From NCBI RefSeq assembly GCF_000060345.1, contig NC_008571.1, positions 1,860,001 to 1,924,000 of the forward strand: a DNA stretch of 64,000 nucleotides, given 5' to 3'. This document shows positions 1 through 64,000 of this stretch, in pieces; within the stretch, counting starts at the first letter, position 1, and each line of letters starts with the position of its first letter. Origin of the DNA: Christiangramia forsetii KT0803 (GTDB lineage: Bacteria > Bacteroidota > Bacteroidia > Flavobacteriales > Flavobacteriaceae). The notes below the pieces were generated by a model that saw only the letters and a program-made list of their open reading frames with translations, searched no databases and was not told where the DNA came from. The translations under genes and the position numbers were made by a program.

Positions 1-848
1 TAGATAACTTAAGGTACGATCAATGGAAATCATTAGAACCCATAATCAATCCTTATTATAAGAAAGAAAAGGAAAGTGCTTATTACAGCATTCTGCCAAC
101 CGCTACCCAATATGCACGTAATTCCATATTCTCCGGATTAATGCCTAGTGACATGGAAAAGCTTTTTCCTAAATACTGGAAAAATGACACAGAAGAAGGA
201 GGAAAGAATCTTTATGAAGCTGAGTTTTTGAGAGAACAGTTAAAACGTCTGGGAAGCGATTTAAAATTTGAATACCATAAAATAACCAGTTTAAAAGGAG
301 GAAAAAAACTGGTAGATAATTTTAAAACCCAGAAATCTAATGATCTTACTGTGGTTGTCTATAATTTCGTAGATATGCTTTCTCACTCTAAAACAGAAAT
401 GGAAGTTATAAAAGAACTGGCCTCAAACGATAAATCATATAGGAGTCTTACGCAAAGTTGGTTTAAGAATTCTCCGCTGTTAGAAATCATCCAGAAAGCT
501 CAGCAATCAGGCTTTAAGCTGATCATAACTACAGACCACGGAACTATAAATGTAAAGAATCCTTCCAAGGTTATTGGAGACAAGAATACCAGTCTTAATT
601 TAAGATATAAAACCGGTAAAAGCTTGACGTACGAAAACAAAGAGGTTCTCGCGATAGAAGACCCAAAATCGGTACACCTCCCAACTATAAATATGAGTAG
701 TTCATACATATTTGCAAAAGAGGATCTATTTTTTGCTTATCCTAATAATTATAACCACTACGTAAGTTATTATAGAAATACATACCAACATGGAGGTATT
801 TCACTTGAAGAAGTTGTAATCCCATTTGTAGTCTTAAATCCTAAATAA
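1..848 (+). CDS. porX: PorX, 3' part (response regulator with PglZ domain, cut by window edge)
   Basis: The reading frame is open from the first bases (frame from base 3) and ends at TAA 846-848, giving the last ~281 residues. The sequence matches the C-terminal PglZ/alkaline-phosphatase-like domain of PorX: the conserved segment around TATQYARNSIFSGLMP, then EGGKNLYE, and the metal-site-like IITTDHG further on. The receiver domain must lie upstream of the window. PorX pairs with the histidine kinase PorY and is required for type IX secretion, and so for gliding and surface-protein export in Bacteroidetes. An ATG at 141 is internal and not the start. Identity rests on recognised family motifs; tsaE downstream fits common flavobacterial order. 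Confidence 0.88.
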   Translation, partial: DNLRYDQWKSLEPIINPYYKKEKESAYYSILPTATQYARNSIFSGLMPSDMEKLFPKYWKNDTEEGGKNLYEAEFLREQLKRLGSDLKFEYHKITSLKGGKKLVDNFKTQKSNDLTVVVYNFVDMLSHSKTEMEVIKELASNDKSYRSLTQSWFKNSPLLEIIQKAQQSGFKLIITTDHGTINVKNPSKVIGDKNTSLNLRYKTGKSLTYENKEVLAIEDPKSVHLPTINMSSSYIFAKEDLFFAYPNNYNHYVSYYRNTYQHGGISLEEVVIPFVVLNPK

Positions 849-874
849 TCGATAAAAAGCATATTTTATCGATT
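847..874. terminator. Hairpin at end of porX
   Basis: Perfect 11-bp inverted repeat (AATCGATAAAA at 847-857, its complement at 864-874) with a 6-nt loop, overlapping the porX stop codon. The 3' arm begins with four T, but no T-tract follows the stem on the plus strand, so termination efficiency is uncertain. Confidence 0.45.
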
Positions 875-976
875 AAAAACACAAATTACATTCTTACCTC
901 CCTGGTAATCAGACGAGTGTACGATATTATATATTTTTTATATATCTTTACAATCCCAAATCTGACATATTGAATT

Positions 977-1381
977 ATGGAGTTAACCTATAAACTTCAA
1001 GAACTTGATGTAGCCGTAGATTACATACTTAGTAATACAAAGAGCAAGACCTTGCTTTTTTACGGTGACATGGGTGCAGGAAAAACTACGCTCATAAGAG
1101 AGCTGGTAAAAGCACTTGGCGTGCAAGACACAGCCTCAAGTCCTACGTTTTCATTAGTTAACCATTACGAGTCAGAAAAAGGGCCGGTATTTCATTTCGA
1201 CTTTTACAGGATCGAAGATGATGTCGAAGCTTTAGATATTGGTTTAGAAGATTATCTGGATTCCGGAGAATGGAATTTAATAGAGTGGCCTGAAAAAATA
1301 GAAAAATTACTGGGTGATAACACCCAAAAATTGCTAATTCAGGTCGAATCTTCGAATACCCGAAAGTTAAAGTTTTGTTAA
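977..1381 (+). CDS. tsaE: TsaE, tRNA threonylcarbamoyladenosine biosynthesis ATPase
   Basis: A 134-residue protein, close to the usual TsaE length. The P-loop GDMGAGKTT lies at residues ~30-38, followed by the typical SSPTFSLVNHY and FHFDFYRI blocks and the family motif IEWPEK. TsaE is the small ATPase that works with TsaB and TsaD to install t6A37 on ANN-decoding tRNAs; it acts in the cytoplasm and is usually essential. The ATG at 977 follows ~130 nt of non-coding sequence after porX. Termination downstream is not obvious. Identification is firm because motif order and size both match. Confidence 0.95.
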   Translation: MELTYKLQELDVAVDYILSNTKSKTLLFYGDMGAGKTTLIRELVKALGVQDTASSPTFSLVNHYESEKGPVFHFDFYRIEDDVEALDIGLEDYLDSGEWNLIEWPEKIEKLLGDNTQKLLIQVESSNTRKLKFC

Positions 1382-1434
1382 CAAAAACAAAAAATATGAA
1401 AATAGCGGCGTAAAATAGTTTGTAAGAATTTTTT

Positions 1435-1442
1435 TACTTTTG
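1435..1442 (+). promoter_or_regulatory. -7 box TACTTTTG upstream of the small secreted-peptide gene
   Basis: Matches the Bacteroidetes -7 consensus TAnnTTTG in a 283-nt gap with no gene. A good -33 TTTG at the usual spacing is missing. It faces a second, minus-strand box at 1567-1574. Confidence 0.35.
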
Positions 1443-1538
1443 CAGGTGTTTTATAAAGTGATTTAAAATGATTTAATTCATTGAACGATTTATAAATAAA
1501 TTTAAACTAACATATTTTAAGTTTTTAAAGCGATTTTC

Positions 1539-1556
1539 AGAGCATTTTTTTGCTCT
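1539..1556. other. Hairpin in the tsaE to peptide-gene gap
   Basis: A 6-bp stem (AGAGCA 1539-1544, TGCTCT 1551-1556) with a T6 loop, between two facing promoter-like boxes. No T-tract follows it on the plus strand, so a terminator role is not supported. It could be the 3' or 5' structure of a short RNA. Confidence 0.3.
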
Positions 1557-1566
1557 AAAAAAGGCG

Positions 1567-1574
1567 CAAAGGTA
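1567..1574 (-). promoter_or_regulatory. Minus-strand -7 box TACCTTTG
   Basis: Reverse complement of bases 1567-1574 is TACCTTTG, a perfect TAnnTTTG match. Transcription from here would run toward the 3' end of tsaE with no annotated minus-strand gene to serve. No clear -33 box is seen. Confidence 0.3.
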
Positions 1575-1611
1575 CGACTAATGTTTTAGCTGACAGGTTT
1601 TTAAGTTGTTA

Positions 1612-1619
1612 TATGTTTG
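1612..1619 (+). promoter_or_regulatory. -7 box TATGTTTG for the small secreted-peptide gene
   Basis: TATGTTTG matches TAnnTTTG and lies 45 nt before the ATG at 1665, a plausible leader length. The -33 region is T-rich (TTTT near 1584) but not a clean TTTG. Confidence 0.45.
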
Positions 1620-1664
1620 TTCTAGAAAACAAAACGAATCAACAATCTTTTAAAACCTATAATT

Positions 1665-1811
1665 ATGAAACTTAAAGCAGTACTTTTCGCAGCAGCAATA
1701 TTTGGAGCTAGTTTTTTTGTAACTTCAACTTCAAACGACGATATTAATAAAGATGAAATTAAAGAGCAAGCTGTCCAAAGATCAAAGATCAAAATTCCTG
1801 CTGCTGGGTAG
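1665..1811 (+). CDS. Small secreted or membrane peptide (48 aa), function unknown
   Basis: A 48-codon frame from ATG 1665 to TAG 1809-1811. The product starts MKLKAVLFAAAIFGASFFV, a typical signal peptide or single membrane segment with a likely cleavage near residues 20-23. A short charged part (DDINKDEIKEQAVQ) and a C-terminal basic/Pro segment ending KIKIPAAG follow. I recall similar ~50-residue proteins with a charged middle and a K-x-K-x-P end in flavobacteria, but no function. Its last 59 nt overlap the next gene in a different frame (this frame is 0 relative to 1665; the next starts at 1753), so the two may be translationally coupled. A promoter-like box lies 45 nt upstream. Confidence 0.55.
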   Translation: MKLKAVLFAAAIFGASFFVTSTSNDDINKDEIKEQAVQRSKIKIPAAG

Positions 1812-2355
1812 TATAATTGCTATACTAATAGCGTTTTCACCTTATATATTTTATTTATATGAAATTTTCCCAAGCGGTCCTGTTTGGGAAAATTCTTTTT
1901 TTGTTTATAAAAGTAAATACTACGAGGATGTAATGACGGCTGCCTGGACTTATACGGGCAAAATAACACCATTATTTCTTTTGTTAATCTGGTTTTTCAC
2001 CTGTAAGCATTGGTGGTATCATGTCATCTTGATTCCGATTTCTATGTATACTTATCAGTTAGTCGTAATATTTTATCAAGACGTCTATATGAAGGTCGAT
2101 TTTATGGATATAAATGGCCTCATCTACCTAGCTCCTTTTTTTATTATCATTCTTTCCATTGTCTATTTGATAAGGATTAAAATTTTTGACCGGCTATATG
2201 GTCTGGATCTTTCAGAATTAGAAGAAACAGAAATCGCTGTTTTCTCACCAGTTTCGGATAAGGACCGAAAAGAAATCAAAGATTTCCAGGGAGATGATTC
2301 AGAAAATTTTGAAGAGTCCAACGTGCTTATTGAAGACTATTACCGTAAACTATAA
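1753..2355 (+). CDS. Conserved membrane protein, function unknown (200 aa)
   Basis: Product of 200 residues with about four hydrophobic segments: ~14-34 (FLLLGSIIAILIAFSPYIFYL), ~70-83 (ITPLFLLLIWFF), ~87-107, and ~124-143 (LIYLAPFFIIILSIVYLI). An acidic hydrophilic C-terminal tail of ~50 residues ends in EDYYRKL. I do not recognise a named family. The ATG at 1753 lies inside the preceding 48-codon gene, 59 nt before its stop, in another frame; no better start exists before the first membrane segment. ald follows after 57 nt. Codon use and composition look like the neighbours. Confidence 0.75.
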   Translation: MKLKSKLSKDQRSKFLLLGSIIAILIAFSPYIFYLYEIFPSGPVWENSFFVYKSKYYEDVMTAAWTYTGKITPLFLLLIWFFTCKHWWYHVILIPISMYTYQLVVIFYQDVYMKVDFMDINGLIYLAPFFIIILSIVYLIRIKIFDRLYGLDLSELEETEIAVFSPVSDKDRKEIKDFQGDDSENFEESNVLIEDYYRKL

Positions 2356-2412
2356 TCCTATTTTCTTCTTTTTCTAAATTTAGTTGTAATTTAACTGCTT
2401 TAACTTATATAT

Positions 2413-3615
2413 ATGGGCAAACAGCAGGTATCACCCTTTACCAAGGAACAATTAATACCACAGGAAGAAACCCTTGAAATCTACAAGAAAAAAGGGCAGC
2501 TCTTTATTGGAATTCCTAAAGAAACAGCGTACCAGGAAAAACGTATTTGTATAAGCCCAGATGCGGTGGCCGCAATCACCGCTCACGGTCATAGAGTCAT
2601 GATAGAATCTGGAGCCGGAAAATGGGCCCGGTTTAGTGATAAAGATTATTCTGAAGCTGGTGCCGAGATTACAAAAGATACTAAAAAAATCTTTTCATGC
2701 CCTACCATATTAAAAATCGAGCCTCCATCCATGGAGGAGCTTGAGTATATCAATCCTCAGACAATACTGATCTCTGCTTTACAGATCAAAACACAATGTA
2801 AAGAGTATTTTCAGAAGCTAGCAGAAAAAAGAATTACCGCACTTGGTTTTGAATTCATTAAAGATGATGATGGTAGCTACCCTATAGTACGTGCCTTAAG
2901 TGAGATCGCTGGCACAGCTTCTGTGCTTATTTCTTCAGAGATAATGAGTAATCATGCTAAAGGGAATGGATTAATGTTTGGAAACATTAGTGGTGTCCCG
3001 CCAGTAGAAGTGGTTATAATTGGTGCGGGAACCGTTGGAGAGTTTGCGACGAGATCGGCAATTGGTTTAGGTGCTAGCGTTAAAGTTTTTGATAGCTCTC
3101 TTACTAAACTCAGAAATATTCAGGCCAACCTGGGAAATACATTCTATACAAGTACAATTCAGCCTAAAAATCTATTAAAAGCACTAAAAAGAGCAGATGT
3201 TGTAATTGGTGCAGTTCGCGGTAAAGATAGATCTCCGATTCTAATCACTGAAGAAATGGTGAGAACCATGAAACGGGGCGCTGTAATTATAGATGTTAGT
3301 ATTGATATGGGTGGTTGTGTTGAAACCAGTGAGATCACTTCTCATGACGAGCCTATTTTTACAAAGCATGACGTAATTCATTATTGCGTTCCAAATATTC
3401 CATCCAGATATGCACGAACCTCTTCACTCTCAATAAGTAACATTTTCACCCCTTATCTTTTACATATCGCTGAAGAAGGTGGTCTTGAAAATACCCTGAG
3501 ATTTGATCGTGGTTTACGTAATGGTTTGTATTTTTACCACGGAATTTTAACCAGCAAATCAATAGCTGACTGGTTTAATCTTTCCTATCGTGATATAAAT
3601 CTATTGATCTTTTAA
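2413..3615 (+). CDS. ald: Alanine dehydrogenase (AlaDH/PNT family)
   Basis: A 400-residue protein. The N-terminal AlaDH/PNT domain begins at GIPKET (~residue 34) after a ~30-residue extension longer than in classical Ald. The NAD-binding Rossmann motif GAGTVGEFATRSA is near residue 200, and DVSIDMGGCVE, the family's C-terminal signature, is near ~295. The enzyme reversibly deaminates L-alanine to pyruvate with NAD; a transhydrogenase-alpha-like relative is less likely because the protein stands alone with no membrane subunit genes. The ATG at 2413 is 57 nt after the upstream membrane gene, and the DUF4258 gene follows after only 3 nt, so the two are probably cotranscribed. Confidence 0.88.
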   Translation: MGKQQVSPFTKEQLIPQEETLEIYKKKGQLFIGIPKETAYQEKRICISPDAVAAITAHGHRVMIESGAGKWARFSDKDYSEAGAEITKDTKKIFSCPTILKIEPPSMEELEYINPQTILISALQIKTQCKEYFQKLAEKRITALGFEFIKDDDGSYPIVRALSEIAGTASVLISSEIMSNHAKGNGLMFGNISGVPPVEVVIIGAGTVGEFATRSAIGLGASVKVFDSSLTKLRNIQANLGNTFYTSTIQPKNLLKALKRADVVIGAVRGKDRSPILITEEMVRTMKRGAVIIDVSIDMGGCVETSEITSHDEPIFTKHDVIHYCVPNIPSRYARTSSLSISNIFTPYLLHIAEEGGLENTLRFDRGLRNGLYFYHGILTSKSIADWFNLSYRDINLLIF

Positions 3616-3618
3616 AGT

Positions 3619-3999
3619 ATGAAATTTGTCCATCGCCTGGCTTATTATGGATTAGGACTTTTTTTTGGAATCGTTATTTTAATTTTCTTCTTAGGAGGAA
3701 AAAAGACATCCTGTGATTACTCTCCAAATGCAAGAGTTCTTAAGAATATCCGAATTAAAAAGCGTCAATTTTCTGAAAATTCAATGAGGTTTTTTCAATC
3801 AAATAGTATAGATACTTCGGCAGTTTCAGAAATCTTATATGATGGCGATGTAGACTTTAATAAAAGTAATACAGATGCTAAGCCTTGTAGTATCTATATA
3901 GTCTCTGGATTATCTAAGGATACCAATATTGAGTTGGAAATTGAAAATTGTGATAGTACAGCGACTATAAAAAATGCTACTATAAAAAAAGACGAATAA
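3619..3999 (+). CDS. DUF4258-type single-pass membrane protein (126 aa)
   Basis: 126 residues with one membrane segment near the N-terminus (residues ~8-25, YYGLGLFFGIVILIFFLGG), then a soluble domain with CDYSPNARVLKNIRIKKR, resembling the small DUF4258 proteins found beside alanine dehydrogenase in flavobacteria. Function is unknown. The start codon is 3 nt after the ald stop, which indicates an operon with ald. It ends 38 nt before the convergent bcp gene; a weak hairpin (CGAAT...ATTCG) lies at the gene's end. Confidence 0.7.
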   Translation: MKFVHRLAYYGLGLFFGIVILIFFLGGKKTSCDYSPNARVLKNIRIKKRQFSENSMRFFQSNSIDTSAVSEILYDGDVDFNKSNTDAKPCSIYIVSGLSKDTNIELEIENCDSTATIKNATIKKDE

Positions 4000-4037
4000 A
4001 AATTCGCCTTCTTTTATTATAATTTTCCTGAAAAAGT

Positions 4038-4493
4038 TTAATTTTCTAAGATCTGTTCTGCATGAGCTTTGGTCTTTACTTTTTTAATTACCTCTTCGAT
4101 CTTAGCCTCCTCATTAATAATAAAAGTTGTTCGGTGAATACCATCATATTCTTTTCCCATAAATTTTTTAGGTCCCCAAACACCGTAAGCGTTTATAACT
4201 TCCTTTTCTTCATCGGCTAAAAGCGGATATTTAAAATCATATTTATTTTTAAAATTTTGCTGCCTTTTTTTTGAATCGGCACTCACTCCCAAAATCTCAT
4301 ACCCCTTCTTTTTCATAGCATCATAATTGTCGCTAAGATTACATGCTTCAGCGGTACAACCAGGAGTACTGGCTTTTGGGTAGAAGAATAGAACTAGCTT
4401 CTTTCCTTTATAATCTGATAATTTGATCTCATTTCCGTCCTGATCTTCAGCTTTAAAATCGGGAGCCTTATCCCCTTCTTTCAATGTTGTCAT
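4038..4493 (-). CDS. bcp: Thioredoxin-dependent thiol peroxidase, Bcp/PrxQ type
   Basis: 151 residues, normal for the Bcp/PrxQ class. The peroxidatic cysteine sits in the family motif PKASTPGCTAEACNLSDN (residues ~40-57), and the second cysteine five residues later (CTAEAC) is typical of the intramolecular disulfide of the PrxQ type. It reduces H2O2 and organic hydroperoxides in the cytoplasm using thioredoxin. The start ATG at 4493 gives the usual N-terminus LKEGDKAPDF. It is divergent from nth with a 31-nt gap, so the two share a very short regulatory region. Confidence 0.94.
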   Translation of the reverse strand: MTTLKEGDKAPDFKAEDQDGNEIKLSDYKGKKLVLFFYPKASTPGCTAEACNLSDNYDAMKKKGYEILGVSADSKKRQQNFKNKYDFKYPLLADEEKEVINAYGVWGPKKFMGKEYDGIHRTTFIINEEAKIEEVIKKVKTKAHAEQILEN

Positions 4494-4499
4494 AATTAT

Positions 4500-4507
4500 T
4501 ACTTTTG
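4500..4507 (+). promoter_or_regulatory. -7 box TACTTTTG for nth
   Basis: Perfect TAnnTTTG match 17 nt before the nth ATG, in the 31-nt gap between divergent bcp and nth. The -33 region would lie inside bcp and lacks a clean TTTG. Confidence 0.5.
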
Positions 4508-4524
4508 CCCTAAATTAAAACTTT

Positions 4525-5181
4525 ATGACCAAACAGGAAAAGGTACAGTTCGTTATTGATACGTTAAATGATATTTACCCGGAAATTCCAGTTCCTCTTG
4601 ATCATAAAGATCCTTACACATTATTAATAGCTGTACTCCTTTCAGCTCAAAGCACCGATGTAAAAGTTAACCAGATCACTCCTATACTATTTCAAATTGC
4701 AGATAATCCATATAAAATGGTGAAGTTAACAGTAGAAGAGATTAGGGAAATCATAAGACCTGTTGGTCTTTCCCCTATGAAATCTAAAGGAATTCATGGG
4801 CTGTCAGAAATTTTGATTGAAAAATATAACGGCGAGGTTCCTGTTAGTTTTGATGCCTTAGAAGAATTGCCTGCTGTAGGACATAAAACTGCCAGTGTTG
4901 TAATGGCACAGGCATTTAATATTCCAGCGTTTCCGGTAGACACCCATATTCACAGATTGATGTATCGCTGGAATTTGAGTAACGGCAAAAACGTTAAGCA
5001 AACAGAAAAAGATGCTAAGAGATTGTTTCCAAAGGACCTTTGGAATAAACTTCATCTTCAAATCATTTGGTACGGAAGGCAGTATTCGCCTGCAAGAGGC
5101 TGGGATCTAGAAAAAGATTTGATCACCAATACTATTGGCAGAAAATCTGTTATAAATGATTATCGAGCTAAAAAGAAATAA
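4525..5181 (+). CDS. nth: Endonuclease III-type DNA glycosylase without the iron-sulfur cluster
   Basis: 218 residues of the HhH-GPD family. The helix-hairpin-helix is LPAVGHKTASVV with the catalytic lysine at ~121, and the catalytic aspartate is in PVDTHIHR (~139). The protein would remove oxidised pyrimidines and cut at AP sites in base-excision repair. The C-terminal Cys-x6-Cys-x2-Cys-x5-Cys motif that holds the [4Fe-4S] cluster in the Escherichia coli enzyme is absent: the corresponding stretch reads YGRQYSPARGWDLEKD, and the entire protein has no cysteine. The length is otherwise normal, so this is substitution rather than truncation. A strong bidirectional terminator follows directly. 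Confidence 0.9.
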   Translation: MTKQEKVQFVIDTLNDIYPEIPVPLDHKDPYTLLIAVLLSAQSTDVKVNQITPILFQIADNPYKMVKLTVEEIREIIRPVGLSPMKSKGIHGLSEILIEKYNGEVPVSFDALEELPAVGHKTASVVMAQAFNIPAFPVDTHIHRLMYRWNLSNGKNVKQTEKDAKRLFPKDLWNKLHLQIIWYGRQYSPARGWDLEKDLITNTIGRKSVINDYRAKKK

Positions 5182-5216
5182 AAAAGACCTGCAGGCTAAT
5201 ATTACAGGTCTTTTTT
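5181..5216. terminator. Bidirectional terminator after nth
   Basis: An 11-bp stem (AAAAAGACCTG 5181-5191 against CAGGTCTTTTT from 5205) with a 13-nt loop and T-rich ends on both strands. It separates nth from the convergent 50-codon gene. Confidence 0.85.
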
Positions 5217-5220
5217 AAAA

Positions 5221-5373
5221 TTAATTCAGAAGCGCCTCAAATTTCATCTTCTTATACTCAATTACACTAAGTGCTTTAGAATAATTCAAAAGAAACTCAA
5301 TTGTCTCTTTTTTTGGTTGTAGATGATTAATTTTTTCTTCTTTCGAAGATTTTTTAAAGTAAAGTTTCCCCAT
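5221..5373 (-). CDS. Small basic protein (50 aa) downstream of an ECF sigma gene
   Basis: A 50-codon frame with ATG at 5371-5373 and TAA at 5221-5223. The product begins MGKLYFKKSSKEEKINHLQPKK and ends KKMKFEALLN: lysine-rich, no membrane segment, likely helical. I do not recognise a named family. It follows the sigma-factor gene on the same strand after 61 nt with no terminator between, so it is probably cotranscribed with it. A role as a partner of the sigma factor is only an inference from position. The shared terminator with nth at its 3' end supports a real transcription unit here. Confidence 0.6.
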   Translation of the reverse strand: MGKLYFKKSSKEEKINHLQPKKETIEFLLNYSKALSVIEYKKMKFEALLN

Positions 5374-5434
5374 TTGTTATTATTTTATGATGGTTTTATA
5401 GAATAACGATACAAACGAGGGGATATTGTTTTTT

Positions 5435-6019
5435 CTAATTAGTTAAAATTAAATTTCTCTTCTCTATAATTTTACGCAGATTTATTAAGGCATACCGCAT
5501 TCTCCCTAAAGCCGTATTAATACTAACTCCGGTTCGTTCTGAGATTTCCTTAAAACTCATGTCTTTATAAATTCTCATGGTAAGCACCTCTAATTGATCT
5601 TCTGGTAATTCCTTTATTAATTCCTGAACATCAGATTCTATCTGGTCTTTGATCAATTGCTTTTCAGCATTAAGATTTCCATCGCTCAAAACTGAAAAAA
5701 TATTGAAGTCGCCACTATTATCAAATTTTGGCATTCTCTTATTCCTTCTAAAATGATCTATGACAAGATTATGGGCAATACGCATTACCCAGGGAAGAAA
5801 CTTCCCTTCTTCATTGTATTTTCCTCTCTTTAAAGTTCTAATTACTTTAATAAAAGTATCCTGAAAAATATCTTCAGTAATATCCCTATTATAGACTTTT
5901 GAATAAATAAAACTGTAAATACGATGTTGGTGACGATTGATGAGGGCGCCAAGTGCGTTTTCATTTCCATCAAGATAATCACGGACGAGCGAAGCGTCAG
6001 TTACCTTAGTGTTATTCAT
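5435..6019 (-). CDS. ECF-type RNA polymerase sigma-70 factor
   Basis: 194 residues. Region 2 is seen as HRIYSFIYSKV...DITEDIFQDTFIKVIRTL and region 4 as LPEDQLEVLTMRIYKDMSFKEISERTGVSINTALGRMRYALINLRK, a clear helix-turn-helix. No anti-sigma factor with a membrane segment is adjacent; instead a 50-residue soluble protein gene follows. Such sigma factors without an anti-sigma neighbour are common in flavobacteria and some are constitutively expressed. A canonical two-box promoter lies ~107 nt upstream, leaving a leader of about 100 nt. Confidence 0.92.
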   Translation of the reverse strand: MNNTKVTDASLVRDYLDGNENALGALINRHQHRIYSFIYSKVYNRDITEDIFQDTFIKVIRTLKRGKYNEEGKFLPWVMRIAHNLVIDHFRRNKRMPKFDNSGDFNIFSVLSDGNLNAEKQLIKDQIESDVQELIKELPEDQLEVLTMRIYKDMSFKEISERTGVSINTALGRMRYALINLRKIIEKRNLILTN

Positions 6020-6125
6020 AACAGTTACTTTAATGTACAGGAATTAAAGATTCCTGCGGGTTAGGTTATTTAGTTTTAAAAAAGTAACTGTGTTTAATAG
6101 GCAACTATAATTTTAGGTTATGGCT

Positions 6126-6158
6126 CAAATATAGCAAGATAAAATTGAGAAATGCAAA
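6126..6158 (-). promoter_or_regulatory. Canonical promoter of the sigma-factor gene
   Basis: On the minus strand: -33 TTTG (6158-6155), 21-nt spacer, -7 TATATTTG (6133-6126). Both boxes fit the Bacteroidetes consensus and spacing. It predicts a ~100-nt leader before ATG 6019. Confidence 0.65.
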
Positions 6159-6223
6159 CAAAAGCTTAATATTTTAACAATACTATAGGTTTTAGGAAGC
6201 TTTCTTTCCCGCTTCATATTGAG

Positions 6224-6231
6224 TAACTTTG
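6224..6231 (+). promoter_or_regulatory. -7 box TAACTTTG for uvrA
   Basis: TAnnTTTG match 21 nt before the uvrA ATG. The -33 region (TTTC near 6201) is weak. Confidence 0.5.
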
Positions 6232-6252
6232 CCGTTCTATCAGAAATAAAGC

Positions 6253-9042
6253 ATGACAGCAGATATATCTAAAGTAGATCCGAAGCAAAATATTATCATT
6301 AAAGGTGCAAAGCTGCACAACCTCAAAAATATCAATGCCGTTATTCCACGGAATAAACTTGTTGTTATTACCGGTCTTTCTGGTTCTGGTAAGTCAAGTT
6401 TGGCTTTTGACACCTTGTATGCGGAAGGTCAGCGCCGTTATGTAGAAAGTTTGAGTTCTTATGCAAGACAGTTTCTTGGAAGACTTAATAAGCCTAAAGT
6501 TGATTATATAAAGGGTATCGCTCCTGCTATCGCTATAGAACAAAAGGTGAACTCTACCAACCCCAGGTCTACGGTGGGTACTTCTACTGAAATTTACGAT
6601 TATTTAAAACTACTATTCGCTCGAATTGGAAGAACCTACTCCCCTGTTTCCGGAAATGAGGTAAAAAAAGATACGGTTACAGACGTTATAAATTACGTAA
6701 AAGATTTTCCTGAAAGGGAAAAACTTTTACTTCTTGCACCTATTCATGTTGAAGAAGGACGTTCTCTTGAGAAAAAAATTAATGTGCTTGCACAGCAAGG
6801 ATATAGCAGAATCAAAATAGATGACAACGTTGTTAGAATTGACGAAACCGACCTTAGCAAAGCTAAAGATGATAATACCTGGCTTGTTATAGACCGAATT
6901 ATCACCAAAGATGAAGAGGACTTTTATAATAGACTGGCAGATGCAGTGGATGCCGCTTTTTTTGAAGGAAAGGGAGAATTATTTATAGAAAAACTTTCAG
7001 ATAATACTTCCAGACATTTCAGTAATAAATTTGAACTGGACGGTATAAGTTTTCTGGAGCCAAACGTCCATTTATTCAGTTTTAATAATCCTTATGGAGC
7101 CTGCCCAAAATGTGAAGGCTATGGAGATGTTATAGGTATTGATGAGGAACTTGTAATTCCAAACACCGGACTTTCTGTCTATGAAAATGCAATTTTTCCA
7201 TGGCGAGGTGACAGCATGAGCTGGTACAGAGATCAATTGGTGAATAACTCCCATAAATTTGATTTCCCCATTCATAAACCATATTTCGAACTTACTGCTG
7301 AACAAAAAGACTTGGTTTGGAATGGAAATAAATATTTTGAAGGAATAAATCAATTCTTTCAATTTCTTGAGAGCAAAGCTTATAAAATTCAAAATAGAGT
7401 AATGCTTTCCCGTTACCGGGGAAAAACAAAATGTGCTGCCTGTAAAGGGAAACGGCTTAGACCGGAAGCTCAATATGTGAAGATAAGTGACCACAGCATT
7501 ACCGATCTTGTTGAAAAACCTTTGGATAAAGTGAGAGCTTTCTTCAATGAATTGGAATTAAACGAGTATGACCAACAGATTGCTAAACGGCTACTTACAG
7601 AGATAAAAAATAGGCTTCAATTTCTTTCTAACGTAGGTCTTGATTACCTTACGCTAAATAGAAAATCCAATACGCTTTCAGGTGGAGAATCTCAAAGAAT
7701 AAATCTCGCCACTTCCCTGGGAAGTAGTTTGGTTGGATCTATGTATATTTTAGATGAACCCTCTATTGGTCTGCATCCAAAAGATACTGAAAAGCTTATT
7801 GAAGTTCTAAAACATCTTCGGGATCTTGGAAATACCGTGATCGTAGTAGAACATGATGAAGAGATCATGAATGCAGCCGATGAAATTATTGACATTGGTC
7901 CTGAAGCCGGTACTAACGGCGGATATGTGGTCGCTACCGGAACCATGAAAGACATTTTAAAATCTGATTCTCTAACTGCCAGTTATCTTAACGGAAAAAT
8001 GGAAATTGAAGTTCCGGAGAAAAGAAGAACTTCTAAAAATAAGATAAAAGTATTAGGTGCCCGAGAGAACAATCTAAAAAATATAGACGTAGAATTTCAA
8101 TTGGGAGTTTTTACGGCTATTACGGGAGTTTCAGGAAGTGGAAAAAGTACTTTGGTTAAAAAAATACTATATCCTGCTGTTCAAAAAGAAATAGGAGGTT
8201 ATGGAGAAAAGGCAGGACAATTTAGTGGTGTGGAAGGTGACTTTAAAAATCTTGGCACCGTTGAATTCGTAGATCAAAATCCAATTGGAAGGTCTTCCAG
8301 GTCTAATCCCGTAACTTATATAAAGGCTTATGATGATATTAGAAATCTCTTCGCTAATCAGCGTTTATCCAAACTAAGAGGCTTTAAAGCGAAACACTTT
8401 TCTTTCAATGTGGATGGTGGTAGATGTGAAACCTGTAAAGGAGAAGGTGAAGTTACTATTGAAATGCAGTTTATGGCTGATGTGCACCTGGAATGCGAAA
8501 CCTGTAACGGAAAACGCTTTAAAAAAGAAGTGCTTGAAGTAACATTCCACGATAAGAATATCGATGATATTCTAAATATGACCATCGATGATGCGACACA
8601 ATTTTTTGAAGATCATGATCAAAGTAAAATCGTTAAGAAATTAAAACCTCTTAAAGATGTGGGATTAGGCTATGTACAATTAGGGCAAAGCTCCTCTACC
8701 CTATCTGGTGGGGAGGCGCAGCGGATTAAATTGGCTTCTTTCCTGGTGAAGGGCAACACCAAAACCAAGGCGCTATTTATTTTTGATGAACCAACCACAG
8801 GATTGCATTTCCATGATATTAAGAAACTTCTTAAATCTTTTAACGCTCTTATTTCTAAAGGTCACTCTGTAATCGTAATCGAACATAATATGGATCTGGT
8901 TAAATGTGCAGATTATGTGATAGATCTTGGTCCTGAAGGTGGCGAAAATGGAGGTTATCTTGTTGGCCAGGGCACACCCGAAGAATTAGCCAAAATTAAA
9001 AAATCATACACTTCTAAATATCTAAAAGAAAAACTTTCCTGA
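6253..9042 (+). CDS. uvrA: Excinuclease ABC subunit UvrA
   Basis: 929 residues, near the usual ~940. Two ABC ATPase halves are complete: Walker A motifs GLSGSGKSS (~41) and GVSGSGKST (~625), ABC signatures LSGGES (~475) and LSGGEA (~817), each followed by the Walker B-type LDEPSIGL or FDEPTTGL. Zinc-binding CxxC pairs are present (CPKCEGYG ~284, [16 protein letters not shown] and CETCNGKR ~720-755). UvrA dimers scan for bulky DNA lesions and load UvrB in nucleotide-excision repair. The ATG at 6253 gives a short N-terminal extension before [11 protein letters not shown]. No uvrB or second uvrA gene is nearby. Confidence 0.97.
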
Positions 9043-9119
9043 ATTTAAATATTTAAATATCAATATTTTACTATCAAAATTGACTGGTAGTTAGTTACTG
9101 AATTCACTGGCACCAGATT

Positions 9120-9136
9120 TTGGCACGTGCTTTGTA
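9120..9136 (+). promoter_or_regulatory. Sigma-54 (RpoN)-like promoter
   Basis: TTGGCACG at 9120-9127, four bases, then TTGT at 9132-9135 followed by A. This matches the sigma-54 -24/-12 consensus (YTGGCACG-N4-TTGCW) at all positions but the C of TTGC, which is T here; the GG to G(C/T) spacing is the required 10 nt. The predicted start is ~30 nt before ATG 9177. No TAnnTTTG box is present in the same gap. Confidence 0.55.
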
Positions 9137-9176
9137 TTTGTTAAGGAAAATGTTCTTAATTAAATACACCACTACC

Positions 9177-10472
9177 ATGAGAAACCTGACCCTTATTTTC
9201 GCATTCTTATTTATTGGATGGTCAGTATCCGCATCTGAAAATTCGAAACCAGCCACCAAATATATTAATTATAGCGATTCATTTATTTTTGTTGAAGGAG
9301 GCGTAGAATTTTCGGTTTATCCAAATGGTGAATTTGATTTCTATTTTAATCCAGATTTCAGAAGAGGGAATTCTGTGCATGTTTCATCTCCAAATGTAAA
9401 TATCAGCTATAATTCAGGATATAATTATGAGCCCTATATACAGTACGATGATTATGGAGCTGTGATTCAAATTGAAAATGTTCCTATATATTATGATTAT
9501 TACGGACGAGTTATTCAGGCAGGGGACATATTTTTAAGTTATAATAATTTTGGCCGTCTTGGTAGAGTGGGTAATCTATATGTTCATTATAACCGTCACC
9601 ATCATATAACTCATTATACCGGCTTTATAAATTCTTATAACAGACAGTATGTTTATAGATCATGGCATGATTACTATCGCCGCCCTAGTGTGAATGTTAG
9701 TGTTGTATTTGGAAGACCATATAGAGCGTATTATGAACCACAAAGAGTATCTTATAATAAGTACGTAACAGTTTATAATAACTATTATATAAATAAAGAA
9801 AGAAAAAGGAATTTTTACAGACCTTCTCAAAAGGTACGATCTTATAATTACGGAAGAAGAACTGCCTCAAAACGTGCTATAGCAAATACGAGGGCTCGAT
9901 CTAACAATAGAAATGCTACTTCAAGACAAAATGTAGCCAGAAGCAAGTCTTATTCTAATACCAACAGGTCTCAGAGAATTAGCCCTGATAGAACGGACAG
10001 AACGAGAAACACAGGTTACTCTTCGAACAAACAATCTCGCTCTTATAGTAATAGGAATGAAAGAAGTACTAATTCCGGAGGAAGATCTTCCAGTATTGAA
10101 AACGCTCAACAAAAAAGACAAATTTCAACAAATGAAAGATCGGTTAGAAATCCTCAGCAAAGAGCCTCTACCAGAGTTGGAAACAGAAGTTCTAAAAGAG
10201 TAGAGAGACCTACTTCAAATACAAGGGAAAGATCTGTTCAAACAAAAGATAATTCCAAAGTTAAAAGATCGGCTCCGGTTACCAGAAGTAGAACTATAGA
10301 AAAAAATAATAGAAATTATGAAAGGAAACCTACAGTACAGCGTCAAACAAGAAAATCTAGTTCTTCTGCCAGAACAAGGTCTTCATCAGGAACAACAAGG
10401 TCACAATCAGTCAGATCAAAAAATTCCTCTGGATCGAGAAGTTCGGCACGAAATGTGAATAATAGAATATAA
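9177..10472 (+). CDS. Secreted, very basic Tyr-rich and Arg/Ser-rich protein, function unknown
   Basis: From ATG 9177 the product has 431 residues. A signal peptide (MRNLTLIFAFLFIGWSVSASE) is followed by a ~190-residue region rich in Tyr, Asn and Gly with repeated short motifs of the YDYYGRVIQAGDIFLSYNNFG kind, and then ~220 residues of low-complexity Arg/Ser/Asn sequence (many RSxxR and SSRS runs), probably disordered and strongly positively charged. A longer frame from TTG 9120 exists, but the signal peptide starts at 9177. I do not recognise a characterised family. The sigma-54-like promoter 41 nt upstream suggests activator-dependent expression. Binding to a polyanion such as extracellular DNA or acidic polysaccharide is an inference from charge only. 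Confidence 0.75.
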   Translation: MRNLTLIFAFLFIGWSVSASENSKPATKYINYSDSFIFVEGGVEFSVYPNGEFDFYFNPDFRRGNSVHVSSPNVNISYNSGYNYEPYIQYDDYGAVIQIENVPIYYDYYGRVIQAGDIFLSYNNFGRLGRVGNLYVHYNRHHHITHYTGFINSYNRQYVYRSWHDYYRRPSVNVSVVFGRPYRAYYEPQRVSYNKYVTVYNNYYINKERKRNFYRPSQKVRSYNYGRRTASKRAIANTRARSNNRNATSRQNVARSKSYSNTNRSQRISPDRTDRTRNTGYSSNKQSRSYSNRNERSTNSGGRSSSIENAQQKRQISTNERSVRNPQQRASTRVGNRSSKRVERPTSNTRERSVQTKDNSKVKRSAPVTRSRTIEKNNRNYERKPTVQRQTRKSSSSARTRSSSGTTRSQSVRSKNSSGSRSSARNVNNRI

Positions 10473-10511
10473 ATGACAAGTTCATAATTTAATTTTTTGG
10501 TTGGTTAGTTG

Positions 10512-10554
10512 GAAAACCCTTGAAGCTCCCAAGCTGATGGGGTTTTCTCGTTTT
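10512..10554. terminator. Terminator between convergent genes
   Basis: GAAAACCC (10512-10519) pairs with GGGTTTTC (10540-10547); an inner AGCT/AGCT pairing extends the hairpin; TCGTTTT follows on the plus strand. It serves the basic secreted protein gene and lies just before the flippase stop on the other strand. Confidence 0.7.
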
Positions 10555-12010
10555 ATGACCTTTTTATAAATCTATCTATTAGTTGATTTATATCTTCTGA
10601 AAACCGGAAAAAATAAATTATCCCTAGATAAAATCCACCGGCTAGAACAGCTTTCAATCCAATAGTTAGAATTGGGTGAAAGGAAAAATTCAGAAAATAG
10701 AAACTTACACTAAACAGGACTGTTAGAAGTAACGCTAAGCCGGTTTTAGAAGTAAAAGGATGAATTTTAAACTTATTATATACAATAAACATTTTGGATG
10801 TATTATAGAGCACAAAAGCTATAAAACTGGCAATAGCAGCTCCCTCAATTCCAAATTCTGGAATAAGAAGAATATTCAGTATAAATGCTACCAATACAAG
10901 GATTACCCCCACTGCAAGCACGATACGATAATAATCTGAATTAAATACGATGCTGTTATTATTCCCCAAAATATTATCATAGAGCTTCACCAGAGAAATT
11001 AATAGCACTACCAGAATACCAATATCATACTCTTCAGGGATCAATTGGTATAACGAATTAATATTGGTAATAATCCAGATAAAAATAAGTCCGCTCACGA
11101 TCAAAAGATTCAGAGAACTCTTTTCATAAAGGTCCTTTAAACCTACCTTATCCTTTTTATTCAGCATTTCGGCAGTTAGTGGATGCGTTATCTGGTGCAT
11201 AGCCTTTTGAGGGACAGATATCACTGTTGCTATATAGACTGCTATCCCATAAATAGCAACATTTTCTATAGGCAAATAATACTCTATCATCACCTTGTCC
11301 AGATCCAGTAATACAGTAGCTACGGAAGCTGCCAAAAGTATCAATGCCGAATATTTTAAAACAGGTGAAAGGTTTTCTGGAAATTTAAAGCTGAATTTTG
11401 GTCTATGCAATGAGAAAGCATACATCGCCATCAATATTGTTCTAATCACGAATACGGCGGAGATTCCATAAATAAACAGCTCAATACTTATCCATTTAAA
11501 ATAGACCGCGAATAATAAAACGCTAATACAGAATCTATGAAAAACCTCTTTCATAAGATTCCCAAAGGTGCTTTTATAGTATATTTTTGACCATGAGAAA
11601 AACACCTCGAAATAAGAAGTAGCAAGGGCAATTAAAAAGATTAGCCAGATGTATGGTTGTACCAGATCATTCTCTCCATTGAAATATTCCAGAAGATAAT
11701 CATAAAAGATCAACCCAATAGAGCCAATAATTAAACCAGCAATTGCTGGAAGTATTAGAACCAGATTTAATAACCGGTCCTGGTCTCCCCTGGTCTTATA
11801 CGAGCTAAAGAACTTTATTAAAGTACTGTGAACACCAAATACCAAAAATGGCCAGATGAGATTGGCTGCTGATAGTAGAAAACTTACCAGTCCATAATAT
11901 TCTTTCTCAAGAAAATAGGTGAAAAGAAATAGTGTATTAACCGCCCCTATCCCGAACCCGATATACGTGGTTACCATATTTTTGAAGGACTGGTTAATTA
12001 TGATTCCCAT
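10553..12010 (-). CDS. Polysaccharide/oligosaccharide flippase (Wzx/MATE-like)
   Basis: 485 residues with about 12-14 hydrophobic segments spread over the whole length, starting MGIIINQSFKNMVTTYIGFGIGAVNTLFLF, the typical opening of the polysaccharide-biosynthesis export family (MOP superfamily). Such proteins flip undecaprenyl-linked glycans across the inner membrane. The start codon is directly next to the stop of the upstream glycosyltransferase gene with no spacing, so the two are cotranscribed and probably coupled. The substrate cannot be told from sequence; membership of the YfhO-glycosyltransferase-flippase set suggests surface-glycan assembly. Confidence 0.85.
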   Translation of the reverse strand: MGIIINQSFKNMVTTYIGFGIGAVNTLFLFTYFLEKEYYGLVSFLLSAANLIWPFLVFGVHSTLIKFFSSYKTRGDQDRLLNLVLILPAIAGLIIGSIGLIFYDYLLEYFNGENDLVQPYIWLIFLIALATSYFEVFFSWSKIYYKSTFGNLMKEVFHRFCISVLLFAVYFKWISIELFIYGISAVFVIRTILMAMYAFSLHRPKFSFKFPENLSPVLKYSALILLAASVATVLLDLDKVMIEYYLPIENVAIYGIAVYIATVISVPQKAMHQITHPLTAEMLNKKDKVGLKDLYEKSSLNLLIVSGLIFIWIITNINSLYQLIPEEYDIGILVVLLISLVKLYDNILGNNNSIVFNSDYYRIVLAVGVILVLVAFILNILLIPEFGIEGAAIASFIAFVLYNTSKMFIVYNKFKIHPFTSKTGLALLLTVLFSVSFYFLNFSFHPILTIGLKAVLAGGFYLGIIYFFRFSEDINQLIDRFIKRS

Positions 12011-13294
12011 TTAAAGTTGTTTTATCAAATTAGCCAAATCACCAGTTCTTGACTTACGATGATATTTTTCAATATTATGGGATTTACTAATTATGCCATC
12101 ATCCATAAATTGCTGAAACAAAAATTCTATATGGTTTTTTATTCCAGAAGCATCAGAATAAGAAAAAACCTTTCCTGCTTCAGTTTCTGAAATTATTTTT
12201 TCTGCATCCCATTTCTCAGGACCAATAGCCAGAATTGGTTTTTTTGATGCCATGTATTCAAAAAGTTTTCCAGGTATAATCCCTCTGGTTTCTTCAGAAT
12301 CTATCTCAATAAGCAAAAGTACCGAAGCTTGCCTTTGCATCTCTATAGCCCTGGAATGACTAACGTAACCTTCATTCTCGAGGTAATTGTTTAGTTTATA
12401 CTTTTTAATACTATCTAAGACTTCCTGGCTAACTTTTCCGGCAAGTCTTAATTTAAAAATGCTTCTAAAATTCTCATTACTTTCAGCTAAATTCCTAAGT
12501 GATATCCAGAGATTTTCCGGGTTTCTTCCAGATAATAAAGAGCCAATATGAGCGATCTCAAACCTATCTTGTGGTGACTCACTCTCATTAATTTCCGTAT
12601 CAAAACCATTGGTTATTAGGCTTACAGGTTTAGATGTTTTCGAGGTAAATTCATTCCTGGTGGTAAAACTAGTTGTGATTATATGATCTGCAGCATTTAA
12701 CACCTGTTTTTCAAGGGCTTTATGTTTTTTTACTGAACTCTTGTTCAGTTTTAGTTTATCATGATACCCTATCTGCGTCCAGGGATCCCGGAAATCTGCA
12801 ATCCATTTTATATTTAAAACTTCCTTAAGCTTTAAACCAGTAAGATGTAAACTATGAGGAGGTCCTGTAGTGATAATCGCATGATAATTACCTTCCTCTA
12901 TTTCATTCTTTAGAAACCTAACAGATGGCTTGACCCAAAATTTCCGAGCATCCGGAATAAAATAATTCCCCCGGATATAAAGCATCGCTTTTTGTAAAGC
13001 CGATTGATTTTCTTCTTTCTGAATGATCCCTGAACTAATTGTTTCAGTATCTTTTTTAGAAAAGATTCCTGCAATTGCGTAAGGCTCGAAGATTTTATTC
13101 TTAATTACTCTTATTCCCTCTGGAATCTCTTTCTCAAAACTTTCATCTGTAATTGGGTAACTTGGGTTTTCAGGAACATAAATCACAGGTTCAATTTCAA
13201 AATCCCTTAAATACTTAACAAATTTAAGCCAACGTTGAACACCAGGCCCACCGGCCGGCGGCCAATAATATGTTATAATTAGAACTTTCTTCAT
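12011..13294 (-). CDS. GT-B glycosyltransferase (family 4-like)
   Basis: 427 residues. The N-terminal motif PPAGGPGVQRWLKFVKYL is typical of flavobacterial GT4-like enzymes. Further motifs are ITTGPPHSLH, WIADFRDPWTQ, a central FEIAHIGSLLSGRNPENL, and EYMASKKPILAIGPE near the C-terminus, the nucleotide-sugar-binding region. It would add a sugar to a membrane-linked glycan from the cytoplasmic side. ATG 13294 lies 19 nt after the upstream YfhO gene, and the flippase starts immediately after its stop. Donor and acceptor are not predictable. Confidence 0.85.
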   Translation of the reverse strand: MKKVLIITYYWPPAGGPGVQRWLKFVKYLRDFEIEPVIYVPENPSYPITDESFEKEIPEGIRVIKNKIFEPYAIAGIFSKKDTETISSGIIQKEENQSALQKAMLYIRGNYFIPDARKFWVKPSVRFLKNEIEEGNYHAIITTGPPHSLHLTGLKLKEVLNIKWIADFRDPWTQIGYHDKLKLNKSSVKKHKALEKQVLNAADHIITTSFTTRNEFTSKTSKPVSLITNGFDTEINESESPQDRFEIAHIGSLLSGRNPENLWISLRNLAESNENFRSIFKLRLAGKVSQEVLDSIKKYKLNNYLENEGYVSHSRAIEMQRQASVLLLIEIDSEETRGIIPGKLFEYMASKKPILAIGPEKWDAEKIISETEAGKVFSYSDASGIKNHIEFLFQQFMDDGIISKSHNIEKYHRKSRTGDLANLIKQL

Positions 13295-13313
13295 TCAGTA
13301 TCAAATGATAAGA

Positions 13314-15728
13314 TCACTTTCGTTTTTTCAACTCATAACCTATTCCACCAACGACAACCAGTCCTATAAGTATGGAACTTATTAAAGAAATGGTACTCCC
13401 AGTAGTAACTACTTCCGGCTCAAATTTAAAAACGACCTCATGTTCACCTGCAGGAATATTCATTCCCCTTAGCACATAATTCACTTGTACATGAGGAGTG
13501 GGTTTTCCATCAATATAAGCCTTCCATCCCGGTTGGTAATAATTTTCAGAAAAAACCGCAAATTGATTAGAATCTGCTGAAAATTCATATTTCAATTCAT
13601 TTGGCTTATAATTGATTAATTCAATATTTGCTTCCGAATCAAAATTAAAATCATTCTGAACTTCATCTTTGAATTTAAAATTGATTATAGCCGTAGATTT
13701 TAGATCTGCATCTTCCAGACTCAATATTTCCTGATCCTGGCTTTCCACCCATGTTACATCATTCACTAACCAGGAATTTCCAAAAGCGTCCGGATTTTGC
13801 TGAGCCTGGTTACCTTCTTCAGTTGGAACGATAAAATATTTCACATTCAACATGCTCAATATCTTCATATTATTCTTTGAAATATAGAAATCAAACAGAT
13901 CCTGAATTCTTCCAGGTTTAGCCGCGTGATACCCTCCTAAGGCGTTGTGATAGTAAGAGGTTCTCCCAGTATTAAAAGGATCTCCTGAGACATCAAATAC
14001 TTTATAGTGAGTTTGATCTTCCAGAATTGCATCATCTGCCGCCATCTTTTGAAAAGGTTGTTCCATTTCCCTCGCCTGTACAAAATCATCTTCATCTACA
14101 TAGCGCTTATCAACTCCTATAAGATCTACTAAGATTAGAATAGCCAAGCCTCCAATAAGCATATTCCTATTCACCTTAGCTTTTAAAAAGGCCCAAATAA
14201 GTCCGGCAGCGATAAGGACAAAAATCAGGGAACGAATCACATCATTATTGAAAATAGATTTTCGATCTTCTTCCAAAGCATTCATAAAGTCCATCCCAAA
14301 CTGCTTGCTATACATAGCATCATTTGCCCCGGCAAAATCAAAAAGTACAGATTTAAATAACAGGAATATTAATAGTAGACCACCTGTTATAATTGAGGAC
14401 CATTTTAATGCGTATAGTTTCTCATCTTTTTTAACCTCGTTCAGAAATAATCTGTAAAGTCCCATTATTGCAAGTAAAGGTAGACAAAGCTCAAGGATGA
14501 CCTGAATGGAGGTGATTGCCCTAAATTTGTCATATAATGGTACAAACTCAATAAAGAATTTAGTAAGAAACTCGAAGTTTTTTCCCCAGCTAAGCAACAA
14601 TGCTAAAATACTTCCTCCAACGATCCACCATTTTAAGCGTCCGCGAATCAAAAAAAGTGCGAAGACAAATAGAAAGATCACTGTTGCACCAATATAGGCC
14701 GGAGCACCAACATAAGGCTGATTCCCCCAATAAGTGGGAGCATTTTCGGCAAAACCTGCAGCCTGAGATGGGGAAGCGCCAATTTCTCTTAAAGATTTAT
14801 AGATATTTGAGTCTTTACCTATATCTTCAGAACTTCCACCTCCCATAAACCTGGGCACCATGAGATTGAAACTCTCTACAATTCCATAGCTATAAGAAGT
14901 AATATATTCAAAGCCTAAACCAGATTTTTTCTTAGGACCTCCGTTAGGCTGAATACTTAACTCTGATTCTCCCCTGGTACTAAACTGGGTATACTCACTA
15001 GTGGCCAATAGATTGGTGGCATTTGCGGCGATCGCCAGAACTACGGCAACCACCATAACTCCAATAGATTTAAAATACTGAGGAATTAGTTGTTTTTGAT
15101 AAGCATCTACCAAATATGCAATACCTAATATAATTACCAGGAGTAAAAGATAATAGGTCATTTGAAAGTGATTCGCCTGAATTTCCAGCGCTATAGCTAC
15201 AGTGAGCAGTAAAAAGCTCCAAATATTCCTATGCCGGAAAATGGCAATTATTCCGGCAAGAACCATCGGCATATAAGCGATTGCATGGGCTTTTGAATTA
15301 TGCCCTATTCCAAGGATTATAATGAGATAGGTTGAAAAACCAAAAGCAATAGAACCTAAAAATGCCAGTTTGTAGTCAACCTTCATGCAAAGCAAAAGAA
15401 TATAAAAACCTATAAAATAGAGAAATAGGTAATCTGCAGGTCTGGGCAGAAACCTTAAAACACTATCAAGTTTTTTTATATAATTATGAGGGTAATGAGC
15501 TCCCAACTGATAGGTGGGCATTCCTCCAAAAGCCGCATCGGTCCAATATGGTTCTTCACCGGTTTCAGCTCGAAAATCTTTTTGTTCTTGTGCCATCCCG
15601 ATGTATTGCACAATATCGCTCTGGAAAATTTCTTTACCCTGAAGAACAGGGTGGAAATAAAATAATGATAATATAATAAAGCCTGCAAAAACTAACAGGT
15701 GAGGTAAGAATCGCTTCAGTTTAGCCAT
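13314..15728 (-). CDS. YfhO-family membrane protein (large, 804 aa)
   Basis: 804 residues. Around a dozen membrane segments occupy residues ~8-410 and ~430-540, followed by a ~230-residue outer domain containing FAVFSENYYQPGWKAYIDGKPTPHVQVNYVLRGMNIPAGEH, the C-terminal signature of YfhO/membrane-glycosyltransferase-like proteins, and a last membrane segment (ISLISSILIGLVVVGGIGY). Gram-positive YfhO is linked to lipoteichoic-acid glycosylation; in Bacteroidetes the function is unproven but a polyprenyl-linked-sugar GT-C role is likely. It is the first gene of a tight three-gene unit with a glycosyltransferase and a flippase. Start at ATG 15728. Confidence 0.82.
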   Translation of the reverse strand: MAKLKRFLPHLLVFAGFIILSLFYFHPVLQGKEIFQSDIVQYIGMAQEQKDFRAETGEEPYWTDAAFGGMPTYQLGAHYPHNYIKKLDSVLRFLPRPADYLFLYFIGFYILLLCMKVDYKLAFLGSIAFGFSTYLIIILGIGHNSKAHAIAYMPMVLAGIIAIFRHRNIWSFLLLTVAIALEIQANHFQMTYYLLLLVIILGIAYLVDAYQKQLIPQYFKSIGVMVVAVVLAIAANATNLLATSEYTQFSTRGESELSIQPNGGPKKKSGLGFEYITSYSYGIVESFNLMVPRFMGGGSSEDIGKDSNIYKSLREIGASPSQAAGFAENAPTYWGNQPYVGAPAYIGATVIFLFVFALFLIRGRLKWWIVGGSILALLLSWGKNFEFLTKFFIEFVPLYDKFRAITSIQVILELCLPLLAIMGLYRLFLNEVKKDEKLYALKWSSIITGGLLLIFLLFKSVLFDFAGANDAMYSKQFGMDFMNALEEDRKSIFNNDVIRSLIFVLIAAGLIWAFLKAKVNRNMLIGGLAILILVDLIGVDKRYVDEDDFVQAREMEQPFQKMAADDAILEDQTHYKVFDVSGDPFNTGRTSYYHNALGGYHAAKPGRIQDLFDFYISKNNMKILSMLNVKYFIVPTEEGNQAQQNPDAFGNSWLVNDVTWVESQDQEILSLEDADLKSTAIINFKFKDEVQNDFNFDSEANIELINYKPNELKYEFSADSNQFAVFSENYYQPGWKAYIDGKPTPHVQVNYVLRGMNIPAGEHEVVFKFEPEVVTTGSTISLISSILIGLVVVGGIGYELKKRK

Positions 15729-15766
15729 TAATCGGACTTTTGATTTTAATCACAATTTTGTGCAAC

Positions 15767-15792
15767 GCAAAGCCAGAACCGGTAGGCTTTGC
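15767..15792. other. Hairpin between DUF4834 and YfhO genes
   Basis: GCAAAGCC (15767-15774) pairs with GGCTTTGC (15785-15792) around a 10-nt loop. No T-tract follows on the minus strand, so it may be processing-related or a weak attenuator rather than a terminator. Confidence 0.4.
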
Positions 15793-15804
15793 TAAAATCC
15801 GAAA

Positions 15805-16086
15805 TTAATCAATTTCTTCGTAATCGATATATTCACCAACATTTTTATTAGAGCCCTTGCCGGCTTTTGGTTTTTTATCTATACTCGTTTTCCCTTTTTT
15901 CTCCTGAGATGGTTGTGCACCCCCAAATTGCTGATTGAACTGCTTTTCAAATTTACGCCCCATCTTTTTCATAAAATATTTCAGAATAAGCGAGCCGAAA
16001 AATTTGAATAATATTTTTAAACCAAAGTATACTAACAAAACGATGAGTACCGTTTTTAATACTCCAGATAATGATGCTTCCAACAT
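15805..16086 (-). CDS. DUF4834-type small membrane protein
   Basis: 93 residues: one membrane segment (residues ~9-35, LKTVLIVLLVYFGLKILFKFFGSLIL), then a basic, glycine-rich tail (KKMGRKFEKQFNQQFGG...) that ends in the acidic YIDYEEID. This layout matches DUF4834 proteins of flavobacteria, often found near the YfhO gene. Function unknown. Its start lies 107 nt from the divergent outer-membrane protein gene. Confidence 0.72.
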   Translation of the reverse strand: MLEASLSGVLKTVLIVLLVYFGLKILFKFFGSLILKYFMKKMGRKFEKQFNQQFGGAQPSQEKKGKTSIDKKPKAGKGSNKNVGEYIDYEEID

Positions 16087-16163
16087 TTTTAATCTTTTGA
16101 CAAAAATAAAAATAAGCCTCCAGAAACAGAGACGCTTCGGTTATAAAATTATAATAAATCTTA

Positions 16164-16171
16164 TATCTTTG
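16164..16171 (+). promoter_or_regulatory. -7 box TATCTTTG for the outer-membrane protein gene
   Basis: Perfect TAnnTTTG match 21 nt before ATG 16193; the -33 region is not well conserved. Confidence 0.5.
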
Positions 16172-16192
16172 AAAGAATCAACCCGAATAACT

Positions 16193-17173
16193 ATGCGTAA
16201 ATCAGCCATATTTAGCTTTTTACTAATTATAGCAACTACCAGTCTTCACGCCCAATATACTGAAACTATTAATTCTAATAGACCCGGACAATCTCAGGGT
16301 GCTTTCAGCGTAGGTACTAATGTACTACAATTTGAGACTGGGCCTTACTTTGGAAATGATGATCATACCGGTCTGGGAACAGACACCGATATTTGGGGTA
16401 TTGATTATCAATTACGCTACGGTCTTCTTTTTGAAAGACTGGAATTGAATATTTCAGGATCATTCGAAAATCAAGATATCACCAGAAACTTTCTTGGAAC
16501 TACCGGAGAAGCTACTCTTCGAAATTTCAAATCGAATACAATAGGTGCAAAATATCTGATTTTTGATCCTTATGTGAGTCTGGGAGAGGATAAACCTAAT
16601 CTTTATAGCTGGAAAGCCAATCAGCAATTCAAATGGAAAACACTTATTCCGGCAGTTTCGATTTATGCCGGCGCCAACTTTTCATTTGGGGATAATCCAT
16701 ATTTATATCCCGGAGAAGGAAAATTCAGCCCAAAAGCAGCAATTATCACTCAGAATAACTGGGGACGATGGGTCTTAGTCTTGAATCTAATCGCCGATAA
16801 ACTAACAGAAGATTTTAGAAGTTATGCCGGTATCGCTACAGTAACCCATACAGTAACCCCAAATTTTGCTCTCTTTGGTGAATACCAGGGGATAAAAAGC
16901 GATATTTATGCAGATGATATTGCTCGTGCAGGAGCTGCTTATTTAGTTGGTGAAAATCTTCAATTTGACGTTTCTGGACTTATAAATTTCAAAGATACAC
17001 CTTCAAGGTGGCAGGTTGCCGGAGGAATTTCATATAGATTAGATTTACACAAGGTTGATGAATTCCTGGAAGAATCTAACGAAGGAAATAAAAGAAGACA
17101 GAGAAGTAAGAAAAGGTTAGATGATACTACTGGTGAAGATGAAAATGGTGATGGGAATGAGCCAAGTAATTAA
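16193..17173 (+). CDS. Outer-membrane transporter-like protein (phenol MetA-pathway family)
   Basis: Starting at ATG 16193 (326 residues), the product has a signal peptide MRKSAIFSFLLIIATTSLHAQ and then NRPGQSQGAFSVGTNVLQFETGPYF, the start typical of the flavobacterial 'transporter' group of the MetA-phenol-degradation family, predicted beta barrels. Alternating hydrophobic patterns and aromatic turns continue to about residue 285. A charged C-terminal tail (KRRQRSKKRLDDTTGEDENGD) extends past the barrel. A longer open frame upstream (to 15935) overlaps the DUF4834 gene antisense and lacks a signal peptide, so it was not used. The substrate is unknown. Confidence 0.75.
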   Translation: MRKSAIFSFLLIIATTSLHAQYTETINSNRPGQSQGAFSVGTNVLQFETGPYFGNDDHTGLGTDTDIWGIDYQLRYGLLFERLELNISGSFENQDITRNFLGTTGEATLRNFKSNTIGAKYLIFDPYVSLGEDKPNLYSWKANQQFKWKTLIPAVSIYAGANFSFGDNPYLYPGEGKFSPKAAIITQNNWGRWVLVLNLIADKLTEDFRSYAGIATVTHTVTPNFALFGEYQGIKSDIYADDIARAGAAYLVGENLQFDVSGLINFKDTPSRWQVAGGISYRLDLHKVDEFLEESNEGNKRRQRSKKRLDDTTGEDENGDGNEPSN

Positions 17174-17179
17174 ATAGAA

Positions 17180-17314
17180 AAGAAGCTGTTTAAAAAGTTT
17201 GATCCAAAGTTATTACGAACGAAGTGAAGTGATCTATTACTTGATTGCTAGCAATTTGCAGATTGCTTCGTCCCTCGCAATGACCCGATGGTAAAACTTT
17301 TTAAACAGCTTCTT
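17180..17314. repeat. Hairpin with 21-bp perfect arms enclosing a dispersed repeat
   Basis: Arms at 17180-17200 and 17294-17314 are perfect reverse complements. The 93-bp interior carries, on the minus strand, GTCATTGCGAGG...GAAGCAATCTG (17284-17259), a motif I recognise as a widespread short bacterial repeat. The arms probably formed the terminator of the two convergent genes before a repeat entered the loop. A shared terminator function is likely. Confidence 0.75.
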
Positions 17315-17324
17315 CTAAAACTTC

Positions 17325-18587
17325 TTATTTATTAGACATTGCAGCTTCAACAGATGCTGAAAGTCTTTTATAAGTTCCATTTTCAAGACGTTCTCTAATA
17401 GCAGAAAAGGCCGTAAGTGTTTCTTCTATATCCTGAAGGGTATGTGTAGCAGTTGGAATCATGCGCAAAAGAATTAAGCCCTTAGGAATCACTGGATATA
17501 CCACTATAGAACAGAAAACTCCATGATTCTCACGAAGATCTTTCACTAGTGCCATTGCTTCAGGAATACTTCCTTTAAGATATACTGGAGTAACACAACT
17601 TTGTGTAGTTCCAATATCAAACCCATTCTCTTTCAATCCGTTTTGAAGTGCATTTACATTCTCCCAGAGCTTTTCCTTAAGTTCCGGCATGGTTCTAAGC
17701 ATGTCCAAACGCTTTAATGCTCCCACTACCAACTGCATTTGCAGAGATTTAGCGAACATTTGTGATCTCAGGTTATATTTTAAATAATCTATGATCTCTT
17801 TATCACTTGCAATAAATGCTCCCGTACTAGCCAGAGATTTTGCGAAAGTGGCGAAATAAACATCTATTTCATCCTGAACTCCCTGCTCCTCTCCTGCTCC
17901 GGCACCTGTTTTACCAAGTGTTCCAAAACCATGAGCATCATCTACAAATAATCTAAAGTTATATTTCTTTTTAAGCTCAACAATTTCCTTAAGTCTTCCC
18001 TGCTCTCCACGCATTCCGAAAACACCTTCTGAAATAAGAAGAATACCGCCACCGGTTTGTTCAGCAATTTTAGTTGCTCTTTTAAGGTTCTTTTCGATAC
18101 TTTCCATATCGTTATGCTTATAGGTAAACCTCTGACCTAAATGCAATCTAACTCCATCTATAATACAGGCATGTGCATCTACATCATAAACAATAACATC
18201 CTGTTTAGATACCAAAGCATCAATGGTAGAAACCATTCCCTGATATCCAAAATTCAATAAATATGCGGATTGTTTATTTACAAAAGAAGCAAGTTCATCC
18301 TGTAATTTCTCATGCAGATCTGTATGACCACTCATCATTCTAGCGCCCATAGGATACGCAGAGCCATATTCGGCTGCTGCCTCAGCATCTACTTTACGAA
18401 CTTCAGGATTATTGGCAAGTCCCAGGTAATCGTTGATACTCCATGTAATTACATCCTTACCGCGAAATTTCATACGGTTTGAAATTGGCCCTTCCAGTTT
18501 TGGAAAAACGAAGTATCCTTCTGCCTGCTCAGCCCATTTACCTAGCGGTCCCTTGTCTTTGTAAATTTTATCAAATAAATCCTTCAT
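17325..18587 (-). CDS. PLP-dependent acyltransferase, AONS/serine palmitoyltransferase family; predicted cysteate fatty-acyltransferase (sulfonolipid synthesis)
   Basis: 420 residues of the alpha-oxoamine synthase family. Seen motifs: NDYLGL (~52-57), MGARMMSGHTDLHEKL, DAHACIIDG, VDDAHGFGTLG, and the PLP lysine in TFAKSLASTGAF (~245). Relatives decarboxylatively condense an amino acid with a fatty acyl thioester: serine in sphingolipid synthesis, cysteate in sulfonolipid (capnine) synthesis. Flavobacteria are known sulfonolipid producers and need the cysteate enzyme for efficient gliding. The neighbour upstream on the same strand is a cysteine-synthase-like enzyme, which favours cysteate over serine as substrate. 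This substrate choice is inference. A canonical promoter sits 22 nt upstream. Confidence 0.8.
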   Translation of the reverse strand: MKDLFDKIYKDKGPLGKWAEQAEGYFVFPKLEGPISNRMKFRGKDVITWSINDYLGLANNPEVRKVDAEAAAEYGSAYPMGARMMSGHTDLHEKLQDELASFVNKQSAYLLNFGYQGMVSTIDALVSKQDVIVYDVDAHACIIDGVRLHLGQRFTYKHNDMESIEKNLKRATKIAEQTGGGILLISEGVFGMRGEQGRLKEIVELKKKYNFRLFVDDAHGFGTLGKTGAGAGEEQGVQDEIDVYFATFAKSLASTGAFIASDKEIIDYLKYNLRSQMFAKSLQMQLVVGALKRLDMLRTMPELKEKLWENVNALQNGLKENGFDIGTTQSCVTPVYLKGSIPEAMALVKDLRENHGVFCSIVVYPVIPKGLILLRMIPTATHTLQDIEETLTAFSAIRERLENGTYKRLSASVEAAMSNK

Positions 18588-18609
18588 CGGTCATTTTTTA
18601 GACGAGCCG

Positions 18610-18642
18610 CAAAAATACTGAAATTTGGCTCAATTGTACAAA
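18610..18642 (-). promoter_or_regulatory. Canonical promoter of the predicted cysteate acyltransferase gene
   Basis: On the minus strand: -33 TTTG (18642-18639), 21-nt spacer, -7 TATTTTTG (18617-18610). Predicts a leader of ~15-20 nt before ATG 18587. Confidence 0.65.
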
Positions 18643-18671
18643 GTAAATTATAAACATCGAAATCTAATAAA

Positions 18672-18708
18672 AACAAAAACATCCTACAAAGAATAGGATG
18701 CTTTTGTT
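18672..18708 (-). terminator. Terminator after the cysteine-synthase-like gene
   Basis: CATCCTA (18680-18686) pairs with TAGGATG (18694-18700), extended by AAAA/TTTT pairs; on the minus strand a T-rich tract follows. It separates the two PLP-enzyme genes transcriptionally, consistent with the separate promoter at 18610-18642. Confidence 0.75.
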
Positions 18709-18727
18709 AATAAGTGTTAATAAAGAC

Positions 18728-19768
18728 TTATTTGATCACTTCAATAGATTGCGAAACATTTTCGTGCTCTGCATCGAAAAAACCCTGCTCATTCATCCAA
18801 TCATCACTGTAAATCTTACTCATATAGCGAGATCCATGATCTGGAAAAATAATTACAACATTAGAATTTTCATCAAACTCCCCTTCTTCATTATATTGTT
18901 TTAACCCCTGCATAGCCGCTCCACTGGTATAACCAACAAAGAGGCCTTCAGTTCTTGCTATTTCTCTCGCAGTATGCGCAGCGTCCTCATCAGAAACTTT
19001 AGTGAAGGTATCGATTACCTCAAAATCTGTAGCAGTTGGAATTAGGTTTTTCCCAAGACCTTCTATTCTATAAGGATATATTTCCTCTTTATCGAATTCG
19101 CGGGTTTCGTGATATTTCTTTAAAACTGAACCAAAAGCATCAATTCCAAGAATTTTAATATTAGGATTTTGCTCTTTAAGGAACCTTGCAGTACCGGAGA
19201 TCGTTCCTCCAGTTCCGCTACAGGCCACTAAGTGTGTTATTTTTCCTTCAGTTTGTTTCCATATTTCAGGACCGGTCGTTTGAAAATGAGCATCTATATT
19301 CAACTCATTAAAATATTGATTGATATAAACTGATCCTTCTTTTTCCTTATGAAGTCTCTTCGCAACTTCGTAGTAAGAACGTGGATCATCGGCAGGAACA
19401 TTTGCAGGACAAACGTGTACCTTTGCTCCCATCGTTTTCAGCATATCGATCTTGTCTTTCGATGATTTCGAACTAACTGCCAAAATACATTCATAGCCTT
19501 TAATACAACTTACCATTGCAATACTAAATCCGGTATTTCCAGAAGTAGTTTCAATGATCGTATCACCAGGTTTTAGAAGGCCTTTTCTTTCAGCTTCTTC
19601 TATAATATGGAGGGCTATTCTATCTTTAGATGAATGTCCAGGATTAAAGGCTTCAATTTTAGCAAAAAATTGTCCCTTATAACCACTGGTTATTTTATTT
19701 AAATGTACTAGAGGAGTATTACCTACTAGTTGCAGTACATTGTCATAAACTTTCAAGTCTTCTCTCAT
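18728..19768 (-). CDS. Cysteine-synthase-family PLP enzyme; predicted cysteate synthase
   Basis: 346 residues of the beta-family PLP enzymes. [10 protein letters not shown] (~17-26), the PLP-lysine motif [13 protein letters not shown] (~43-55), [11 protein letters not shown] (~80) and [16 protein letters not shown] (~183) are all present; the C-terminus has the [11 protein letters not shown] block. Classical cysteine synthases have SVKDR at the lysine where this has SSKDR. The length (~346) is longer than CysK/CysM (~310). The reaction in sulfonolipid producers would join sulfite with O-phosphoserine (or a related serine ester) to give cysteate. The neighbouring acyltransferase supports this; plain cysteine or cystathionine synthesis is the alternative. 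Confidence 0.78.
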
Positions 19769-19791
19769 AAATCGAAGTTCGTTTTACAAAA

Positions 19792-19820
19792 GGTCTTAAA
19801 AAGCAGTACTTATTAAGACC
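19792..19820 (-). terminator. Hairpin between prolyl oligopeptidase and predicted cysteate synthase genes
   Basis: GGTCTTAA (19792-19799) pairs with TTAAGACC (19813-19820). On the minus strand TTTTG follows, so it can terminate the peptidase transcript. A -7-like box (TAAATTTG on minus, 19831-19824) lies upstream of it, so the hairpin could instead be a leader structure of the next gene. Confidence 0.5.
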
Positions 19821-19846
19821 GGTCAAATTTAAGGCAAATTTTTTAA

Positions 19847-21973
19847 TTATTGCTTTATACCTTCTAAATCCAGTAAAAACGCATATTCCTCGGCTACTTC
19901 TTTTAGAGCTTCAAATCTACCTGATGCTCCGCCATGACCTGCATCCATATTGGTATGGAATAGGAGAATATTATCATCTGTCTTTAACTCTCTTAATTTT
20001 GCGACCCACTTTGCCGGCTCCCAATATTGAACCTGAGAATCATGTAATCCTGTTGTTACCAACATATTTGGATACTCCTGAGCCGACACATTATCATATG
20101 GTGAATATGATTTTATATACTTATAATACTCCTTCTCATTAGGATTTCCCCACTCATCGTATTCTCCTGTAGTTAACGGTATACTATCATCCAACATCGT
20201 GGTAACCACATCTACAAATGGTACTGCAGAAATCACCCCGTTATAAAGATTAGGAGCCAAATTAACAATAGCCCCCATTAACAAACCACCGGCAGAACCT
20301 CCCATAGCATAAAGATGATTAGAAGAAGTGTAATTTTCCTTTACCAGAAATTCTGAAACGTCAATAAAATCTGTAAAAGTATTTTTCTTGGTAAACAACT
20401 TCCCATCTTCATACCACTCACGACCTAAATATTCTCCTCCCCTAATATGAGCAATGGCATAAATAAAACCACGATCCAGCAGACTTAATCGAACGGTAGA
20501 GAAATATGGATCTATGGTTGAACCATACGAACCATAGGCGTACTGAAGCAACGGACTATTTCCATCCATTTTAATTCCTTTTCTGTAAACCAAGGAAACT
20601 GGAATTTTAGTTCCGTCATCAGCAGTTGCCCAAAGCCTTTCGGAAGTATAGTTATTCTTATCAAATTTTCCTCCAACAACTTCCTGTTCTTTTAATACAA
20701 GTTTATTACCGGTTTTCATATTGTACTCAACCACTGAAGTTGGTGTAGACATACTGTTATAGGTATACCTCAACAGATCGGTTTCGAAATCTGGATTTAT
20801 AGATGTAAATGCTGTGTAAGTTTCATTATCAAAAGGAATATAAAACTCCTCGCTATCGTCCCATTTAATAATTCTTATTTTATTGAGACCATTGGTTCGC
20901 TCACTAACTACGAGATATTCTTTAAAAATATCTATGTCTTCCAATAAAAAATCCTTTCTATGCGGAATCACATCTATCCAGTTTTCCATTCCGGTATTGC
21001 CTACCGGTGTTTTCATCAGCTTAAAATTGGTCGCTTCATCTTTATTGGTAACCACATAAAAGTCTCCGTTAAAATGTGAAATACTATATTCCAATCCACG
21101 CACCCTTGGCTGAAATACTTTAAATGCTTTTTCAGGTTTATCAGCTTCTAGAAAACGATACTCAGTAGTCAGGGTACTATGAGAACCAATAATAATATAT
21201 TCCCGAGATTTGGATTTATAGACGTAGGTGTTAAAAGTCTCATCTTCTTCCTCATATACTAACTCATCTTCCTTAGGATTTGTCCCTAAAATATGCTTGT
21301 AAATTCTGAACGATCTTAAAGTCTGAGGATCTTTCTTGGTATAATAAAGTGTTTTATTATCGTTAGCCCAGGTAGAACCTCCGGTAGTATTCTTTATTTC
21401 TTCATCATAAATCTCTCCGGTCTCAAGATTTTTAATCCTAAGCGTATATTTTCTTCTGCTTACCGTATCTGTTCCAAAGGCTACGAGTTTATTATCTGGA
21501 GTAACATTCAGTCCTCCCAAACTATAATAATCAAAACCTTTAGCCATCTCATTTACATTGAAAATGACCTTTTCCGGTGCTTCTAAACTTTCCTTTTTCC
21601 GCGAATAAATAGGATAGTCAAAACCTTTTTCAAACCGCGTGATATACCAGTAACCGTTTAATTTATAAGGAACCGACTCATCATCTTCTTTTATACGACC
21701 TTTCATCTCATCAAATAAATTCTTCTGAAATTCTTTTGTATGAGCAGTCATTTTATCATTATAGTCATTTTCGGCCTCCAGATAAGCGATTACTTCAGGA
21801 TCCTCGCGCTGATTCATCCAGAAATAATTGTCGATACGCACATCTCCATGCTTTTCGAGTTTTTCAGAAATCTTTTTTGCTTTGGGGGCTTGAATATCTT
21901 TTTTCAAATCAATTTTATTTTGGGCGGTTGCAAATGTAACGCATCCTAATAGAATAACGAATAGTCTTTTCAT
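19847..21973 (-). CDS. Secreted prolyl oligopeptidase / oligopeptidase B (S9 family)
   Basis: From ATG 21973 the product has 708 residues with a signal peptide MKRLFVILLGCVTFATAQ. The N-terminal seven-bladed propeller region starts PKAKKISEKLEKHGDVRIDNYFWMNQREDPEVIAYLEAEN, typical of protease II. The catalytic domain has RGGEYLGREWYEDGK, the nucleophile in GGSAGGLL and the C-terminal histidine in DAGHGGASGRFEALKE. It cleaves short peptides after proline or basic residues, here in the periplasm. A longer frame to 22099 runs into ybaB antisense and would bury the signal peptide, so it was rejected. It is divergent from ybaB. Confidence 0.9.
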   Translation of the reverse strand: MKRLFVILLGCVTFATAQNKIDLKKDIQAPKAKKISEKLEKHGDVRIDNYFWMNQREDPEVIAYLEAENDYNDKMTAHTKEFQKNLFDEMKGRIKEDDESVPYKLNGYWYITRFEKGFDYPIYSRKKESLEAPEKVIFNVNEMAKGFDYYSLGGLNVTPDNKLVAFGTDTVSRRKYTLRIKNLETGEIYDEEIKNTTGGSTWANDNKTLYYTKKDPQTLRSFRIYKHILGTNPKEDELVYEEEDETFNTYVYKSKSREYIIIGSHSTLTTEYRFLEADKPEKAFKVFQPRVRGLEYSISHFNGDFYVVTNKDEATNFKLMKTPVGNTGMENWIDVIPHRKDFLLEDIDIFKEYLVVSERTNGLNKIRIIKWDDSEEFYIPFDNETYTAFTSINPDFETDLLRYTYNSMSTPTSVVEYNMKTGNKLVLKEQEVVGGKFDKNNYTSERLWATADDGTKIPVSLVYRKGIKMDGNSPLLQYAYGSYGSTIDPYFSTVRLSLLDRGFIYAIAHIRGGEYLGREWYEDGKLFTKKNTFTDFIDVSEFLVKENYTSSNHLYAMGGSAGGLLMGAIVNLAPNLYNGVISAVPFVDVVTTMLDDSIPLTTGEYDEWGNPNEKEYYKYIKSYSPYDNVSAQEYPNMLVTTGLHDSQVQYWEPAKWVAKLRELKTDDNILLFHTNMDAGHGGASGRFEALKEVAEEYAFLLDLEGIKQ

Positions 21974-22000
21974 TTTGACTGGTTTAATGCAGTAATTTAG

Positions 22001-22008
22001 TAAATTTG
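22001..22008 (+). promoter_or_regulatory. -7 box TAAATTTG for ybaB
   Basis: Perfect TAnnTTTG match 27 nt before the ybaB ATG; TTTG at 21974-21977 could be the -33 box, with a slightly long 23-nt spacer. Confidence 0.5.
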
Positions 22009-22035
22009 ATCTCACAAATTTTAAATTGAAAAAAT

Positions 22036-22362
22036 ATGTTTGGAGATATGATGGGCATGATGAATAAACTGAAGGAAGCCCAGGAAAAAGTTGAAGCAAC
22101 TAAAAAGAGATTAGATACCGTTTTGGTGGATGAACAATCCAGTGACGGATTGCTGAAAATTACAATTACTGCCAACAGAGAGGTAAAGAATATTTCTATT
22201 GACGATAAACTTCTTGAAGATAAAGAACAATTGGAAGATTACCTGGTTTTAACGATGAACAAGGCAATTGAAAAAGCTACCAACATCAATGAAGCTGAAA
22301 TTGGTGCTGCTGCGAAAGATGGAATGCCAGATATTCCTGGAATGGACGGTTTAATGAAATAA
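22036..22362 (+). CDS. ybaB: YbaB/EbfC family nucleoid-associated protein
   Basis: 108 residues, the usual YbaB/EbfC size. The methionine-rich N-terminus [26 protein letters not shown] forms the coiled-coil helix, then [30 protein letters not shown] is the beta-sheet region of the family. It binds DNA as a dimer and is often encoded near dnaX and recR, though here it stands alone, divergent from a peptidase gene. Its stop is followed by a dispersed repeat and a very long perfect hairpin. Confidence 0.93.
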
Positions 22363-22420
22363 TTTTTGGTGCTAAATAGTTCTAAAAACTGATTGTAATT
22401 CCTCAAATATCAGAAATAGT

Positions 22421-22504
22421 GTCATTCTGAACTTGTTTCAGAATCTCATAAAACTAAGAATCCAATTAGATAACTTGAGACCCTGAAATAAATTCAGGGT
22501 GACG
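22421..22504. repeat. Dispersed palindromic repeat, copy A
   Basis: GTCATTCTGAA...TTCAGAATCTCA at 22421-22447 and TTGAGACCCTGAA...TTCAGGGTGAC at 22475-22503 form two small hairpins (ATTCTGAA/TTCAGAAT and ACCCTGAA/TTCAGGGT) within one larger inverted arrangement bounded by GTCA and TGAC. The same design recurs at 47307-47364. Confidence 0.75.
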
Positions 22505-22507
22505 AAA

Positions 22508-22560
22508 AAATTAAAACAGAAAAGCCCGGAAAAATTTTCCGGGCTTTTCTGTTTTAATTT
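22508..22560. terminator. Bidirectional terminator with 26-bp perfect stem
   Basis: Arms 22508-22533 and 22535-22560 are perfect reverse complements with only one central base, core GCCCGG...CCGGGC flanked by A/T-rich ends. It separates ybaB from the convergent peroxiredoxin-like gene. Confidence 0.85.
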
Positions 22561-22575
22561 CTCAACGTTTAATAG

Positions 22576-23091
22576 CTATGCTTCTCCTCTGGCAGGATAA
22601 TCTTCTTTCAATACAAATGAGATAGATTTAAGCAATTCATCAAACTTAGGTCTGGCAAAAGGCATGGATTGAATACTTGCTGAATAAAGCGTATTGTCTG
22701 GTTTGATCAGAAAAAGTGCCGGTTCTACAAACACCTCAGGTTCTGAATCTTTTATTCCTTCTGAAACAAATAAATCCCATTTCCTACCATCTTCAACACT
22801 AAAATTATATCCAATATTGAGGTTTTCAATATCCCATTCTTCCACTGTTTTTTGAGCCAGCTCTTCGTTGTTAGAACTCACACAAATAACATTTATTCCT
22901 TTATCTTTAAAATCTTCTATCTTCGTGTTTAACTCTTCCAGGTATTTTTTACAAACGGGACAATGAATTCCACGATAAAAAATTACCATCGTAAAATTAT
23001 CTGGTTTGTTATCTCGTAGGTTCCATTTTAAACCTTTAGTGGTTTTTACAATTAATTCTGGAACTTCCTGTCTGGGTTTTAAATTTTTCAT
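22576..23091 (-). CDS. Peroxiredoxin-like protein (AhpC/TSA thioredoxin fold)
   Basis: 171 residues. The thioredoxin-fold core is VIFYRGIHCPVCKKYLEELN, in which CPVC takes the place of the usual peroxiredoxin T-x-x-C. The nearby HCPVC arrangement is seen in the peroxiredoxin-like PRX-like2 subgroup. No second resolving cysteine lies in the C-terminal half. It may be a cytoplasmic thiol oxidoreductase or alkyl-hydroperoxide reductase, the exact substrate unknown. It precedes no coupled gene; ltaE lies 82 nt upstream on the same strand. Confidence 0.8.
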   Translation of the reverse strand: MKNLKPRQEVPELIVKTTKGLKWNLRDNKPDNFTMVIFYRGIHCPVCKKYLEELNTKIEDFKDKGINVICVSSNNEELAQKTVEEWDIENLNIGYNFSVEDGRKWDLFVSEGIKDSEPEVFVEPALFLIKPDNTLYSASIQSMPFARPKFDELLKSISFVLKEDYPARGEA

Positions 23092-23173
23092 GATCTAATT
23101 TTTCCGAAAATTAAATGAATTTGAATCCAACCCATATTAAAGGCCTGCTAATATTTAGTTAAGCTTATTTAAA

Positions 23174-24202
23174 CTACAAGTCTATATTTTGAAGTGTTTC
23201 TAAAAAATATTGATGCATTTCTTCTGAATAATCCAGGTGCGTCACAATTCGTAATTTCCCCTGTCCCATATTGCTTATCCTGATATTCTTTTCTGAAAGT
23301 TGGTTCATAAATTCGGATTCTTTATCTGTGTCTTTCAAGTAGAAAATAACAATATTGGTCTCTGTAGGTTCTATATTTTTAACGTAAGCTTGATTTTTTA
23401 AAAGATTAGAAATTTCCAGCGCTCTTTCATTATCTTTCTTAAGCTTTTCCATATGATTGTCCAAAGCATAAATACCGGCAGCAGCCATAAACCCAACCTG
23501 GCGCATTCCTCCTCCTAAAACTTTTCTTACTCGTATGGCATTTTTCATAAGTCGGCTATCGCCAATTAATACAGATCCCATAGGAGTTCCCAGTCCCTTA
23601 GAAAGACAAACTGAAATAGTGTCGAAAAGTTTACCAAAATCCTTTGGACTCTCTCCAGTCTTAACCAAGGCATTAAAAAGTCTGGCGCCATCCAGATGCA
23701 ATCCAAGCTCATTTTTATTACAAACTTTTCTAATCTCTTTTATTTCTTCCAGATCGTAACAAGCTCCCCCACCTTTATTTGTTGTGTTTTCAAGACAAAC
23801 CAATGTAGTTAACGGACTATGATAAAAATCTGGCGGATTTATATTTTCTTCCACCTGCTCTGCAGTAATCATTCCGCGGTCTCCATCTACCAGTTTACAG
23901 GATACTCCGCTGTTAAAGGAAACTCCTCCACCTTCATAATTATAAACATGCGCCCATTTATCACATATCAACTGTTCTCCCGGTTGCGTATGAAGTTTTA
24001 TAGCCGCCTGGTTTGCCATACTACCCGTTGGAAAAAACAATGCCTCATCTTTCCCGAACATATCGGCCAGTTTCTTCTCTAACTTATTAATAGTGGGATC
24101 TTCTTTATATACATCATCCCCTACTTCCGCAGACATGATAGCCTGCAACATTCCTTTGGTTGGTCTGGTAACCGTATCACTCCTAAGATCTATCTCTTTC
24201 AT
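23174..24202 (-). CDS. ltaE: Low-specificity L-threonine aldolase
   Basis: 342 residues of the beta-eliminating-lyase/threonine aldolase family. Begins EIDLRSDTVTRPTKGML with the family motif DLRSDTVT; then GDDVYKEDPTINKLE, LFFPTGSMANQAA, the PLP-lysine region SVCLSKGLGTPMGSVLIG, and RVRKVLGGGMRQVG. The enzyme cleaves L-threonine and L-allo-threonine to glycine and acetaldehyde. Size and motif order are complete, so it looks functional. ATG 24202 is the first start before the family motif. Confidence 0.93.
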   Translation of the reverse strand: MKEIDLRSDTVTRPTKGMLQAIMSAEVGDDVYKEDPTINKLEKKLADMFGKDEALFFPTGSMANQAAIKLHTQPGEQLICDKWAHVYNYEGGGVSFNSGVSCKLVDGDRGMITAEQVEENINPPDFYHSPLTTLVCLENTTNKGGGACYDLEEIKEIRKVCNKNELGLHLDGARLFNALVKTGESPKDFGKLFDTISVCLSKGLGTPMGSVLIGDSRLMKNAIRVRKVLGGGMRQVGFMAAAGIYALDNHMEKLKKDNERALEISNLLKNQAYVKNIEPTETNIVIFYLKDTDKESEFMNQLSEKNIRISNMGQGKLRIVTHLDYSEEMHQYFLETLQNIDL

Positions 24203-24354
24203 TCTATTATTTTTTACTGAATGCTAAGGTAAAAACTTAAAGATTCTTTTCTAATAATTTCATATTCAATATAAGTTTGCATCCTATTTTAGGAATCTTA
24301 GCAGCAGTAACCGGAATAAAAAAAAGTTTAGAGTGCCTATATTCAAGTTAATTT

Positions 24355-24588
24355 CTACTTACTCATTTCAGGTAAAATATTCGCCCATTTTGCTATAAAA
24401 AGTATTACAGCTATAACTCCCAGGCTTACCAATAAAGCTCCTTCCCAGTACGCAGTGCGAATTCCCCAAATTCTCCATTCCCTTTTGTTTGACTCTTCGT
24501 CACCTCTAACTTCCTTGTAGAAAAGTTTATGGACGAAAAAGACGATAATGCAGTATAAAATAGCGATCCCTATCCAAAATAATATCAT
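24355..24588 (-). CDS. Small membrane protein, function unknown (77 aa)
   Basis: 77 residues with two membrane segments: residues ~2-22 (ILFWIGIAILYCIIVFFVHKL) and ~49-67 (GALLVSLGVIAVILFIAKW), joined by a charged loop KEVRGDEESNKREWRIWGIR. No recognised family. It lies alone between the ltaE gene and the metalloprotease gene on the same strand, 78 nt downstream of the latter. The hydrophobic pattern and frame length support a real gene. Confidence 0.6.
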   Translation of the reverse strand: MILFWIGIAILYCIIVFFVHKLFYKEVRGDEESNKREWRIWGIRTAYWEGALLVSLGVIAVILFIAKWANILPEMSK

Positions 24589-24666
24589 AATCCAAGTTTT
24601 TTAAACTATTAAGGTAATACCTGATTTTCCAACATTTTTCGATTAATACTCTTCATTTTTCAATCA

Positions 24667-27057
24667 TTAAAAACTTCCAATCGGCGAACCATCAGGAATT
24701 TTTGGAACGTTTAATTCCAGTTTAAACTCTTCAGGTTTTTCTCTGAATATTTTAATATTTCTGTACATTTCTTTTGAAACCACAGCATCTTTTCCTCTTA
24801 ACCAGTCTGCCAGTTCATCTATTTTTTCATTGGTAATAGCTCTTACTAATGGAGTGGATTTTTTATTGACCGCCAGATTCAAAAGATGCTTAAAAACAAC
24901 AAAATTGATCGTATTCTGAACAGCTGCTTCATAATTTCCTTTGACATTGCTTTTTATAGTTTCTGAAATAATTTCATCCAGTACATTTTCAAGCCCTGGC
25001 AAGTCTGGATTCAGACTATTTTGCTGAACAAGTCTTTCGGCTCTCGCAGGGTGAAGAAGAAAGCTTAACGTCATTTCACCTGCAGTTGCCGGAGCCCCAA
25101 AGGCATCAAAAGCAACATCGGTATTACTTTTAAAAGATTCCCTGTCTCTTGAAAAACCAAAAGCTCGCGGAGGAAATAATTCTAATTTATCTGAAGGTAT
25201 GGTAAGTTCTTCCGCAGATAAAGTTCTTAGAAGAGTCTTTAAGGCCTTTTCCTGCATTTTTCCGTCAACGGGGTTAACAATTTCATTAGCACCTCCTTTG
25301 ACCGCATATTCATACTGTAGTCCGCCAATTAATTTAACAGCCGCTTCGGTTTGATATCTATGAAAGAAATACAGTGGCACAAACACATCTTCCAGCACTG
25401 AATAAGGCTCACCAGTTCTAATATTATCTACTGAAAAATTCTCTATCGCTTTTTTTCTGATTTTCAGGACTTCTTCGAGCTCTTCTGTGGCATTCTTCCC
25501 ATTGTCCCATAAATGCGCCAGTGCATTTGCTCCTCCTGAAGCTCGAGCATCTGAATCGGTAATGAAAATTAAACCTTCTGCTCTGGCTTCCTCTAAAATA
25601 GTATTGAGATATTCCTTTTCATCTTTATCTTCAAGAATATCACTGTAACTATAATTCACCGTTACTTTGTCCCATTCTCCTATTCCGGTATCGTAAGCAT
25701 TTGCAAATTCAATTTCACCATTATTTAATCCAAATTGAGGATGTGGATAATCCATTACTGAAGCACGTCCTTTAGTACTTGCAGCAAAATTATGAGCAAA
25801 ACCAATCGTGTGTCCAACTTCATGAGCAGATAACTGACGAATCCTTGCCAGGGCAAGTTCCATCATGGGATCATGATTTTTATCATTATTGGCAAATGGC
25901 TTATTCATCATAGCTTGTGCGATCATAAAATCCTGACGAATTCTTAAACTTCCAAGACTCACATGTCCTTTGATTATTTCGCCAGTTCTTGGATCTACTA
26001 CGCTGGCACCATAGCTCCAGCCGCGAGTAGAACGATGTACCCACTGTATCACATTGTATCGTACATCCAAAGGATCGGCATCTTCAGGTAGCATTTTCAC
26101 CTGAAACGCATTTTTATATCCAATTGCTTCGTAAGCCTCATTCCACCACTTCGCTCCATCCATTAATGCTGAACGAACCGGCTCCGGAGTTCCGGTATCT
26201 AAATAATAAATAATTGGCTCCACAGCCTCACTAATAGCTGCTTCCGGATTTTTCTTTTTAAGACGATGTCTTATCGCATAACGCTTTTTTATAGGCTCAT
26301 ACACTGGAGAAGCATAATCCATGTACGAAATAAAGATGGCACCGCTTCTGGGATCAAACAACCTTTTTTCATATTTATCATCAGGTAATTTCACAAACGA
26401 GTGATGCTGTGTGACACTAATATTTTTCGAATCGGGAACCACGGAATTTACCGTTCTTCCTTTTGGTTCCCCTTCAAAAGTCAACAAGGCTTCAAATTCC
26501 ACATTTTCAGGAAAAGCTTTGGTTTTTTCTAATGCCAGGGCACTTTTAGATTTATCCAGCTTATAAGTTCCGTATTCACCTTTTTTAAGCTTATCTGAAA
26601 CTCCATGTGCATCCTGCATTAGAAAGGGAGTGAAATCAATTATATAAGTATTCCCTTTGGTCTCTTTAATCTCAAATCCGAATAACACAGATTGAGCGAA
26701 AGCTTCAGAAACGCTTTCCCTTTCAGCTTTATTTTCAGTTATAGCCCTGTAATCCTGATTTGGTTGTACCAACAAAAGTTTATTGCCCGCTTTTTGAAAT
26801 TTGACCACCGCAGTACCACCTAGTTGTCCTCTATCTAATCCGATATCATTAGATCCAACTCCGGTAGTCAGAAAATGAGTATAAAGAAATTCCTGATCCA
26901 GACTATCTACTTCCAGATAGATTTCATCTTCCTTTTCATTATAATGAAAATTGAAATAGCCTTCATAATTTTTAAGATCTTCCTTTTTTTCCAGGAACTG
27001 GGCATTTGAAATAAGTGAAATACTGAGTGCCAGAATTATAAATAGATTAGTGCGCAT
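24667..27057 (-). CDS. Secreted zinc metalloprotease (DUF5117/DUF4953 type)
   Basis: 796 residues with signal peptide MRTNLFIILALSISLISNAQ. The metzincin-like zinc site is HEVGHTIGFAHNF near residue 405, with the third histidine in place (HExxHxxGxxH). The N-terminal region matches the DUF5117 segment (EIYLEVDSLDQEFLYTHFLTTGVGSNDIGLDRGQL), and the part after the zinc site (SVMDYPHPQF, with Met-turn methionine) matches DUF4953. It is likely periplasmic or surface-exposed. Its specific protein substrates are unknown. ATG 27057 is preceded by the divergent prfB gene. Confidence 0.87.
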   Translation of the reverse strand: MRTNLFIILALSISLISNAQFLEKKEDLKNYEGYFNFHYNEKEDEIYLEVDSLDQEFLYTHFLTTGVGSNDIGLDRGQLGGTAVVKFQKAGNKLLLVQPNQDYRAITENKAERESVSEAFAQSVLFGFEIKETKGNTYIIDFTPFLMQDAHGVSDKLKKGEYGTYKLDKSKSALALEKTKAFPENVEFEALLTFEGEPKGRTVNSVVPDSKNISVTQHHSFVKLPDDKYEKRLFDPRSGAIFISYMDYASPVYEPIKKRYAIRHRLKKKNPEAAISEAVEPIIYYLDTGTPEPVRSALMDGAKWWNEAYEAIGYKNAFQVKMLPEDADPLDVRYNVIQWVHRSTRGWSYGASVVDPRTGEIIKGHVSLGSLRIRQDFMIAQAMMNKPFANNDKNHDPMMELALARIRQLSAHEVGHTIGFAHNFAASTKGRASVMDYPHPQFGLNNGEIEFANAYDTGIGEWDKVTVNYSYSDILEDKDEKEYLNTILEEARAEGLIFITDSDARASGGANALAHLWDNGKNATEELEEVLKIRKKAIENFSVDNIRTGEPYSVLEDVFVPLYFFHRYQTEAAVKLIGGLQYEYAVKGGANEIVNPVDGKMQEKALKTLLRTLSAEELTIPSDKLELFPPRAFGFSRDRESFKSNTDVAFDAFGAPATAGEMTLSFLLHPARAERLVQQNSLNPDLPGLENVLDEIISETIKSNVKGNYEAAVQNTINFVVFKHLLNLAVNKKSTPLVRAITNEKIDELADWLRGKDAVVSKEMYRNIKIFREKPEEFKLELNVPKIPDGSPIGSF

Positions 27058-27154
27058 TTAGTGTGTTTTTAAAGCTTTCTAAAACTATAAAATAATCGTT
27101 AAATACTTTTCCGAAACTCCCTTTAATTCTATTTTTACAACAAATCAACCATGA

Positions 27155-28253
27155 ATGATAACAATAGAGAACATTAGAGATCTTAAAGAGCGCCTGGTTG
27201 CGTTAAGGAGGTATCTTTGACATTGATGCCAAAAAGATTGAAATAACCAATATGGAGGAAAAGACCTTTGCTCCTGATTTCTGGGACGACCCGAAAAAGG
27301 CCGAACAGATCATGAAAGAGGTCAATGCTGAAAAAAGCTGGGTTGGAGATTATGAAAAGGCTGAAACTTTGGTAGAAGACCTGGAAGTGATTTACGATTT
27401 CTATAAGGAGGATGAAGCTACTGCTGAAGATGTTCAGCAGAGAAATGATAAAGCCGTAGAACTTATAGAAGACCTTGAGTTTAAAAACATGCTTTCTGAA
27501 GAAGGTGACAGTATGAGCGCCGTGCTTCAAATCACTGCCGGTGCCGGCGGAACTGAAAGTTGCGATTGGGCAGAGATGCTTATGAGAATGTATTTGATGT
27601 GGGCTGAAAAGCGGAAATATAAGATTCGAGAACTCAATTATCAGGCTGGCGATGTTGCCGGAATAAAAACGGTCACGCTGGAAATTGAAGGCGAATATGC
27701 TTTTGGCTGGTTAAAGGGTGAGAATGGTGTACATAGACTGGTACGTATTTCCCCATTTGATTCTAATGCAAAAAGACATACTTCATTTGCTTCGGCTTAT
27801 ATATATCCGCTGGTAGATGACAGCATAGAAATTGACATTAACCCCTCAGATCTTAGCTGGGAGACTATGAGATCTTCTGGTGCTGGTGGGCAAAATGTAA
27901 ACAAAGTGGAAACTGCCGTACGCTTACGCCACGAGCCCACCGGAATTGTCATTGAAAATTCTGAAACGCGTTCTCAATTGGAGAACAAAAATAAAGCAAT
28001 GCAACTATTAAAAAGTCAGTTGTTTGAGATTGAGCTTCAGAAAAAACAGGAACAGCGAAGAGAGATTGAAGATTCTAAGATGAAAATAGAATGGGGATCG
28101 CAAATTCGAAATTATGTGATGCACCCATATAAATTGGTGAAAGATGTTAGAACCGCTGAAGAAACAGGGAATGTTGATGATGTTATGAACGGTAACATAG
28201 ATGCTTTTTTAAAATCTTTTTTAATGATGATGGGTCAACGGAACGAAGATTGA
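27155..28253 (+). CDS. prfB: Peptide chain release factor 2, with programmed +1 frameshift
   Basis: Frame 1 starts at ATG 27155 and reads [21 protein letters not shown] to an in-frame TGA (27218-27220). A +1 shift at CTT-TGA continues as [11 protein letters not shown] to give ~365 residues, normal RF2 length. AGGAGG (27206-27211) is three bases before the shift codon CTT (27215-27217). RF2 motifs are complete: SPF in [18 protein letters not shown] (UGA/UAA recognition) and GGQ in [18 protein letters not shown]. The shift autoregulates RF2 because low RF2 lets the ribosome pause at TGA. A start at 27252 alone would miss 33 residues. The first ATG at 27151 leads to an early stop and was rejected. 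Confidence 0.96.
27206..27221 (+). promoter_or_regulatory. RF2 programmed frameshift site
   Basis: AGGAGG, then TAT CTT TGA C. The spacing and the slippery CTT before TGA match the classic prfB recoding site. Confidence 0.93.
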
Positions 28254-28319
28254 TAAGTTTATCTCTCGACTTTTAAAATTTAATTTATTTGATTATTTTG
28301 AAAAAGAAAAAATTATAAT

Positions 28320-28661
28320 ATGCTAAAGATCTATCATAACTCAAGATGTACGAAATCCAGAGAAGGATTGGAGATTTTAAAGAATTCAGGTAAAGAATTT
28401 GAAATAAAGGAATATCTTAAAGAACCACTGGAAGAAAGTGAACTGGAAAGCCTGGTAAAAAAGCTAAAAATCACACCAATGCAGTTAGTTCGTAAAAATG
28501 AAAAGATCTGGAAAGAGGAATATAAAAATAGAGATTTAAGTGACCGTGAGATCATTACGGCCATGGTCAAAAATCCTAAATTAATTGAAAGGCCTATAGT
28601 TGAAACAGAAAAAGAAGCTGTTATAGGCAGGCCACCTTCAGATATTGAAAAATTGCTATAA
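28320..28661 (+). CDS. arsC: Arsenate reductase-family protein (ArsC/Spx fold)
   Basis: 113 residues, the usual size for glutaredoxin-type ArsC. The catalytic cysteine lies in HNSRCTKSREGLEIL (~Cys10), and the family motifs LKIT-PMQLVRKNE and NPKLIERPIVETEKEAVIGRPP with the arginine triad follow. ArsC would reduce arsenate to arsenite using glutathione or glutaredoxin; no other ars gene is nearby, so a general YffB/Spx-like thiol role is possible. It is 66 nt after prfB and 12 nt before the next small gene. Confidence 0.8.
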   Translation: MLKIYHNSRCTKSREGLEILKNSGKEFEIKEYLKEPLEESELESLVKKLKITPMQLVRKNEKIWKEEYKNRDLSDREIITAMVKNPKLIERPIVETEKEAVIGRPPSDIEKLL

Positions 28662-28673
28662 AAGAAAACATAA

Positions 28674-29042
28674 ATGAAACTTCAACACAGAATTGCATTA
28701 ATAAGTGTCGCAGCCGCTGCAGTGGCAGGTTTCGTCTATTCCCAAATATTTATACACGAAAAGAATCGCAAGGAAATTAGAGACGTTGCTGCTGAGCTTG
28801 CTCATACATGGAAAGGACATCTTGATCTATCTCCCGAGCAAACCGAACTGTTGGAAGATGCTATCATTGAATATACCATCAAGAAAAATGAAATCATTAA
28901 TTCCAGTCTTGGGAATATACAACAGATTAGTAAGTTAAAGACTATTCAGAAAAGTGAACATAGAACTTTAAAAAAGTTTATGAACGAAGAACAATTTGAT
29001 AATTACATCCTTCTAAATAGACAACTTACTAGAAAATCTTAG
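28674..29042 (+). CDS. Small membrane-anchored protein, function unknown (122 aa)
   Basis: 122 residues with an N-terminal membrane segment (residues ~8-23, ALISVAAAAVAGFVYS) followed by a charged helical domain containing LDLSPEQTELLEDAIIEYTIKKNEI, reminiscent of the LTxxQ-like helices of periplasmic stress proteins, but I do not assign it. It begins 12 nt after arsC, so it is probably translated from the same transcript. No terminator is visible at its end. Confidence 0.65.
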   Translation: MKLQHRIALISVAAAAVAGFVYSQIFIHEKNRKEIRDVAAELAHTWKGHLDLSPEQTELLEDAIIEYTIKKNEIINSSLGNIQQISKLKTIQKSEHRTLKKFMNEEQFDNYILLNRQLTRKS

Positions 29043-29222
29043 CTATCTCTATGGATTACATACTGGAAAACCTGATATAGCTATTTAAAATAATTAGTGA
29101 GGTTAAAACATATATTTTAGATTTTTAATCCAGTATCAAAAGTAAATCGGTTGTTAACATAATATTAACCACCGTTAATTAAACCTTTATGATTCGGATT
29201 GGTCATATTAAAAAAATTGACA

Positions 29223-31760
29223 ATGACCATCCGAAAGATCTATTCGCTTAGTTTAATCCTAAGCATTCTCAGCCTTTTTGTTTCAAAAAATTATGCCCAG
29301 GCTCCCGCAGAAGTAGTTAAATATACTATCTCTGGAAAAGTGATTGATAATGAGTTGGAAGTTCCCCTGGAATACGCAACCATTTCCGTAGAAAATGTTG
29401 ACGATCCATCAATTGTTAATGGCGGAGTAACTAATGCCAATGGAGAGTTTTCTATTGAAGTAAAAAAAGGCACCTATAATATTCTAGTAGAGTTCATTTC
29501 TTATGAAACAAAGGAATTCAATAATAGACAGGTGGATACTGACTTAAATCTGGGAACTATTAAACTCGGACTTGGTTCAGAAAATCTAGATGAAGTTGTA
29601 GTACGAGCAGAAACTACCCAGGTTGATATTAGACTTGATAAAAAAATATATAATATTGGGAAAGATCTTACCACTGCCGGAGGTAGTGTTAGCGATGCGC
29701 TAAACAATGTTCCTTCAATTTCTGTAGATATCGAGGGAGGAATTAGCCTTAGGGGAAATGAGAACGTTAGAATCCTGATTAACGGGAAGCCTTCAGCCAT
29801 GGCAGGATTTGGTAACACCGATGTTTTAAGCCAGTTACCTGCAGAAGCTATTGAAAGAGTTGAAGTGATCACCTCTCCTTCTGCGAGATATGATGCTGAA
29901 GGAACTGCTGGTATCATCAATATTATTCTTAGAAAAAAAGAAACACTGGGATTCAATGGTTCTGTTACTGTAAACGGAGGAATTCCTGAAAATGGTAGTA
30001 TTTCTGCCAATTTGAACTATCGTACCGATAAATTCAATCTTTTCACCACTACAGGTTACAGATATTCGGAATCACCGGGTTACGCATTCTTTGACACACG
30101 TTATTTCGAACCACGTGCAGATGTGCTTTTAGATAGCATTTCTTATGATAGAAATATTGAAGACAGGGATTACGATAGGATTAATCGTGGTTTTAACACC
30201 AACCTTGGAATGGAGTATTATTTATCTGATATGTCTTCAATCACCGGAGCAATTTTTTACAGAATTGGTGATGACCGCGATGTTACCAATAACCTCAATG
30301 ATTACCTAATGGGGAGTGAAGAACTACTGGGCACAAACAGAAGTGAGATTGAAAATGAAGAAGACGAAAGTATTCAGTTTTCCCTTAATTATGTAAAGAA
30401 ATTTGATAATAAAGGACATCAACTTACGGCAGATTTTCAGTTCGAGAACGATAATGAAACCCAGGATGCTTTTATTGAAGAAGTAGTTAGGTACAATAAT
30501 ACCGAAAGAGATAATATCGATATCCCTTCTGAATCTACTATTACCAAAGAAGACCAAAAAGAATATCTTATACAGGCTGATTATGTACTACCTATAGGAG
30601 AAGAATCACAATTTGAAGCAGGATATCGTGGTAATTTTGAAAACGAGATTACAGATTATCAACTTTATCAGGAGAACAACGCAGGAGAATTTATTCTGAA
30701 TGAAAGTCAGACGAATGTTTTTGATTATTCAGAAAATGTTCAGGCAATTTACTCTCAATATGGAACCAAGTTTGGAAGTTTCAGTTTCCTTTTAGGTTTA
30801 AGACTGGAGAATACGAATTTAAAAGGTAAAATAGATTCAGAGCTGACCGAAGAAGAACTACAGGAAGAATTTACCTTTCCTATAGATACTGATTTCGATA
30901 ATAATTATCTTGGTTTATTCCCAACGGTGAACCTTATTTATGAATTGGGAGAAGATGAGAACATCACCCTGGGCTATAACAGGAGAATAAACAGACCCAG
31001 AGGATGGTACATTAACCCGTTCCCTTCCCGAAGCAGTAGAAATAATATTTTCCAGGGGAATCCAAATTTAAATCCGGCTTTTTCCAATGCTTTTGATTTA
31101 GGATACCTGAAGAAATGGGATAAACTTACGCTTACTTCTTCTGTATATTACCAAAGAGAAACAGATGCATTTCAAAGGGTTCAGGAAGAGGTTTTTATCA
31201 GCGGACCTTCAGACCAACAGATTGAGGTGATTAGAAGTATTCCTTTTAATTTAGCTACCAACGACCGAATGGGTGGTGAATTAGGGTTTTTATACAACCC
31301 GGCAGACTGGTTAAGATTAAATGGTAGTGTGAATGTATTTCGTTTTAAGCTGGATGGTGAATTTAATGGCACAGATTACAGTCAGGATAATTCAAGCTGG
31401 TTTGGTAGGTTTAGTTCAAAAGTTACTTTACCACTTAAAATTGACTGGCAAACAAACTTATTTTACCGTGGGCCTTCAGATGAAATTCAGGGAACCCAGG
31501 AAGGTATCTTAAATGTGGATCTCGCATTCAGCAAAGAAATTTTAAATGAGAAAGCCACACTTTCTTTAAATGTCAGGGATATTTTCAACGGAAGGAAACG
31601 AAATAGTTTTACTACTACCGAGTTCTTTGAACAGGATAGTGAATTTCAATGGAGACAAGGACAGTCTGTAAATGTTTCCTTTATATACCGTTTCAACCAG
31701 CAGAAACAACGTCAGCAAAGAAATGGCGGAAATGAAGATTATGACGAGGGAGAATTTTAA
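29223..31760 (+). CDS. TonB-dependent receptor, outer-membrane beta-barrel family
   Basis: From ATG 29223 the product has 845 residues. A signal peptide (IYSLSLILSILSLFVSKNYAQ) is followed by a carboxypeptidase-regulatory-like domain (TISGKVIDNELEVPLEYATISVEN, ~30-115), then a plug-like domain (GGSVSDALNNVPSISVDIEGGISLRGNENVRILINGKPSAM) and a long barrel ending in NVSFIYRFNQQKQRQ and a Gln/Gly-rich acidic tail. Plug and barrel match the OMP_b-brl_3 type found in Bacteroidetes. It would import a ligand across the outer membrane; the substrate is unknown and no SusD partner follows. A frame from TTG 29199 was not used, as the signal peptide starts at 29223. Confidence 0.88.
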   Translation: MTIRKIYSLSLILSILSLFVSKNYAQAPAEVVKYTISGKVIDNELEVPLEYATISVENVDDPSIVNGGVTNANGEFSIEVKKGTYNILVEFISYETKEFNNRQVDTDLNLGTIKLGLGSENLDEVVVRAETTQVDIRLDKKIYNIGKDLTTAGGSVSDALNNVPSISVDIEGGISLRGNENVRILINGKPSAMAGFGNTDVLSQLPAEAIERVEVITSPSARYDAEGTAGIINIILRKKETLGFNGSVTVNGGIPENGSISANLNYRTDKFNLFTTTGYRYSESPGYAFFDTRYFEPRADVLLDSISYDRNIEDRDYDRINRGFNTNLGMEYYLSDMSSITGAIFYRIGDDRDVTNNLNDYLMGSEELLGTNRSEIENEEDESIQFSLNYVKKFDNKGHQLTADFQFENDNETQDAFIEEVVRYNNTERDNIDIPSESTITKEDQKEYLIQADYVLPIGEESQFEAGYRGNFENEITDYQLYQENNAGEFILNESQTNVFDYSENVQAIYSQYGTKFGSFSFLLGLRLENTNLKGKIDSELTEEELQEEFTFPIDTDFDNNYLGLFPTVNLIYELGEDENITLGYNRRINRPRGWYINPFPSRSSRNNIFQGNPNLNPAFSNAFDLGYLKKWDKLTLTSSVYYQRETDAFQRVQEEVFISGPSDQQIEVIRSIPFNLATNDRMGGELGFLYNPADWLRLNGSVNVFRFKLDGEFNGTDYSQDNSSWFGRFSSKVTLPLKIDWQTNLFYRGPSDEIQGTQEGILNVDLAFSKEILNEKATLSLNVRDIFNGRKRNSFTTTEFFEQDSEFQWRQGQSVNVSFIYRFNQQKQRQQRNGGNEDYDEGEF

Positions 31761-31774
31761 AATGAAAGAATGAA

Positions 31775-31814
31775 GCATAAAAAAAGGGACTAATTAAAGT
31801 CCCTTTTTTTATGC
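31775..31814. terminator. Bidirectional terminator after the TonB-dependent receptor
   Basis: 17-bp perfect arms (31775-31791 and 31798-31814) around a 6-nt loop, core AAAGGGACT/AGTCCCTTT. It overlaps the stop codon of the convergent small gene at 31809. Confidence 0.88.
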
Positions 31815-31994
31815 TTTTTCCGCTTTAGCTTTCTTGCGGGCTTCACGTTTTTCCTTTATTAGCTCTCCAACAGAACCTCCTATCCAGTAAGGAAGGAATG
31901 CCATTAAAAAGATCATAAGCCAGAAACCCATCGTTAAAATTGCTAGAAAAGCTAAGAAACCTAGGTATTGATCGAATTCGAACATAACAGTCAA
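31809..31994 (-). CDS. Small membrane protein, function unknown (61 aa)
   Basis: 61 residues with two hydrophobic stretches (~residues 10-20 and 22-38: LGFLAFLAILTMGFWLMIFLMAFLPYWIGG) and a lysine/arginine/alanine-rich C-terminal tail (EKREARKKAKAEKA). An ATG at 31994 lies 20 nt from a canonical promoter, which is strong support for a real gene. A longer overlapping frame on the same strand (to 32043) starts inside the promoter and lacks this hydrophobic composition. Function unknown. Confidence 0.65.
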   Translation of the reverse strand: MTVMFEFDQYLGFLAFLAILTMGFWLMIFLMAFLPYWIGGSVGELIKEKREARKKAKAEKA

Positions 31995-32013
31995 AGTTTG
32001 ATTTGAATCTGGT

Positions 32014-32046
32014 CAAAGATATGAACTCTAGCTGGCTTATCACAAA
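32014..32046 (-). promoter_or_regulatory. Canonical promoter of the 61-residue membrane-protein gene
   Basis: On the minus strand: -33 TTTG (32046-32043), 21-nt spacer, -7 TATCTTTG (32021-32014). Predicts a leader of only ~12 nt before ATG 31994. Confidence 0.68.
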
Positions 32047-32173
32047 TAATCTTAAATTTTTATTTTAGTCCTACCACTATTAAATGACACTCCGTAGAGA
32101 GTTCGTTCTAAAAAATTAAGGTTATAACTATATAAAATCTAAACTCAAATAGATTATTTGTAATTAAGCTTCC

Positions 32174-32665
32174 TTAGTAATTTGCCCTAAAAACCCCGTC
32201 AGAAATTAATTTAGAGACACCCGTCATTTTACTTTTTCCATCAAATGAAAAATTACCTTCTATGGAAACCCCGTCATTTAATGTTATTTCAACGAAATTT
32301 GATCTTTTATTTAAATCCATTATAGTTTCCCACTCTTCCAGGCTGGAAAGCTGGTGAAATTTAATCCAGCTCTTATCAAAATAATTATTTCCAAAATAAT
32401 ACTTACCGGGACCCTTATAACTATAGATTACAAATTCAATAAAATCACCCTCCAAAGAAATCCCCTTTACGTATAGGTTAGTTCCATAGTTATCTGTATT
32501 TCGTAAAATTTTAATAGAATTAATTGGTTCAGCTGCGAAGTCTAATCCATCTATTTTAGCCGTTAAATATTGATTTGAAATATTACTATCGTCATCGTTA
32601 CTACAGCCTGAGAAAAGAAAACAGCCAAACAATAGAATTAATGAGAACTTTATTAAGTTTATCAT
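32174..32665 (-). CDS. Surface-exposed lipoprotein, DUF6252-like
   Basis: 163 residues. The signal peptide ends in the lipobox FLFSGC (Cys21), followed by SNDDDS; an acidic stretch directly after the lipid cysteine is the Bacteroidetes lipoprotein export signal, so surface exposure is predicted. The mature part (LTAKIDGLDFAAEPINSIKIL...) resembles the small beta-rich DUF6252 group of flavobacterial lipoproteins, with a GKYYFGNNYFDKSW block. Function unknown. Confidence 0.75.
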   Translation of the reverse strand: MINLIKFSLILLFGCFLFSGCSNDDDSNISNQYLTAKIDGLDFAAEPINSIKILRNTDNYGTNLYVKGISLEGDFIEFVIYSYKGPGKYYFGNNYFDKSWIKFHQLSSLEEWETIMDLNKRSNFVEITLNDGVSIEGNFSFDGKSKMTGVSKLISDGVFRANY

Positions 32666-32721
32666 AATAATTTCTTTTATAATTTCTAGGATATAAAGTT
32701 ACGTTTCCCCTATAAAACAGC

Positions 32722-32744
32722 AAAGGGGGAATACCCCCTTTTTT
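32722..32744 (+). terminator. Orphan intrinsic terminator-like hairpin
   Basis: AAAGGGGG (32722-32729) and CCCCCTTT (32734-32741) with a 4-base loop and TTT following on the plus strand. It is a textbook intrinsic terminator, yet no plus-strand gene precedes it: the region lies between divergent lipoprotein and fumC genes. Confidence 0.5.
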
Positions 32745-32881
32745 CATAATAACTTTCTGATAACTAGTTATTTACGATTAAAATTAACTTCGTATCTCTA
32801 AAGAAAACAAAGCTTATCTAGTCAAAAGTTAATAGGTTTTAATTTTAAACATTTTTTAGATTAAAGAAATCTGGTAAACCT

Positions 32882-32889
32882 TAACTTTG
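32882..32889 (+). promoter_or_regulatory. -7 box TAACTTTG for fumC
   Basis: Perfect TAnnTTTG match 22 nt before ATG 32912; the -33 region is T-rich but lacks TTTG. Confidence 0.5.
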
Positions 32890-32911
32890 CGAAACAACCA
32901 ATTTTTGTACT

Positions 32912-34309
32912 ATGGATTACAGAATAGAGAAAGATACCATGGGGGAAGTAAAAGTTCCTTCAGATAAATTATGGGGCGCACAGACCGAACGTTCAAGAAA
33001 CAATTTTAAAATTGGTCCTGCTTCATCAATGCCTTTAGATATTATTTATGGCTTTGCCTACTTAAAAAAGGCAGCAGCATATACAAATTGTGAACTTGGA
33101 GTTTTACCTGTTGACAAAAGAGATCTTGTTGCGCAAGTATGTGATGAAATTCTTGAAGGTAAGCATGACGACCAGTTTCCGTTAGTGATTTGGCAAACCG
33201 GTAGCGGTACTCAAAGCAATATGAACGTAAATGAAGTAATTGCCAACCGTGCGCATCAACTTGCAGGAAAAACAATTGGTGAAGGAGATAAAACTTTACA
33301 ACCTAATGATGATGTAAATAAATCGCAATCATCTAATGATACTTTTCCAACAGGGATGCATATCGCTGCCTATAATAAGATCACTAAGGTAACTTTGCCG
33401 GGACTTCGAAAATTAAGGGATACCTTAAAGAAAAAATCAGAAGAATTTAAGAACACCGTTAAAATTGGACGTACGCATTTTATGGATGCTACTCCCCTAA
33501 CCTTAGGTCAGGAATTTAGCGGATATGTTGCTCAACTTGATTATGGTATCAAGGCATTGGAAAACACTCTTCCACACCTTGCTGAACTTGCCCTTGGTGG
33601 AACTGCCGTAGGAACGGGATTAAATACTCCAAAAGGATATTCTAAAAGAGTGGCAGAGTTTATTGCTAAATTTACAGATCTGCCTTTTGTTTCTGCCGCA
33701 AATAAGTTTGAGGCACTTGCTGCGCACGATGCTTTTGTTGAGACTCACGGAGCTTTAAAACAATTGGCTGTTTCCCTTAATAAGATTGGTAACGATATTA
33801 GAATGCTGGCATCTGGTCCTCGTAGTGGAATTGGAGAGATCAATATTCCTGCAAATGAGCCAGGATCTTCTATTATGCCTGGAAAAGTTAATCCTACCCA
33901 ATGTGAAGCTTTAACTATGGTTTGTGCTCAGGTTATTGGAAACGACGTTACTATGAGTGTTGGTGGAATGCAGGGTCAGTTTGAATTAAATGTGTTCAAG
34001 CCGGTTATGGCAAATGCCTTGTTGCAAAGTGCACAATTACTAGGTGATGCCTGCGATTCGTTTGAGGAGCATTGCGCAAGAGGAATTGAAGCGAATGAAA
34101 AGAGAATCCAGGAGCACCTGAATAATTCATTAATGCTGGTAACCGCACTTAACACCAAAATTGGTTATTATAAAGCTGCTGAAATCGCAAATACTGCACA
34201 TAAAAATGGAACAACTCTTAAACAAGAAGCTGCGAACTTAGGTTATGTAACCGAAGAACAATTTGATGATTGGGTAGATCCTAAAGATATGGTTGGAAAT
34301 ACAAAATAA
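32912..34309 (+). CDS. fumC: Fumarate hydratase class II
   Basis: 465 residues, the usual FumC length. The family signature [17 protein letters not shown] (~residues 317-333) is intact, as are the N-terminal [12 protein letters not shown] and the [19 protein letters not shown] block. It converts fumarate to L-malate in the TCA cycle as a homotetramer and needs no iron-sulfur cluster. The gene is flanked by its own promoter box and a strong terminator, so it is likely monocistronic. Confidence 0.97.
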
Positions 34310-34329
34310 AATACTTCCCATTTCTTATA

Positions 34330-34372
34330 AAATTAAAGAGCCCCGATAAATAATTTCGGGGCTCTTTAATTT
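34330..34372. terminator. Bidirectional terminator between fumC and ccsBA
   Basis: 17-bp perfect arms (34330-34346 and 34356-34372), core AGAGCCCCGA/TCGGGGCTCT, with A/T-rich outer ends on both strands. It serves both convergent genes. Confidence 0.9.
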
Positions 34373-34387
34373 TATATACTCAAATGC

Positions 34388-37300
34388 TTAGATCGTATCA
34401 GCATTTCTTTTGATTTCCTTTTTTGCCTTTTTAGCATAATGCTTTTGATATTTCCAATAAGATAAAGCTCCAAGAATGGCGACACCACCAATTGAATAAT
34501 ACACAATAGTTGGGGTGATCACCTTATCTCCACTGGCATAAGAATGCAGTCCGCTTAAGTAAAAGTTCACTCCAAAATAAGTCATCATAATAGAAGCATA
34601 AGCGACAATTGACATAAAGTTGAAGATCCATCTTCCTCTAAGGCCGGGTACTAATCTCATATGAATAACGAATGCATAGACCATAATACTAACTAATGCC
34701 CATGTTTCCTTAGGGTCCCAACCCCAGTATCTTCCCCAGCTCTCGTTAGCCCACTGTCCTCCAAGAAAGTTACCTATAGTTAGCATCACCAAACCAACGG
34801 TTAGCGCCATTTCGGTAATAATGGTTATTTCCCGGATATTAAGTAAAAGTTTTTTCTTATTGGATTCTGTAGTAAGCACCATTAAAAGTAGCGCTACAAC
34901 ACCAAGGATCATTCCCAGGGTTAAAGGTCCATAACTACCAACAATTACCGAAACATGAATCATTAGCCAGTAGCTATCCAGGACTGGCTGCAGATTAGCT
35001 ATCGCAGGATCTGTCCAGCTTTGGTGTGCGCTCCACAAGACCATAGCGGTTACAAAAGCAGTAGATGCAATAGTTAAATTAGACTTTCTTCCGAAAGCTA
35101 AACCAAAGAACATCGTTGCCCAGGCCACATAGATCATAGATTCGTAGGCATCACTCCATGGGGCATGACCAGATATATACCATCTTACTCCAAGCCCCAG
35201 AGTATGTAATGTGAAGAGAATAGCAACAATCCCAATACTCAAATAAATTAATCCTCGAATTATCTTATTCTCTTTGAAGATCCTTATAATCACAAAAACC
35301 AGCATAAAAAGCCCTGCCAGCATATACATCCAGTAGAGGTTCTTAAAAATGTCGTATTTATTATAAGTTATCTCGGCGTCTATTTTTTCTTCGGAAGGCA
35401 TTACTTCTGAACCAAATTTCTGCTGATAACTCTTTATACTCTCCAGATACTGATTCGCTTTTGAATATTCTCCAGATTCCCGTGCAGTTCGTAAAGCATT
35501 CATATAAAGCGGAAGAATCTGTTTGGTATACACTGAATCCATTCCTTTTAATCCAGAATCATCAACTTCTTTATACGAAAGCCATTTATTATTTTCATCT
35601 TCAGGAATTGGGAAGATCTTTAAGATCTTGCCCTGAAGCGCCTGATAAAGAAGGTTGACCTTTTTATCGGTTTCTATGAAATCTTTCTGAAATTTATTCG
35701 GAACTGCTGCTCTATATGCTTCATCCAGCTGAGATGACAGTTTATACTCTCCCGTTCTTTCAAAGAAATCTGTTAATGACAGGTATTTTCTTCCTTCCTC
35801 AACGCCCAATAGATTATGAAGACTATCATTGTTTTTTTCTACAAAGATCAACGGTACGTTATACCAAACCATCGGGTTTTCTGTCATCGAAATCAACACC
35901 TGATCTGAACTTAGACCGGCATACTCGTCAGACTTACTAAGCTTCCTAAGCAATTCTGAAGAATAGGTGTTTGCGGGTTTCATCCTACCCCCGGCATCCT
36001 GAATTACCAGTCTCCCAAATTTTGCCGCATGTTCCTCACTAACCGCATTGGTCATTATAATACTGTCCATTTGCGCTTTGGCAGTTTCAGCATGCATATG
36101 CTCATCTTCCTGCGCCATCATTCCAAAAGACATAGAAAGCAAGACAAGTAGTGTAGTTAACGACTTCTTCTTGGCTTTTACTTTGTCCAGCATCACTTTA
36201 AGATTTCCGAAGCGCGAGCCTTTATCAAAAAGAATCCACATAAGTCCGAAATAAAGCAGGAAGTAACCAATATAAGTGATCCAGGTTCCCCAGAAATCGT
36301 GATTTACAGAAAGTACCGTTCCTTTTTCATCAGGGTCAAAACTCGATTGGAAAAATCGAAAACCATCCTTGTCTAAAATATGATTCATATATATGTCATA
36401 AGGTTCAGGCTCTTTACCTTCCTCTATAATCTCTACCTTACTTTTAAAAGATGCATAACCAGGTGTTTCCCTATCAGCAGTTCCGGGATATTTTTCAGCA
36501 ATAAAATCATTTAGTTTCAAAGCAAATGGTAGTTCCTGTTCTATAGATCCGTAGTTCACGAATATATCCAGACCTCCCAGATTAAGCTGTACAGGGTCTG
36601 AAATAGTTCCCATTCCTCCTAGTAACGTAAGTGTTTCTGAATCTCCACCGGAAGATACTTTTAGCGTAACTGCATCCAGATCCTGTCTTGTCTTAGGGTT
36701 TGTTGGAACTACATCATATTCTCCTTTTACTACCGGCTCCGGAATAACAAACTGCATTTCACCAATATTGTATAAAGATCTAAGCATTAAAGTCTGGGTA
36801 GAGTCTTTTACAAGCTCCCCCTCCATCTTATCTGCCATCCGCATATAAGTACCATCAAACGGAGAATCTACCACATATTCACCCGCTTCATTAACCTGTA
36901 TGTTAATAGCACCATCCTGCGGACTATTTAATGTAAATAGTACATTATGAATATTGCTAACTTGTCCTTCTTCAAGGTAATGATCGTGACGTTGTCCATC
37001 TCCCGCCTCAACAATTTTTAGATAGTTTTTTCCATCTTCAGTAGGAACCAGTGCTTCTTCTGCTCCATGAATAAAATTACTCACTTCAAATGTTACCGGC
37101 TGGCTATTAAAATCGGTATTCAAAACATAATCGTTCTCCACCTCTGGACCAAATAGCACATCCTCTTGCAACACCCTACGTCTTGGCTCCCCATCAATCT
37201 CCCCATCAATAAAGAATGTAAAATAAGTATCATGGGTCATATAAGCATTGGTAGTTTCACCTTCTCGAATAGGCATTACGCCTTCATAGCTAATATATCT

Positions 37301-37588
37301 TGTGATAAATGCTCCTATGAGAATCAGGATAAACGACAGGTGCAATAATAAACTACTCCACTTTTCCCTTTTATGAAGTTTGAATCGTTTGATGTTCCCG
37401 ATGAAATTAATGAGGAGAAAAAGCATAATTCCCTCAAACCACCAGGTATTATAAATCAGTATTCTTGCGGTCTCGATACTATACCAGGTTTCTATGAATG
37501 TCCCCATGGCCATAGCGACTGCGAAAATCACAAATAAAACGGCCATTATTCGGGTAGAAAAAAGGATTGAGGCTAATTTTTTCTGCAT
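34388..37588 (-). CDS. Fused cytochrome c biogenesis protein CcsB-CcsA (system II)
   Basis: 1066 residues. The N-terminal half is ResB/CcsB-like: a membrane segment near residue 10-25, two more (~42-60 and ~75-95), a long periplasmic domain and a segment near ~440-460. A second signal-like segment (TTLLVLLSMSFGMMAQE, ~478-495) opens a second periplasmic stretch. The C-terminal half is CcsA: repeated membrane segments and the heme-handling tryptophan-rich WGRYWGWDPKETWALVSIMVYAF near residues 950-970. The fused protein exports heme and attaches it to CxxCH apocytochromes outside the membrane. Such fusions are typical of Bacteroidetes. The start is near a -7 box at 37614-37621. Confidence 0.93.
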   Translation of the reverse strand: MQKKLASILFSTRIMAVLFVIFAVAMAMGTFIETWYSIETARILIYNTWWFEGIMLFLLINFIGNIKRFKLHKREKWSSLLLHLSFILILIGAFITRYISYEGVMPIREGETTNAYMTHDTYFTFFIDGEIDGEPRRRVLQEDVLFGPEVENDYVLNTDFNSQPVTFEVSNFIHGAEEALVPTEDGKNYLKIVEAGDGQRHDHYLEEGQVSNIHNVLFTLNSPQDGAINIQVNEAGEYVVDSPFDGTYMRMADKMEGELVKDSTQTLMLRSLYNIGEMQFVIPEPVVKGEYDVVPTNPKTRQDLDAVTLKVSSGGDSETLTLLGGMGTISDPVQLNLGGLDIFVNYGSIEQELPFALKLNDFIAEKYPGTADRETPGYASFKSKVEIIEEGKEPEPYDIYMNHILDKDGFRFFQSSFDPDEKGTVLSVNHDFWGTWITYIGYFLLYFGLMWILFDKGSRFGNLKVMLDKVKAKKKSLTTLLVLLSMSFGMMAQEDEHMHAETAKAQMDSIIMTNAVSEEHAAKFGRLVIQDAGGRMKPANTYSSELLRKLSKSDEYAGLSSDQVLISMTENPMVWYNVPLIFVEKNNDSLHNLLGVEEGRKYLSLTDFFERTGEYKLSSQLDEAYRAAVPNKFQKDFIETDKKVNLLYQALQGKILKIFPIPEDENNKWLSYKEVDDSGLKGMDSVYTKQILPLYMNALRTARESGEYSKANQYLESIKSYQQKFGSEVMPSEEKIDAEITYNKYDIFKNLYWMYMLAGLFMLVFVIIRIFKENKIIRGLIYLSIGIVAILFTLHTLGLGVRWYISGHAPWSDAYESMIYVAWATMFFGLAFGRKSNLTIASTAFVTAMVLWSAHQSWTDPAIANLQPVLDSYWLMIHVSVIVGSYGPLTLGMILGVVALLLMVLTTESNKKKLLLNIREITIITEMALTVGLVMLTIGNFLGGQWANESWGRYWGWDPKETWALVSIMVYAFVIHMRLVPGLRGRWIFNFMSIVAYASIMMTYFGVNFYLSGLHSYASGDKVITPTIVYYSIGGVAILGALSYWKYQKHYAKKAKKEIKRNADTI

Positions 37589-37613
37589 GGAAGAAGTGTC
37601 ATTTTTACGGCTG

Positions 37614-37621
37614 CAAATTTA
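37614..37621 (-). promoter_or_regulatory. -7 box TAAATTTG for ccsBA
   Basis: Minus-strand TAAATTTG ends 26 nt from ATG 37588; no clear -33 TTTG at the usual spacing. Confidence 0.45.
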
Positions 37622-37715
37622 ACGATTTATTATCAGTTTTGCCGCTTATTAGCATTCATTCTCAAGTCTACGAATGTTAATTTTAACTGCTTGAAAATTT
37701 TGGTATTTTAGCCCC

Positions 37716-38477
37716 ATGATCAAAGTGATAATTATTGGTGCCGGAAACGTGGCAACTCACTTATACAAAAGCTTTACAAAAACAAAGCAACTGGATATAA
37801 TTCAGGTTTTTAACAGGGATATAGATCACCTTGACTTTGTGGATAATGCTTCTAAAAAAGTTTCGGATATTTCCAAACTAAAGGAAGCTGATCTTTATTT
37901 AATCGCCATTAAAGACGAAGCTATTGAAGAAATTACTGAGAAACTGGATACAAAAAACGGAATCGTAGTTCATACTTCAGGAAGTCAACCGCTTCAAATT
38001 TTGTCAAAATTCAAGAATTCCGGGGTCTTTTATCCGCTTCAGACCTTTTCTAAAATTAAACCGGTAAATTTTAAAGAAATTCCACTTTGCCTTGAAGCAA
38101 ATTCCGAAGAGAATCTTGAATATTTAAAGAACATTGCTTCATTGATAAGCGACAAGATTTTTGAAGTAAATTCAGAACAAAGAAAAGCATTACATGTTTC
38201 AGCAGTTTTTGTAAATAACTTCAGCAATCATCTGTTTACATTGGCTGCAGATTTCTGCAAAAAAGAAGAATTACCTTTTGATATTCTAAGACCACTTATC
38301 AAAGAAACGGTAGACAAACTGGAAACGTTGGATCCTTATTCGGCCCAAACCGGTCCGGCCCTTAGAAATGATAAAAAAACAATATCGGCTCATCTTGAAA
38401 TGCTGGATGAAGACCGTAAAAAAATCTATACTTTATTAACCGAATCTATTCAGAAGTTACATGGAAAAAAGCTATAA
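37716..38477 (+). CDS. Rossmann-like plus DUF2520 protein (NADP oxidoreductase-like)
   Basis: 253 residues. An N-terminal NAD(P)-binding fold starts VIIIGAGNVATHLYKSF (GxGxxA pattern) and the C-terminal DUF2520 part contains LEANSEENLEYLKNIASLISDKIFEVNSEQRKALHVSAVFVNNFSNHL, a helical domain resembling the 6-phosphogluconate/pyrroline-5-carboxylate reductase dimerisation fold. Its substrate is not known. It is the first gene of the plus-strand run; kdsC starts 17 nt before its stop (overlap 38461-38477), which suggests translational coupling. Confidence 0.85.
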   Translation: MIKVIIIGAGNVATHLYKSFTKTKQLDIIQVFNRDIDHLDFVDNASKKVSDISKLKEADLYLIAIKDEAIEEITEKLDTKNGIVVHTSGSQPLQILSKFKNSGVFYPLQTFSKIKPVNFKEIPLCLEANSEENLEYLKNIASLISDKIFEVNSEQRKALHVSAVFVNNFSNHLFTLAADFCKKEELPFDILRPLIKETVDKLETLDPYSAQTGPALRNDKKTISAHLEMLDEDRKKIYTLLTESIQKLHGKKL

Positions 38478-38976
38478 AGAACATCTAAACCAGATAAATA
38501 CCTTCGTTTTTGATGTTGACGGAGTTCTAACCGATGGATCTATCCAGATATCTACCAAAGGAGAACTTCTGCGAACTATGAACACCAAAGATGGTTACGC
38601 TATGAAAATGGCTCAAAATGCGGGTTACACCGTTTGTATTATTAGCGGAGGGAAAAATGAAGGAGTAAGGCAACGCCTTCGAGACCTTGGAATTACAGAC
38701 ATTTATCTTGGTGTTCATGATAAGGTGGAACAAATGGACGAATTCTTTGATATTTATGAAATTAAGCCGGAACAGGTTTTATATATGGGAGATGATATCC
38801 CAGATTATTACCCCATGAAACTTGTAGGATTGCCGTGCTGTCCGCAGGATGCCGTTCCAGAGGTGAAAGAGGTGTCTTTGTATGTATCTCACAAAAACGG
38901 TGGTGAAGGCTGTGTGCGAGATGTGATCGAGCAGGTTATGAAGGTGCAGGGGAAGTGGATGGACAAAAACTCTTGA
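38461..38976 (+). CDS. kdsC: KdsC, 3-deoxy-D-manno-octulosonate 8-phosphate phosphatase
   Basis: 171 residues, the usual KdsC length. The HAD motif is FVFDVDGVLTDGSI (Asp nucleophile and Asp general acid); then MNTKDGYAMKMAQNAGYTVCIISGGKNEGVRQRLRDLGI, and the family's YMGDDIPDYYPMKLVGLPCCPQDAV. It removes phosphate from Kdo-8-phosphate during lipopolysaccharide core synthesis. kdsB, which activates Kdo, is also in this window (50929-51675). It overlaps the upstream gene by 17 nt and the ubiA gene starts 4 nt downstream. Confidence 0.95.
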   Translation: MEKSYKEHLNQINTFVFDVDGVLTDGSIQISTKGELLRTMNTKDGYAMKMAQNAGYTVCIISGGKNEGVRQRLRDLGITDIYLGVHDKVEQMDEFFDIYEIKPEQVLYMGDDIPDYYPMKLVGLPCCPQDAVPEVKEVSLYVSHKNGGEGCVRDVIEQVMKVQGKWMDKNS

Positions 38977-38980
38977 TTGC

Positions 38981-39895
38981 ATGTTTAATTTCCTAAAGCT
39001 TATTAGAGCAGGTAACCTCATTTTTATTGCTCTAACCATGTTTTTAATAAAATATGGCTTATTTGAACCTTTTGGAGTTGCGATCACCCTTAATTTATTT
39101 GGATTTTCTATGCTGGTGTTGGCCGTAGTTTGTGTTGCAGCTTCAGGTTATGTGATCAACGATATTTTTGATATTCCCGCCGATATAGAGAACAAACCAG
39201 ATCGAGCGCTTATAAACACCAATATTTCAGAAAAGGTCGCCTACAGGCTCTTTTTTATCCTCAGTATTGTCGGCGTTGGATTGGGTTTTTATTTGTCGAA
39301 TATGATCGGCAGACCAGGATTTTCGGCATTTTTTATCTTCGGTTCAGCGATATTGTATATTTATAACTCTCAGCTACAACAAACAATTTTAGTTGGAAAT
39401 ATATTAGTAAGTATTATTGTTGGCCTTATCCCTGTTGGGGTGGGTCTCTATGATCTTTTACCGGCCATTACACCGCAAAATCAGCAAACACAATCCACCA
39501 TATTTTCAATATTGATAGATTATTCCATGTTTGCATTTTTAGTGAATTTACTCAGAGAAATAGTTAAGGATCAGGAAGATATTAATGGGGATTACAACGC
39601 CGGATATAAAACACTCCCCATTGTTTTGGGAAAGAAACGCACTAATATTATTCTTTTTATTACTGGACTTATTCCGCTGGGCTTTTTGATCTACTATACA
39701 TATCAATATTTATTCGAGAATGTATCAGCGGTAATATATGTTTTGTTGCTTTTGGTAGCTCCTCTCCTATTTTTTCTAGTAAATATCTGGAGTGCCGAAA
39801 AAAAATCTGAATATAAAAGACTCAGTTTTATACTGAAAATGGTACTTTTCTTTGGATTGACCTCCATCGGATTACTGCAATTCATTTTACTCTAA
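38981..39895 (+). CDS. UbiA-type prenyltransferase (usually annotated as GGGP geranylgeranyltransferase)
   Basis: 304 residues with about eight membrane segments. The first prenyl-diphosphate motif is NDIFDIPADIENKPDRA (NDxxDxxxD, ~52-68) and a second aspartate-rich motif is DQEDINGDYNAGYKTLPI (~195-212). The family attaches polyprenyl groups to aromatic or glyceryl acceptors. The common annotation as geranylgeranylglycerol-phosphate transferase comes from weak archaeal similarity and does not by itself show archaeal-type lipids. The operon with kdsC and maf gives no substrate. Start 4 nt after kdsC. Confidence 0.82.
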   Translation: MFNFLKLIRAGNLIFIALTMFLIKYGLFEPFGVAITLNLFGFSMLVLAVVCVAASGYVINDIFDIPADIENKPDRALINTNISEKVAYRLFFILSIVGVGLGFYLSNMIGRPGFSAFFIFGSAILYIYNSQLQQTILVGNILVSIIVGLIPVGVGLYDLLPAITPQNQQTQSTIFSILIDYSMFAFLVNLLREIVKDQEDINGDYNAGYKTLPIVLGKKRTNIILFITGLIPLGFLIYYTYQYLFENVSAVIYVLLLLVAPLLFFLVNIWSAEKKSEYKRLSFILKMVLFFGLTSIGLLQFILL

Positions 39896-39899
39896 ATTT

Positions 39900-40490
39900 A
39901 TGTTACAAGAATTACTGAAAAACCATGAGATCATCCTGGCTTCGGGATCGCCCAGAAGACAAAAGTTTTTTCAGGATCTGGAAATCCCTGTGAAAATAGA
40001 TGTCCGACCGGTAGATGAAGTGTTTTCAGAACATCTAAAAAAAGAGGAAATAACAGATTTTCTTTCAGTCCTTAAGTCGGAAGTTTTCCTGAATGACCTC
40101 AAAGAAAATCAAATATTGATCACCAGCGACACCATTGTTTATAATGAGGCTAAGGCGCTGGGAAAACCAAAAGACCATGCAGAAGCGGTAAAAATGATTA
40201 GTTCTCTTTCCGGAAAAAATCACGAAGTGATTACTTCAGTATGTTTTACTTCTAAAAATTATCAAAAAGTCCTTAATCATAGTACCAGGGTTTATTTTTC
40301 AGAGTTAACCGAAAAAGAAATCGAATATTATGTCACCAATTTTAAACCGTTTGATAAGGCCGGCGGATATGCTATCCAGGAGTGGATTGGTCTCATTGGT
40401 ATCAAAAAAATAGAAGGCAGTTATTTTAATGTGGTAGGACTTCCGACGCATGAAGTTTATAAAACTCTCAAGGAAATGCTTAACTCCTGA
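39900..40490 (+). CDS. maf: Maf family nucleotide pyrophosphatase
   Basis: 196 residues. N-terminal HEIILASGSPRRQKFFQDL carries the SxxR-type Maf signature (S-x-R-R), then ITSDTIVYNEAKALGKPKDHAEAVKMISSLSGKNHEVITSV and YxxxxxxxDKAGGYAIQEW. Maf proteins hydrolyse non-canonical or m5U/m5C-type nucleoside triphosphates to monophosphates. Start is 4 nt after the ubiA gene, so it is cotranscribed. Assignment to the YhdE or YceF subgroup is not made. Confidence 0.94.
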   Translation: MLQELLKNHEIILASGSPRRQKFFQDLEIPVKIDVRPVDEVFSEHLKKEEITDFLSVLKSEVFLNDLKENQILITSDTIVYNEAKALGKPKDHAEAVKMISSLSGKNHEVITSVCFTSKNYQKVLNHSTRVYFSELTEKEIEYYVTNFKPFDKAGGYAIQEWIGLIGIKKIEGSYFNVVGLPTHEVYKTLKEMLNS

Positions 40491-40513
40491 AATTTGTAAC
40501 TTTAAGAAAAAAT

Positions 40514-41398
40514 ATGATTCGGTTAGTCAATATTTGCCTTTTTGCTACACTCTGTTTTTCCTGCGAAAATCCTGAAGAAAAACATGATTTGCAACTCTCT
40601 AATGAATTTAAAGATTACTGGTATTCGGGAGAGGCAGAAATCACTTCTTATAATCTGGAACAGGCCAGATATGGTGAAATAAGAGAAGGTGAAGCGGTTC
40701 TAATTTATGTTACCGAAGATTTTCTTCCGCAAGAACAGGTGAAAACCTGGAATAAAAACGAGAAAAATATTTCGGTTTTAAAATTAAACTCCACCAAAAA
40801 TTTCCTTACAGGTATTTATCCTTACAGTATTATGCAAAGCAGTTTCTTTCCATTAAATGGAGAAACGCATGCACTTAAAATTTCAGCTTCTGTACAGGAA
40901 TGGTGCGGGCAGGCCTATACGCAACTTAACAATCGTGAAAATTTCAATATTTCCAGTCATTCTTATTTTGAGGGAGAGGCAGATAAACAAATGGAAATTG
41001 AAAAGATTCCTCTGGAGAATGAAATATGGAATCAACTTAGAATAACACCTGATCAACTGCCAACCGGTAACTTTAAAATGCTTCCTTCTTTCGAATATTT
41101 GCGGCTTAGTCATAAGCCTTTCAAAGCCTACTCTGTAATGGGAGAATATTATACTGTAGACGAACTTGATGTGTATCAGCTAACGTATCCAGAACTAAAA
41201 AGGGAACTGAAAATTTATTTTAGCAGAAAATTTCCTTTTAGTATTGAAAAATGGGAAGAATCCTATCCTTCAGGTTTTGGAGAAAATGCAGAAATTCTAA
41301 CTACAAAAGCGGTCAAAAAACAGCGTATAAAAAGTGATTACTGGAATAAAAATTCGAATAAAAATCTACCTTTACGTGATAAACTGGATTTAAGATAA
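40514..41398 (+). CDS. Conserved lipoprotein, function unknown (294 aa)
   Basis: 294 residues with a lipoprotein signal (MIRLVNICLFATLCFSC, Cys17) followed by ENPEEKHD, which is acidic and may be a surface-export signal. The mature part contains YWYSGEAEITSYNLEQARYGEIREGEAVLIYVTEDFLPQEQVK and HALKISASVQEWCGQAYTQLNNR, recurring in flavobacterial proteins. Database names such as 'septum formation inhibitor Maf' come from the neighbouring gene and are not supported by the sequence. It is 23 nt after maf, and its stop overlaps the mscS start by one base (TAATG). Confidence 0.75.
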   Translation: MIRLVNICLFATLCFSCENPEEKHDLQLSNEFKDYWYSGEAEITSYNLEQARYGEIREGEAVLIYVTEDFLPQEQVKTWNKNEKNISVLKLNSTKNFLTGIYPYSIMQSSFFPLNGETHALKISASVQEWCGQAYTQLNNRENFNISSHSYFEGEADKQMEIEKIPLENEIWNQLRITPDQLPTGNFKMLPSFEYLRLSHKPFKAYSVMGEYYTVDELDVYQLTYPELKRELKIYFSRKFPFSIEKWEESYPSGFGENAEILTTKAVKKQRIKSDYWNKNSNKNLPLRDKLDLR

Positions 41399-41937
41399 TG
41401 TACGAAATACTCATCAACTATCGCGAACAATTAATGTACTCACTTGCAGTACTTATACTTTTAACGATCATCCAGTTCGTTTTAAAAAAGGCAGCGAATA
41501 AGGTTGGTAAAAGAAGTGAGATAAATATCACACGAACAAGACTAATGTTCAAGTACATCAATATCCTGCTTCTTCTAATAGCCACATTCCTGCTTTCCTT
41601 TGCCTGGGGTGTTGGATTATCTGAACTAGCGCTAATATTTTCTTCAACATTTGCTGTGATAGGGGTGGCACTTTTTGCCATCTGGTCTATTCTTAGCAAT
41701 ATTACTTCAGGAATTATCATGTTCTTCTCCTTCCCTTATAAGATTGGTGATACCATTAAAATTCATGATAAAGACATTCCCATTGAAGCCGAAATTGAAG
41801 ATATCAAGGCGTTTCATTTACATCTTAGAACAGCAGATGGCGAATTGATCACTTACCCTAACAACCTGATCCTGCAAAAAGCAGTTTCTCTTATCGAAGT
41901 TGAAAGAAGACATGATGATGGTAAAGAAGCGCTCTAA
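41398..41937 (+). CDS. Small MscS-type mechanosensitive channel domain protein
   Basis: 179 residues. Three hydrophobic segments (~8-26, ~45-65, ~72-95) precede the MscS beta domain, seen as FSFPYKIGDTIKIHDKDIPIEAEIEDIKAFHLHLRTADGELITYPNNLILQKAV. This resembles the pore helix-plus-beta core of MscS but lacks the long C-terminal cytoplasmic vestibule domain, so it is much shorter than the ~286-residue E. coli channel. It would open under membrane tension or serve a related gating role. It is translationally coupled to the lipoprotein by a TAATG overlap. Confidence 0.82.
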   Translation: MYEILINYREQLMYSLAVLILLTIIQFVLKKAANKVGKRSEINITRTRLMFKYINILLLLIATFLLSFAWGVGLSELALIFSSTFAVIGVALFAIWSILSNITSGIIMFFSFPYKIGDTIKIHDKDIPIEAEIEDIKAFHLHLRTADGELITYPNNLILQKAVSLIEVERRHDDGKEAL

Positions 41938-41984
41938 ATTCTAAAAGAAGCCGAAAATATTCATTCAGTAGCTTTGAAAGTTTT

Positions 41985-41992
41985 TATATTTG
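41985..41992 (+). promoter_or_regulatory. -7 box TATATTTG before the PIG-L gene
   Basis: Perfect TAnnTTTG match 18 nt before ATG 42011, predicting a ~10-nt leader and a separate start of transcription within the run. Confidence 0.5.
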
Positions 41993-42010
41993 GTGAAACC
42001 CATAATTTCC

Positions 42011-44500
42011 ATGCGAAAATTAATTCTTGTACTATTTCTTCTTAGTTTCTGCATTAGTGGAGCACAAGCTCCTGAAAAATGGAGTTCTTCTGAAATTTAC
42101 AATCATATAAAAAAGCTTAATTTTCTAGGTTCAGTTCTTTATATCGCGGCACATCCCGATGATGAAAACACCAGGCTTATCTCCTATTTCTCCAATGAGA
42201 AAAATGCGCGAACTGCCTATTTATCCTTAACCAGAGGTGATGGTGGGCAAAACCTTATTGGGCCAGAATTAAGGGAACAACTTGGTTTAATAAGGACACA
42301 GGAATTACTTGCCGCCAGAAGAATTGATGGCGGACAACAGTTTTTCACCCGGGCTAATGACTTTGGATATTCCAAAACTCCCGCAGAAACGCTGGAGATC
42401 TGGAATAAAGATGAAGTGTTGAGTGATGTGGTTTGGATCATTAGAAAATTCAGACCCGATGTGATCATAAATAGATTTGATCACCGCACGCCAGGCAGTA
42501 CGCATGGACATCATACTTCCTCTGCCATGCTAAGCTTTGAAGCTTTTGATATGGCGGGTAAAAAAGATGCCTACCCATCTCATTTAGACTATTTAGAGGT
42601 CTACCAGCCAAAACGCTTATTTTTTAATACTTCTCCCTGGTTTTATGGAGGTGATGAAGCCTTTAAGGAAGCTGATAAATCTAATTTTTTAAGCTTTGAC
42701 ACTGGAACTTATTTCCCTACTCGAGGTTTATCTAATCCTGAGATCGCATCTTTAAGCAGGAGCCAACACCGTTCACAAGGCTTTGGCAGCACTGGTAGTC
42801 GTGGCAAGCAAATGGAATATATTGAGCTACTAAAAGGAGATTTACCTTCGAAAGATGCTGGCATCTTTGGCGGAATTAATACTTCATGGAATCGTGTTCC
42901 AGGTGGTGAAGCAATAGGAAACATTCTGAAAGAAGTTGAAGAAAATTTCAATTTTGAAAAACCCTCACAGCATATCCCGCAATTATTGAAAGCTTATAAG
43001 CTTATTCAAAATCTGAAAGATGCACATTGGAAAGAGATAAAAACCGAAGAAATTAAGGAAATTATCTATGCATCTTCTGGTTTGTACCTGGAAGCAGTTG
43101 CTCAAAAAGCATTTACAACGCCTTCAGAAGAATTACCAGTGAGATTAGAGGCTATCAATAGAAGTAGCGAAAATATACAGTTAAGCTCGGTTGAGTTAAC
43201 TCCAAATAATTCCAAAATAACACCTCAGGTAAAACTCGCAAACAATGAAGGCTGGGATGGTGATATAAATTTCAAAATCCCTGAGTCTGCTGAGTTTACT
43301 ACACCGTATTGGCTGGAAGAAAAAGGAACAATGGGCGTGTACGCTGTAAATGACCAGAATTTAATAGGACTACCAGAAACTCCTTTACGTACAAAAGCAA
43401 CTTTTAAGATTAATTTTAATGGAACAGAAATAGATTTTCACCAACCTGTAGTTTATAAATATAACGATGAGGTTTATGGAGAAACTTATAAAAACTTCGA
43501 AATAATTCCTGCGGTTACTGTTAGTTTCAATGAAGAGGTATTAATCTTCAATAATTCTGAACCGAGAGAAGTTATTGTTCAGGTGACCGCTAACAAAGCA
43601 AATATTAAGGGTGAATTACTTTTGATGGCTGATAAAAACTGGAAAATCGAACCGGTAAAAACCAATTTTTCAATTGCTCAATCTGGAGGAAACGCAAACC
43701 TGGTTTTCAAAATCACACCTCCCAAAACTCAAAATGAAACTAATCTTACCCCTGAAGCTATTGTAAATGGCAAGATTTATATTGAAAAGCTTATTCAAAT
43801 AAATTACGATCATTTTCCTAATCAAAACCTTATCATACCAGCAGGTTTAAAACTGGTTAAACTTGATATAAAAAAGAAAGGCCAGAATATCGCTTACATA
43901 GAAGGCGCCGGAGATGTGATACCAGAAAGTCTCGAGCAAATCGGGTATAATGTCACAAAAATTTCACCTTATTCAATTTCAGATAATTCGCTTAAGAAAT
44001 TTGATGCCGTAGTGGTAGGTATAAGAGCCTACAATATTGTTGAGGAATTAAAATACAAGCAGTCCGTTCTTTTGGAATATGTAAAAAAGGGCGGGACAAT
44101 GATCGTTCAATATAATACTAATCGAGGCTTACTTTTAGATAATATAGCGCCTTATAACTTAGAAATTTCCAGAGACAGGGTTACCAATGAAAATGCGGAA
44201 GTGACTTTTCTGTCTCCTGAACATCCGGTTCTAAATTCTCCCAATAAACTAACCAAAGACGATTTCAAAGGATGGGTACAGGAACGTGGCCTCTACTTTC
44301 CTGATAATTGGGATGAAAATTTTACTCCTATTTTAAGTATGCATGATGAGAGTGAAAGCCCTAAGAATGGTAGTCTTTTGGTAGCGCAGTATGGCGATGG
44401 ATATTATATTTATACGGGAATCAGTTTTTTCAGGCAGTTTCCGGAAGCAGTTCCGGGCGCTTTCAGGTTGTTTGCAAATTTAATTTCAATAGGTAAATAA
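42011..44500 (+). CDS. Secreted PIG-L/LmbE-family deacetylase, multidomain
   Basis: From ATG 42011, 829 residues. A signal peptide MRKLILVLFLLSFCISGAQ precedes the PIG-L domain (AAHPDDENTRLISYFS, the zinc-binding AHPDDE; then HHTSSAM). After ~residue 270 come beta-sandwich-like stretches (VRLEAINRSSENIQLSSVELTP...) and a C-terminal glutamine-amidotransferase-like region (YIEGAGDVIPESLEQIGYNVTKISPYSISDN...VVVGIRAYN). PIG-L enzymes remove acetyl groups from N-acetylglucosamine-type sugars. A frame from TTG 41990 was rejected because that base overlaps the promoter and lacks a signal peptide. The next gene overlaps its stop by one base. Confidence 0.85.
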   Translation: MRKLILVLFLLSFCISGAQAPEKWSSSEIYNHIKKLNFLGSVLYIAAHPDDENTRLISYFSNEKNARTAYLSLTRGDGGQNLIGPELREQLGLIRTQELLAARRIDGGQQFFTRANDFGYSKTPAETLEIWNKDEVLSDVVWIIRKFRPDVIINRFDHRTPGSTHGHHTSSAMLSFEAFDMAGKKDAYPSHLDYLEVYQPKRLFFNTSPWFYGGDEAFKEADKSNFLSFDTGTYFPTRGLSNPEIASLSRSQHRSQGFGSTGSRGKQMEYIELLKGDLPSKDAGIFGGINTSWNRVPGGEAIGNILKEVEENFNFEKPSQHIPQLLKAYKLIQNLKDAHWKEIKTEEIKEIIYASSGLYLEAVAQKAFTTPSEELPVRLEAINRSSENIQLSSVELTPNNSKITPQVKLANNEGWDGDINFKIPESAEFTTPYWLEEKGTMGVYAVNDQNLIGLPETPLRTKATFKINFNGTEIDFHQPVVYKYNDEVYGETYKNFEIIPAVTVSFNEEVLIFNNSEPREVIVQVTANKANIKGELLLMADKNWKIEPVKTNFSIAQSGGNANLVFKITPPKTQNETNLTPEAIVNGKIYIEKLIQINYDHFPNQNLIIPAGLKLVKLDIKKKGQNIAYIEGAGDVIPESLEQIGYNVTKISPYSISDNSLKKFDAVVVGIRAYNIVEELKYKQSVLLEYVKKGGTMIVQYNTNRGLLLDNIAPYNLEISRDRVTNENAEVTFLSPEHPVLNSPNKLTKDDFKGWVQERGLYFPDNWDENFTPILSMHDESESPKNGSLLVAQYGDGYYIYTGISFFRQFPEAVPGAFRLFANLISIGK

Positions 44501-44607
44501 TGGATACACCCGAAAAATACCATTGGAAAAAAAGCTACAGCCTTGTCCTAATTGCCAATGCAATTTACGTTCTGGCGTTTTATTTAATAATGAATTACTT
44601 CGCCTGA
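44500..44607 (+). CDS. Tiny membrane protein (35 aa) between deacetylase and symporter
   Basis: A 35-codon frame: ATG 44500-44502 overlaps the PIG-L stop (TAATG) and TGA ends at 44607, one base before the symporter ATG at 44609. The product is MDTPEKYHWKKSYSLVL... with one membrane segment (~residues 14-34, SLVLIANAIYVLAFYLIMNYF) and a basic cytoplasmic-side start. Stop-start coupling on both sides argues that it is translated. It may be a small accessory subunit of the symporter, as seen for other sodium symporters; this is inference. No named family is recognised. Confidence 0.65.
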   Translation: MDTPEKYHWKKSYSLVLIANAIYVLAFYLIMNYFA

Positions 44608-44608
44608 T

Positions 44609-46312
44609 ATGCAATTAATAGACTGGATAATCCTTACTGGAACGATTGCCTTTATTGTATGGTATGGGGTTTATAAATCTCGCGGAAGTAAAAATGTAGA
44701 AGATTATATTGGAGGTGGTAAAAATGCCAAATGGTGGACAATCGGTCTATCGGTGATGGCCACTCAGGCAAGTGCAATCACCTTTCTTTCCACACCCGGC
44801 CAGGCATTTCACGATGGAATGGGATTCGTACAATTCTACTTTGGATTACCCATCGCGATGGTAATTATTTGTATGGTCTTTATTCCCATTTACCACAGGC
44901 TTAAAGTCTATACTGCTTATGAATATCTGGAGTCCAGATTTGATAGAAAAACCAGAACCTTAACTGCAATCTTATTCCTAATACAAAGAGGACTGGCGGC
45001 AGGAATTACCATTTTTGCACCTGCGATTGTTCTTTCAGCAGTATTAGGCTGGAATCTCACCTATCTAACAATTATTATTGGAGCTCTGGTAATCATATAT
45101 ACCGTTTCAGGAGGGACTAAAGCGGTTAGTGTCACCCATAAACAGCAAATGGCCGTGATTTTTACGGGTATGGTAGTTGCTTTTTTTATTATTCTAAGTT
45201 ACTTACCAGATTCTGTTGGCTTTACCGATGCACTCGCAATTGCAGGAACCGGAGGCAAGATGGATATCTTAGATTATTCTTTCGATTTTGAGAATCGTTA
45301 TACCTTATGGAGCGGACTTATTGGAGGAAGCTTTCTTGCTCTCTCCTACTTTGGTACAGATCAAAGCCAGGTGCAAAGATATCTTTCTGGAGCTTCCGTT
45401 CGGGAAAGTCAGATGGGAATGATCTTTAACGGACTATTAAAAGTGCCACTCCAGTTTTTCATTTTATTGGTTGGAGTCATGGTATTCGTTTTCTATCAAT
45501 TTAATACTGCTCCTTTAAATTTTAATCCTGCAGCAACAGAAACTGTTTTAAATTCTAATTATGCCGAGCAGTATAAAGATCTAATGCTTGAGCATGAAGA
45601 AATTCAGTTAGAGAAACAAAGTCTTGGTTTAAATTATGCCGAGAATAAATCTCAAATGAATGAAGCTGAAATTGCAAATTTTGAGAAAGAATATACGAGG
45701 CTGGATAAAGAACAAAATGAAATAAGGGAAGAATCAAAAATATTCATAGATGCTTCAGATGTAGAGGCGGAAAGTAATGACAAGGATTATGTCTTTATCC
45801 ATTTTATTCTGAATAATCTTCCCAAAGGTTTTATAGGACTTTTACTGGCGGTTATCCTATCTGCTGCGATGTCTTCAACAGCTTCAGAATTAAATGCCCT
45901 GGCTTCCACTACAGTTATTGATCTCTACAAAAGAAATCATAAGGAAGCTAAGAGCGAAGAACATTATCTCGCTGCATCTAAGTGGTTCACTTTGATGTGG
46001 GGTGTTATCGCTATTGCTTTCGCAAGCCTTGCAGATCTGTTTGACAATCTCATTCAGCTGGTAAATATTATAGGAAGTATTTTCTACGGAAATGTTCTTG
46101 GAATATTCTTACTAGCTTTCTTTATTAAATCTGTAAAAAGCAACGCCGTTTTTATCGCCGCAATTATTACCCAGGCAATCGTGCTTTTAGTTTTTGAACT
46201 TGATCTTATGCCTTACTTATGGCTCAATGTACTCGGTTGTCTATTAGTGATATCCCTGGCTTTGATATTACAGGTTATTAAACCGGATAATTCTGAATTA
46301 AGCAAAACATGA
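44609..46312 (+). CDS. Sodium:solute symporter (SSS family) with charged insertion
   Basis: 567 residues. The SSS fold is clear: GGGKNAKWWTIGLSVMATQASAITFLSTPGQAFHDG near the N-terminus, GTDQSQVQRYLSGASVRESQMG (~250-271), and about 13 membrane segments. Between residues ~301 and 393 a mostly hydrophilic insertion contains a helix-rich, coiled-coil-like charged part (QYKDLMLEHEEIQLEKQSL, then NEAEIANFEKEYTRLDKEQ). The substrate is not known; sugars, N-acetyl sugars or amino acids are possible. Position between a PIG-L deacetylase and a Gfo/Idh oxidoreductase favours a sugar. Its stop overlaps the next start by four bases (ATGA). Confidence 0.88.
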   Translation: MQLIDWIILTGTIAFIVWYGVYKSRGSKNVEDYIGGGKNAKWWTIGLSVMATQASAITFLSTPGQAFHDGMGFVQFYFGLPIAMVIICMVFIPIYHRLKVYTAYEYLESRFDRKTRTLTAILFLIQRGLAAGITIFAPAIVLSAVLGWNLTYLTIIIGALVIIYTVSGGTKAVSVTHKQQMAVIFTGMVVAFFIILSYLPDSVGFTDALAIAGTGGKMDILDYSFDFENRYTLWSGLIGGSFLALSYFGTDQSQVQRYLSGASVRESQMGMIFNGLLKVPLQFFILLVGVMVFVFYQFNTAPLNFNPAATETVLNSNYAEQYKDLMLEHEEIQLEKQSLGLNYAENKSQMNEAEIANFEKEYTRLDKEQNEIREESKIFIDASDVEAESNDKDYVFIHFILNNLPKGFIGLLLAVILSAAMSSTASELNALASTTVIDLYKRNHKEAKSEEHYLAASKWFTLMWGVIAIAFASLADLFDNLIQLVNIIGSIFYGNVLGIFLLAFFIKSVKSNAVFIAAIITQAIVLLVFELDLMPYLWLNVLGCLLVISLALILQVIKPDNSELSKT

Positions 46313-47277
46313 AGAAGATAAAATGGGGAATCATCGGACTGGGAAAAATCGCTAATAAATTTGCCGAAGATCTCAAATCTGTGAGTAATGCTGAATTATA
46401 TGCGGTAGCCAGCAGAGAAATTGAAAAAGCGAATGATTTTTCAAAAGTTCATAATTCAGAAATGGCCTATGGTTCCTACGAAGAATTGATGAACGATGAG
46501 AATGTGGACGTAATTTATATTGCTACTCCACATGTTTTTCATCATCAGCTAACTTTGAAATGCATTAACCATGGAAAGGCGGTTCTTTGCGAAAAACCTT
46601 TTGCCATGAATCTTCAGGAAGCTGAAGAAATGATTACGCTTTCCAGACAGAAAAAAGTCTTCTTAATGGAAGCTCTCTGGACTAGATTTCTACCACATTT
46701 TCAATATGTACGTGAAAGAATAAATTCAGGGGAATTTGGAAAAGTAAAGTCTGTAAAAGCTGATTTCGGATTTCCAGCCGAATTTGACAAAAACAAAAGG
46801 CTTTTTAATAAATCACTTGGAGGAGGTAGTTTATTAGACATTGGGATCTATCCCGTTTTTCTGGCCTATAGCATATTGGGAAAACCAGAGAATATTAAGG
46901 CTTCAGCAGAATTTACCGAAACCGGTGTTGATTCAGCATGTAATATGAAATTTAATTATGCTGATGGTGTGGAAGCAGATCTATTTTCAACATTTCAAGA
47001 AAAAACACCTACTACCGCTGAAATTCTGCTTGAAAAAGGAAAGATAATACTCAATTCACGCTTTCATGAACCGACCACGATTACTGTTATTTCCGAAGGA
47101 AAAGAAGTAATAAAAGATTTTGGAGTACATACTACCGGATACAATTTTGAAGCAGCACATGTGACCGAAATGTATCAAAAAGGAAGAATTGAAAGTGATA
47201 TTTGGAGTCATACCCAGACTACAGATCTTATGACTTTGCTCGACTCTATTCGTGAAGAAATAGGATTGAAATACTAA
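46309..47277 (+). CDS. Gfo/Idh/MocA-family oxidoreductase
   Basis: 322 residues. N-terminal Rossmann fold WGIIGLGKIANKFAEDL (GxGxxA), then VIYIATPHVFHHQLTLKCINHGKAVLCEKPFAMN with the conserved EKP lysine, and GGGSLLDIGIYPVFLAY with the DxGxxP motif of the substrate domain. The family oxidises or reduces sugars and inositols with NAD(P). It overlaps the symporter stop (ATGA at 46309-46312), so it is coupled to the symporter. The specific sugar is unknown. Confidence 0.92.
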   Translation: MKKIKWGIIGLGKIANKFAEDLKSVSNAELYAVASREIEKANDFSKVHNSEMAYGSYEELMNDENVDVIYIATPHVFHHQLTLKCINHGKAVLCEKPFAMNLQEAEEMITLSRQKKVFLMEALWTRFLPHFQYVRERINSGEFGKVKSVKADFGFPAEFDKNKRLFNKSLGGGSLLDIGIYPVFLAYSILGKPENIKASAEFTETGVDSACNMKFNYADGVEADLFSTFQEKTPTTAEILLEKGKIILNSRFHEPTTITVISEGKEVIKDFGVHTTGYNFEAAHVTEMYQKGRIESDIWSHTQTTDLMTLLDSIREEIGLKY

Positions 47278-47283
47278 ATAAAA

Positions 47284-47386
47284 AAAGGTTTTCTAAAGTC
47301 TTAAATCGTCAAGCTGAATTTATTTCAGCTTCTCATGAGATCCTGAAACAAGTTCAGGATGACGTAACAGATCCTAGAAAACCTTT
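47284..47386. repeat. Hairpin with 12-bp arms enclosing dispersed repeat, copy B
   Basis: Outer arms AAAGGTTTTCTA (47284-47295) and its complement (47375-47386). Inside, 47307-47364 repeats the design of copy A: CGTCA, hairpin AGCTGAA/TTCAGCT, central TCTCATGAGA, hairpin ATCCTGAA/TTCAGGAT, TGACG. It lies between convergent genes and likely ends both transcripts. Confidence 0.78.
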
Positions 47387-47409
47387 CTGTATAAAAGTAG
47401 TTTCAGGAA

Positions 47410-48258
47410 TTATTTACTTCCTCCCCACTCTGCAATAGATTCTTTGTTCATTTTCACGTAATCGGCATTATTAGCTTTTTCAGCGGAAGCCATAGACTTC
47501 TTTGCTGTAGCTATCGCCTCTTGCTTTTTACCCATTTCAGCTTCTATCAAAGACTTTCTTCTTAACATCCAAAATGCCTGATCTCCGGCCATTTCAGAAG
47601 CTTTAGAAACCCATTTATAAGCTTTGTCAAGATCTTTTCCTGCTTCATGGTAATAAGTTCCAGCAGCAAAATAATCGTTCGCAGTAGGGCCATTCATTAC
47701 TTTATCAATACTAGCCATTGCTTTCGTTTCAGTTGGAACTTCCATTTTCAACATAGCGACAGTATTTTCCCATATAAAATTCAGAGCTGCTGAATCATTT
47801 TTAAGATCATCAATAACAATAGTAAAAGTTTCCATGTTCATTGGCATCTCCATGGTCTCGGCAGTAGCTTTTAGAGCCACTTTACTATCATCCCATTCTT
47901 GTGGTACTCCCCAGTTGTCTGTAGAAGAATAAAACATTACTTCCCAGGAATCTCTCTGAGGCTTCGTGTAAATAGAGTAAGAACCTTTTTTTAGTTCTTT
48001 CCCATTGATCTTGATATCGTCACTAAAGGTGATTTTGGTATTTGCATTCGCTCCGGTTCTCCATACTTCTCCGAAAGGAACCAGGTCACCAAAAATAGTT
48101 CTGCCTCTCATACCAGGTCTTGAATACTCTACGGTCACATCTGTAAGTCCAACTTTTTGTTCGATCTTCCCAAAGGGACTAGGCTGCGGAGACTCAATTT
48201 GAGCATTTACAGAAAATGTAAGGCAAAAAATGACTGCCAGTGATAGTAATTTTTTCAT
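47410..48258 (-). CDS. Secreted DUF2911 protein
   Basis: 282 residues with signal peptide MKKLLSLAVIFCLTFSVNAQ. The DUF2911 domain is plain: SPQPSPFGKIEQKVGLTDVTVEYSRPGMRGRTIFGDLVPFGEVWRTGANANTKITFS. A C-terminal helical part (residues ~200-280) with TPR-like repeats (ANDYFAAGTYYHEAGKDLDKAYKWVSKASEMAGDQ) follows. Function unknown; likely periplasmic. A near-consensus -7 box (TATATTTA on the minus strand near 48290) precedes it. Confidence 0.87.
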   Translation of the reverse strand: MKKLLSLAVIFCLTFSVNAQIESPQPSPFGKIEQKVGLTDVTVEYSRPGMRGRTIFGDLVPFGEVWRTGANANTKITFSDDIKINGKELKKGSYSIYTKPQRDSWEVMFYSSTDNWGVPQEWDDSKVALKATAETMEMPMNMETFTIVIDDLKNDSAALNFIWENTVAMLKMEVPTETKAMASIDKVMNGPTANDYFAAGTYYHEAGKDLDKAYKWVSKASEMAGDQAFWMLRRKSLIEAEMGKKQEAIATAKKSMASAEKANNADYVKMNKESIAEWGGSK

Positions 48259-48344
48259 TTGATTATAGTTTTAGTTCGGGTAAATATACTAAGAAGCTTT
48301 ATCTCTATTGGAAACTATTTACTAAAGCATTTAATCAATTTAAA

Positions 48345-48380
48345 TTTTGTTTAACTATTATATTTTTATTTTAAACAAAA
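48345..48380. promoter_or_regulatory. Candidate operator palindrome upstream of the photolyase operon
   Basis: Perfect 10-bp inverted repeat, TTTTGTTTAA (48345-48354) and TTAAACAAAA (48371-48380), with a 16-nt AT-rich spacer, 31 nt before the SRPBCC ATG. The left arm contains a TTTG that could serve as -33 box, so a regulator bound here would control the promoter. Confidence 0.5.
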
Positions 48381-48411
48381 CTAAACGTAGCTTTACTAGA
48401 AATTAGATAAA

Positions 48412-48921
48412 ATGAAGCTTTATACCCTGCAAAGTGTTCAGAAGTTACCAATAAGTCCGCAAAAAGCATGGGACTTTCTGTCCGATCCTAAAAATTTAAA
48501 AACGATCACTCCAGATTATATGGGTTTTGATATTTTGTCTGGAGCAGACAGACAAATGTTCGAGGGTCAAATAATTCAATACATCGTAACCCCTATTGCA
48601 GGTATTAAAACAAAATGGATTACAGAAATTACCCATGTGAAAGAAGGCGAATATTTTGTGGATGAGCAAAGGTTTGGGCCTTATGCCCTTTGGCATCACA
48701 AGCACTTTATAAAACCTGTTGAAGGTGGTGTGGAAATGGAAGATATAATAGATTACAAATTACCCTTTGGAATCCTTGGGCAATTAGCGCATCCCATACT
48801 GGTAAAGTCCAAGCTAAAGGAAATTTTCGATTATCGAAAAAAGAAATTAACTGAACTATTTGGGGAGTTTCAGGAAGAATCTAAAAATTCGCAAACCCTT
48901 AAACAGGACATTTTAAATTAA
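48412..48921 (+). CDS. SRPBCC-fold protein
   Basis: 169 residues. The START/SRPBCC ligand-binding fold is indicated by the opening TLQSVQKLPISPQKAWDFLSDPKNLKTITPDYMGF and HVKEGEYFVDEQRFGPYALWHHKHFIKPVEGGVEMEDIIDYKLPFG. Database entries sometimes call it a 'cell division inhibitor', which is not supported. It is the first gene of a three-gene unit with an SDR enzyme (5 nt on) and a photolyase, an arrangement recurring in light- or stress-responsive operons. The ligand is unknown. Confidence 0.85.
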   Translation: MKLYTLQSVQKLPISPQKAWDFLSDPKNLKTITPDYMGFDILSGADRQMFEGQIIQYIVTPIAGIKTKWITEITHVKEGEYFVDEQRFGPYALWHHKHFIKPVEGGVEMEDIIDYKLPFGILGQLAHPILVKSKLKEIFDYRKKKLTELFGEFQEESKNSQTLKQDILN

Positions 48922-48926
48922 TAGAA

Positions 48927-49625
48927 ATGAAAAAGAATATTTTATTGATAGGAGGTTCCACCGGAATTGGATATCAAATAGCAGAACTTTTAAATCAGAA
49001 TAATAATATTATAATAGCTTCTAGAAATAAAGGCAAGTTAGACACCAATAAAATCACTCATTTAGAATTCGATGTTTTGAAAGATGATATTTCAGAATTA
49101 GATCTGCCAGATACTATAGACGGTATGGTGTATTGTCCCGGAAGCATCGACCTCAAGCCCTTTAAAATGATGAAACCTGAGAGTTTCGAAAAAGAAATGG
49201 ATCTTAATTTCTTCGGATTGGTTAGATGTGTCCATGGTGTACTTGATAAACTAAAAAATTCAGATCAGGCAAGCCTGGTATTTTTTAGTACGGTTGCAGT
49301 GAAAGTAGGAATGCCTTTTCATACAAGTGTTGCGGCTGCAAAAGGAGCCATTGAAGGATTTGCAAAATCCATGGCAGCAGAATATGCTCCCAATTTTAGA
49401 GTAAACGTCATCGCACCTTCATTGACCGACACGCCTTTAGCTGAAAAGCTTTTATCAAACGATGATAAAAGAAATAAAATGGATCAAAGACATCCGTTAA
49501 AACGGGTTGGAGAACCTAAAGACATAGCCAATCTGGCTGCTTTCTTATTAAGTGAGAACAGCTCCTGGATCACCGGTCAGGTTCTTGGAGTAGATGGAGG
49601 TCTATCAACGATAAACAGCAATTAA
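48927..49625 (+). CDS. Short-chain dehydrogenase/reductase (SDR)
   Basis: 232 residues. The cofactor motif is ILLIGGSTGIGYQIAEL (GxxxGIG) and a putative catalytic Tyr-x3-Lys is not clean: HTSVAAAKGAIEGFAKSMAAEY has Ala-Lys where YxxxK is expected, so the canonical tyrosine appears replaced. The C-terminus WITGQVLGVDGGLSTI is the normal family end. Located between SRPBCC and photolyase genes and overlapping the photolyase start by one base (TAATG). Substrate unknown; the altered active site may mean a non-catalytic or unusual role. Confidence 0.88.
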   Translation: MKKNILLIGGSTGIGYQIAELLNQNNNIIIASRNKGKLDTNKITHLEFDVLKDDISELDLPDTIDGMVYCPGSIDLKPFKMMKPESFEKEMDLNFFGLVRCVHGVLDKLKNSDQASLVFFSTVAVKVGMPFHTSVAAAKGAIEGFAKSMAAEYAPNFRVNVIAPSLTDTPLAEKLLSNDDKRNKMDQRHPLKRVGEPKDIANLAAFLLSENSSWITGQVLGVDGGLSTINSN

Positions 49626-50932
49626 TGAGTAAAAAAGTAAATATATTTTGGTTTAGAAGAGATCTCAGACTTGATGACAATGCCGGATTAAAAGCAGCGC
49701 TCCAAGGCGATTTACCAGTATTACCTATTTTCATATTTGATCATGAAATACTGGAAAAACTACCCGAAGATGATGCTCGGGTAACTTTCATTTTTGAAGA
49801 ACTTCAAGAAATGCGGAGTACACTTCAAGAGGATCATGGAAGTTCCATTGCTATTTTTTATAGAACACCGGAAAAAGTTTTCAAGAACTTAATTTCAGAT
49901 TACGAAATTGAAAAGGTCTTTACGAATCGTGATTATGAGCCTTATGCTAAAGAGCGAGATCAAAAGATTGCTAAGATTTTGTCTGGTAATGATATTGAAT
50001 TTGAAGATTTTAAAGATCAGGTAATATTTGAAAAAGATGAAGTTGTAAAAAAAGATGGAGATCCTTATGTGGTATATACTCCCTATAAAAATTTATGGAG
50101 GGAGAAATTCAGTAAGATAGACCTTGATTTCCATTACACCACAAGGTATATGGATAATTTTTATCAAAACAGCCGACTTCCAAATTTGAGCCTGGCAGAT
50201 ATTGGATTTAAAAAATCTTCTTTAAAAGTTCCTGATTATAAGGTCACCCCCGGTTTAATAAAAGATTATAAAGATAAGCGTGATTATCCCGCCGTAGAGG
50301 GGACTTCAAGATTAGGACCTCACTTAAGATTTGGAACGGTGAGCGTTAGGCAAATGATTAGAGATGCAGATGAGGAGAGTAATAAGACTTTTCTGGATGA
50401 ATTGGTGTGGCGGGAATTTTTTATGCAAATACTCTTCCATTTTCCGGATACGGTAACAGAAGCTTTTAAAAAGAAATACGACAGAATTGAATGGAGAAAC
50501 AATAAAGATGAGTTTGAGCTATGGAAACAGGGTAAAACCGGTTATCCACTTGTCGATGCGGGGATGAGACAATTAAATGAATCTGGGTTTATGCATAATA
50601 GAATAAGAATGCTCGTAGGTTCTTTTCTTTGTAAACACTTATTAATAGACTGGCGTTGGGGCGAAGCTTATTTTGCTGAAAAATTACTGGATTACGAAAT
50701 GTCTTCGAATGTCGGAAACTGGCAATGGGTTGCCGGTAGCGGCGTGGATGCGGCTCCCTATTTCAGAATTTTCAATCCTACCACACAAATTGAAAAATTC
50801 GATAAGGATAAAGAATACATAAAGGAGTGGGTTCCAGAATTTGGAACCGACGACTATCCTGAAAAAATGGTAGATCACAAAGAAGCCAGAGAAAGAGCTT
50901 TAAAAACCTATAAGGAAGCTGTTAGTAATTAA
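49625..50932 (+). CDS. DNA photolyase/cryptochrome family protein
   Basis: 435 residues. N-terminal antenna domain [19 protein letters not shown]-terminal FAD domain with [66 protein letters not shown] and [26 protein letters not shown], the FAD/lesion-binding signature of class I CPD photolyases. It would split cyclobutane pyrimidine dimers with blue light. The gene is the last of the SRPBCC-SDR-photolyase unit, and its stop overlaps the convergent kdsB stop by four bases (50929-50932). Confidence 0.92.
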
Positions 50933-51675
50933 CTCAACAGTTTCCTGGCTTTTTCAAGGTCTTCCGGAGTATCTATACCTACGCTTTTCACACTGGTTTC
51001 TACCATCTTGATCTTTTTACCGTATTCAAGATAGCGTATACATTCAATTTTTTCCGCAGCTTCCAGGTGTAACATGGGCAAGCGGTAAAAATCCATTAGT
51101 GCAGATTTTCTAAATGCGTAAATACCAATATGTTTGTAGTATGTGACATTTGCAGAAGTATCCCTGCGATACGGAATTGGAAATCTTGAAAAATAAAGGG
51201 CAAAATCATCTTTCCCGGTGATTACCTTTACATTATTAGGGTTGGTAATATCATCGCTATCTTTCAATGGTGTTTTTAAAGATGTAAGATCTATTTCTTC
51301 TGCTCCTTCCTGTTCAAAAACCTTCAGGAGTTTCGCAAGGCTATTTTTATCTATAAATGGCTCATCCCCCTGAACGTTTACAACTATATCCACGTCCATA
51401 TTTTCAACAGCTTCAGCGATACGGTCACTCCCACATTCATGCTCCTTTTTACTCCTTATTACCTGTCCGCCTTCATTCACTATTTCATCAAAAATCTTAT
51501 TGCTATCTGTAACGACATAGACTTCATCAAAAAGTTCTGTATTTACCGCAGCTTCATACGTACGGGCAATCACTGTCTTACCATTTAGGTCTTTCATTAA
51601 TTTACCTGGAAATCTGGAAGCTTTGTAACGGGCTGGGATCATCGCAACAATCCGATTTTTAGAAGGCTCTTTCAT
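50929..51675 (-). CDS. kdsB: 3-deoxy-manno-octulosonate cytidylyltransferase
   Basis: 248 residues, standard KdsB length. N-terminal [22 protein letters not shown] with the nucleotide-binding motif; [12 protein letters not shown]; and the sugar-binding region [46 protein letters not shown]. It makes CMP-Kdo from Kdo and CTP for lipopolysaccharide. The partner kdsC is 12 kb upstream in another operon. Its stop codon overlaps the photolyase stop on the opposite strand, and no terminator separates the convergent genes. Confidence 0.95.
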
Positions 51676-51700
51676 TTAATATTTTCAGTAAAAGTAATAA

Positions 51701-53137
51701 TTAGTTAGCAGCGAAAAAATCATCTCCAAAACCAATGAGATATAATTTATCCTGTGCCCTGGTCATCGCAGTATAAAGCCACCTTAAATACTCTTTTCCA
51801 ACACCATTTGGCAGGTAAGGTTGCTCAATAAACACATTCTTCCATTGCCCACCCTGTGATTTATGACAGGTGATAGCGTAAGAGAATTTTATTTGAAGAG
51901 CATTAAAGTATTTATTATTCTTAATGTTCATAAACTGTTTATACTTAGATCGTTCATTGGCATAATCTTTTTTCACCTCTTCATATAACTTATTTGATTC
52001 TTCATAACTAAGGGACGGAGTATTGCTGGTTAACGTATCCAGCATGATCACCGTTTCAAAAGGCCGCATCTTTGGATAATCTACCATCTGTACCTGAACT
52101 TCTGCAAATCGAAACCCATAAAGTTCTTTAAATCCGAAGATCTCTAAAACTTTTACTATATCTCCATTGGCAATAAAACCTGCTTCACTGGTAGGTTTCA
52201 CCCAGAAATAGTTATTCTTGACTACCATTAAATAATCACCGGCAGAAAGTTCTTCTTCCTGAAAAAGGATCCTGGACCTAATTTGCTGATTATACATATT
52301 TGCCCGCTTATTAGAACGAACAATGATACTGGTATCCTCATAACCGTCTGAACTGTAGCAATCCTGAATAGCATCCATAATTTCATAGCCATCAGTCAAT
52401 CGAATTACATCTTTATTTTCTGAAAGCTCAAACTTAAAACTTTCGTAAAATTCTTCCTGTAGGCTTTCTCTAATTAATGTGGCATTATGCAAAATATCGC
52501 TCTCTTCACTTTGCCTGACTACTTCGTCAAGCTCAATAAAAGTAACTTCCTTATTATAATTTAATTCCAGCTTTTGTTCTTCCAGCGCAGGACTTAAATC
52601 CATCTTTACAGGTGGTAACTGTGCGGTATCACCAATAAGAATTAACTGGCAATTATGACCCTGATAGACATATTGAATGAGATCATCCAGTAAAGAACCG
52701 TTTTCAAATAATTTGGAATTCCCCCCATCATCAGAAATCATGGAAGCTTCATCTACTATAAACAGGGTGTTTTTATGCTTATTGGGTTGAAGTGTAAACT
52801 GTACTCCTCCTCCACTCGACTTCTTCGGAAAATAGATTTTCTTATGAATAGTAAAGGCTTCTTTTTTAGAATAATTGGAGATCACTTTTGCCGCACGTCC
52901 TGTTGGTGCCAGCAAAACCCCTGATTTTCTTATTTTCCAAAGATTTTTAACCAACGTACTGATGATCGTTGTTTTACCTGTTCCGGCAAATCCTCTCAAA
53001 AGAAAAAGTCTGTCTTTTCCACCATTAACAACAAATTCAGACAACATCTGTAAAGCTACATCCTGTTTATCTGTTGCTGTAAATCCAAGATCTTCAACTA
53101 ACAATTTAAAAAATGAATCCGGAGTAGTTTTTTCCAT
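51701..53137 (-). CDS. RecD/PIF1-like AAA ATPase (ATP-dependent DNA helicase)
   Basis: From ATG 53137, 478 residues. Walker A FLLRGFAGTGKTTIISTLVKNLW (~40-62), Walker B LFIVDEASMISD, motif QLILIGDTAQLPPV, and the UvrD-like C-terminal ITCHKSQGGQWKNVFIEQPYLPNG with WLYTAMTRAQDKLYLIGFG. The set matches RecD2/TrwC-type or PIF1-like helicases. A longer start at 53158 would use TTG and was not chosen. It lies 25 nt upstream of kdsB on the same strand. The DNA substrate is unknown. Confidence 0.88.
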   Translation of the reverse strand: MEKTTPDSFFKLLVEDLGFTATDKQDVALQMLSEFVVNGGKDRLFLLRGFAGTGKTTIISTLVKNLWKIRKSGVLLAPTGRAAKVISNYSKKEAFTIHKKIYFPKKSSGGGVQFTLQPNKHKNTLFIVDEASMISDDGGNSKLFENGSLLDDLIQYVYQGHNCQLILIGDTAQLPPVKMDLSPALEEQKLELNYNKEVTFIELDEVVRQSEESDILHNATLIRESLQEEFYESFKFELSENKDVIRLTDGYEIMDAIQDCYSSDGYEDTSIIVRSNKRANMYNQQIRSRILFQEEELSAGDYLMVVKNNYFWVKPTSEAGFIANGDIVKVLEIFGFKELYGFRFAEVQVQMVDYPKMRPFETVIMLDTLTSNTPSLSYEESNKLYEEVKKDYANERSKYKQFMNIKNNKYFNALQIKFSYAITCHKSQGGQWKNVFIEQPYLPNGVGKEYLRWLYTAMTRAQDKLYLIGFGDDFFAAN

Positions 53138-53209
53138 AGAAAGTGCATAAAATATCAAAGATAAGAATGGATTTTTATGGCAGAAACTTTTACGAATAAA
53201 AAAAAGTTG

Positions 53210-53217
53210 TAGATTTG
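53210..53217 (+). promoter_or_regulatory. -7 box TAGATTTG for the five-gene operon
   Basis: Perfect TAnnTTTG match 44 nt before ATG 53262; the -33 region is T-rich without TTTG. Confidence 0.5.
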
Positions 53218-53261
53218 CGTGTAACCAATAACCTTCAAATTAAAACATAAACTATTAAAGC

Positions 53262-53921
53262 ATGAGATTTGTAATACAGATACTTCTTTGGTTGGTGATT
53301 ATCTTCCTGGCATATCTTACTTTCAACGCGGTTTACGAACCGATTCAATTTAACAAGGTTAAAGAGAAAAGATACACCAAGGTCATCAAAAACCTTAAAG
53401 ACATTAGAAACGCAGAATTAGCGCACCAAGAGGTGACCGGACAGTTCCAGGGAGATTGGGACAAACTGGTAAGATTTGTTGATACTGCCGAATTTGCTAT
53501 TACTCAACGTCGTGATACTACCTTACTTGATGAGGAATATAAGAAGACTTACGGTGTAGATCAATATATAGAAAAAGTGATTGTTGATACGCTTGGATTC
53601 GTTCCAGTTAAAGATTCTTTATTTAAAGGGAATGAGGAGAGATATCGTACTATGATGAATGTGCCAATTGATGGTGTAGATGCAAAGTTCGAACTTGAAG
53701 CTGGAACAATTACTAAGGGAGACAACAAAATCCCCGTGTTCGAGGCGAAAGTTGCCAAGGCAGTAGTACTTTCAGATCAGGATAAAACTTTAATTCTTCA
53801 GGAAAATGAAGTGCAATCTGTTGATGACGTTAATGGCCGTTATATAAGTGTTGGTTCTATGACCGAAGTTAGCACGAGTGGTAATGGGTTTGACCGATAT
53901 GGAGGAGATAAAGACAATTAG
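53262..53921 (+). CDS. Membrane-anchored conserved Bacteroidetes protein (219 aa)
   Basis: 219 residues: one N-terminal membrane segment (residues ~4-20, VIQILLWLVIIFLAYLTF), a helical part (PIQFNKVKEKRYTKVIKNLKDIRNAELAHQEVTGQFQGDWDKLVRF) and a beta-rich C-terminal half ending in NGFDRYGGDKDN. Similar proteins are found throughout Bacteroidetes, next to DUF3822 and RsmD genes, but the function is unknown. It is the first gene of the operon; the next gene starts inside its 3' end. Confidence 0.8.
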   Translation: MRFVIQILLWLVIIFLAYLTFNAVYEPIQFNKVKEKRYTKVIKNLKDIRNAELAHQEVTGQFQGDWDKLVRFVDTAEFAITQRRDTTLLDEEYKKTYGVDQYIEKVIVDTLGFVPVKDSLFKGNEERYRTMMNVPIDGVDAKFELEAGTITKGDNKIPVFEAKVAKAVVLSDQDKTLILQENEVQSVDDVNGRYISVGSMTEVSTSGNGFDRYGGDKDN

Positions 53922-54723
53922 AGAAAATACAAACTATAAGAAATTGTCCATTCAGGTTAGCTTGAATGGACTTTCTTTTTGTATCCTAAATCAGCAGGAT
54001 AACAAAATTATATATTTCAAGAAAATTCAGTTTGAAAAACAACTGGATCCTATTAAAGTACTCTCGAAAATTGAGATTACCTATGAACAGGAAGAATCTC
54101 TAAAACAACCGGTGGATGAAGTGATTCTTTTATTCTCCAGTAGCCTGTTTACTCTTGTTCCCGAGGAATTATTTGATGAAGATAATGCCGCCAGCTACCT
54201 TAAGTTTAATACTAAGATTCTTAAAACCGACTTTATAGCCTTTGACAAAATCAATAGCGAAATCGTAAATATTTACATTCCTTATGCGAATATCATTAAT
54301 TACTTTTTTGATAAATACGGGGAGTTTGAATATCGGCATAGTTTAAGTGTACTTATTGAATCTTTATTGGGCCTGGAAAATAAGAAGCTTAAGCCCCAGG
54401 TTTATTTACATTCACACTTAAATTCTTATGAGTTAATAGTGATTGAAAACGGAAAACTGATCTTTGCCAATAGTTTTGAATATGATACTAAGGAAGATTT
54501 TCTTTATTACCTCTTATTCACTGCAGAACAGTTAAATCTAGATCCACATGAATTTGAGCTCATTTTATTTGGTGAGATCTCGAAAGATTCTGAAGAGTAC
54601 AAAATCGCCTGGAACTATATTAAGAATATTTCATTTATGAGGCCATTTCATTCATTTCAGTTTGAGACGAAAAGTAAACCAACACAAGAACTTTCAGAGT
54701 ATCTTTTAATAAAGTCATTATAA
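53899..54723 (+). CDS. DUF3822 family protein
   Basis: From ATG 53899, 274 residues, starting MEEIKTIRENTNYKKLSIQVSLNGLSFCILNQQDNKIIYFKKIQF; the DUF3822 signature with FNTKILKTDFIAFDKINSEIVNIYIPYANIINYFFDKYGEFEYRHS follows. This is an actin/ASKHA-like fold family unique to Bacteroidetes. An alternative start GTG 53878 would add seven residues. It overlaps the previous gene's end by 23 nt in another frame and is followed by rsmD with a one-base overlap (TAATG at 54721-54725), so all are translationally linked. Confidence 0.85.
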   Translation: MEEIKTIRENTNYKKLSIQVSLNGLSFCILNQQDNKIIYFKKIQFEKQLDPIKVLSKIEITYEQEESLKQPVDEVILLFSSSLFTLVPEELFDEDNAASYLKFNTKILKTDFIAFDKINSEIVNIYIPYANIINYFFDKYGEFEYRHSLSVLIESLLGLENKKLKPQVYLHSHLNSYELIVIENGKLIFANSFEYDTKEDFLYYLLFTAEQLNLDPHEFELILFGEISKDSEEYKIAWNYIKNISFMRPFHSFQFETKSKPTQELSEYLLIKSL

Positions 54724-55256
54724 TGCGTATTATCTCAGGAACTCATAAAGGAAGAAGGATCACTGCACCTTCAAAATTACCGGTAAGACCTACTACCGAT
54801 GTTGCCAAGGAGGCACTTTTCAATATTCTGAATAATTACTACCATATTCCAGAGCTTAGCATTGTAGATCTTTTTTCCGGAACCGGGAACATCGCTTACG
54901 AATTTGGAGCAAGGGGTGCTGAAAATATTACTGCTGTTGATGCCAACTTCGACTGTGTGAAATTTATTAAAAAGACTTCAGCTGAACTTGCACTCCCCAT
55001 TATCACTATTAAAAGTGATGTTTTTAAATATTTGGAGAAAGCCCCGGTAAAAGCAGATATTATATTTGCAGATCCTCCTTACAATTTTGAAGATGAAAAA
55101 TTCGCTAAAATTACTGAGTTAGTTTTTAAGCATGATATGTTGCATGAAGACGGACAATTGATTATTGAACATTCTAAACACACCGATCTTTCAAAACTTG
55201 AAAATTTCAAGGAAAGTCGTAAATATGGAAGTTCCGTTTTTAGTTTCTTTGAATAA
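54723..55256 (+). CDS. rsmD: RsmD-type 16S rRNA (guanine966-N2)-methyltransferase
   Basis: 177 residues. The N-terminus MRIISGTHKGRRITAPSKLPVRPTTDVAKEALFNIL is the RsmD start; the SAM motif is VDLFSGTGNIAYEFGARGA, and the catalytic DPPY motif is IIFADPPYNFEDEKF (~115). It methylates G966 of 16S rRNA during ribosome assembly. Coupled to DUF3822 by TAATG. Size is a little below the E. coli protein (198). Confidence 0.93.
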   Translation: MRIISGTHKGRRITAPSKLPVRPTTDVAKEALFNILNNYYHIPELSIVDLFSGTGNIAYEFGARGAENITAVDANFDCVKFIKKTSAELALPIITIKSDVFKYLEKAPVKADIIFADPPYNFEDEKFAKITELVFKHDMLHEDGQLIIEHSKHTDLSKLENFKESRKYGSSVFSFFE

Positions 55257-55272
55257 TTACTTATCTTCAACT

Positions 55273-55653
55273 ATGACCAAATCTACAAAGACATTAGAGC
55301 TTAGCTTTACCAGGCTGGATTTTTACGATTCCATAGTTATCTCCACGGTAAAAGAAGATGTACTTTTCGAAAAAGAACATATTAGTGAATTGAGGTCCAT
55401 TTGTGCTAAACACTTTAACGAAGGTAAATTTATATATATCGCAAACAGGAAGCACAATTATAACGTGAATCCTATTATCTATATAGATTTAATAAAGACT
55501 AATACTTTACAAGGAGTTGGCGTTATTAGTGAAAATATAGATAAACTTAAAACTGCTAATTTTGAAAAGCAGTTTTCTCCCGTTCCGTTCGAATTATTTC
55601 AAAATAAGGAAGAGGCAATAGTCTGGGCAAATAGAGTTCTAAAGTCGAACTAA
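55273..55653 (+). CDS. Conserved SpoIIAA/STAS-like small protein (126 aa)
   Basis: From ATG 55273, 126 residues: LELSFTRLDFYDSIVISTVKEDVLFEKEHISELRSICAKHFNEGKFIYIANRKHNYNVNPIIYIDLIKTNTLQGVGVISEN. A mixed alpha/beta pattern similar to SpoIIAA-like or STAS-related proteins common in flavobacteria. No named function. A longer overlapping frame from 55165 would lie inside rsmD and is not supported. It starts 16 nt after rsmD and precedes GH16 by 6 nt. Confidence 0.72.
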   Translation: MTKSTKTLELSFTRLDFYDSIVISTVKEDVLFEKEHISELRSICAKHFNEGKFIYIANRKHNYNVNPIIYIDLIKTNTLQGVGVISENIDKLKTANFEKQFSPVPFELFQNKEEAIVWANRVLKSN

Positions 55654-55659
55654 CTTCCG

Positions 55660-56484
55660 ATGAAAAAAATTTCAGCATTTTCAATTCTCACTATCTTATT
55701 TATTCAAATGCTGCATTCTCAAAATTATAAATTGATCTGGAATGAGGAATTTAATTATTCCGGAAAACCTGATGCTGAAAAATGGAATTACGAAACCGGA
55801 TTTATTAGAAATCTCGAGGAACAGATCTATACTAAAAGAAAAAAAAATCTTAGAATTAAAAATGGGAAGCTGGAAATCATTGCCCGGAAAGAAAAAATCA
55901 AGAATAAAAGGTTTGATCCTGAAGTACAAAACTACCGTATAAATACCGAATTCGCAGAATATACTTCCGGAAGTATCAACACCAAAGATAAATTCGAATT
56001 TAAGTATGGTCGTGTAGAGGTAAGAGCAAAACTTCCAAAGGGACAGGGCGTCTGGCCGGCAATCTGGATGTTAGGAGCTAATTTCGAAGAGATTGAATAT
56101 CCCTATGCCGGGGAGATTGATATTATGGAACATGTTGGTAAGGTTCCAGATGAAATTCATGCTACCGTTCATTATCCCTGGGATAATCCGCAGGGAATTA
56201 CATCTAATGGCGGAACCCGGTTATTAGATAATCCTTCCGAAAAATTTCATGTGTACTCGGTTAGCTGGACCGATGAAAAGATCGAATTCTTAATTGACAA
56301 TTCTGTATATCACAGTTTTGATATTGATCAAGCCGGAGAAAAGACCAATCCTTTTAGAAAGCCTTTCTATTTAATCCTTAACCTGGCACTTGGAGGAAAC
56401 TGGGCGGGAGAAGTAAATCCCGAAATTTTCCCCCAGAAGTTTATTATTGATTATGTAAGAGTTTACAAGAAAATTGAAGAATAA
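55660..56484 (+). CDS. Secreted glycoside hydrolase family 16 (beta-glucanase, laminarinase-like)
   Basis: 274 residues with signal peptide MKKISAFSILTILFIQMLHSQ. The GH16 catalytic motif GEIDIMEHVG lies near residues 150-160 (ExDxxE: the two glutamates as nucleophile and acid-base), with upstream WPAIWMLG and downstream NLALGGNWAG. Relatives cleave beta-1,3-glucans such as laminarin. It is not in a polysaccharide-utilisation locus here: no SusC/SusD pair is near. Its stop codon (56482-56484) overlaps the T-run ending the convergent RNase P RNA. Confidence 0.9.
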   Translation: MKKISAFSILTILFIQMLHSQNYKLIWNEEFNYSGKPDAEKWNYETGFIRNLEEQIYTKRKKNLRIKNGKLEIIARKEKIKNKRFDPEVQNYRINTEFAEYTSGSINTKDKFEFKYGRVEVRAKLPKGQGVWPAIWMLGANFEEIEYPYAGEIDIMEHVGKVPDEIHATVHYPWDNPQGITSNGGTRLLDNPSEKFHVYSVSWTDEKIEFLIDNSVYHSFDIDQAGEKTNPFRKPFYLILNLALGGNWAGEVNPEIFPQKFIIDYVRVYKKIEE

Positions 56485-56811
56485 AAAAGCAGGCCTGTAA
56501 GCCGGATTCTGTCACCCGATAATTGATCGGGCTCCTTATCATTTATCTGAAATTAGCGTTGCCACTAATTTTTAGCTGCCTACCCTCCGGCAACGGACGG
56601 GCGATCCTTAGATGCCGGTTTACATGGCATTGCACCGCATAGAGTTTACCTGGTTTCACTACAGCTTAACCTGTACATTCTTTCTGTTGCACTTGTCCTA
56701 ATCTCACGACCGATGGGCGTTACCCATTATGCTACCCTATGGTGTCCGGACTTTCCTCTCCGATCCCGATAGCTATCGGGAAATGTCGGAACGATAAGGC
56801 GGCCTGCTTGC
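56485..56811 (-). ncRNA. rnpB: RNase P RNA (bacterial class A)
   Basis: On the minus strand the region contains GAGGAAAGTCCGGACACC (P4/CRI-like conserved core) near the 5' half and ACAGAATCCGGCTTACAGGC near the 3' end, both diagnostic of RNase P RNA. Helix P1 forms between AAGCAGGCC at the 5' end (56809-56801) and GGCCTGCTT at the 3' end, and TTTTTT follows. The RNA cleaves the 5' leader of precursor tRNAs with RnpA. A -7 box at 56814-56821 fits its start. Ends are accurate to about 5 nt. Confidence 0.96.
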
Positions 56812-56813
56812 CG

Positions 56814-56821
56814 CAAATGTA
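56814..56821 (-). promoter_or_regulatory. -7 box TACATTTG for rnpB
   Basis: Minus-strand TACATTTG (56821-56814) ends a few bases from the predicted RNA 5' end; no clear -33 TTTG. Confidence 0.55.
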
Positions 56822-56898
56822 AGTGATTTTATGTTGATTTCTTCCGGTATTTGTTCATAAATAAGCCTCCTTTCACAAGAGTTTAGCCCTGTGATTTT

Positions 56899-56906
56899 TA
56901 TATTTG
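56899..56906 (+). promoter_or_regulatory. -7 box TATATTTG for dnaX
   Basis: Perfect TAnnTTTG match 17 nt before ATG 56924, giving a short leader. Confidence 0.5.
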
Positions 56907-56923
56907 TAGTTCAATTCTTTTTG

Positions 56924-58885
56924 ATGGAGCATTTCGTAGTATCGGCAAGAAAATACAGGCCACAAACCTTTAAGGATGTCGTTGGCCAGCAGGCTATCAC
57001 AAATACCCTGGCAAATGCCATAAATAATAACCACCTGGCTCAGGCATTATTATTTACGGGACCTCGTGGGGTTGGTAAAACTACCTGCGCTCGTATTCTT
57101 GCAAAAATGATCAATCAGAAGGAAACGCAGGATCCCAATGAGGATTTCGCATTCAATATTTTTGAACTGGATGCCGCCTCTAATAACTCTGTAGATGATA
57201 TTCGAAATTTAATCGATCAGGTTAGAATTCCTCCGCAAGTTGGGAATTACAAGGTCTATATTATTGATGAGGTGCATATGTTATCTGCATCGGCTTTCAA
57301 TGCATTTTTGAAAACACTGGAAGAGCCACCAAAACATGCTATTTTCATCCTGGCAACTACAGAAAAGCATAAGATTATCCCAACGATACTCTCCCGTTGT
57401 CAGATTTTCGATTTCAAAAGAATTACCGTTACCGATGCAAAAAATTACCTAGCCCATATCGCTGAACAGGAAGGCGTAAATGCGGAAGATGACGCCTTAC
57501 ATATTATTGCCCAGAAAGCAGATGGCGCCATGCGTGATGCTCTTTCCATCTATGATAGAGTTGTTAGTTTTAGTGGAAATGATCTTACAAGGCAGGCAGT
57601 TACAGAAAACTTAAATGTTCTGGACTACGATACCTATATGGAGGTAACCGACCTTGTTCTTGAAAATAATATTCCACAATTACTGGTCAAATTCAATGAT
57701 ATTTTATCCAGCGGTTTCGACGGACATCATTTTATAGCCGGTCTTGCATCCCATTTCAGAGATCTGTTAGTTTGCAAAGATCAAAAAACAATTATTCTTC
57801 TAGAGGTTGGAGAACAAACAAAAGCCAAATATTTCGAGCAGTCCCAAAAAGCTTCACATCAGTTTTTATTTGAAGCTATAGAGCTTGCTAATTCCTGTGA
57901 TCTCAAATATAAGAGCAGTCATAATCAAAGATTGCTGGTAGAGCTTTGCATGATGCAACTTGCTTCTATCACCTTTGATTCAGAAAAAAAAAAGTCTGAC
58001 CGGAAAATAATTCCAGCTTCAAATTTTGAACAGGAAGCAGTAAGCATTCCTTCTGAAAAAAAAGAACTTGTTAGAGAAAATGAACATGATATTTCTTCTC
58101 CTTCAGAAGAAAGTTCAATTCCCAAACCTAAAGTTGCCACTGAAACCTGCGCAAAAGAAAATGAAGAGCCTTATTATTCAGAAGAAAGTCCTGCAGAAAT
58201 AAATTCCGTAGGAGAAATACCTGAAGAAGCTGAAATTCAGAAAAAAACTGAAATCAGTGATTTTACTGAAAATGAAGCTCAAAAAACAGGTGAAGAAGAT
58301 TCAGAAAAACCAAAAACTTCTAATTCTGAAATTGTAAATCAGGACGATAAGGATGCCTTCGAGACTGCTGCAGAAGAACCTTCAAAAGAAACCCAACCTG
58401 CAAAAAAAGCTTTTCCTGATATTAAAAGGGAAAAGGTCTCTGGCCTCTCCATTAAAAGTATTGGCAGGAAAAAAGAACTTGCTGAGCAGCAAAAGGCGAT
58501 GATGCCTGTAGAGGAAGTGATGGATGATGATTTTAATGAAGAAGATCTTGTTAAACAGTGGAAAAATTACACCGAAAAATTAAAGAGAAAAGGAGAAAAA
58601 ATACTTGCTTCTATTTTTGAATCGCAGATTCCAACTCTGGAAGATAGGAACATTCATCTTACTTTCCCAAATGAGACCATGAAACTGGATCTCGAAAGAG
58701 AAGAAAACAGGTTGATGACCTATTTAAAAGCTCATTTACGAAACACGCATATTAGCCTTATTATTCATGTAGATGAAGCCACTTCCAGAAAATATGCTTT
58801 TACTCCACAGGAGAAATATGAAAAGCTAAAAGAGGCAAACCCGCTACTTGATAAATTAAGGGCAACATTTGATTTAGACGTTTAA
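56924..58885 (+). CDS. dnaX: DNA polymerase III subunits gamma/tau
   Basis: From ATG 56924, 653 residues. The AAA+ clamp-loader domain has Walker A FTGPRGVGKTTCARI, VYIIDEVHMLSASAFNAFLKTLEEPPKHAIF with Walker B and SRC motif, and domain III to about residue 350. The usual zinc module of four cysteines after the P-loop is absent; the segment reads MINQKETQDPNEDFAFNIFELDAAS. A Glu/Ser-rich linker of ~180 residues and a C-terminal tau-type domain (VEEVMDDDFNEEDLVKQWKNYTEKL) follow. A run of ten A (57984-57993) ends domain III and is followed by stops in both shifted frames, which suggests a short gamma form (see finding). A GTG start at 56891 was rejected. Confidence 0.95.
   Translation: MEHFVVSARKYRPQTFKDVVGQQAITNTLANAINNNHLAQALLFTGPRGVGKTTCARILAKMINQKETQDPNEDFAFNIFELDAASNNSVDDIRNLIDQVRIPPQVGNYKVYIIDEVHMLSASAFNAFLKTLEEPPKHAIFILATTEKHKIIPTILSRCQIFDFKRITVTDAKNYLAHIAEQEGVNAEDDALHIIAQKADGAMRDALSIYDRVVSFSGNDLTRQAVTENLNVLDYDTYMEVTDLVLENNIPQLLVKFNDILSSGFDGHHFIAGLASHFRDLLVCKDQKTIILLEVGEQTKAKYFEQSQKASHQFLFEAIELANSCDLKYKSSHNQRLLVELCMMQLASITFDSEKKKSDRKIIPASNFEQEAVSIPSEKKELVRENEHDISSPSEESSIPKPKVATETCAKENEEPYYSEESPAEINSVGEIPEEAEIQKKTEISDFTENEAQKTGEEDSEKPKTSNSEIVNQDDKDAFETAAEEPSKETQPAKKAFPDIKREKVSGLSIKSIGRKKELAEQQKAMMPVEEVMDDDFNEEDLVKQWKNYTEKLKRKGEKILASIFESQIPTLEDRNIHLTFPNETMKLDLEREENRLMTYLKAHLRNTHISLIIHVDEATSRKYAFTPQEKYEKLKEANPLLDKLRATFDLDV
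57984..57999 (+). promoter_or_regulatory. A10 slippery tract in dnaX with immediate -1 stop
   Basis: Zero frame GAA AAA AAA AAG TCT GAC. A -1 shift reads AAA AAA GTC TGA and stops at 57997-57999; a +1 shift reads AGT CTG ACC GGA AAA TAA and stops at 58008-58010. The tract falls just after the clamp-loader domain III. Confidence 0.6.
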
Positions 58886-58887
58886 TT

Positions 58888-59469
58888 ATGTTAGGACTAA
58901 AATTACCAACAGATCCCAGATGGGCCGATATCGCAGAAAAAAATATTGAAGATATACTTGTAGACCATGCATACTGCGAACAGAAAGCAGCGTCTACGGC
59001 AATTTCTTTGATTGTAACGTATCCAGAATATTCTGAATTGGTCACAGCCATGACCGCCCTCGCCAGGGAAGAAATGGGACATTTTAAGATGGTGCATGAT
59101 CGTCTTCTTAAAATGGGATTCAGCATGGGTTGGGATAGAAAAGATGAATATGTATTAAAACTACGTGAGTTCTTCCCTAAAGGGGGAAGCAGAAGCACCC
59201 AATTAGTTCACCGTCTTCTTATTGCGGGATTAATAGAAGCAAGAAGTTGCGAGCGATTCAGACTACTTTCTGAGGAACTTGAGGATAAGGAGCTGGCTAA
59301 ATTTTACCGTGATCTTATGGTAAGTGAAGCGAATCACTATACCATGTTTTTGAAATTTGCGAGGCAGTATGGTGACCGGGAAACTGTAGATAAAAAATGG
59401 CAGGACCTTTTAGAGTTCGAGGGCGCTATCATGAAAGACTTGGGTGAAAATGAAAGTATTCACGGCTAG
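58888..59469 (+). CDS. miaE: tRNA-(ms2io6A)-hydroxylase MiaE
   Basis: 193 residues, typical of MiaE. The ferritin-like diiron ligands are visible: residues in AYCEQKAASTAISL, the E-x-x-H-like pair LAREEMGHFKMVHDRL and the second ExxH-like VSEANHYTMFLKFA, with LIEARSCERFRLLSEEL between. MiaE hydroxylates ms2i6A37 in tRNA in an oxygen-dependent reaction. It starts 2 nt after dnaX and its stop overlaps the convergent ppx stop by four bases (CTAG). Confidence 0.93.
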   Translation: MLGLKLPTDPRWADIAEKNIEDILVDHAYCEQKAASTAISLIVTYPEYSELVTAMTALAREEMGHFKMVHDRLLKMGFSMGWDRKDEYVLKLREFFPKGGSRSTQLVHRLLIAGLIEARSCERFRLLSEELEDKELAKFYRDLMVSEANHYTMFLKFARQYGDRETVDKKWQDLLEFEGAIMKDLGENESIHG

Positions 59470-60371
59470 GTCTTTTTCCTAGATCTAGTATCATTATAAA
59501 GTGACTTGATAATCCCATCTGCCAGACCAATCTTTGGCACATAGATCCAATTAGCTCTAGCCCACTTCATAGAGTTTACATATATTTTAGAAGCAGGAAT
59601 AATCACATCTGCCCTGTCATTTTTAAGATCAAGCTCTGTGATTCTTTCTTCATATGTATGGGAATTTAATTTTTCGTCATAGTCCTTTAAATATTTTAAA
59701 CTTAAAGGCTTCCCCTCTTTTTTACCGCTCGTTTTGAAAATATTATTTATATTTCCTCCTGAGCCTATAAGGTCTATATCATCATATTCCCTGGTAGTTT
59801 CCTTCACCCATTGCTGCATCTCTTCCCAGGTCTTGTGTTCTACAAGATCTTCCATCATTCTTACCGTTCCCACTTTGAAGGATTTTGAGGTAACAGTTTT
59901 TCCATTGCTATACATCGTGTATTCCGTACTCCCACCACCTACATCTACATATAAATAATTACAGTCATTTTGAATAAGCGCATGCAAATCTGTAGCCGCA
60001 ATAATTGCCGCTTCATGACTTCCATCTATAATTTCAATTTCAATTCCTGATTTTTCCTTTATAATATCGGCAATTTCAGCTCCATTTTTTGCTTCCCTCA
60101 TCGCTGATGTTGCACAGGCTTTATATTTTTCTACTCCATGTGACTTCATAATTAATTTAAAAGCATGCATGGTATCGATCATTCTTGTGGTGTTTTTTTC
60201 AGAAACTTTTTGTTTTAAGAAGACATCTGCACCCAATCTAATTGGCACTCTTACCAGTGAAGTCTTTCTAAAGTTTGTTTCCTTGCCTTCTTTTTCGGTA
60301 ATGGTAGACACTAATAGTCTTACGGCATTAGAACCAATATCAATCGCTGCGTATGTTTTTTGATTTATCAT
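59466..60371 (-). CDS. ppx: Exopolyphosphatase/guanosine pentaphosphatase family (Ppx/GppA)
   Basis: 301 residues, the short form without the C-terminal HD part of E. coli Ppx (513). The ASKHA ATPase motifs are AAIDIGSNAVRLLVS at the N-terminus, ATSAMREAKN, and YVDVGGGSTEYTMY. It would release phosphate from polyphosphate or from pppGpp. The gene is downstream of ppk1 with a one-base overlap (60371), so synthesis and breakdown of polyphosphate are coded together. Alternative: a GppA-only role; not separable from sequence. Confidence 0.9.
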   Translation of the reverse strand: MINQKTYAAIDIGSNAVRLLVSTITEKEGKETNFRKTSLVRVPIRLGADVFLKQKVSEKNTTRMIDTMHAFKLIMKSHGVEKYKACATSAMREAKNGAEIADIIKEKSGIEIEIIDGSHEAAIIAATDLHALIQNDCNYLYVDVGGGSTEYTMYSNGKTVTSKSFKVGTVRMMEDLVEHKTWEEMQQWVKETTREYDDIDLIGSGGNINNIFKTSGKKEGKPLSLKYLKDYDEKLNSHTYEERITELDLKNDRADVIIPASKIYVNSMKWARANWIYVPKIGLADGIIKSLYNDTRSRKKT

Positions 60372-62473
60372 TACTCGTTAATGTCAATTTTTTTTAAATA
60401 ATAATCATATAAGGCAAACTGAGATCTTACCTTCGGGCCTGTACTTTTACGGTATGGATTTTCCATGCCGCGACAATGATTTCTTGCTTTCACATTATCC
60501 TTCCAGCTTATATCGAAAGTCTCAATGAGTTCCTGTTTAATATCTTTATCGTAAATAGGACATGAAATTTCTACTCGCTGATCCAGGTTTCTTGTCATAA
60601 AATCTGCGGAAGATATATAAACCCGTGGATCTTGTTTATTGTCAAATATAAAGACTCGAGGATGCTCCAGGAATTTATCTACAATACTAATAGCTTCAAT
60701 ATTCTCGCTTAGTCCTTCAACTCCTGGAATCAAACAGCATATGCCGCGCACAAGTAATTTAACTTTAACACCTGCTTTGCTTGCCATATAAAGCTTATCA
60801 ATTACACCGTTATCTGAAAGACTATTCAGTTTTAGACGAATACCAGCAGGCTTTCCATTTTTAGCATTATCAATCTCATTCTGAATCAAATTATAAATGG
60901 TATTCCTGGTATAATGCGGAGATACAATAAGATGCTTGTATTTATTTACCTTATAGTTCGTTTCAAAAAAGTCGAAAACCAGGTTCACTTCTTTCAAAAT
61001 TGAAGCATCTGCGGTGAATAAAGTATAATCGGTATATAAACGGGACGTATTCTCATTGAAATTCCCTGTACTTATAAAACCATATTTCTTTAATTTACCT
61101 TCTTCCTCCCTTTCTATTATACAGGTTTTACAGTGAACCTTAAGTCCCGGCACTCCAAAAATTAGCTTCACGCCTTCTTCCTGCATCTGTTCTGCATACC
61201 GGATATTGGCAACTTCATCAAAACGGGCTCTAAGCTCAATTTGAACGGTAACCTTTTTTCCGTTCTTTACGGCATTTATAAGGGAACTGGCAATATGAGA
61301 TATCTTTGCCAGTCTATAAATAGTGATTTTTATAGTTTTTACCTTAGGATCCAAAGCGGCTTCCCGAAGAAACTTTACCACGTAGGCAAAACTCTGATAG
61401 GGTGTATATAAAAGATAATCTTTTTCTGCAATTCCTTTTAGTACACTTGTTTGCAGAATTAAACCGGGAATAGGCAAAGGCTCTCTCACTTCATATTGAA
61501 GGTCTCCCCTTCCCAAGCTTGGAAAATCCATATAATCCCGACGATTATGATATCTACCACCGGGAATAATACTATCTGTAGATTCAATTCCCATTTTATT
61601 CATAAGATACGTGAGGGTATCAGTATCTATATTCTTATCATAAACGAATCTTACGGGATCTCCTTTGATTCTGTCTTTTACACTATCTGAAATTTTATCA
61701 ATAAAGCTTTTACTCAAATCACTATCCAGGTCCAATCCCGCATCTCTGGTAATTTTGATCATGTGAGCGGAAAGACTTTCATATTTAAAAATATTGAAGA
61801 TAGTATTGAGATTATAACGTATAAGATCATCCAATAAAATTATATACTGCTTTCCATTTTCTTCTGGCAGCACTACAAAACGTTCTATATTCTTCGGAAT
61901 CTCGATTAGAACGTACCTCTTTTCTTTTGTTGATTTATTTAGAATTTTTGAAATACCCTGAGCAGGCTCGGTTTCATCTGTCATTACCATTTTTACTGCT
62001 AAATATGCAGCACTATCCTTTAATGATGGCATCTCGGGAAGATCGTTCAGAATTATGGTCACTAAGGCTGGGCTTACTTTGCTAAGAAAAAAGTTCTTAA
62101 TAAAGTCCTGTTGATTTCTGGTTACCTGATCCTCTTTAATTATATGAATATCGTGATCCCTCAATTTTGTTTGAATATCCTCTAATATTTTGAGGCTTTC
62201 AGACTGTTGATCTATCACTATCTTTGTAATTTCCTCTAAAAGTTTGCTCGCTTTTATTCCTCCAAGCACCTTTTTCCCAGCTTTCCCTGCAAGGTCTATA
62301 CGTTTTACCGTAGCATAACGTACTTTAAAAAATTCGTCGAGATTGTTTGAAAAAATTCCAAGAAATCTAAGCCTTTCTATCAATGGTACAGTCTCATCAG
62401 CCGCTTCCTGTAAAACCCTGGCATTAAAAGATAACCAGCTCAACTCTCTGTTTATATAACGTTTTTCAGCCAT
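60371..62473 (-). CDS. ppk1: Polyphosphate kinase 1
   Basis: 700 residues, the usual PPK1 size. N-terminal RYINRELSWLSFNARVLQEAADETVPLIERLRFLGIFSNNLDEFF is the family start. The catalytic histidine motif lies in GLKVHCKTCIIER with FISTGNFNENTSRLYTDYTLF after it, and the second active-site part is in YISSADFMTRNLDQRVEISCPI. It makes polyphosphate from ATP by an autophosphorylated-histidine mechanism. It overlaps ppx by one base, and the SixA gene lies 6 nt upstream, making a sixA-ppk1-ppx unit. Confidence 0.97.
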   Translation of the reverse strand: MAEKRYINRELSWLSFNARVLQEAADETVPLIERLRFLGIFSNNLDEFFKVRYATVKRIDLAGKAGKKVLGGIKASKLLEEITKIVIDQQSESLKILEDIQTKLRDHDIHIIKEDQVTRNQQDFIKNFFLSKVSPALVTIILNDLPEMPSLKDSAAYLAVKMVMTDETEPAQGISKILNKSTKEKRYVLIEIPKNIERFVVLPEENGKQYIILLDDLIRYNLNTIFNIFKYESLSAHMIKITRDAGLDLDSDLSKSFIDKISDSVKDRIKGDPVRFVYDKNIDTDTLTYLMNKMGIESTDSIIPGGRYHNRRDYMDFPSLGRGDLQYEVREPLPIPGLILQTSVLKGIAEKDYLLYTPYQSFAYVVKFLREAALDPKVKTIKITIYRLAKISHIASSLINAVKNGKKVTVQIELRARFDEVANIRYAEQMQEEGVKLIFGVPGLKVHCKTCIIEREEEGKLKKYGFISTGNFNENTSRLYTDYTLFTADASILKEVNLVFDFFETNYKVNKYKHLIVSPHYTRNTIYNLIQNEIDNAKNGKPAGIRLKLNSLSDNGVIDKLYMASKAGVKVKLLVRGICCLIPGVEGLSENIEAISIVDKFLEHPRVFIFDNKQDPRVYISSADFMTRNLDQRVEISCPIYDKDIKQELIETFDISWKDNVKARNHCRGMENPYRKSTGPKVRSQFALYDYYLKKIDINE

Positions 62474-62479
62474 AAAAGC

Positions 62480-62965
62480 TTATCGTAAGTTTTTGGGAAA
62501 TAAGGTTAAGATCGTTTTTCCATTTCGCAAATCTTCCCAGGAGTCTTCTTCAAAATCTATCACACATAATCCTGTTGTAGGAAGGTTTTCAATTTTTTTA
62601 TCTCCCAGGGAATTTACCAGAATGGTCATGGCTGGATTATGACCAAAAACAATAAGTTTACCAATTTTATCTGAAGAAGATTTTATTACCGATAAAAGAT
62701 CATTTTGATTGAAAGTATACAGTTCTTCCAGAACTTTAAAGTCCTGTTCTGGTACATTCAAAGCTTCTTTAAATAATTTTGCCGTTTCGTGTGCCCTTAC
62801 AGCATAGCTGGTTCTAAAGGAAGCGCCGGATTCATAAAAATGCTTAAAGGCATTAATAACAATTTTTGCATCATTATATGCCCTTTTCTTTAAAGGTCTC
62901 TTGTGATCTGGAAGATTATTATTCCATGAGGATTTTCCATGCCTAACTAAAATCAATCTTTTCAT
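62480..62965 (-). CDS. sixA: SixA-type phosphohistidine phosphatase
   Basis: 161 residues with the branch-2 histidine phosphatase motif LVRHGKSSWNN at the N-terminus (RHG) and the second histidine in VFGHNPAMTILVNSL. SixA removes phosphate from phosphohistidine domains, as known for the ArcB HPt domain. It sits between pdxH (2 nt) and ppk1 (6 nt), so it is cotranscribed with ppk1. PPK1 itself forms a phosphohistidine, which makes the neighbourhood interesting. Confidence 0.9.
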   Translation of the reverse strand: MKRLILVRHGKSSWNNNLPDHKRPLKKRAYNDAKIVINAFKHFYESGASFRTSYAVRAHETAKLFKEALNVPEQDFKVLEELYTFNQNDLLSVIKSSSDKIGKLIVFGHNPAMTILVNSLGDKKIENLPTTGLCVIDFEEDSWEDLRNGKTILTLFPKNLR

Positions 62966-62967
62966 AA

Positions 62968-63612
62968 TTATGGTGCTAATCTTTCAATTTTCCAATTATC
63001 ATCTTTTTTTGTAAACAAGATCCTATCATGTAAACGGCTTGCCCTACCCTGCCAGAATTCAAAAGCAACTGGCTTGAATAAAAATCCACCCCATTCTTTA
63101 GGCTTTGGAATTTCCTTTTTAAGATATTTTTGCTCTAGTTTTGTTAACCTCTCTTCAAGATACTCTCTTGAAGGAATTACCGAACTCTGGTTTGAAGCAT
63201 GAGCCCCTAGCTGACTACCTCGCGGTCTGGAATGAAAATATTCTTCGGACTTTTTACTACTAACTTTTACGACCTCACCTTGTATAATGATCTGTTTTTC
63301 GAGAGAAGGCCAAAAAAAAGAAATACAACACTTTGGATTTTCATCGAGATCTCTTCCTTTTACAGAATCGTAATTAGTGTAAAAATATAAGCCATCTGGA
63401 TCAAAACTTTTTAATAAAACTACCCTGGTTTTTGGCATCAAATCTTTACCAACCGTAGAAATACTCATAGCATTTGCTTCTTCAACATTCTTGGAATTAT
63501 CGGCTAAATTAAACCAGGATTCGAATAATATATACGGATCGTCTGGAATATCCCGTTCCAGTAATTCTCCTTTTTCGTATGATCTTCGATAATTTGCTAA
63601 GTCCTTTTCCAT
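62968..63612 (-). CDS. pdxH: Pyridoxamine/pyridoxine 5'-phosphate oxidase
   Basis: 214 residues, normal length. Family motifs: ANAMSISTVGKDLMPKTRVVLLKSFDPDGLYFYTNYDSVKGRDL (FMN binding), HSRPRGSQLGAHASNQSSVI, and the C-terminal signature FEFWQGRASRLHDRI (E-F-W-Q...R-L-H-D-R). It makes pyridoxal 5'-phosphate with FMN and oxygen. It starts the minus-strand unit pdxH-sixA-ppk1-ppx. PLP is the cofactor of several enzymes in this window, but no regulatory link is implied. Confidence 0.96.
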   Translation of the reverse strand: MEKDLANYRRSYEKGELLERDIPDDPYILFESWFNLADNSKNVEEANAMSISTVGKDLMPKTRVVLLKSFDPDGLYFYTNYDSVKGRDLDENPKCCISFFWPSLEKQIIIQGEVVKVSSKKSEEYFHSRPRGSQLGAHASNQSSVIPSREYLEERLTKLEQKYLKKEIPKPKEWGGFLFKPVAFEFWQGRASRLHDRILFTKKDDNWKIERLAP

Positions 63613-64000
63613 TTTTTGAAGGATAGTTTAATGCAATTTACAAGTTTATTAAACAAGGCTGAAATCTTTTTATTCTAATTAAAGATGCTTTAGGGTTTGC
63701 AGCAAATATTTTCGTTGAAGCGCAATTATTTTCATAAATATTAGTACAGAAACAACTCTCAATGAACCATAAATAGGACTACATAAATACAATCCTTAAT
63801 CACTTAAAAAACAACTATTTAAACAGCTGTTTTCATTCACTATTTAAGGGTTTTCCCTTATAAATTTTAATTGATTCCTACAAAATTCCTACAATTTACA
63901 GCAGTTATAATGTATTATATTCAGTCTCAAAAATCATTTTAAGTGTCTTTTAACGAATTTATTCCACGTTATATCTAAAAATCAAAATATCCCATACGAT
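63613..64000. other. Non-coding AT-rich end region (388 bp)
   Basis: No supported gene. Visible elements: a 12-bp palindrome AAACAGCTGTTT (63821-63832), a TAAGGG/CCCTTA hairpin (63845-63860) and two directly repeated copies of ATTCCTACAA (63874-63883 and 63885-63894, period 11). It probably holds the pdxH promoter and the start region of a gene beyond the window. Confidence 0.5.

Follow-up and report, generated by a model that had tools for sequence, protein, structure and literature searches.

The closest described systems are of four kinds. In Thermus thermophilus, dnaX undergoes transcriptional slippage on a run of nine As (Larsen et al. 2000, via PMC1088944 and PMC5009743), and the polymerase mostly adds As at the site (PMC5009743). 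With GeneTack, two-ORF dnaX genes, in which tau is out of frame and the gamma stop lies in the zero frame, were found in 17 cases from 12 genera, nine of them with ten As, and transcriptional realignment was suggested (Antonov et al. 2013, PMC3711429). In Escherichia coli, the same gene is subject to -1 ribosomal frameshifting on A AAA AAG, stimulated by a Shine-Dalgarno (SD) sequence. Finally, stem-loop-mediated transcriptional slippage is known from an IS element of Roseiflexus (Penno et al. 2015, as described in PMC5009743), where a nascent-RNA stem-loop lies directly 5' of a T5C5 motif and only deletions are seen. A single nucleotide can reverse which of two products needs the slip (PMC5009743). 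The purpose of gamma, the short form of DnaX, is a matter of long-standing debate.

Here we describe a run of ten As in dnaX of Christiangramia forsetii, found in a window (the whole stretch of DNA that was analysed) of 64,000 nucleotides; the features of the locus are listed in Table 1. We consider it likely that the run is a programmed transcriptional-slippage site. The evidence for this is comparative; the slippage itself is inferred, without RNA or protein data. The locus resembles that of Thermus in the gene, the A run on the coding strand, tau being a single long frame made without a slip and the stops that follow closely in both other frames, and both sequence criteria of the Thermus type, an A run of about nine or more in dnaX and near stops in the two frames, are met. 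The two expression criteria of that type, dnaX messages of mixed A-run length and gamma and tau made near 1:1, are predictions for C. forsetii. It differs in having ten As where Thermus has nine, and slippage has been measured in Thermus only; furthermore, many relatives of C. forsetii have tau out of frame and most of the near ones have a stem-loop on the 5' side. The GeneTack genes resemble those relatives in which tau is in the -1 frame behind an A10, whereas the tau of C. forsetii itself is in frame. With E. coli, the locus shares the gene and the purpose, a zero-frame A AAA AAG heptamer and a -1 stop soon after it, but it has neither an SD stimulator nor a clear downstream stem-loop, its run is longer and both other frames are closed. 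The likeness to the Roseiflexus element concerns most near relatives, which have a nascent-RNA stem-loop directly 5' of the slippage motif; that case has the same geometry, a hairpin and then a 10-nt hybrid (PMC5009743). Unlike there, the motif is A10, the gene is a core replication gene, the stem-loop of C. forsetii itself is weak, and slippage in both directions is inferred.

In the literature searched, supplementary files excluded, only Antonov et al. (2013) and a 2016 review were relevant, and no report was found of a class-wide run, of repeated switching or of the stem-loop in Bacteroidota. In the relevant passages of PMC3711429, neither in-frame genes as part of the same system, nor repeated switching, nor a stem-loop is described; the nine A10 species of that study may possibly be Bacteroidota. 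Within these limits, slippage in Thermus dnaX and the two-ORF genes are known, and the class-wide run, the repeated switching and the stem-loop appear to be new.

Table 1. Features of the C. forsetii dnaX locus, in window positions
Feature	Positions	Strand	Basis or remark
dnaX, full-length tau frame, ATG start, 653 aa + stop	56924..58885	+	NCBIfam PRK14971 and TIGR02397, Pfam, E. coli clamp-loader chains
Clamp-loader part (domains I-III), codons 1-348, common to tau and gamma	56924..57967	+	Pfam, NCBIfam
Weak stem-loop ATCA-CCTT-TGAT, 4 bases 5' of the run	57968..57979	+	Stem search; remnant or weak form of the relatives' stem-loop
Likely A10 slippage site, GAA AAA AAA AAG	57984..57993	+	Sequence; conservation in relatives
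TGA that would close the -1 (or +1 A) product at 358 aa	57997..57999	+	Sequence; stops kept in relatives
TAA that would close the +1 (or -1 A) product at 361 aa	58008..58010	+	Sequence; stops kept in relatives
Stretch coding the conserved tau C-terminal domain; frame marker in relatives	58508..58882	+	C-terminal domain profile

The identity of the gene rests on Pfam and NCBIfam matches and on solved E. coli clamp-loader chains. The run is flanked by G57983 and G57994, is read in the zero frame as TCA GAA AAA AAA AAG TCT GAC and spans codons 354-357, GAA being codon 354. Since the match to TIGR02397, the N-terminal part of DnaX, ends at residue 346 and that to Pfam domain III at residue 348, the run opens the tau linker. 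By codon count, the shifted product would have 358 residues if one A were gained (or the ribosome slipped by -1) and 361 if one A were lost (or the ribosome slipped by +1). The sequence-only reading had claimed an A10 run with TGA in the -1 and TAA in the +1 frame, a position at codon ~354 between domain III and the tau linker, and the absence of an SD-like stimulator upstream; these claims held, and its ~358-residue product from either slip becomes 358 and 361 residues. Across both strands of the whole genome, exact A10 occurs seven times and no longer run is present. No open frame of at least 60 codons spans three of the other six sites; a fourth is found between two tRNA genes, a fifth just 5' of a start codon and the last inside a 115-codon stop-to-stop frame of uncertain status.

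The run is strongly conserved. The nearest named loci belong to Christiangramia/Gramella, with 96 and 95% identity in the N-terminal part of DnaX, and all 24 genomes of the genus, the present one included, have exactly ten As followed by G. At least nine As are found at the site in each of the 80 nearest named relatives (lengths A9-A13, A10 in 74). In an even draw of 198 Bacteroidia genomes, 191 gave the site region, and 160 of these, representing 57 of 65 families, have the run, its length being ten in 116 loci, nine in 28, eleven in 15 and twelve in one. In an outgroup of 41 genomes hand-picked from 89 of the same phylum outside the class, the count is 23. Control windows of equal length in the same genes contained nine or more As in 0/1557 cases upstream and 7/668 cases later in the gene. 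Conservation of the run in related flavobacteria had been set as the check on the sequence-only reading and its replacement by synonymous AAG codons as the refutation; the former held, and the latter was not seen in the 24 genomes of the genus.

One could argue that the run has no function and merely reflects AT-rich codons for lysine and glutamate in the tau linker. The peptide EKK[KN] is indeed common at the site, and for a near relative, synonymous recoding alone yields nine or more As about half the time (mean p 0.49). However, the runs observed numbered 66 against 32.5 expected under the synonymous-codon null among near relatives and 114, in 138 genes, against 47.6 expected in the class, both above all 20000 simulations; the null ignores kinship among the genomes. 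GC-rich genes of the class (N-terminal GC at least 50%) also retain the run, in 26 cases out of 32, compared to only 5 of 19 in the outgroup. Moreover, codon usage would leave unexplained both the off-frame stops and the intact out-of-frame tau domains described below. Chance and codon bias as the source of the run were ruled out by the null and by the windows elsewhere in the genes, and we regard this explanation as all but excluded. What does speak against the slippage-site reading is the absence of the run from 31/191 genomes of the class and 18/41 of the outgroup, together with its low count in the GC-rich outgroup genes. Three families of the class (f24, f46 and f33) lack it in all their sampled members (five, five and four, respectively), and none of these is among the out-of-frame genes; the families seem to manage without the site and would make useful natural controls.

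The frames beside the run are closed with similar regularity. Within the genus, the -1 stop is at +3 in 23 genomes and at +9 in one, and the +1 stop is at +8 to +17, so that both other frames end close by in all 24. Where the run is present and tau is in frame, 98% of 66 near relatives and 77% of 114 class genes have a stop in each of the other two frames within 15 nt; at later codons of the same genes, the figures are 12% and 8%. Early off-frame stops, the other part of the check just mentioned, are thus kept. When every gene with a run and an assigned frame is counted, the out-of-frame ones included, each of the two unused frames meets a stop within 30 nt in 78/79 near relatives, 148/158 class genes and 21/23 outgroup genes; the two unused frames of the out-of-frame genes are mostly closed as well. 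Two congeners (L356 and L357) have a new, earlier +1 stop at +8, and the ATA that usually bears the +1 stop has become ATC; we infer that such turnover within the genus is what would be expected if one stop suffices.

A pattern that the sequence-only reading could not see concerns the frame of tau, which we assigned with a profile of the tau C-terminal domain. Among near relatives, tau is in frame in 66, in frame 2 in nine and in frame 1 in four, one contig being too short; in the class, the numbers are 141, 41 and three, with six undetermined. Hence tau is out of frame in 13/79 and 44/185 genes with a known frame. In the class, this state is tied to the run, being seen in 43/158 genes with it and in 1/27 without (Fisher p 0.006). 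In those 43 genes the zero frame ends as gamma, and therefore tau itself needs the slip. The out-of-frame domains are intact, with a stop codon in none of 61, and they are under purifying selection: their median dN/dS is 0.089 (22 of 38 pairs with finite dS), and that of in-frame pairs is 0.100 (63 of 155). The dN/dS values are rough because some of the pairs are reciprocal and dS approaches saturation. On a FastTree tree built from 279 N-terminal proteins, the tau-or-gamma state shows at least 35 changes, with 24 among the 194 rows with exact A10, and eleven families of the class contain more than one tau frame; errors of the single-gene (dnaX) tree may inflate the count of changes. Many of the changes are one-base indels next to an intact A10 and so cannot stem from miscounted homopolymers, an error that is possible for changes with A9, A11 or A12 in draft genomes.

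Frequent flips also invite the idea of a hypermutable tract, in which replication slippage switches frames within the population, either as phase variation or as simple decay. A10 is unstable in DNA and the frame of tau does flip often between species. Against this, the length is exactly ten in the whole genus and in 116 of the 160 class loci with a run, many flips lie beside the run and not in it, selection still purifies the out-of-frame tau and two closed frames are maintained. We find this explanation very unlikely.

Three exceptional cases deserve mention. The gene L176 (genome G191, family f21) is the only one of the class with an out-of-frame tau but no A run; it counts against the slippage-site reading, though it might have a different slippery site, be broken or contain a sequencing error. 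In all five genes of family f44 (L283-L287), A9 is combined with tau in frame 2, the bases 5' of the run are purine-rich and GGAGGT or GAGGT is present in three; conceivably, they form a separate subtype with an SD-like stimulator. In L290 (G025, a genome of 0.49 Mb), the dnaX frame ends one codon past domain III and no tau domain was found in any of the three frames behind the stop; this reduced genome possibly makes only a gamma-like DnaX.

Whether it is the polymerase or the ribosome that slips has to be judged from the form of the site. The rival explanation is an E. coli-like -1 slip of the ribosome on A AAA AAG, giving gamma in C. forsetii and tau in genes with tau in frame 2. In its favour, every one of the 24 genomes of the genus has the heptamer in frame, and genes with tau in frame 2 number 60, as against 8 with tau in frame 1. 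The tRNA-Lys argument against ribosomal slippage is of no help: among 44 tRNA matches of C. forsetii, both lysine tRNA genes have the anticodon UUU and no other was found, as in E. coli, so that with the heptamer in frame a -1 slip of the ribosome is possible. Downstream of the run, class loci are slightly richer in structure (mean z -0.61 compared with -0.16; z below -2 in 13% compared with 4%), with no such excess in near relatives, and PMC5009743 mentions unpublished E. coli-like signals in Chlorobium phaeobacteroides. However, the zero frame ends in AAG in only 18/79 near relatives and 38/160 class loci, and the run is held at 9-11 though seven As are enough for a ribosome. The frame that a -1 slip never enters is closed too, and tau is in frame 1 in eight genes, three of which have exact A10. 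SD-stimulated frameshifting was dropped as a candidate: SD-like motifs are found upstream in none of the 80 near relatives and in 8 of 160 class loci, the same as in the control, and Bacteroidia ribosomes do not recognise SD (PMC9976891). The run lies in all three codon phases in the class (112, 26 and 22 loci) and is followed by G in 72, T in 48 and C in 40. The free phase and next base, together with the run length, the closure of both frames, tau in frame 1 and the lack of an SD signal, favour RNA polymerase, and we also count the stem-loop abutting the run in relatives towards it. The predominance of frame 2 would be expected if the polymerase mostly adds As, but equally under -1 ribosomal slippage. 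All in all, we hold ribosomal slippage to be unlikely and transcription, the route that the sequence-only reading had guessed, to be the probable one, in the absence of RNA or protein data.

The stem-loop is the other feature that the sequence-only reading could not see. In the 80 near relatives, the 30 nt ending at the run fold with a mean of -8.35 kcal/mol against -3.49 for synonymous variants, every one being lower; in the 160 class loci, the means are -6.54 and -4.76, with 111 lower (Wilcoxon p 5e-12), and by family, 46 of 57 are lower (p 1e-5). The folding profile is at its maximum at the run, -8.4 compared to -1.3 ten bases upstream in near relatives and -6.5 compared to -3.1 in the class. 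A stem scoring at least 8 and ending within 6 nt of the run was found in 69/80 near relatives (68 gapless) and 56/160 class loci (31 of 57 families), against 3% and 6% in the respective controls, and its sequence varies from family to family. The Flavobacteriaceae stem forms 89% of its pairs over 91 rows, and an A-U pair has turned into G-C in Aquimarina and L061. Over 25 distinct arm pairs, however, the paired fraction of 0.675 is within the partner-shuffle range (mean 0.621, maximum 0.685), and covariation alone is no more than suggestive; the claim rests on the synonymous test, the position profile and the per-family test. One alignment misplaced the 3' arm of several Aquimarina rows, and no counts were taken from that alignment.

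The hairpin does not hold everywhere. C. forsetii lacks a strong stem-loop directly 5' of the run, its own copy being weak (score 5, gap 4, fold -1.0), and a fold of -8 kcal/mol or better is reached in only 3 of the 24 genomes of the genus. On average, no folding excess is seen in the outgroup (-4.57 versus -4.28, p 0.87) or at A9 loci (mean +0.47, n=28), as opposed to -2.31 at A10 loci (n=116). The weak copies in the genus and the missing excess in the outgroup and at A9 loci count against our explanation. Whether tau is in or out of frame makes no clear difference to the strength of the stem-loop (p 0.08).

Our explanation, programmed transcriptional slippage, would work as follows. RNA polymerase would gain, or less often lose, As while the RNA:DNA hybrid covers the run, and the dnaX messages would then carry varying numbers of As. 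Those with 10 (or 10 ± 3n) would give full-length tau, and the others would reach TGA or TAA at most six codons past the run, their product being gamma-like with 358 or 361 residues. In most near relatives, a nascent-RNA hairpin ending at the first A would form at the exit channel as the ten As fill the hybrid and would probably promote slippage; C. forsetii, with only a weak form, would depend on the run alone. The run, the stops, their conservation, the frame changes, the purifying selection on out-of-frame tau and the hairpin of the relatives are shown by computation. The occurrence, level and direction of slippage and the role of the hairpin are inferred. The recoding reading made from sequence alone was right and, if anything, understated: the comparative evidence is strong, and expression remains an inference.

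A bolder reading, which we could argue either way, is that dnaX of Bacteroidia carries a terminator-like slippage cassette, in many lineages with a hairpin joined to an A10 of hybrid length. Slippage would be efficient enough for selection to preserve the run and two closed frames while being nearly indifferent to the frame of tau, the default and the slipped product swapping places repeatedly. RNA polymerase would then determine the gamma:tau ratio, which could vary with the speed of transcription or with elongation factors. Indifference to frame predicts a high slippage efficiency, which is directly measurable. With the site kept in most Bacteroidia examined, missing in a few families and often switched in frame, nature provides experiments on gamma and on the gamma:tau ratio, and the hairpin with A10 is a simple model of the way in which a structured nascent RNA might cause the polymerase to slip in a core gene. 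Where dnaX is annotated as split in Bacteroidota, it would then probably be a functional gene and not an error or a pseudogene.

As for the neighbourhood, an RNase P RNA gene (56482-56810, minus strand; Rfam RF00010, 210.8 bits) lies divergently just upstream of dnaX. A MiaE-like tRNA hydroxylase gene (58888-59469; Pfam PF06175) follows directly after it, and a Ppx/GppA phosphatase gene comes next on the opposite strand.
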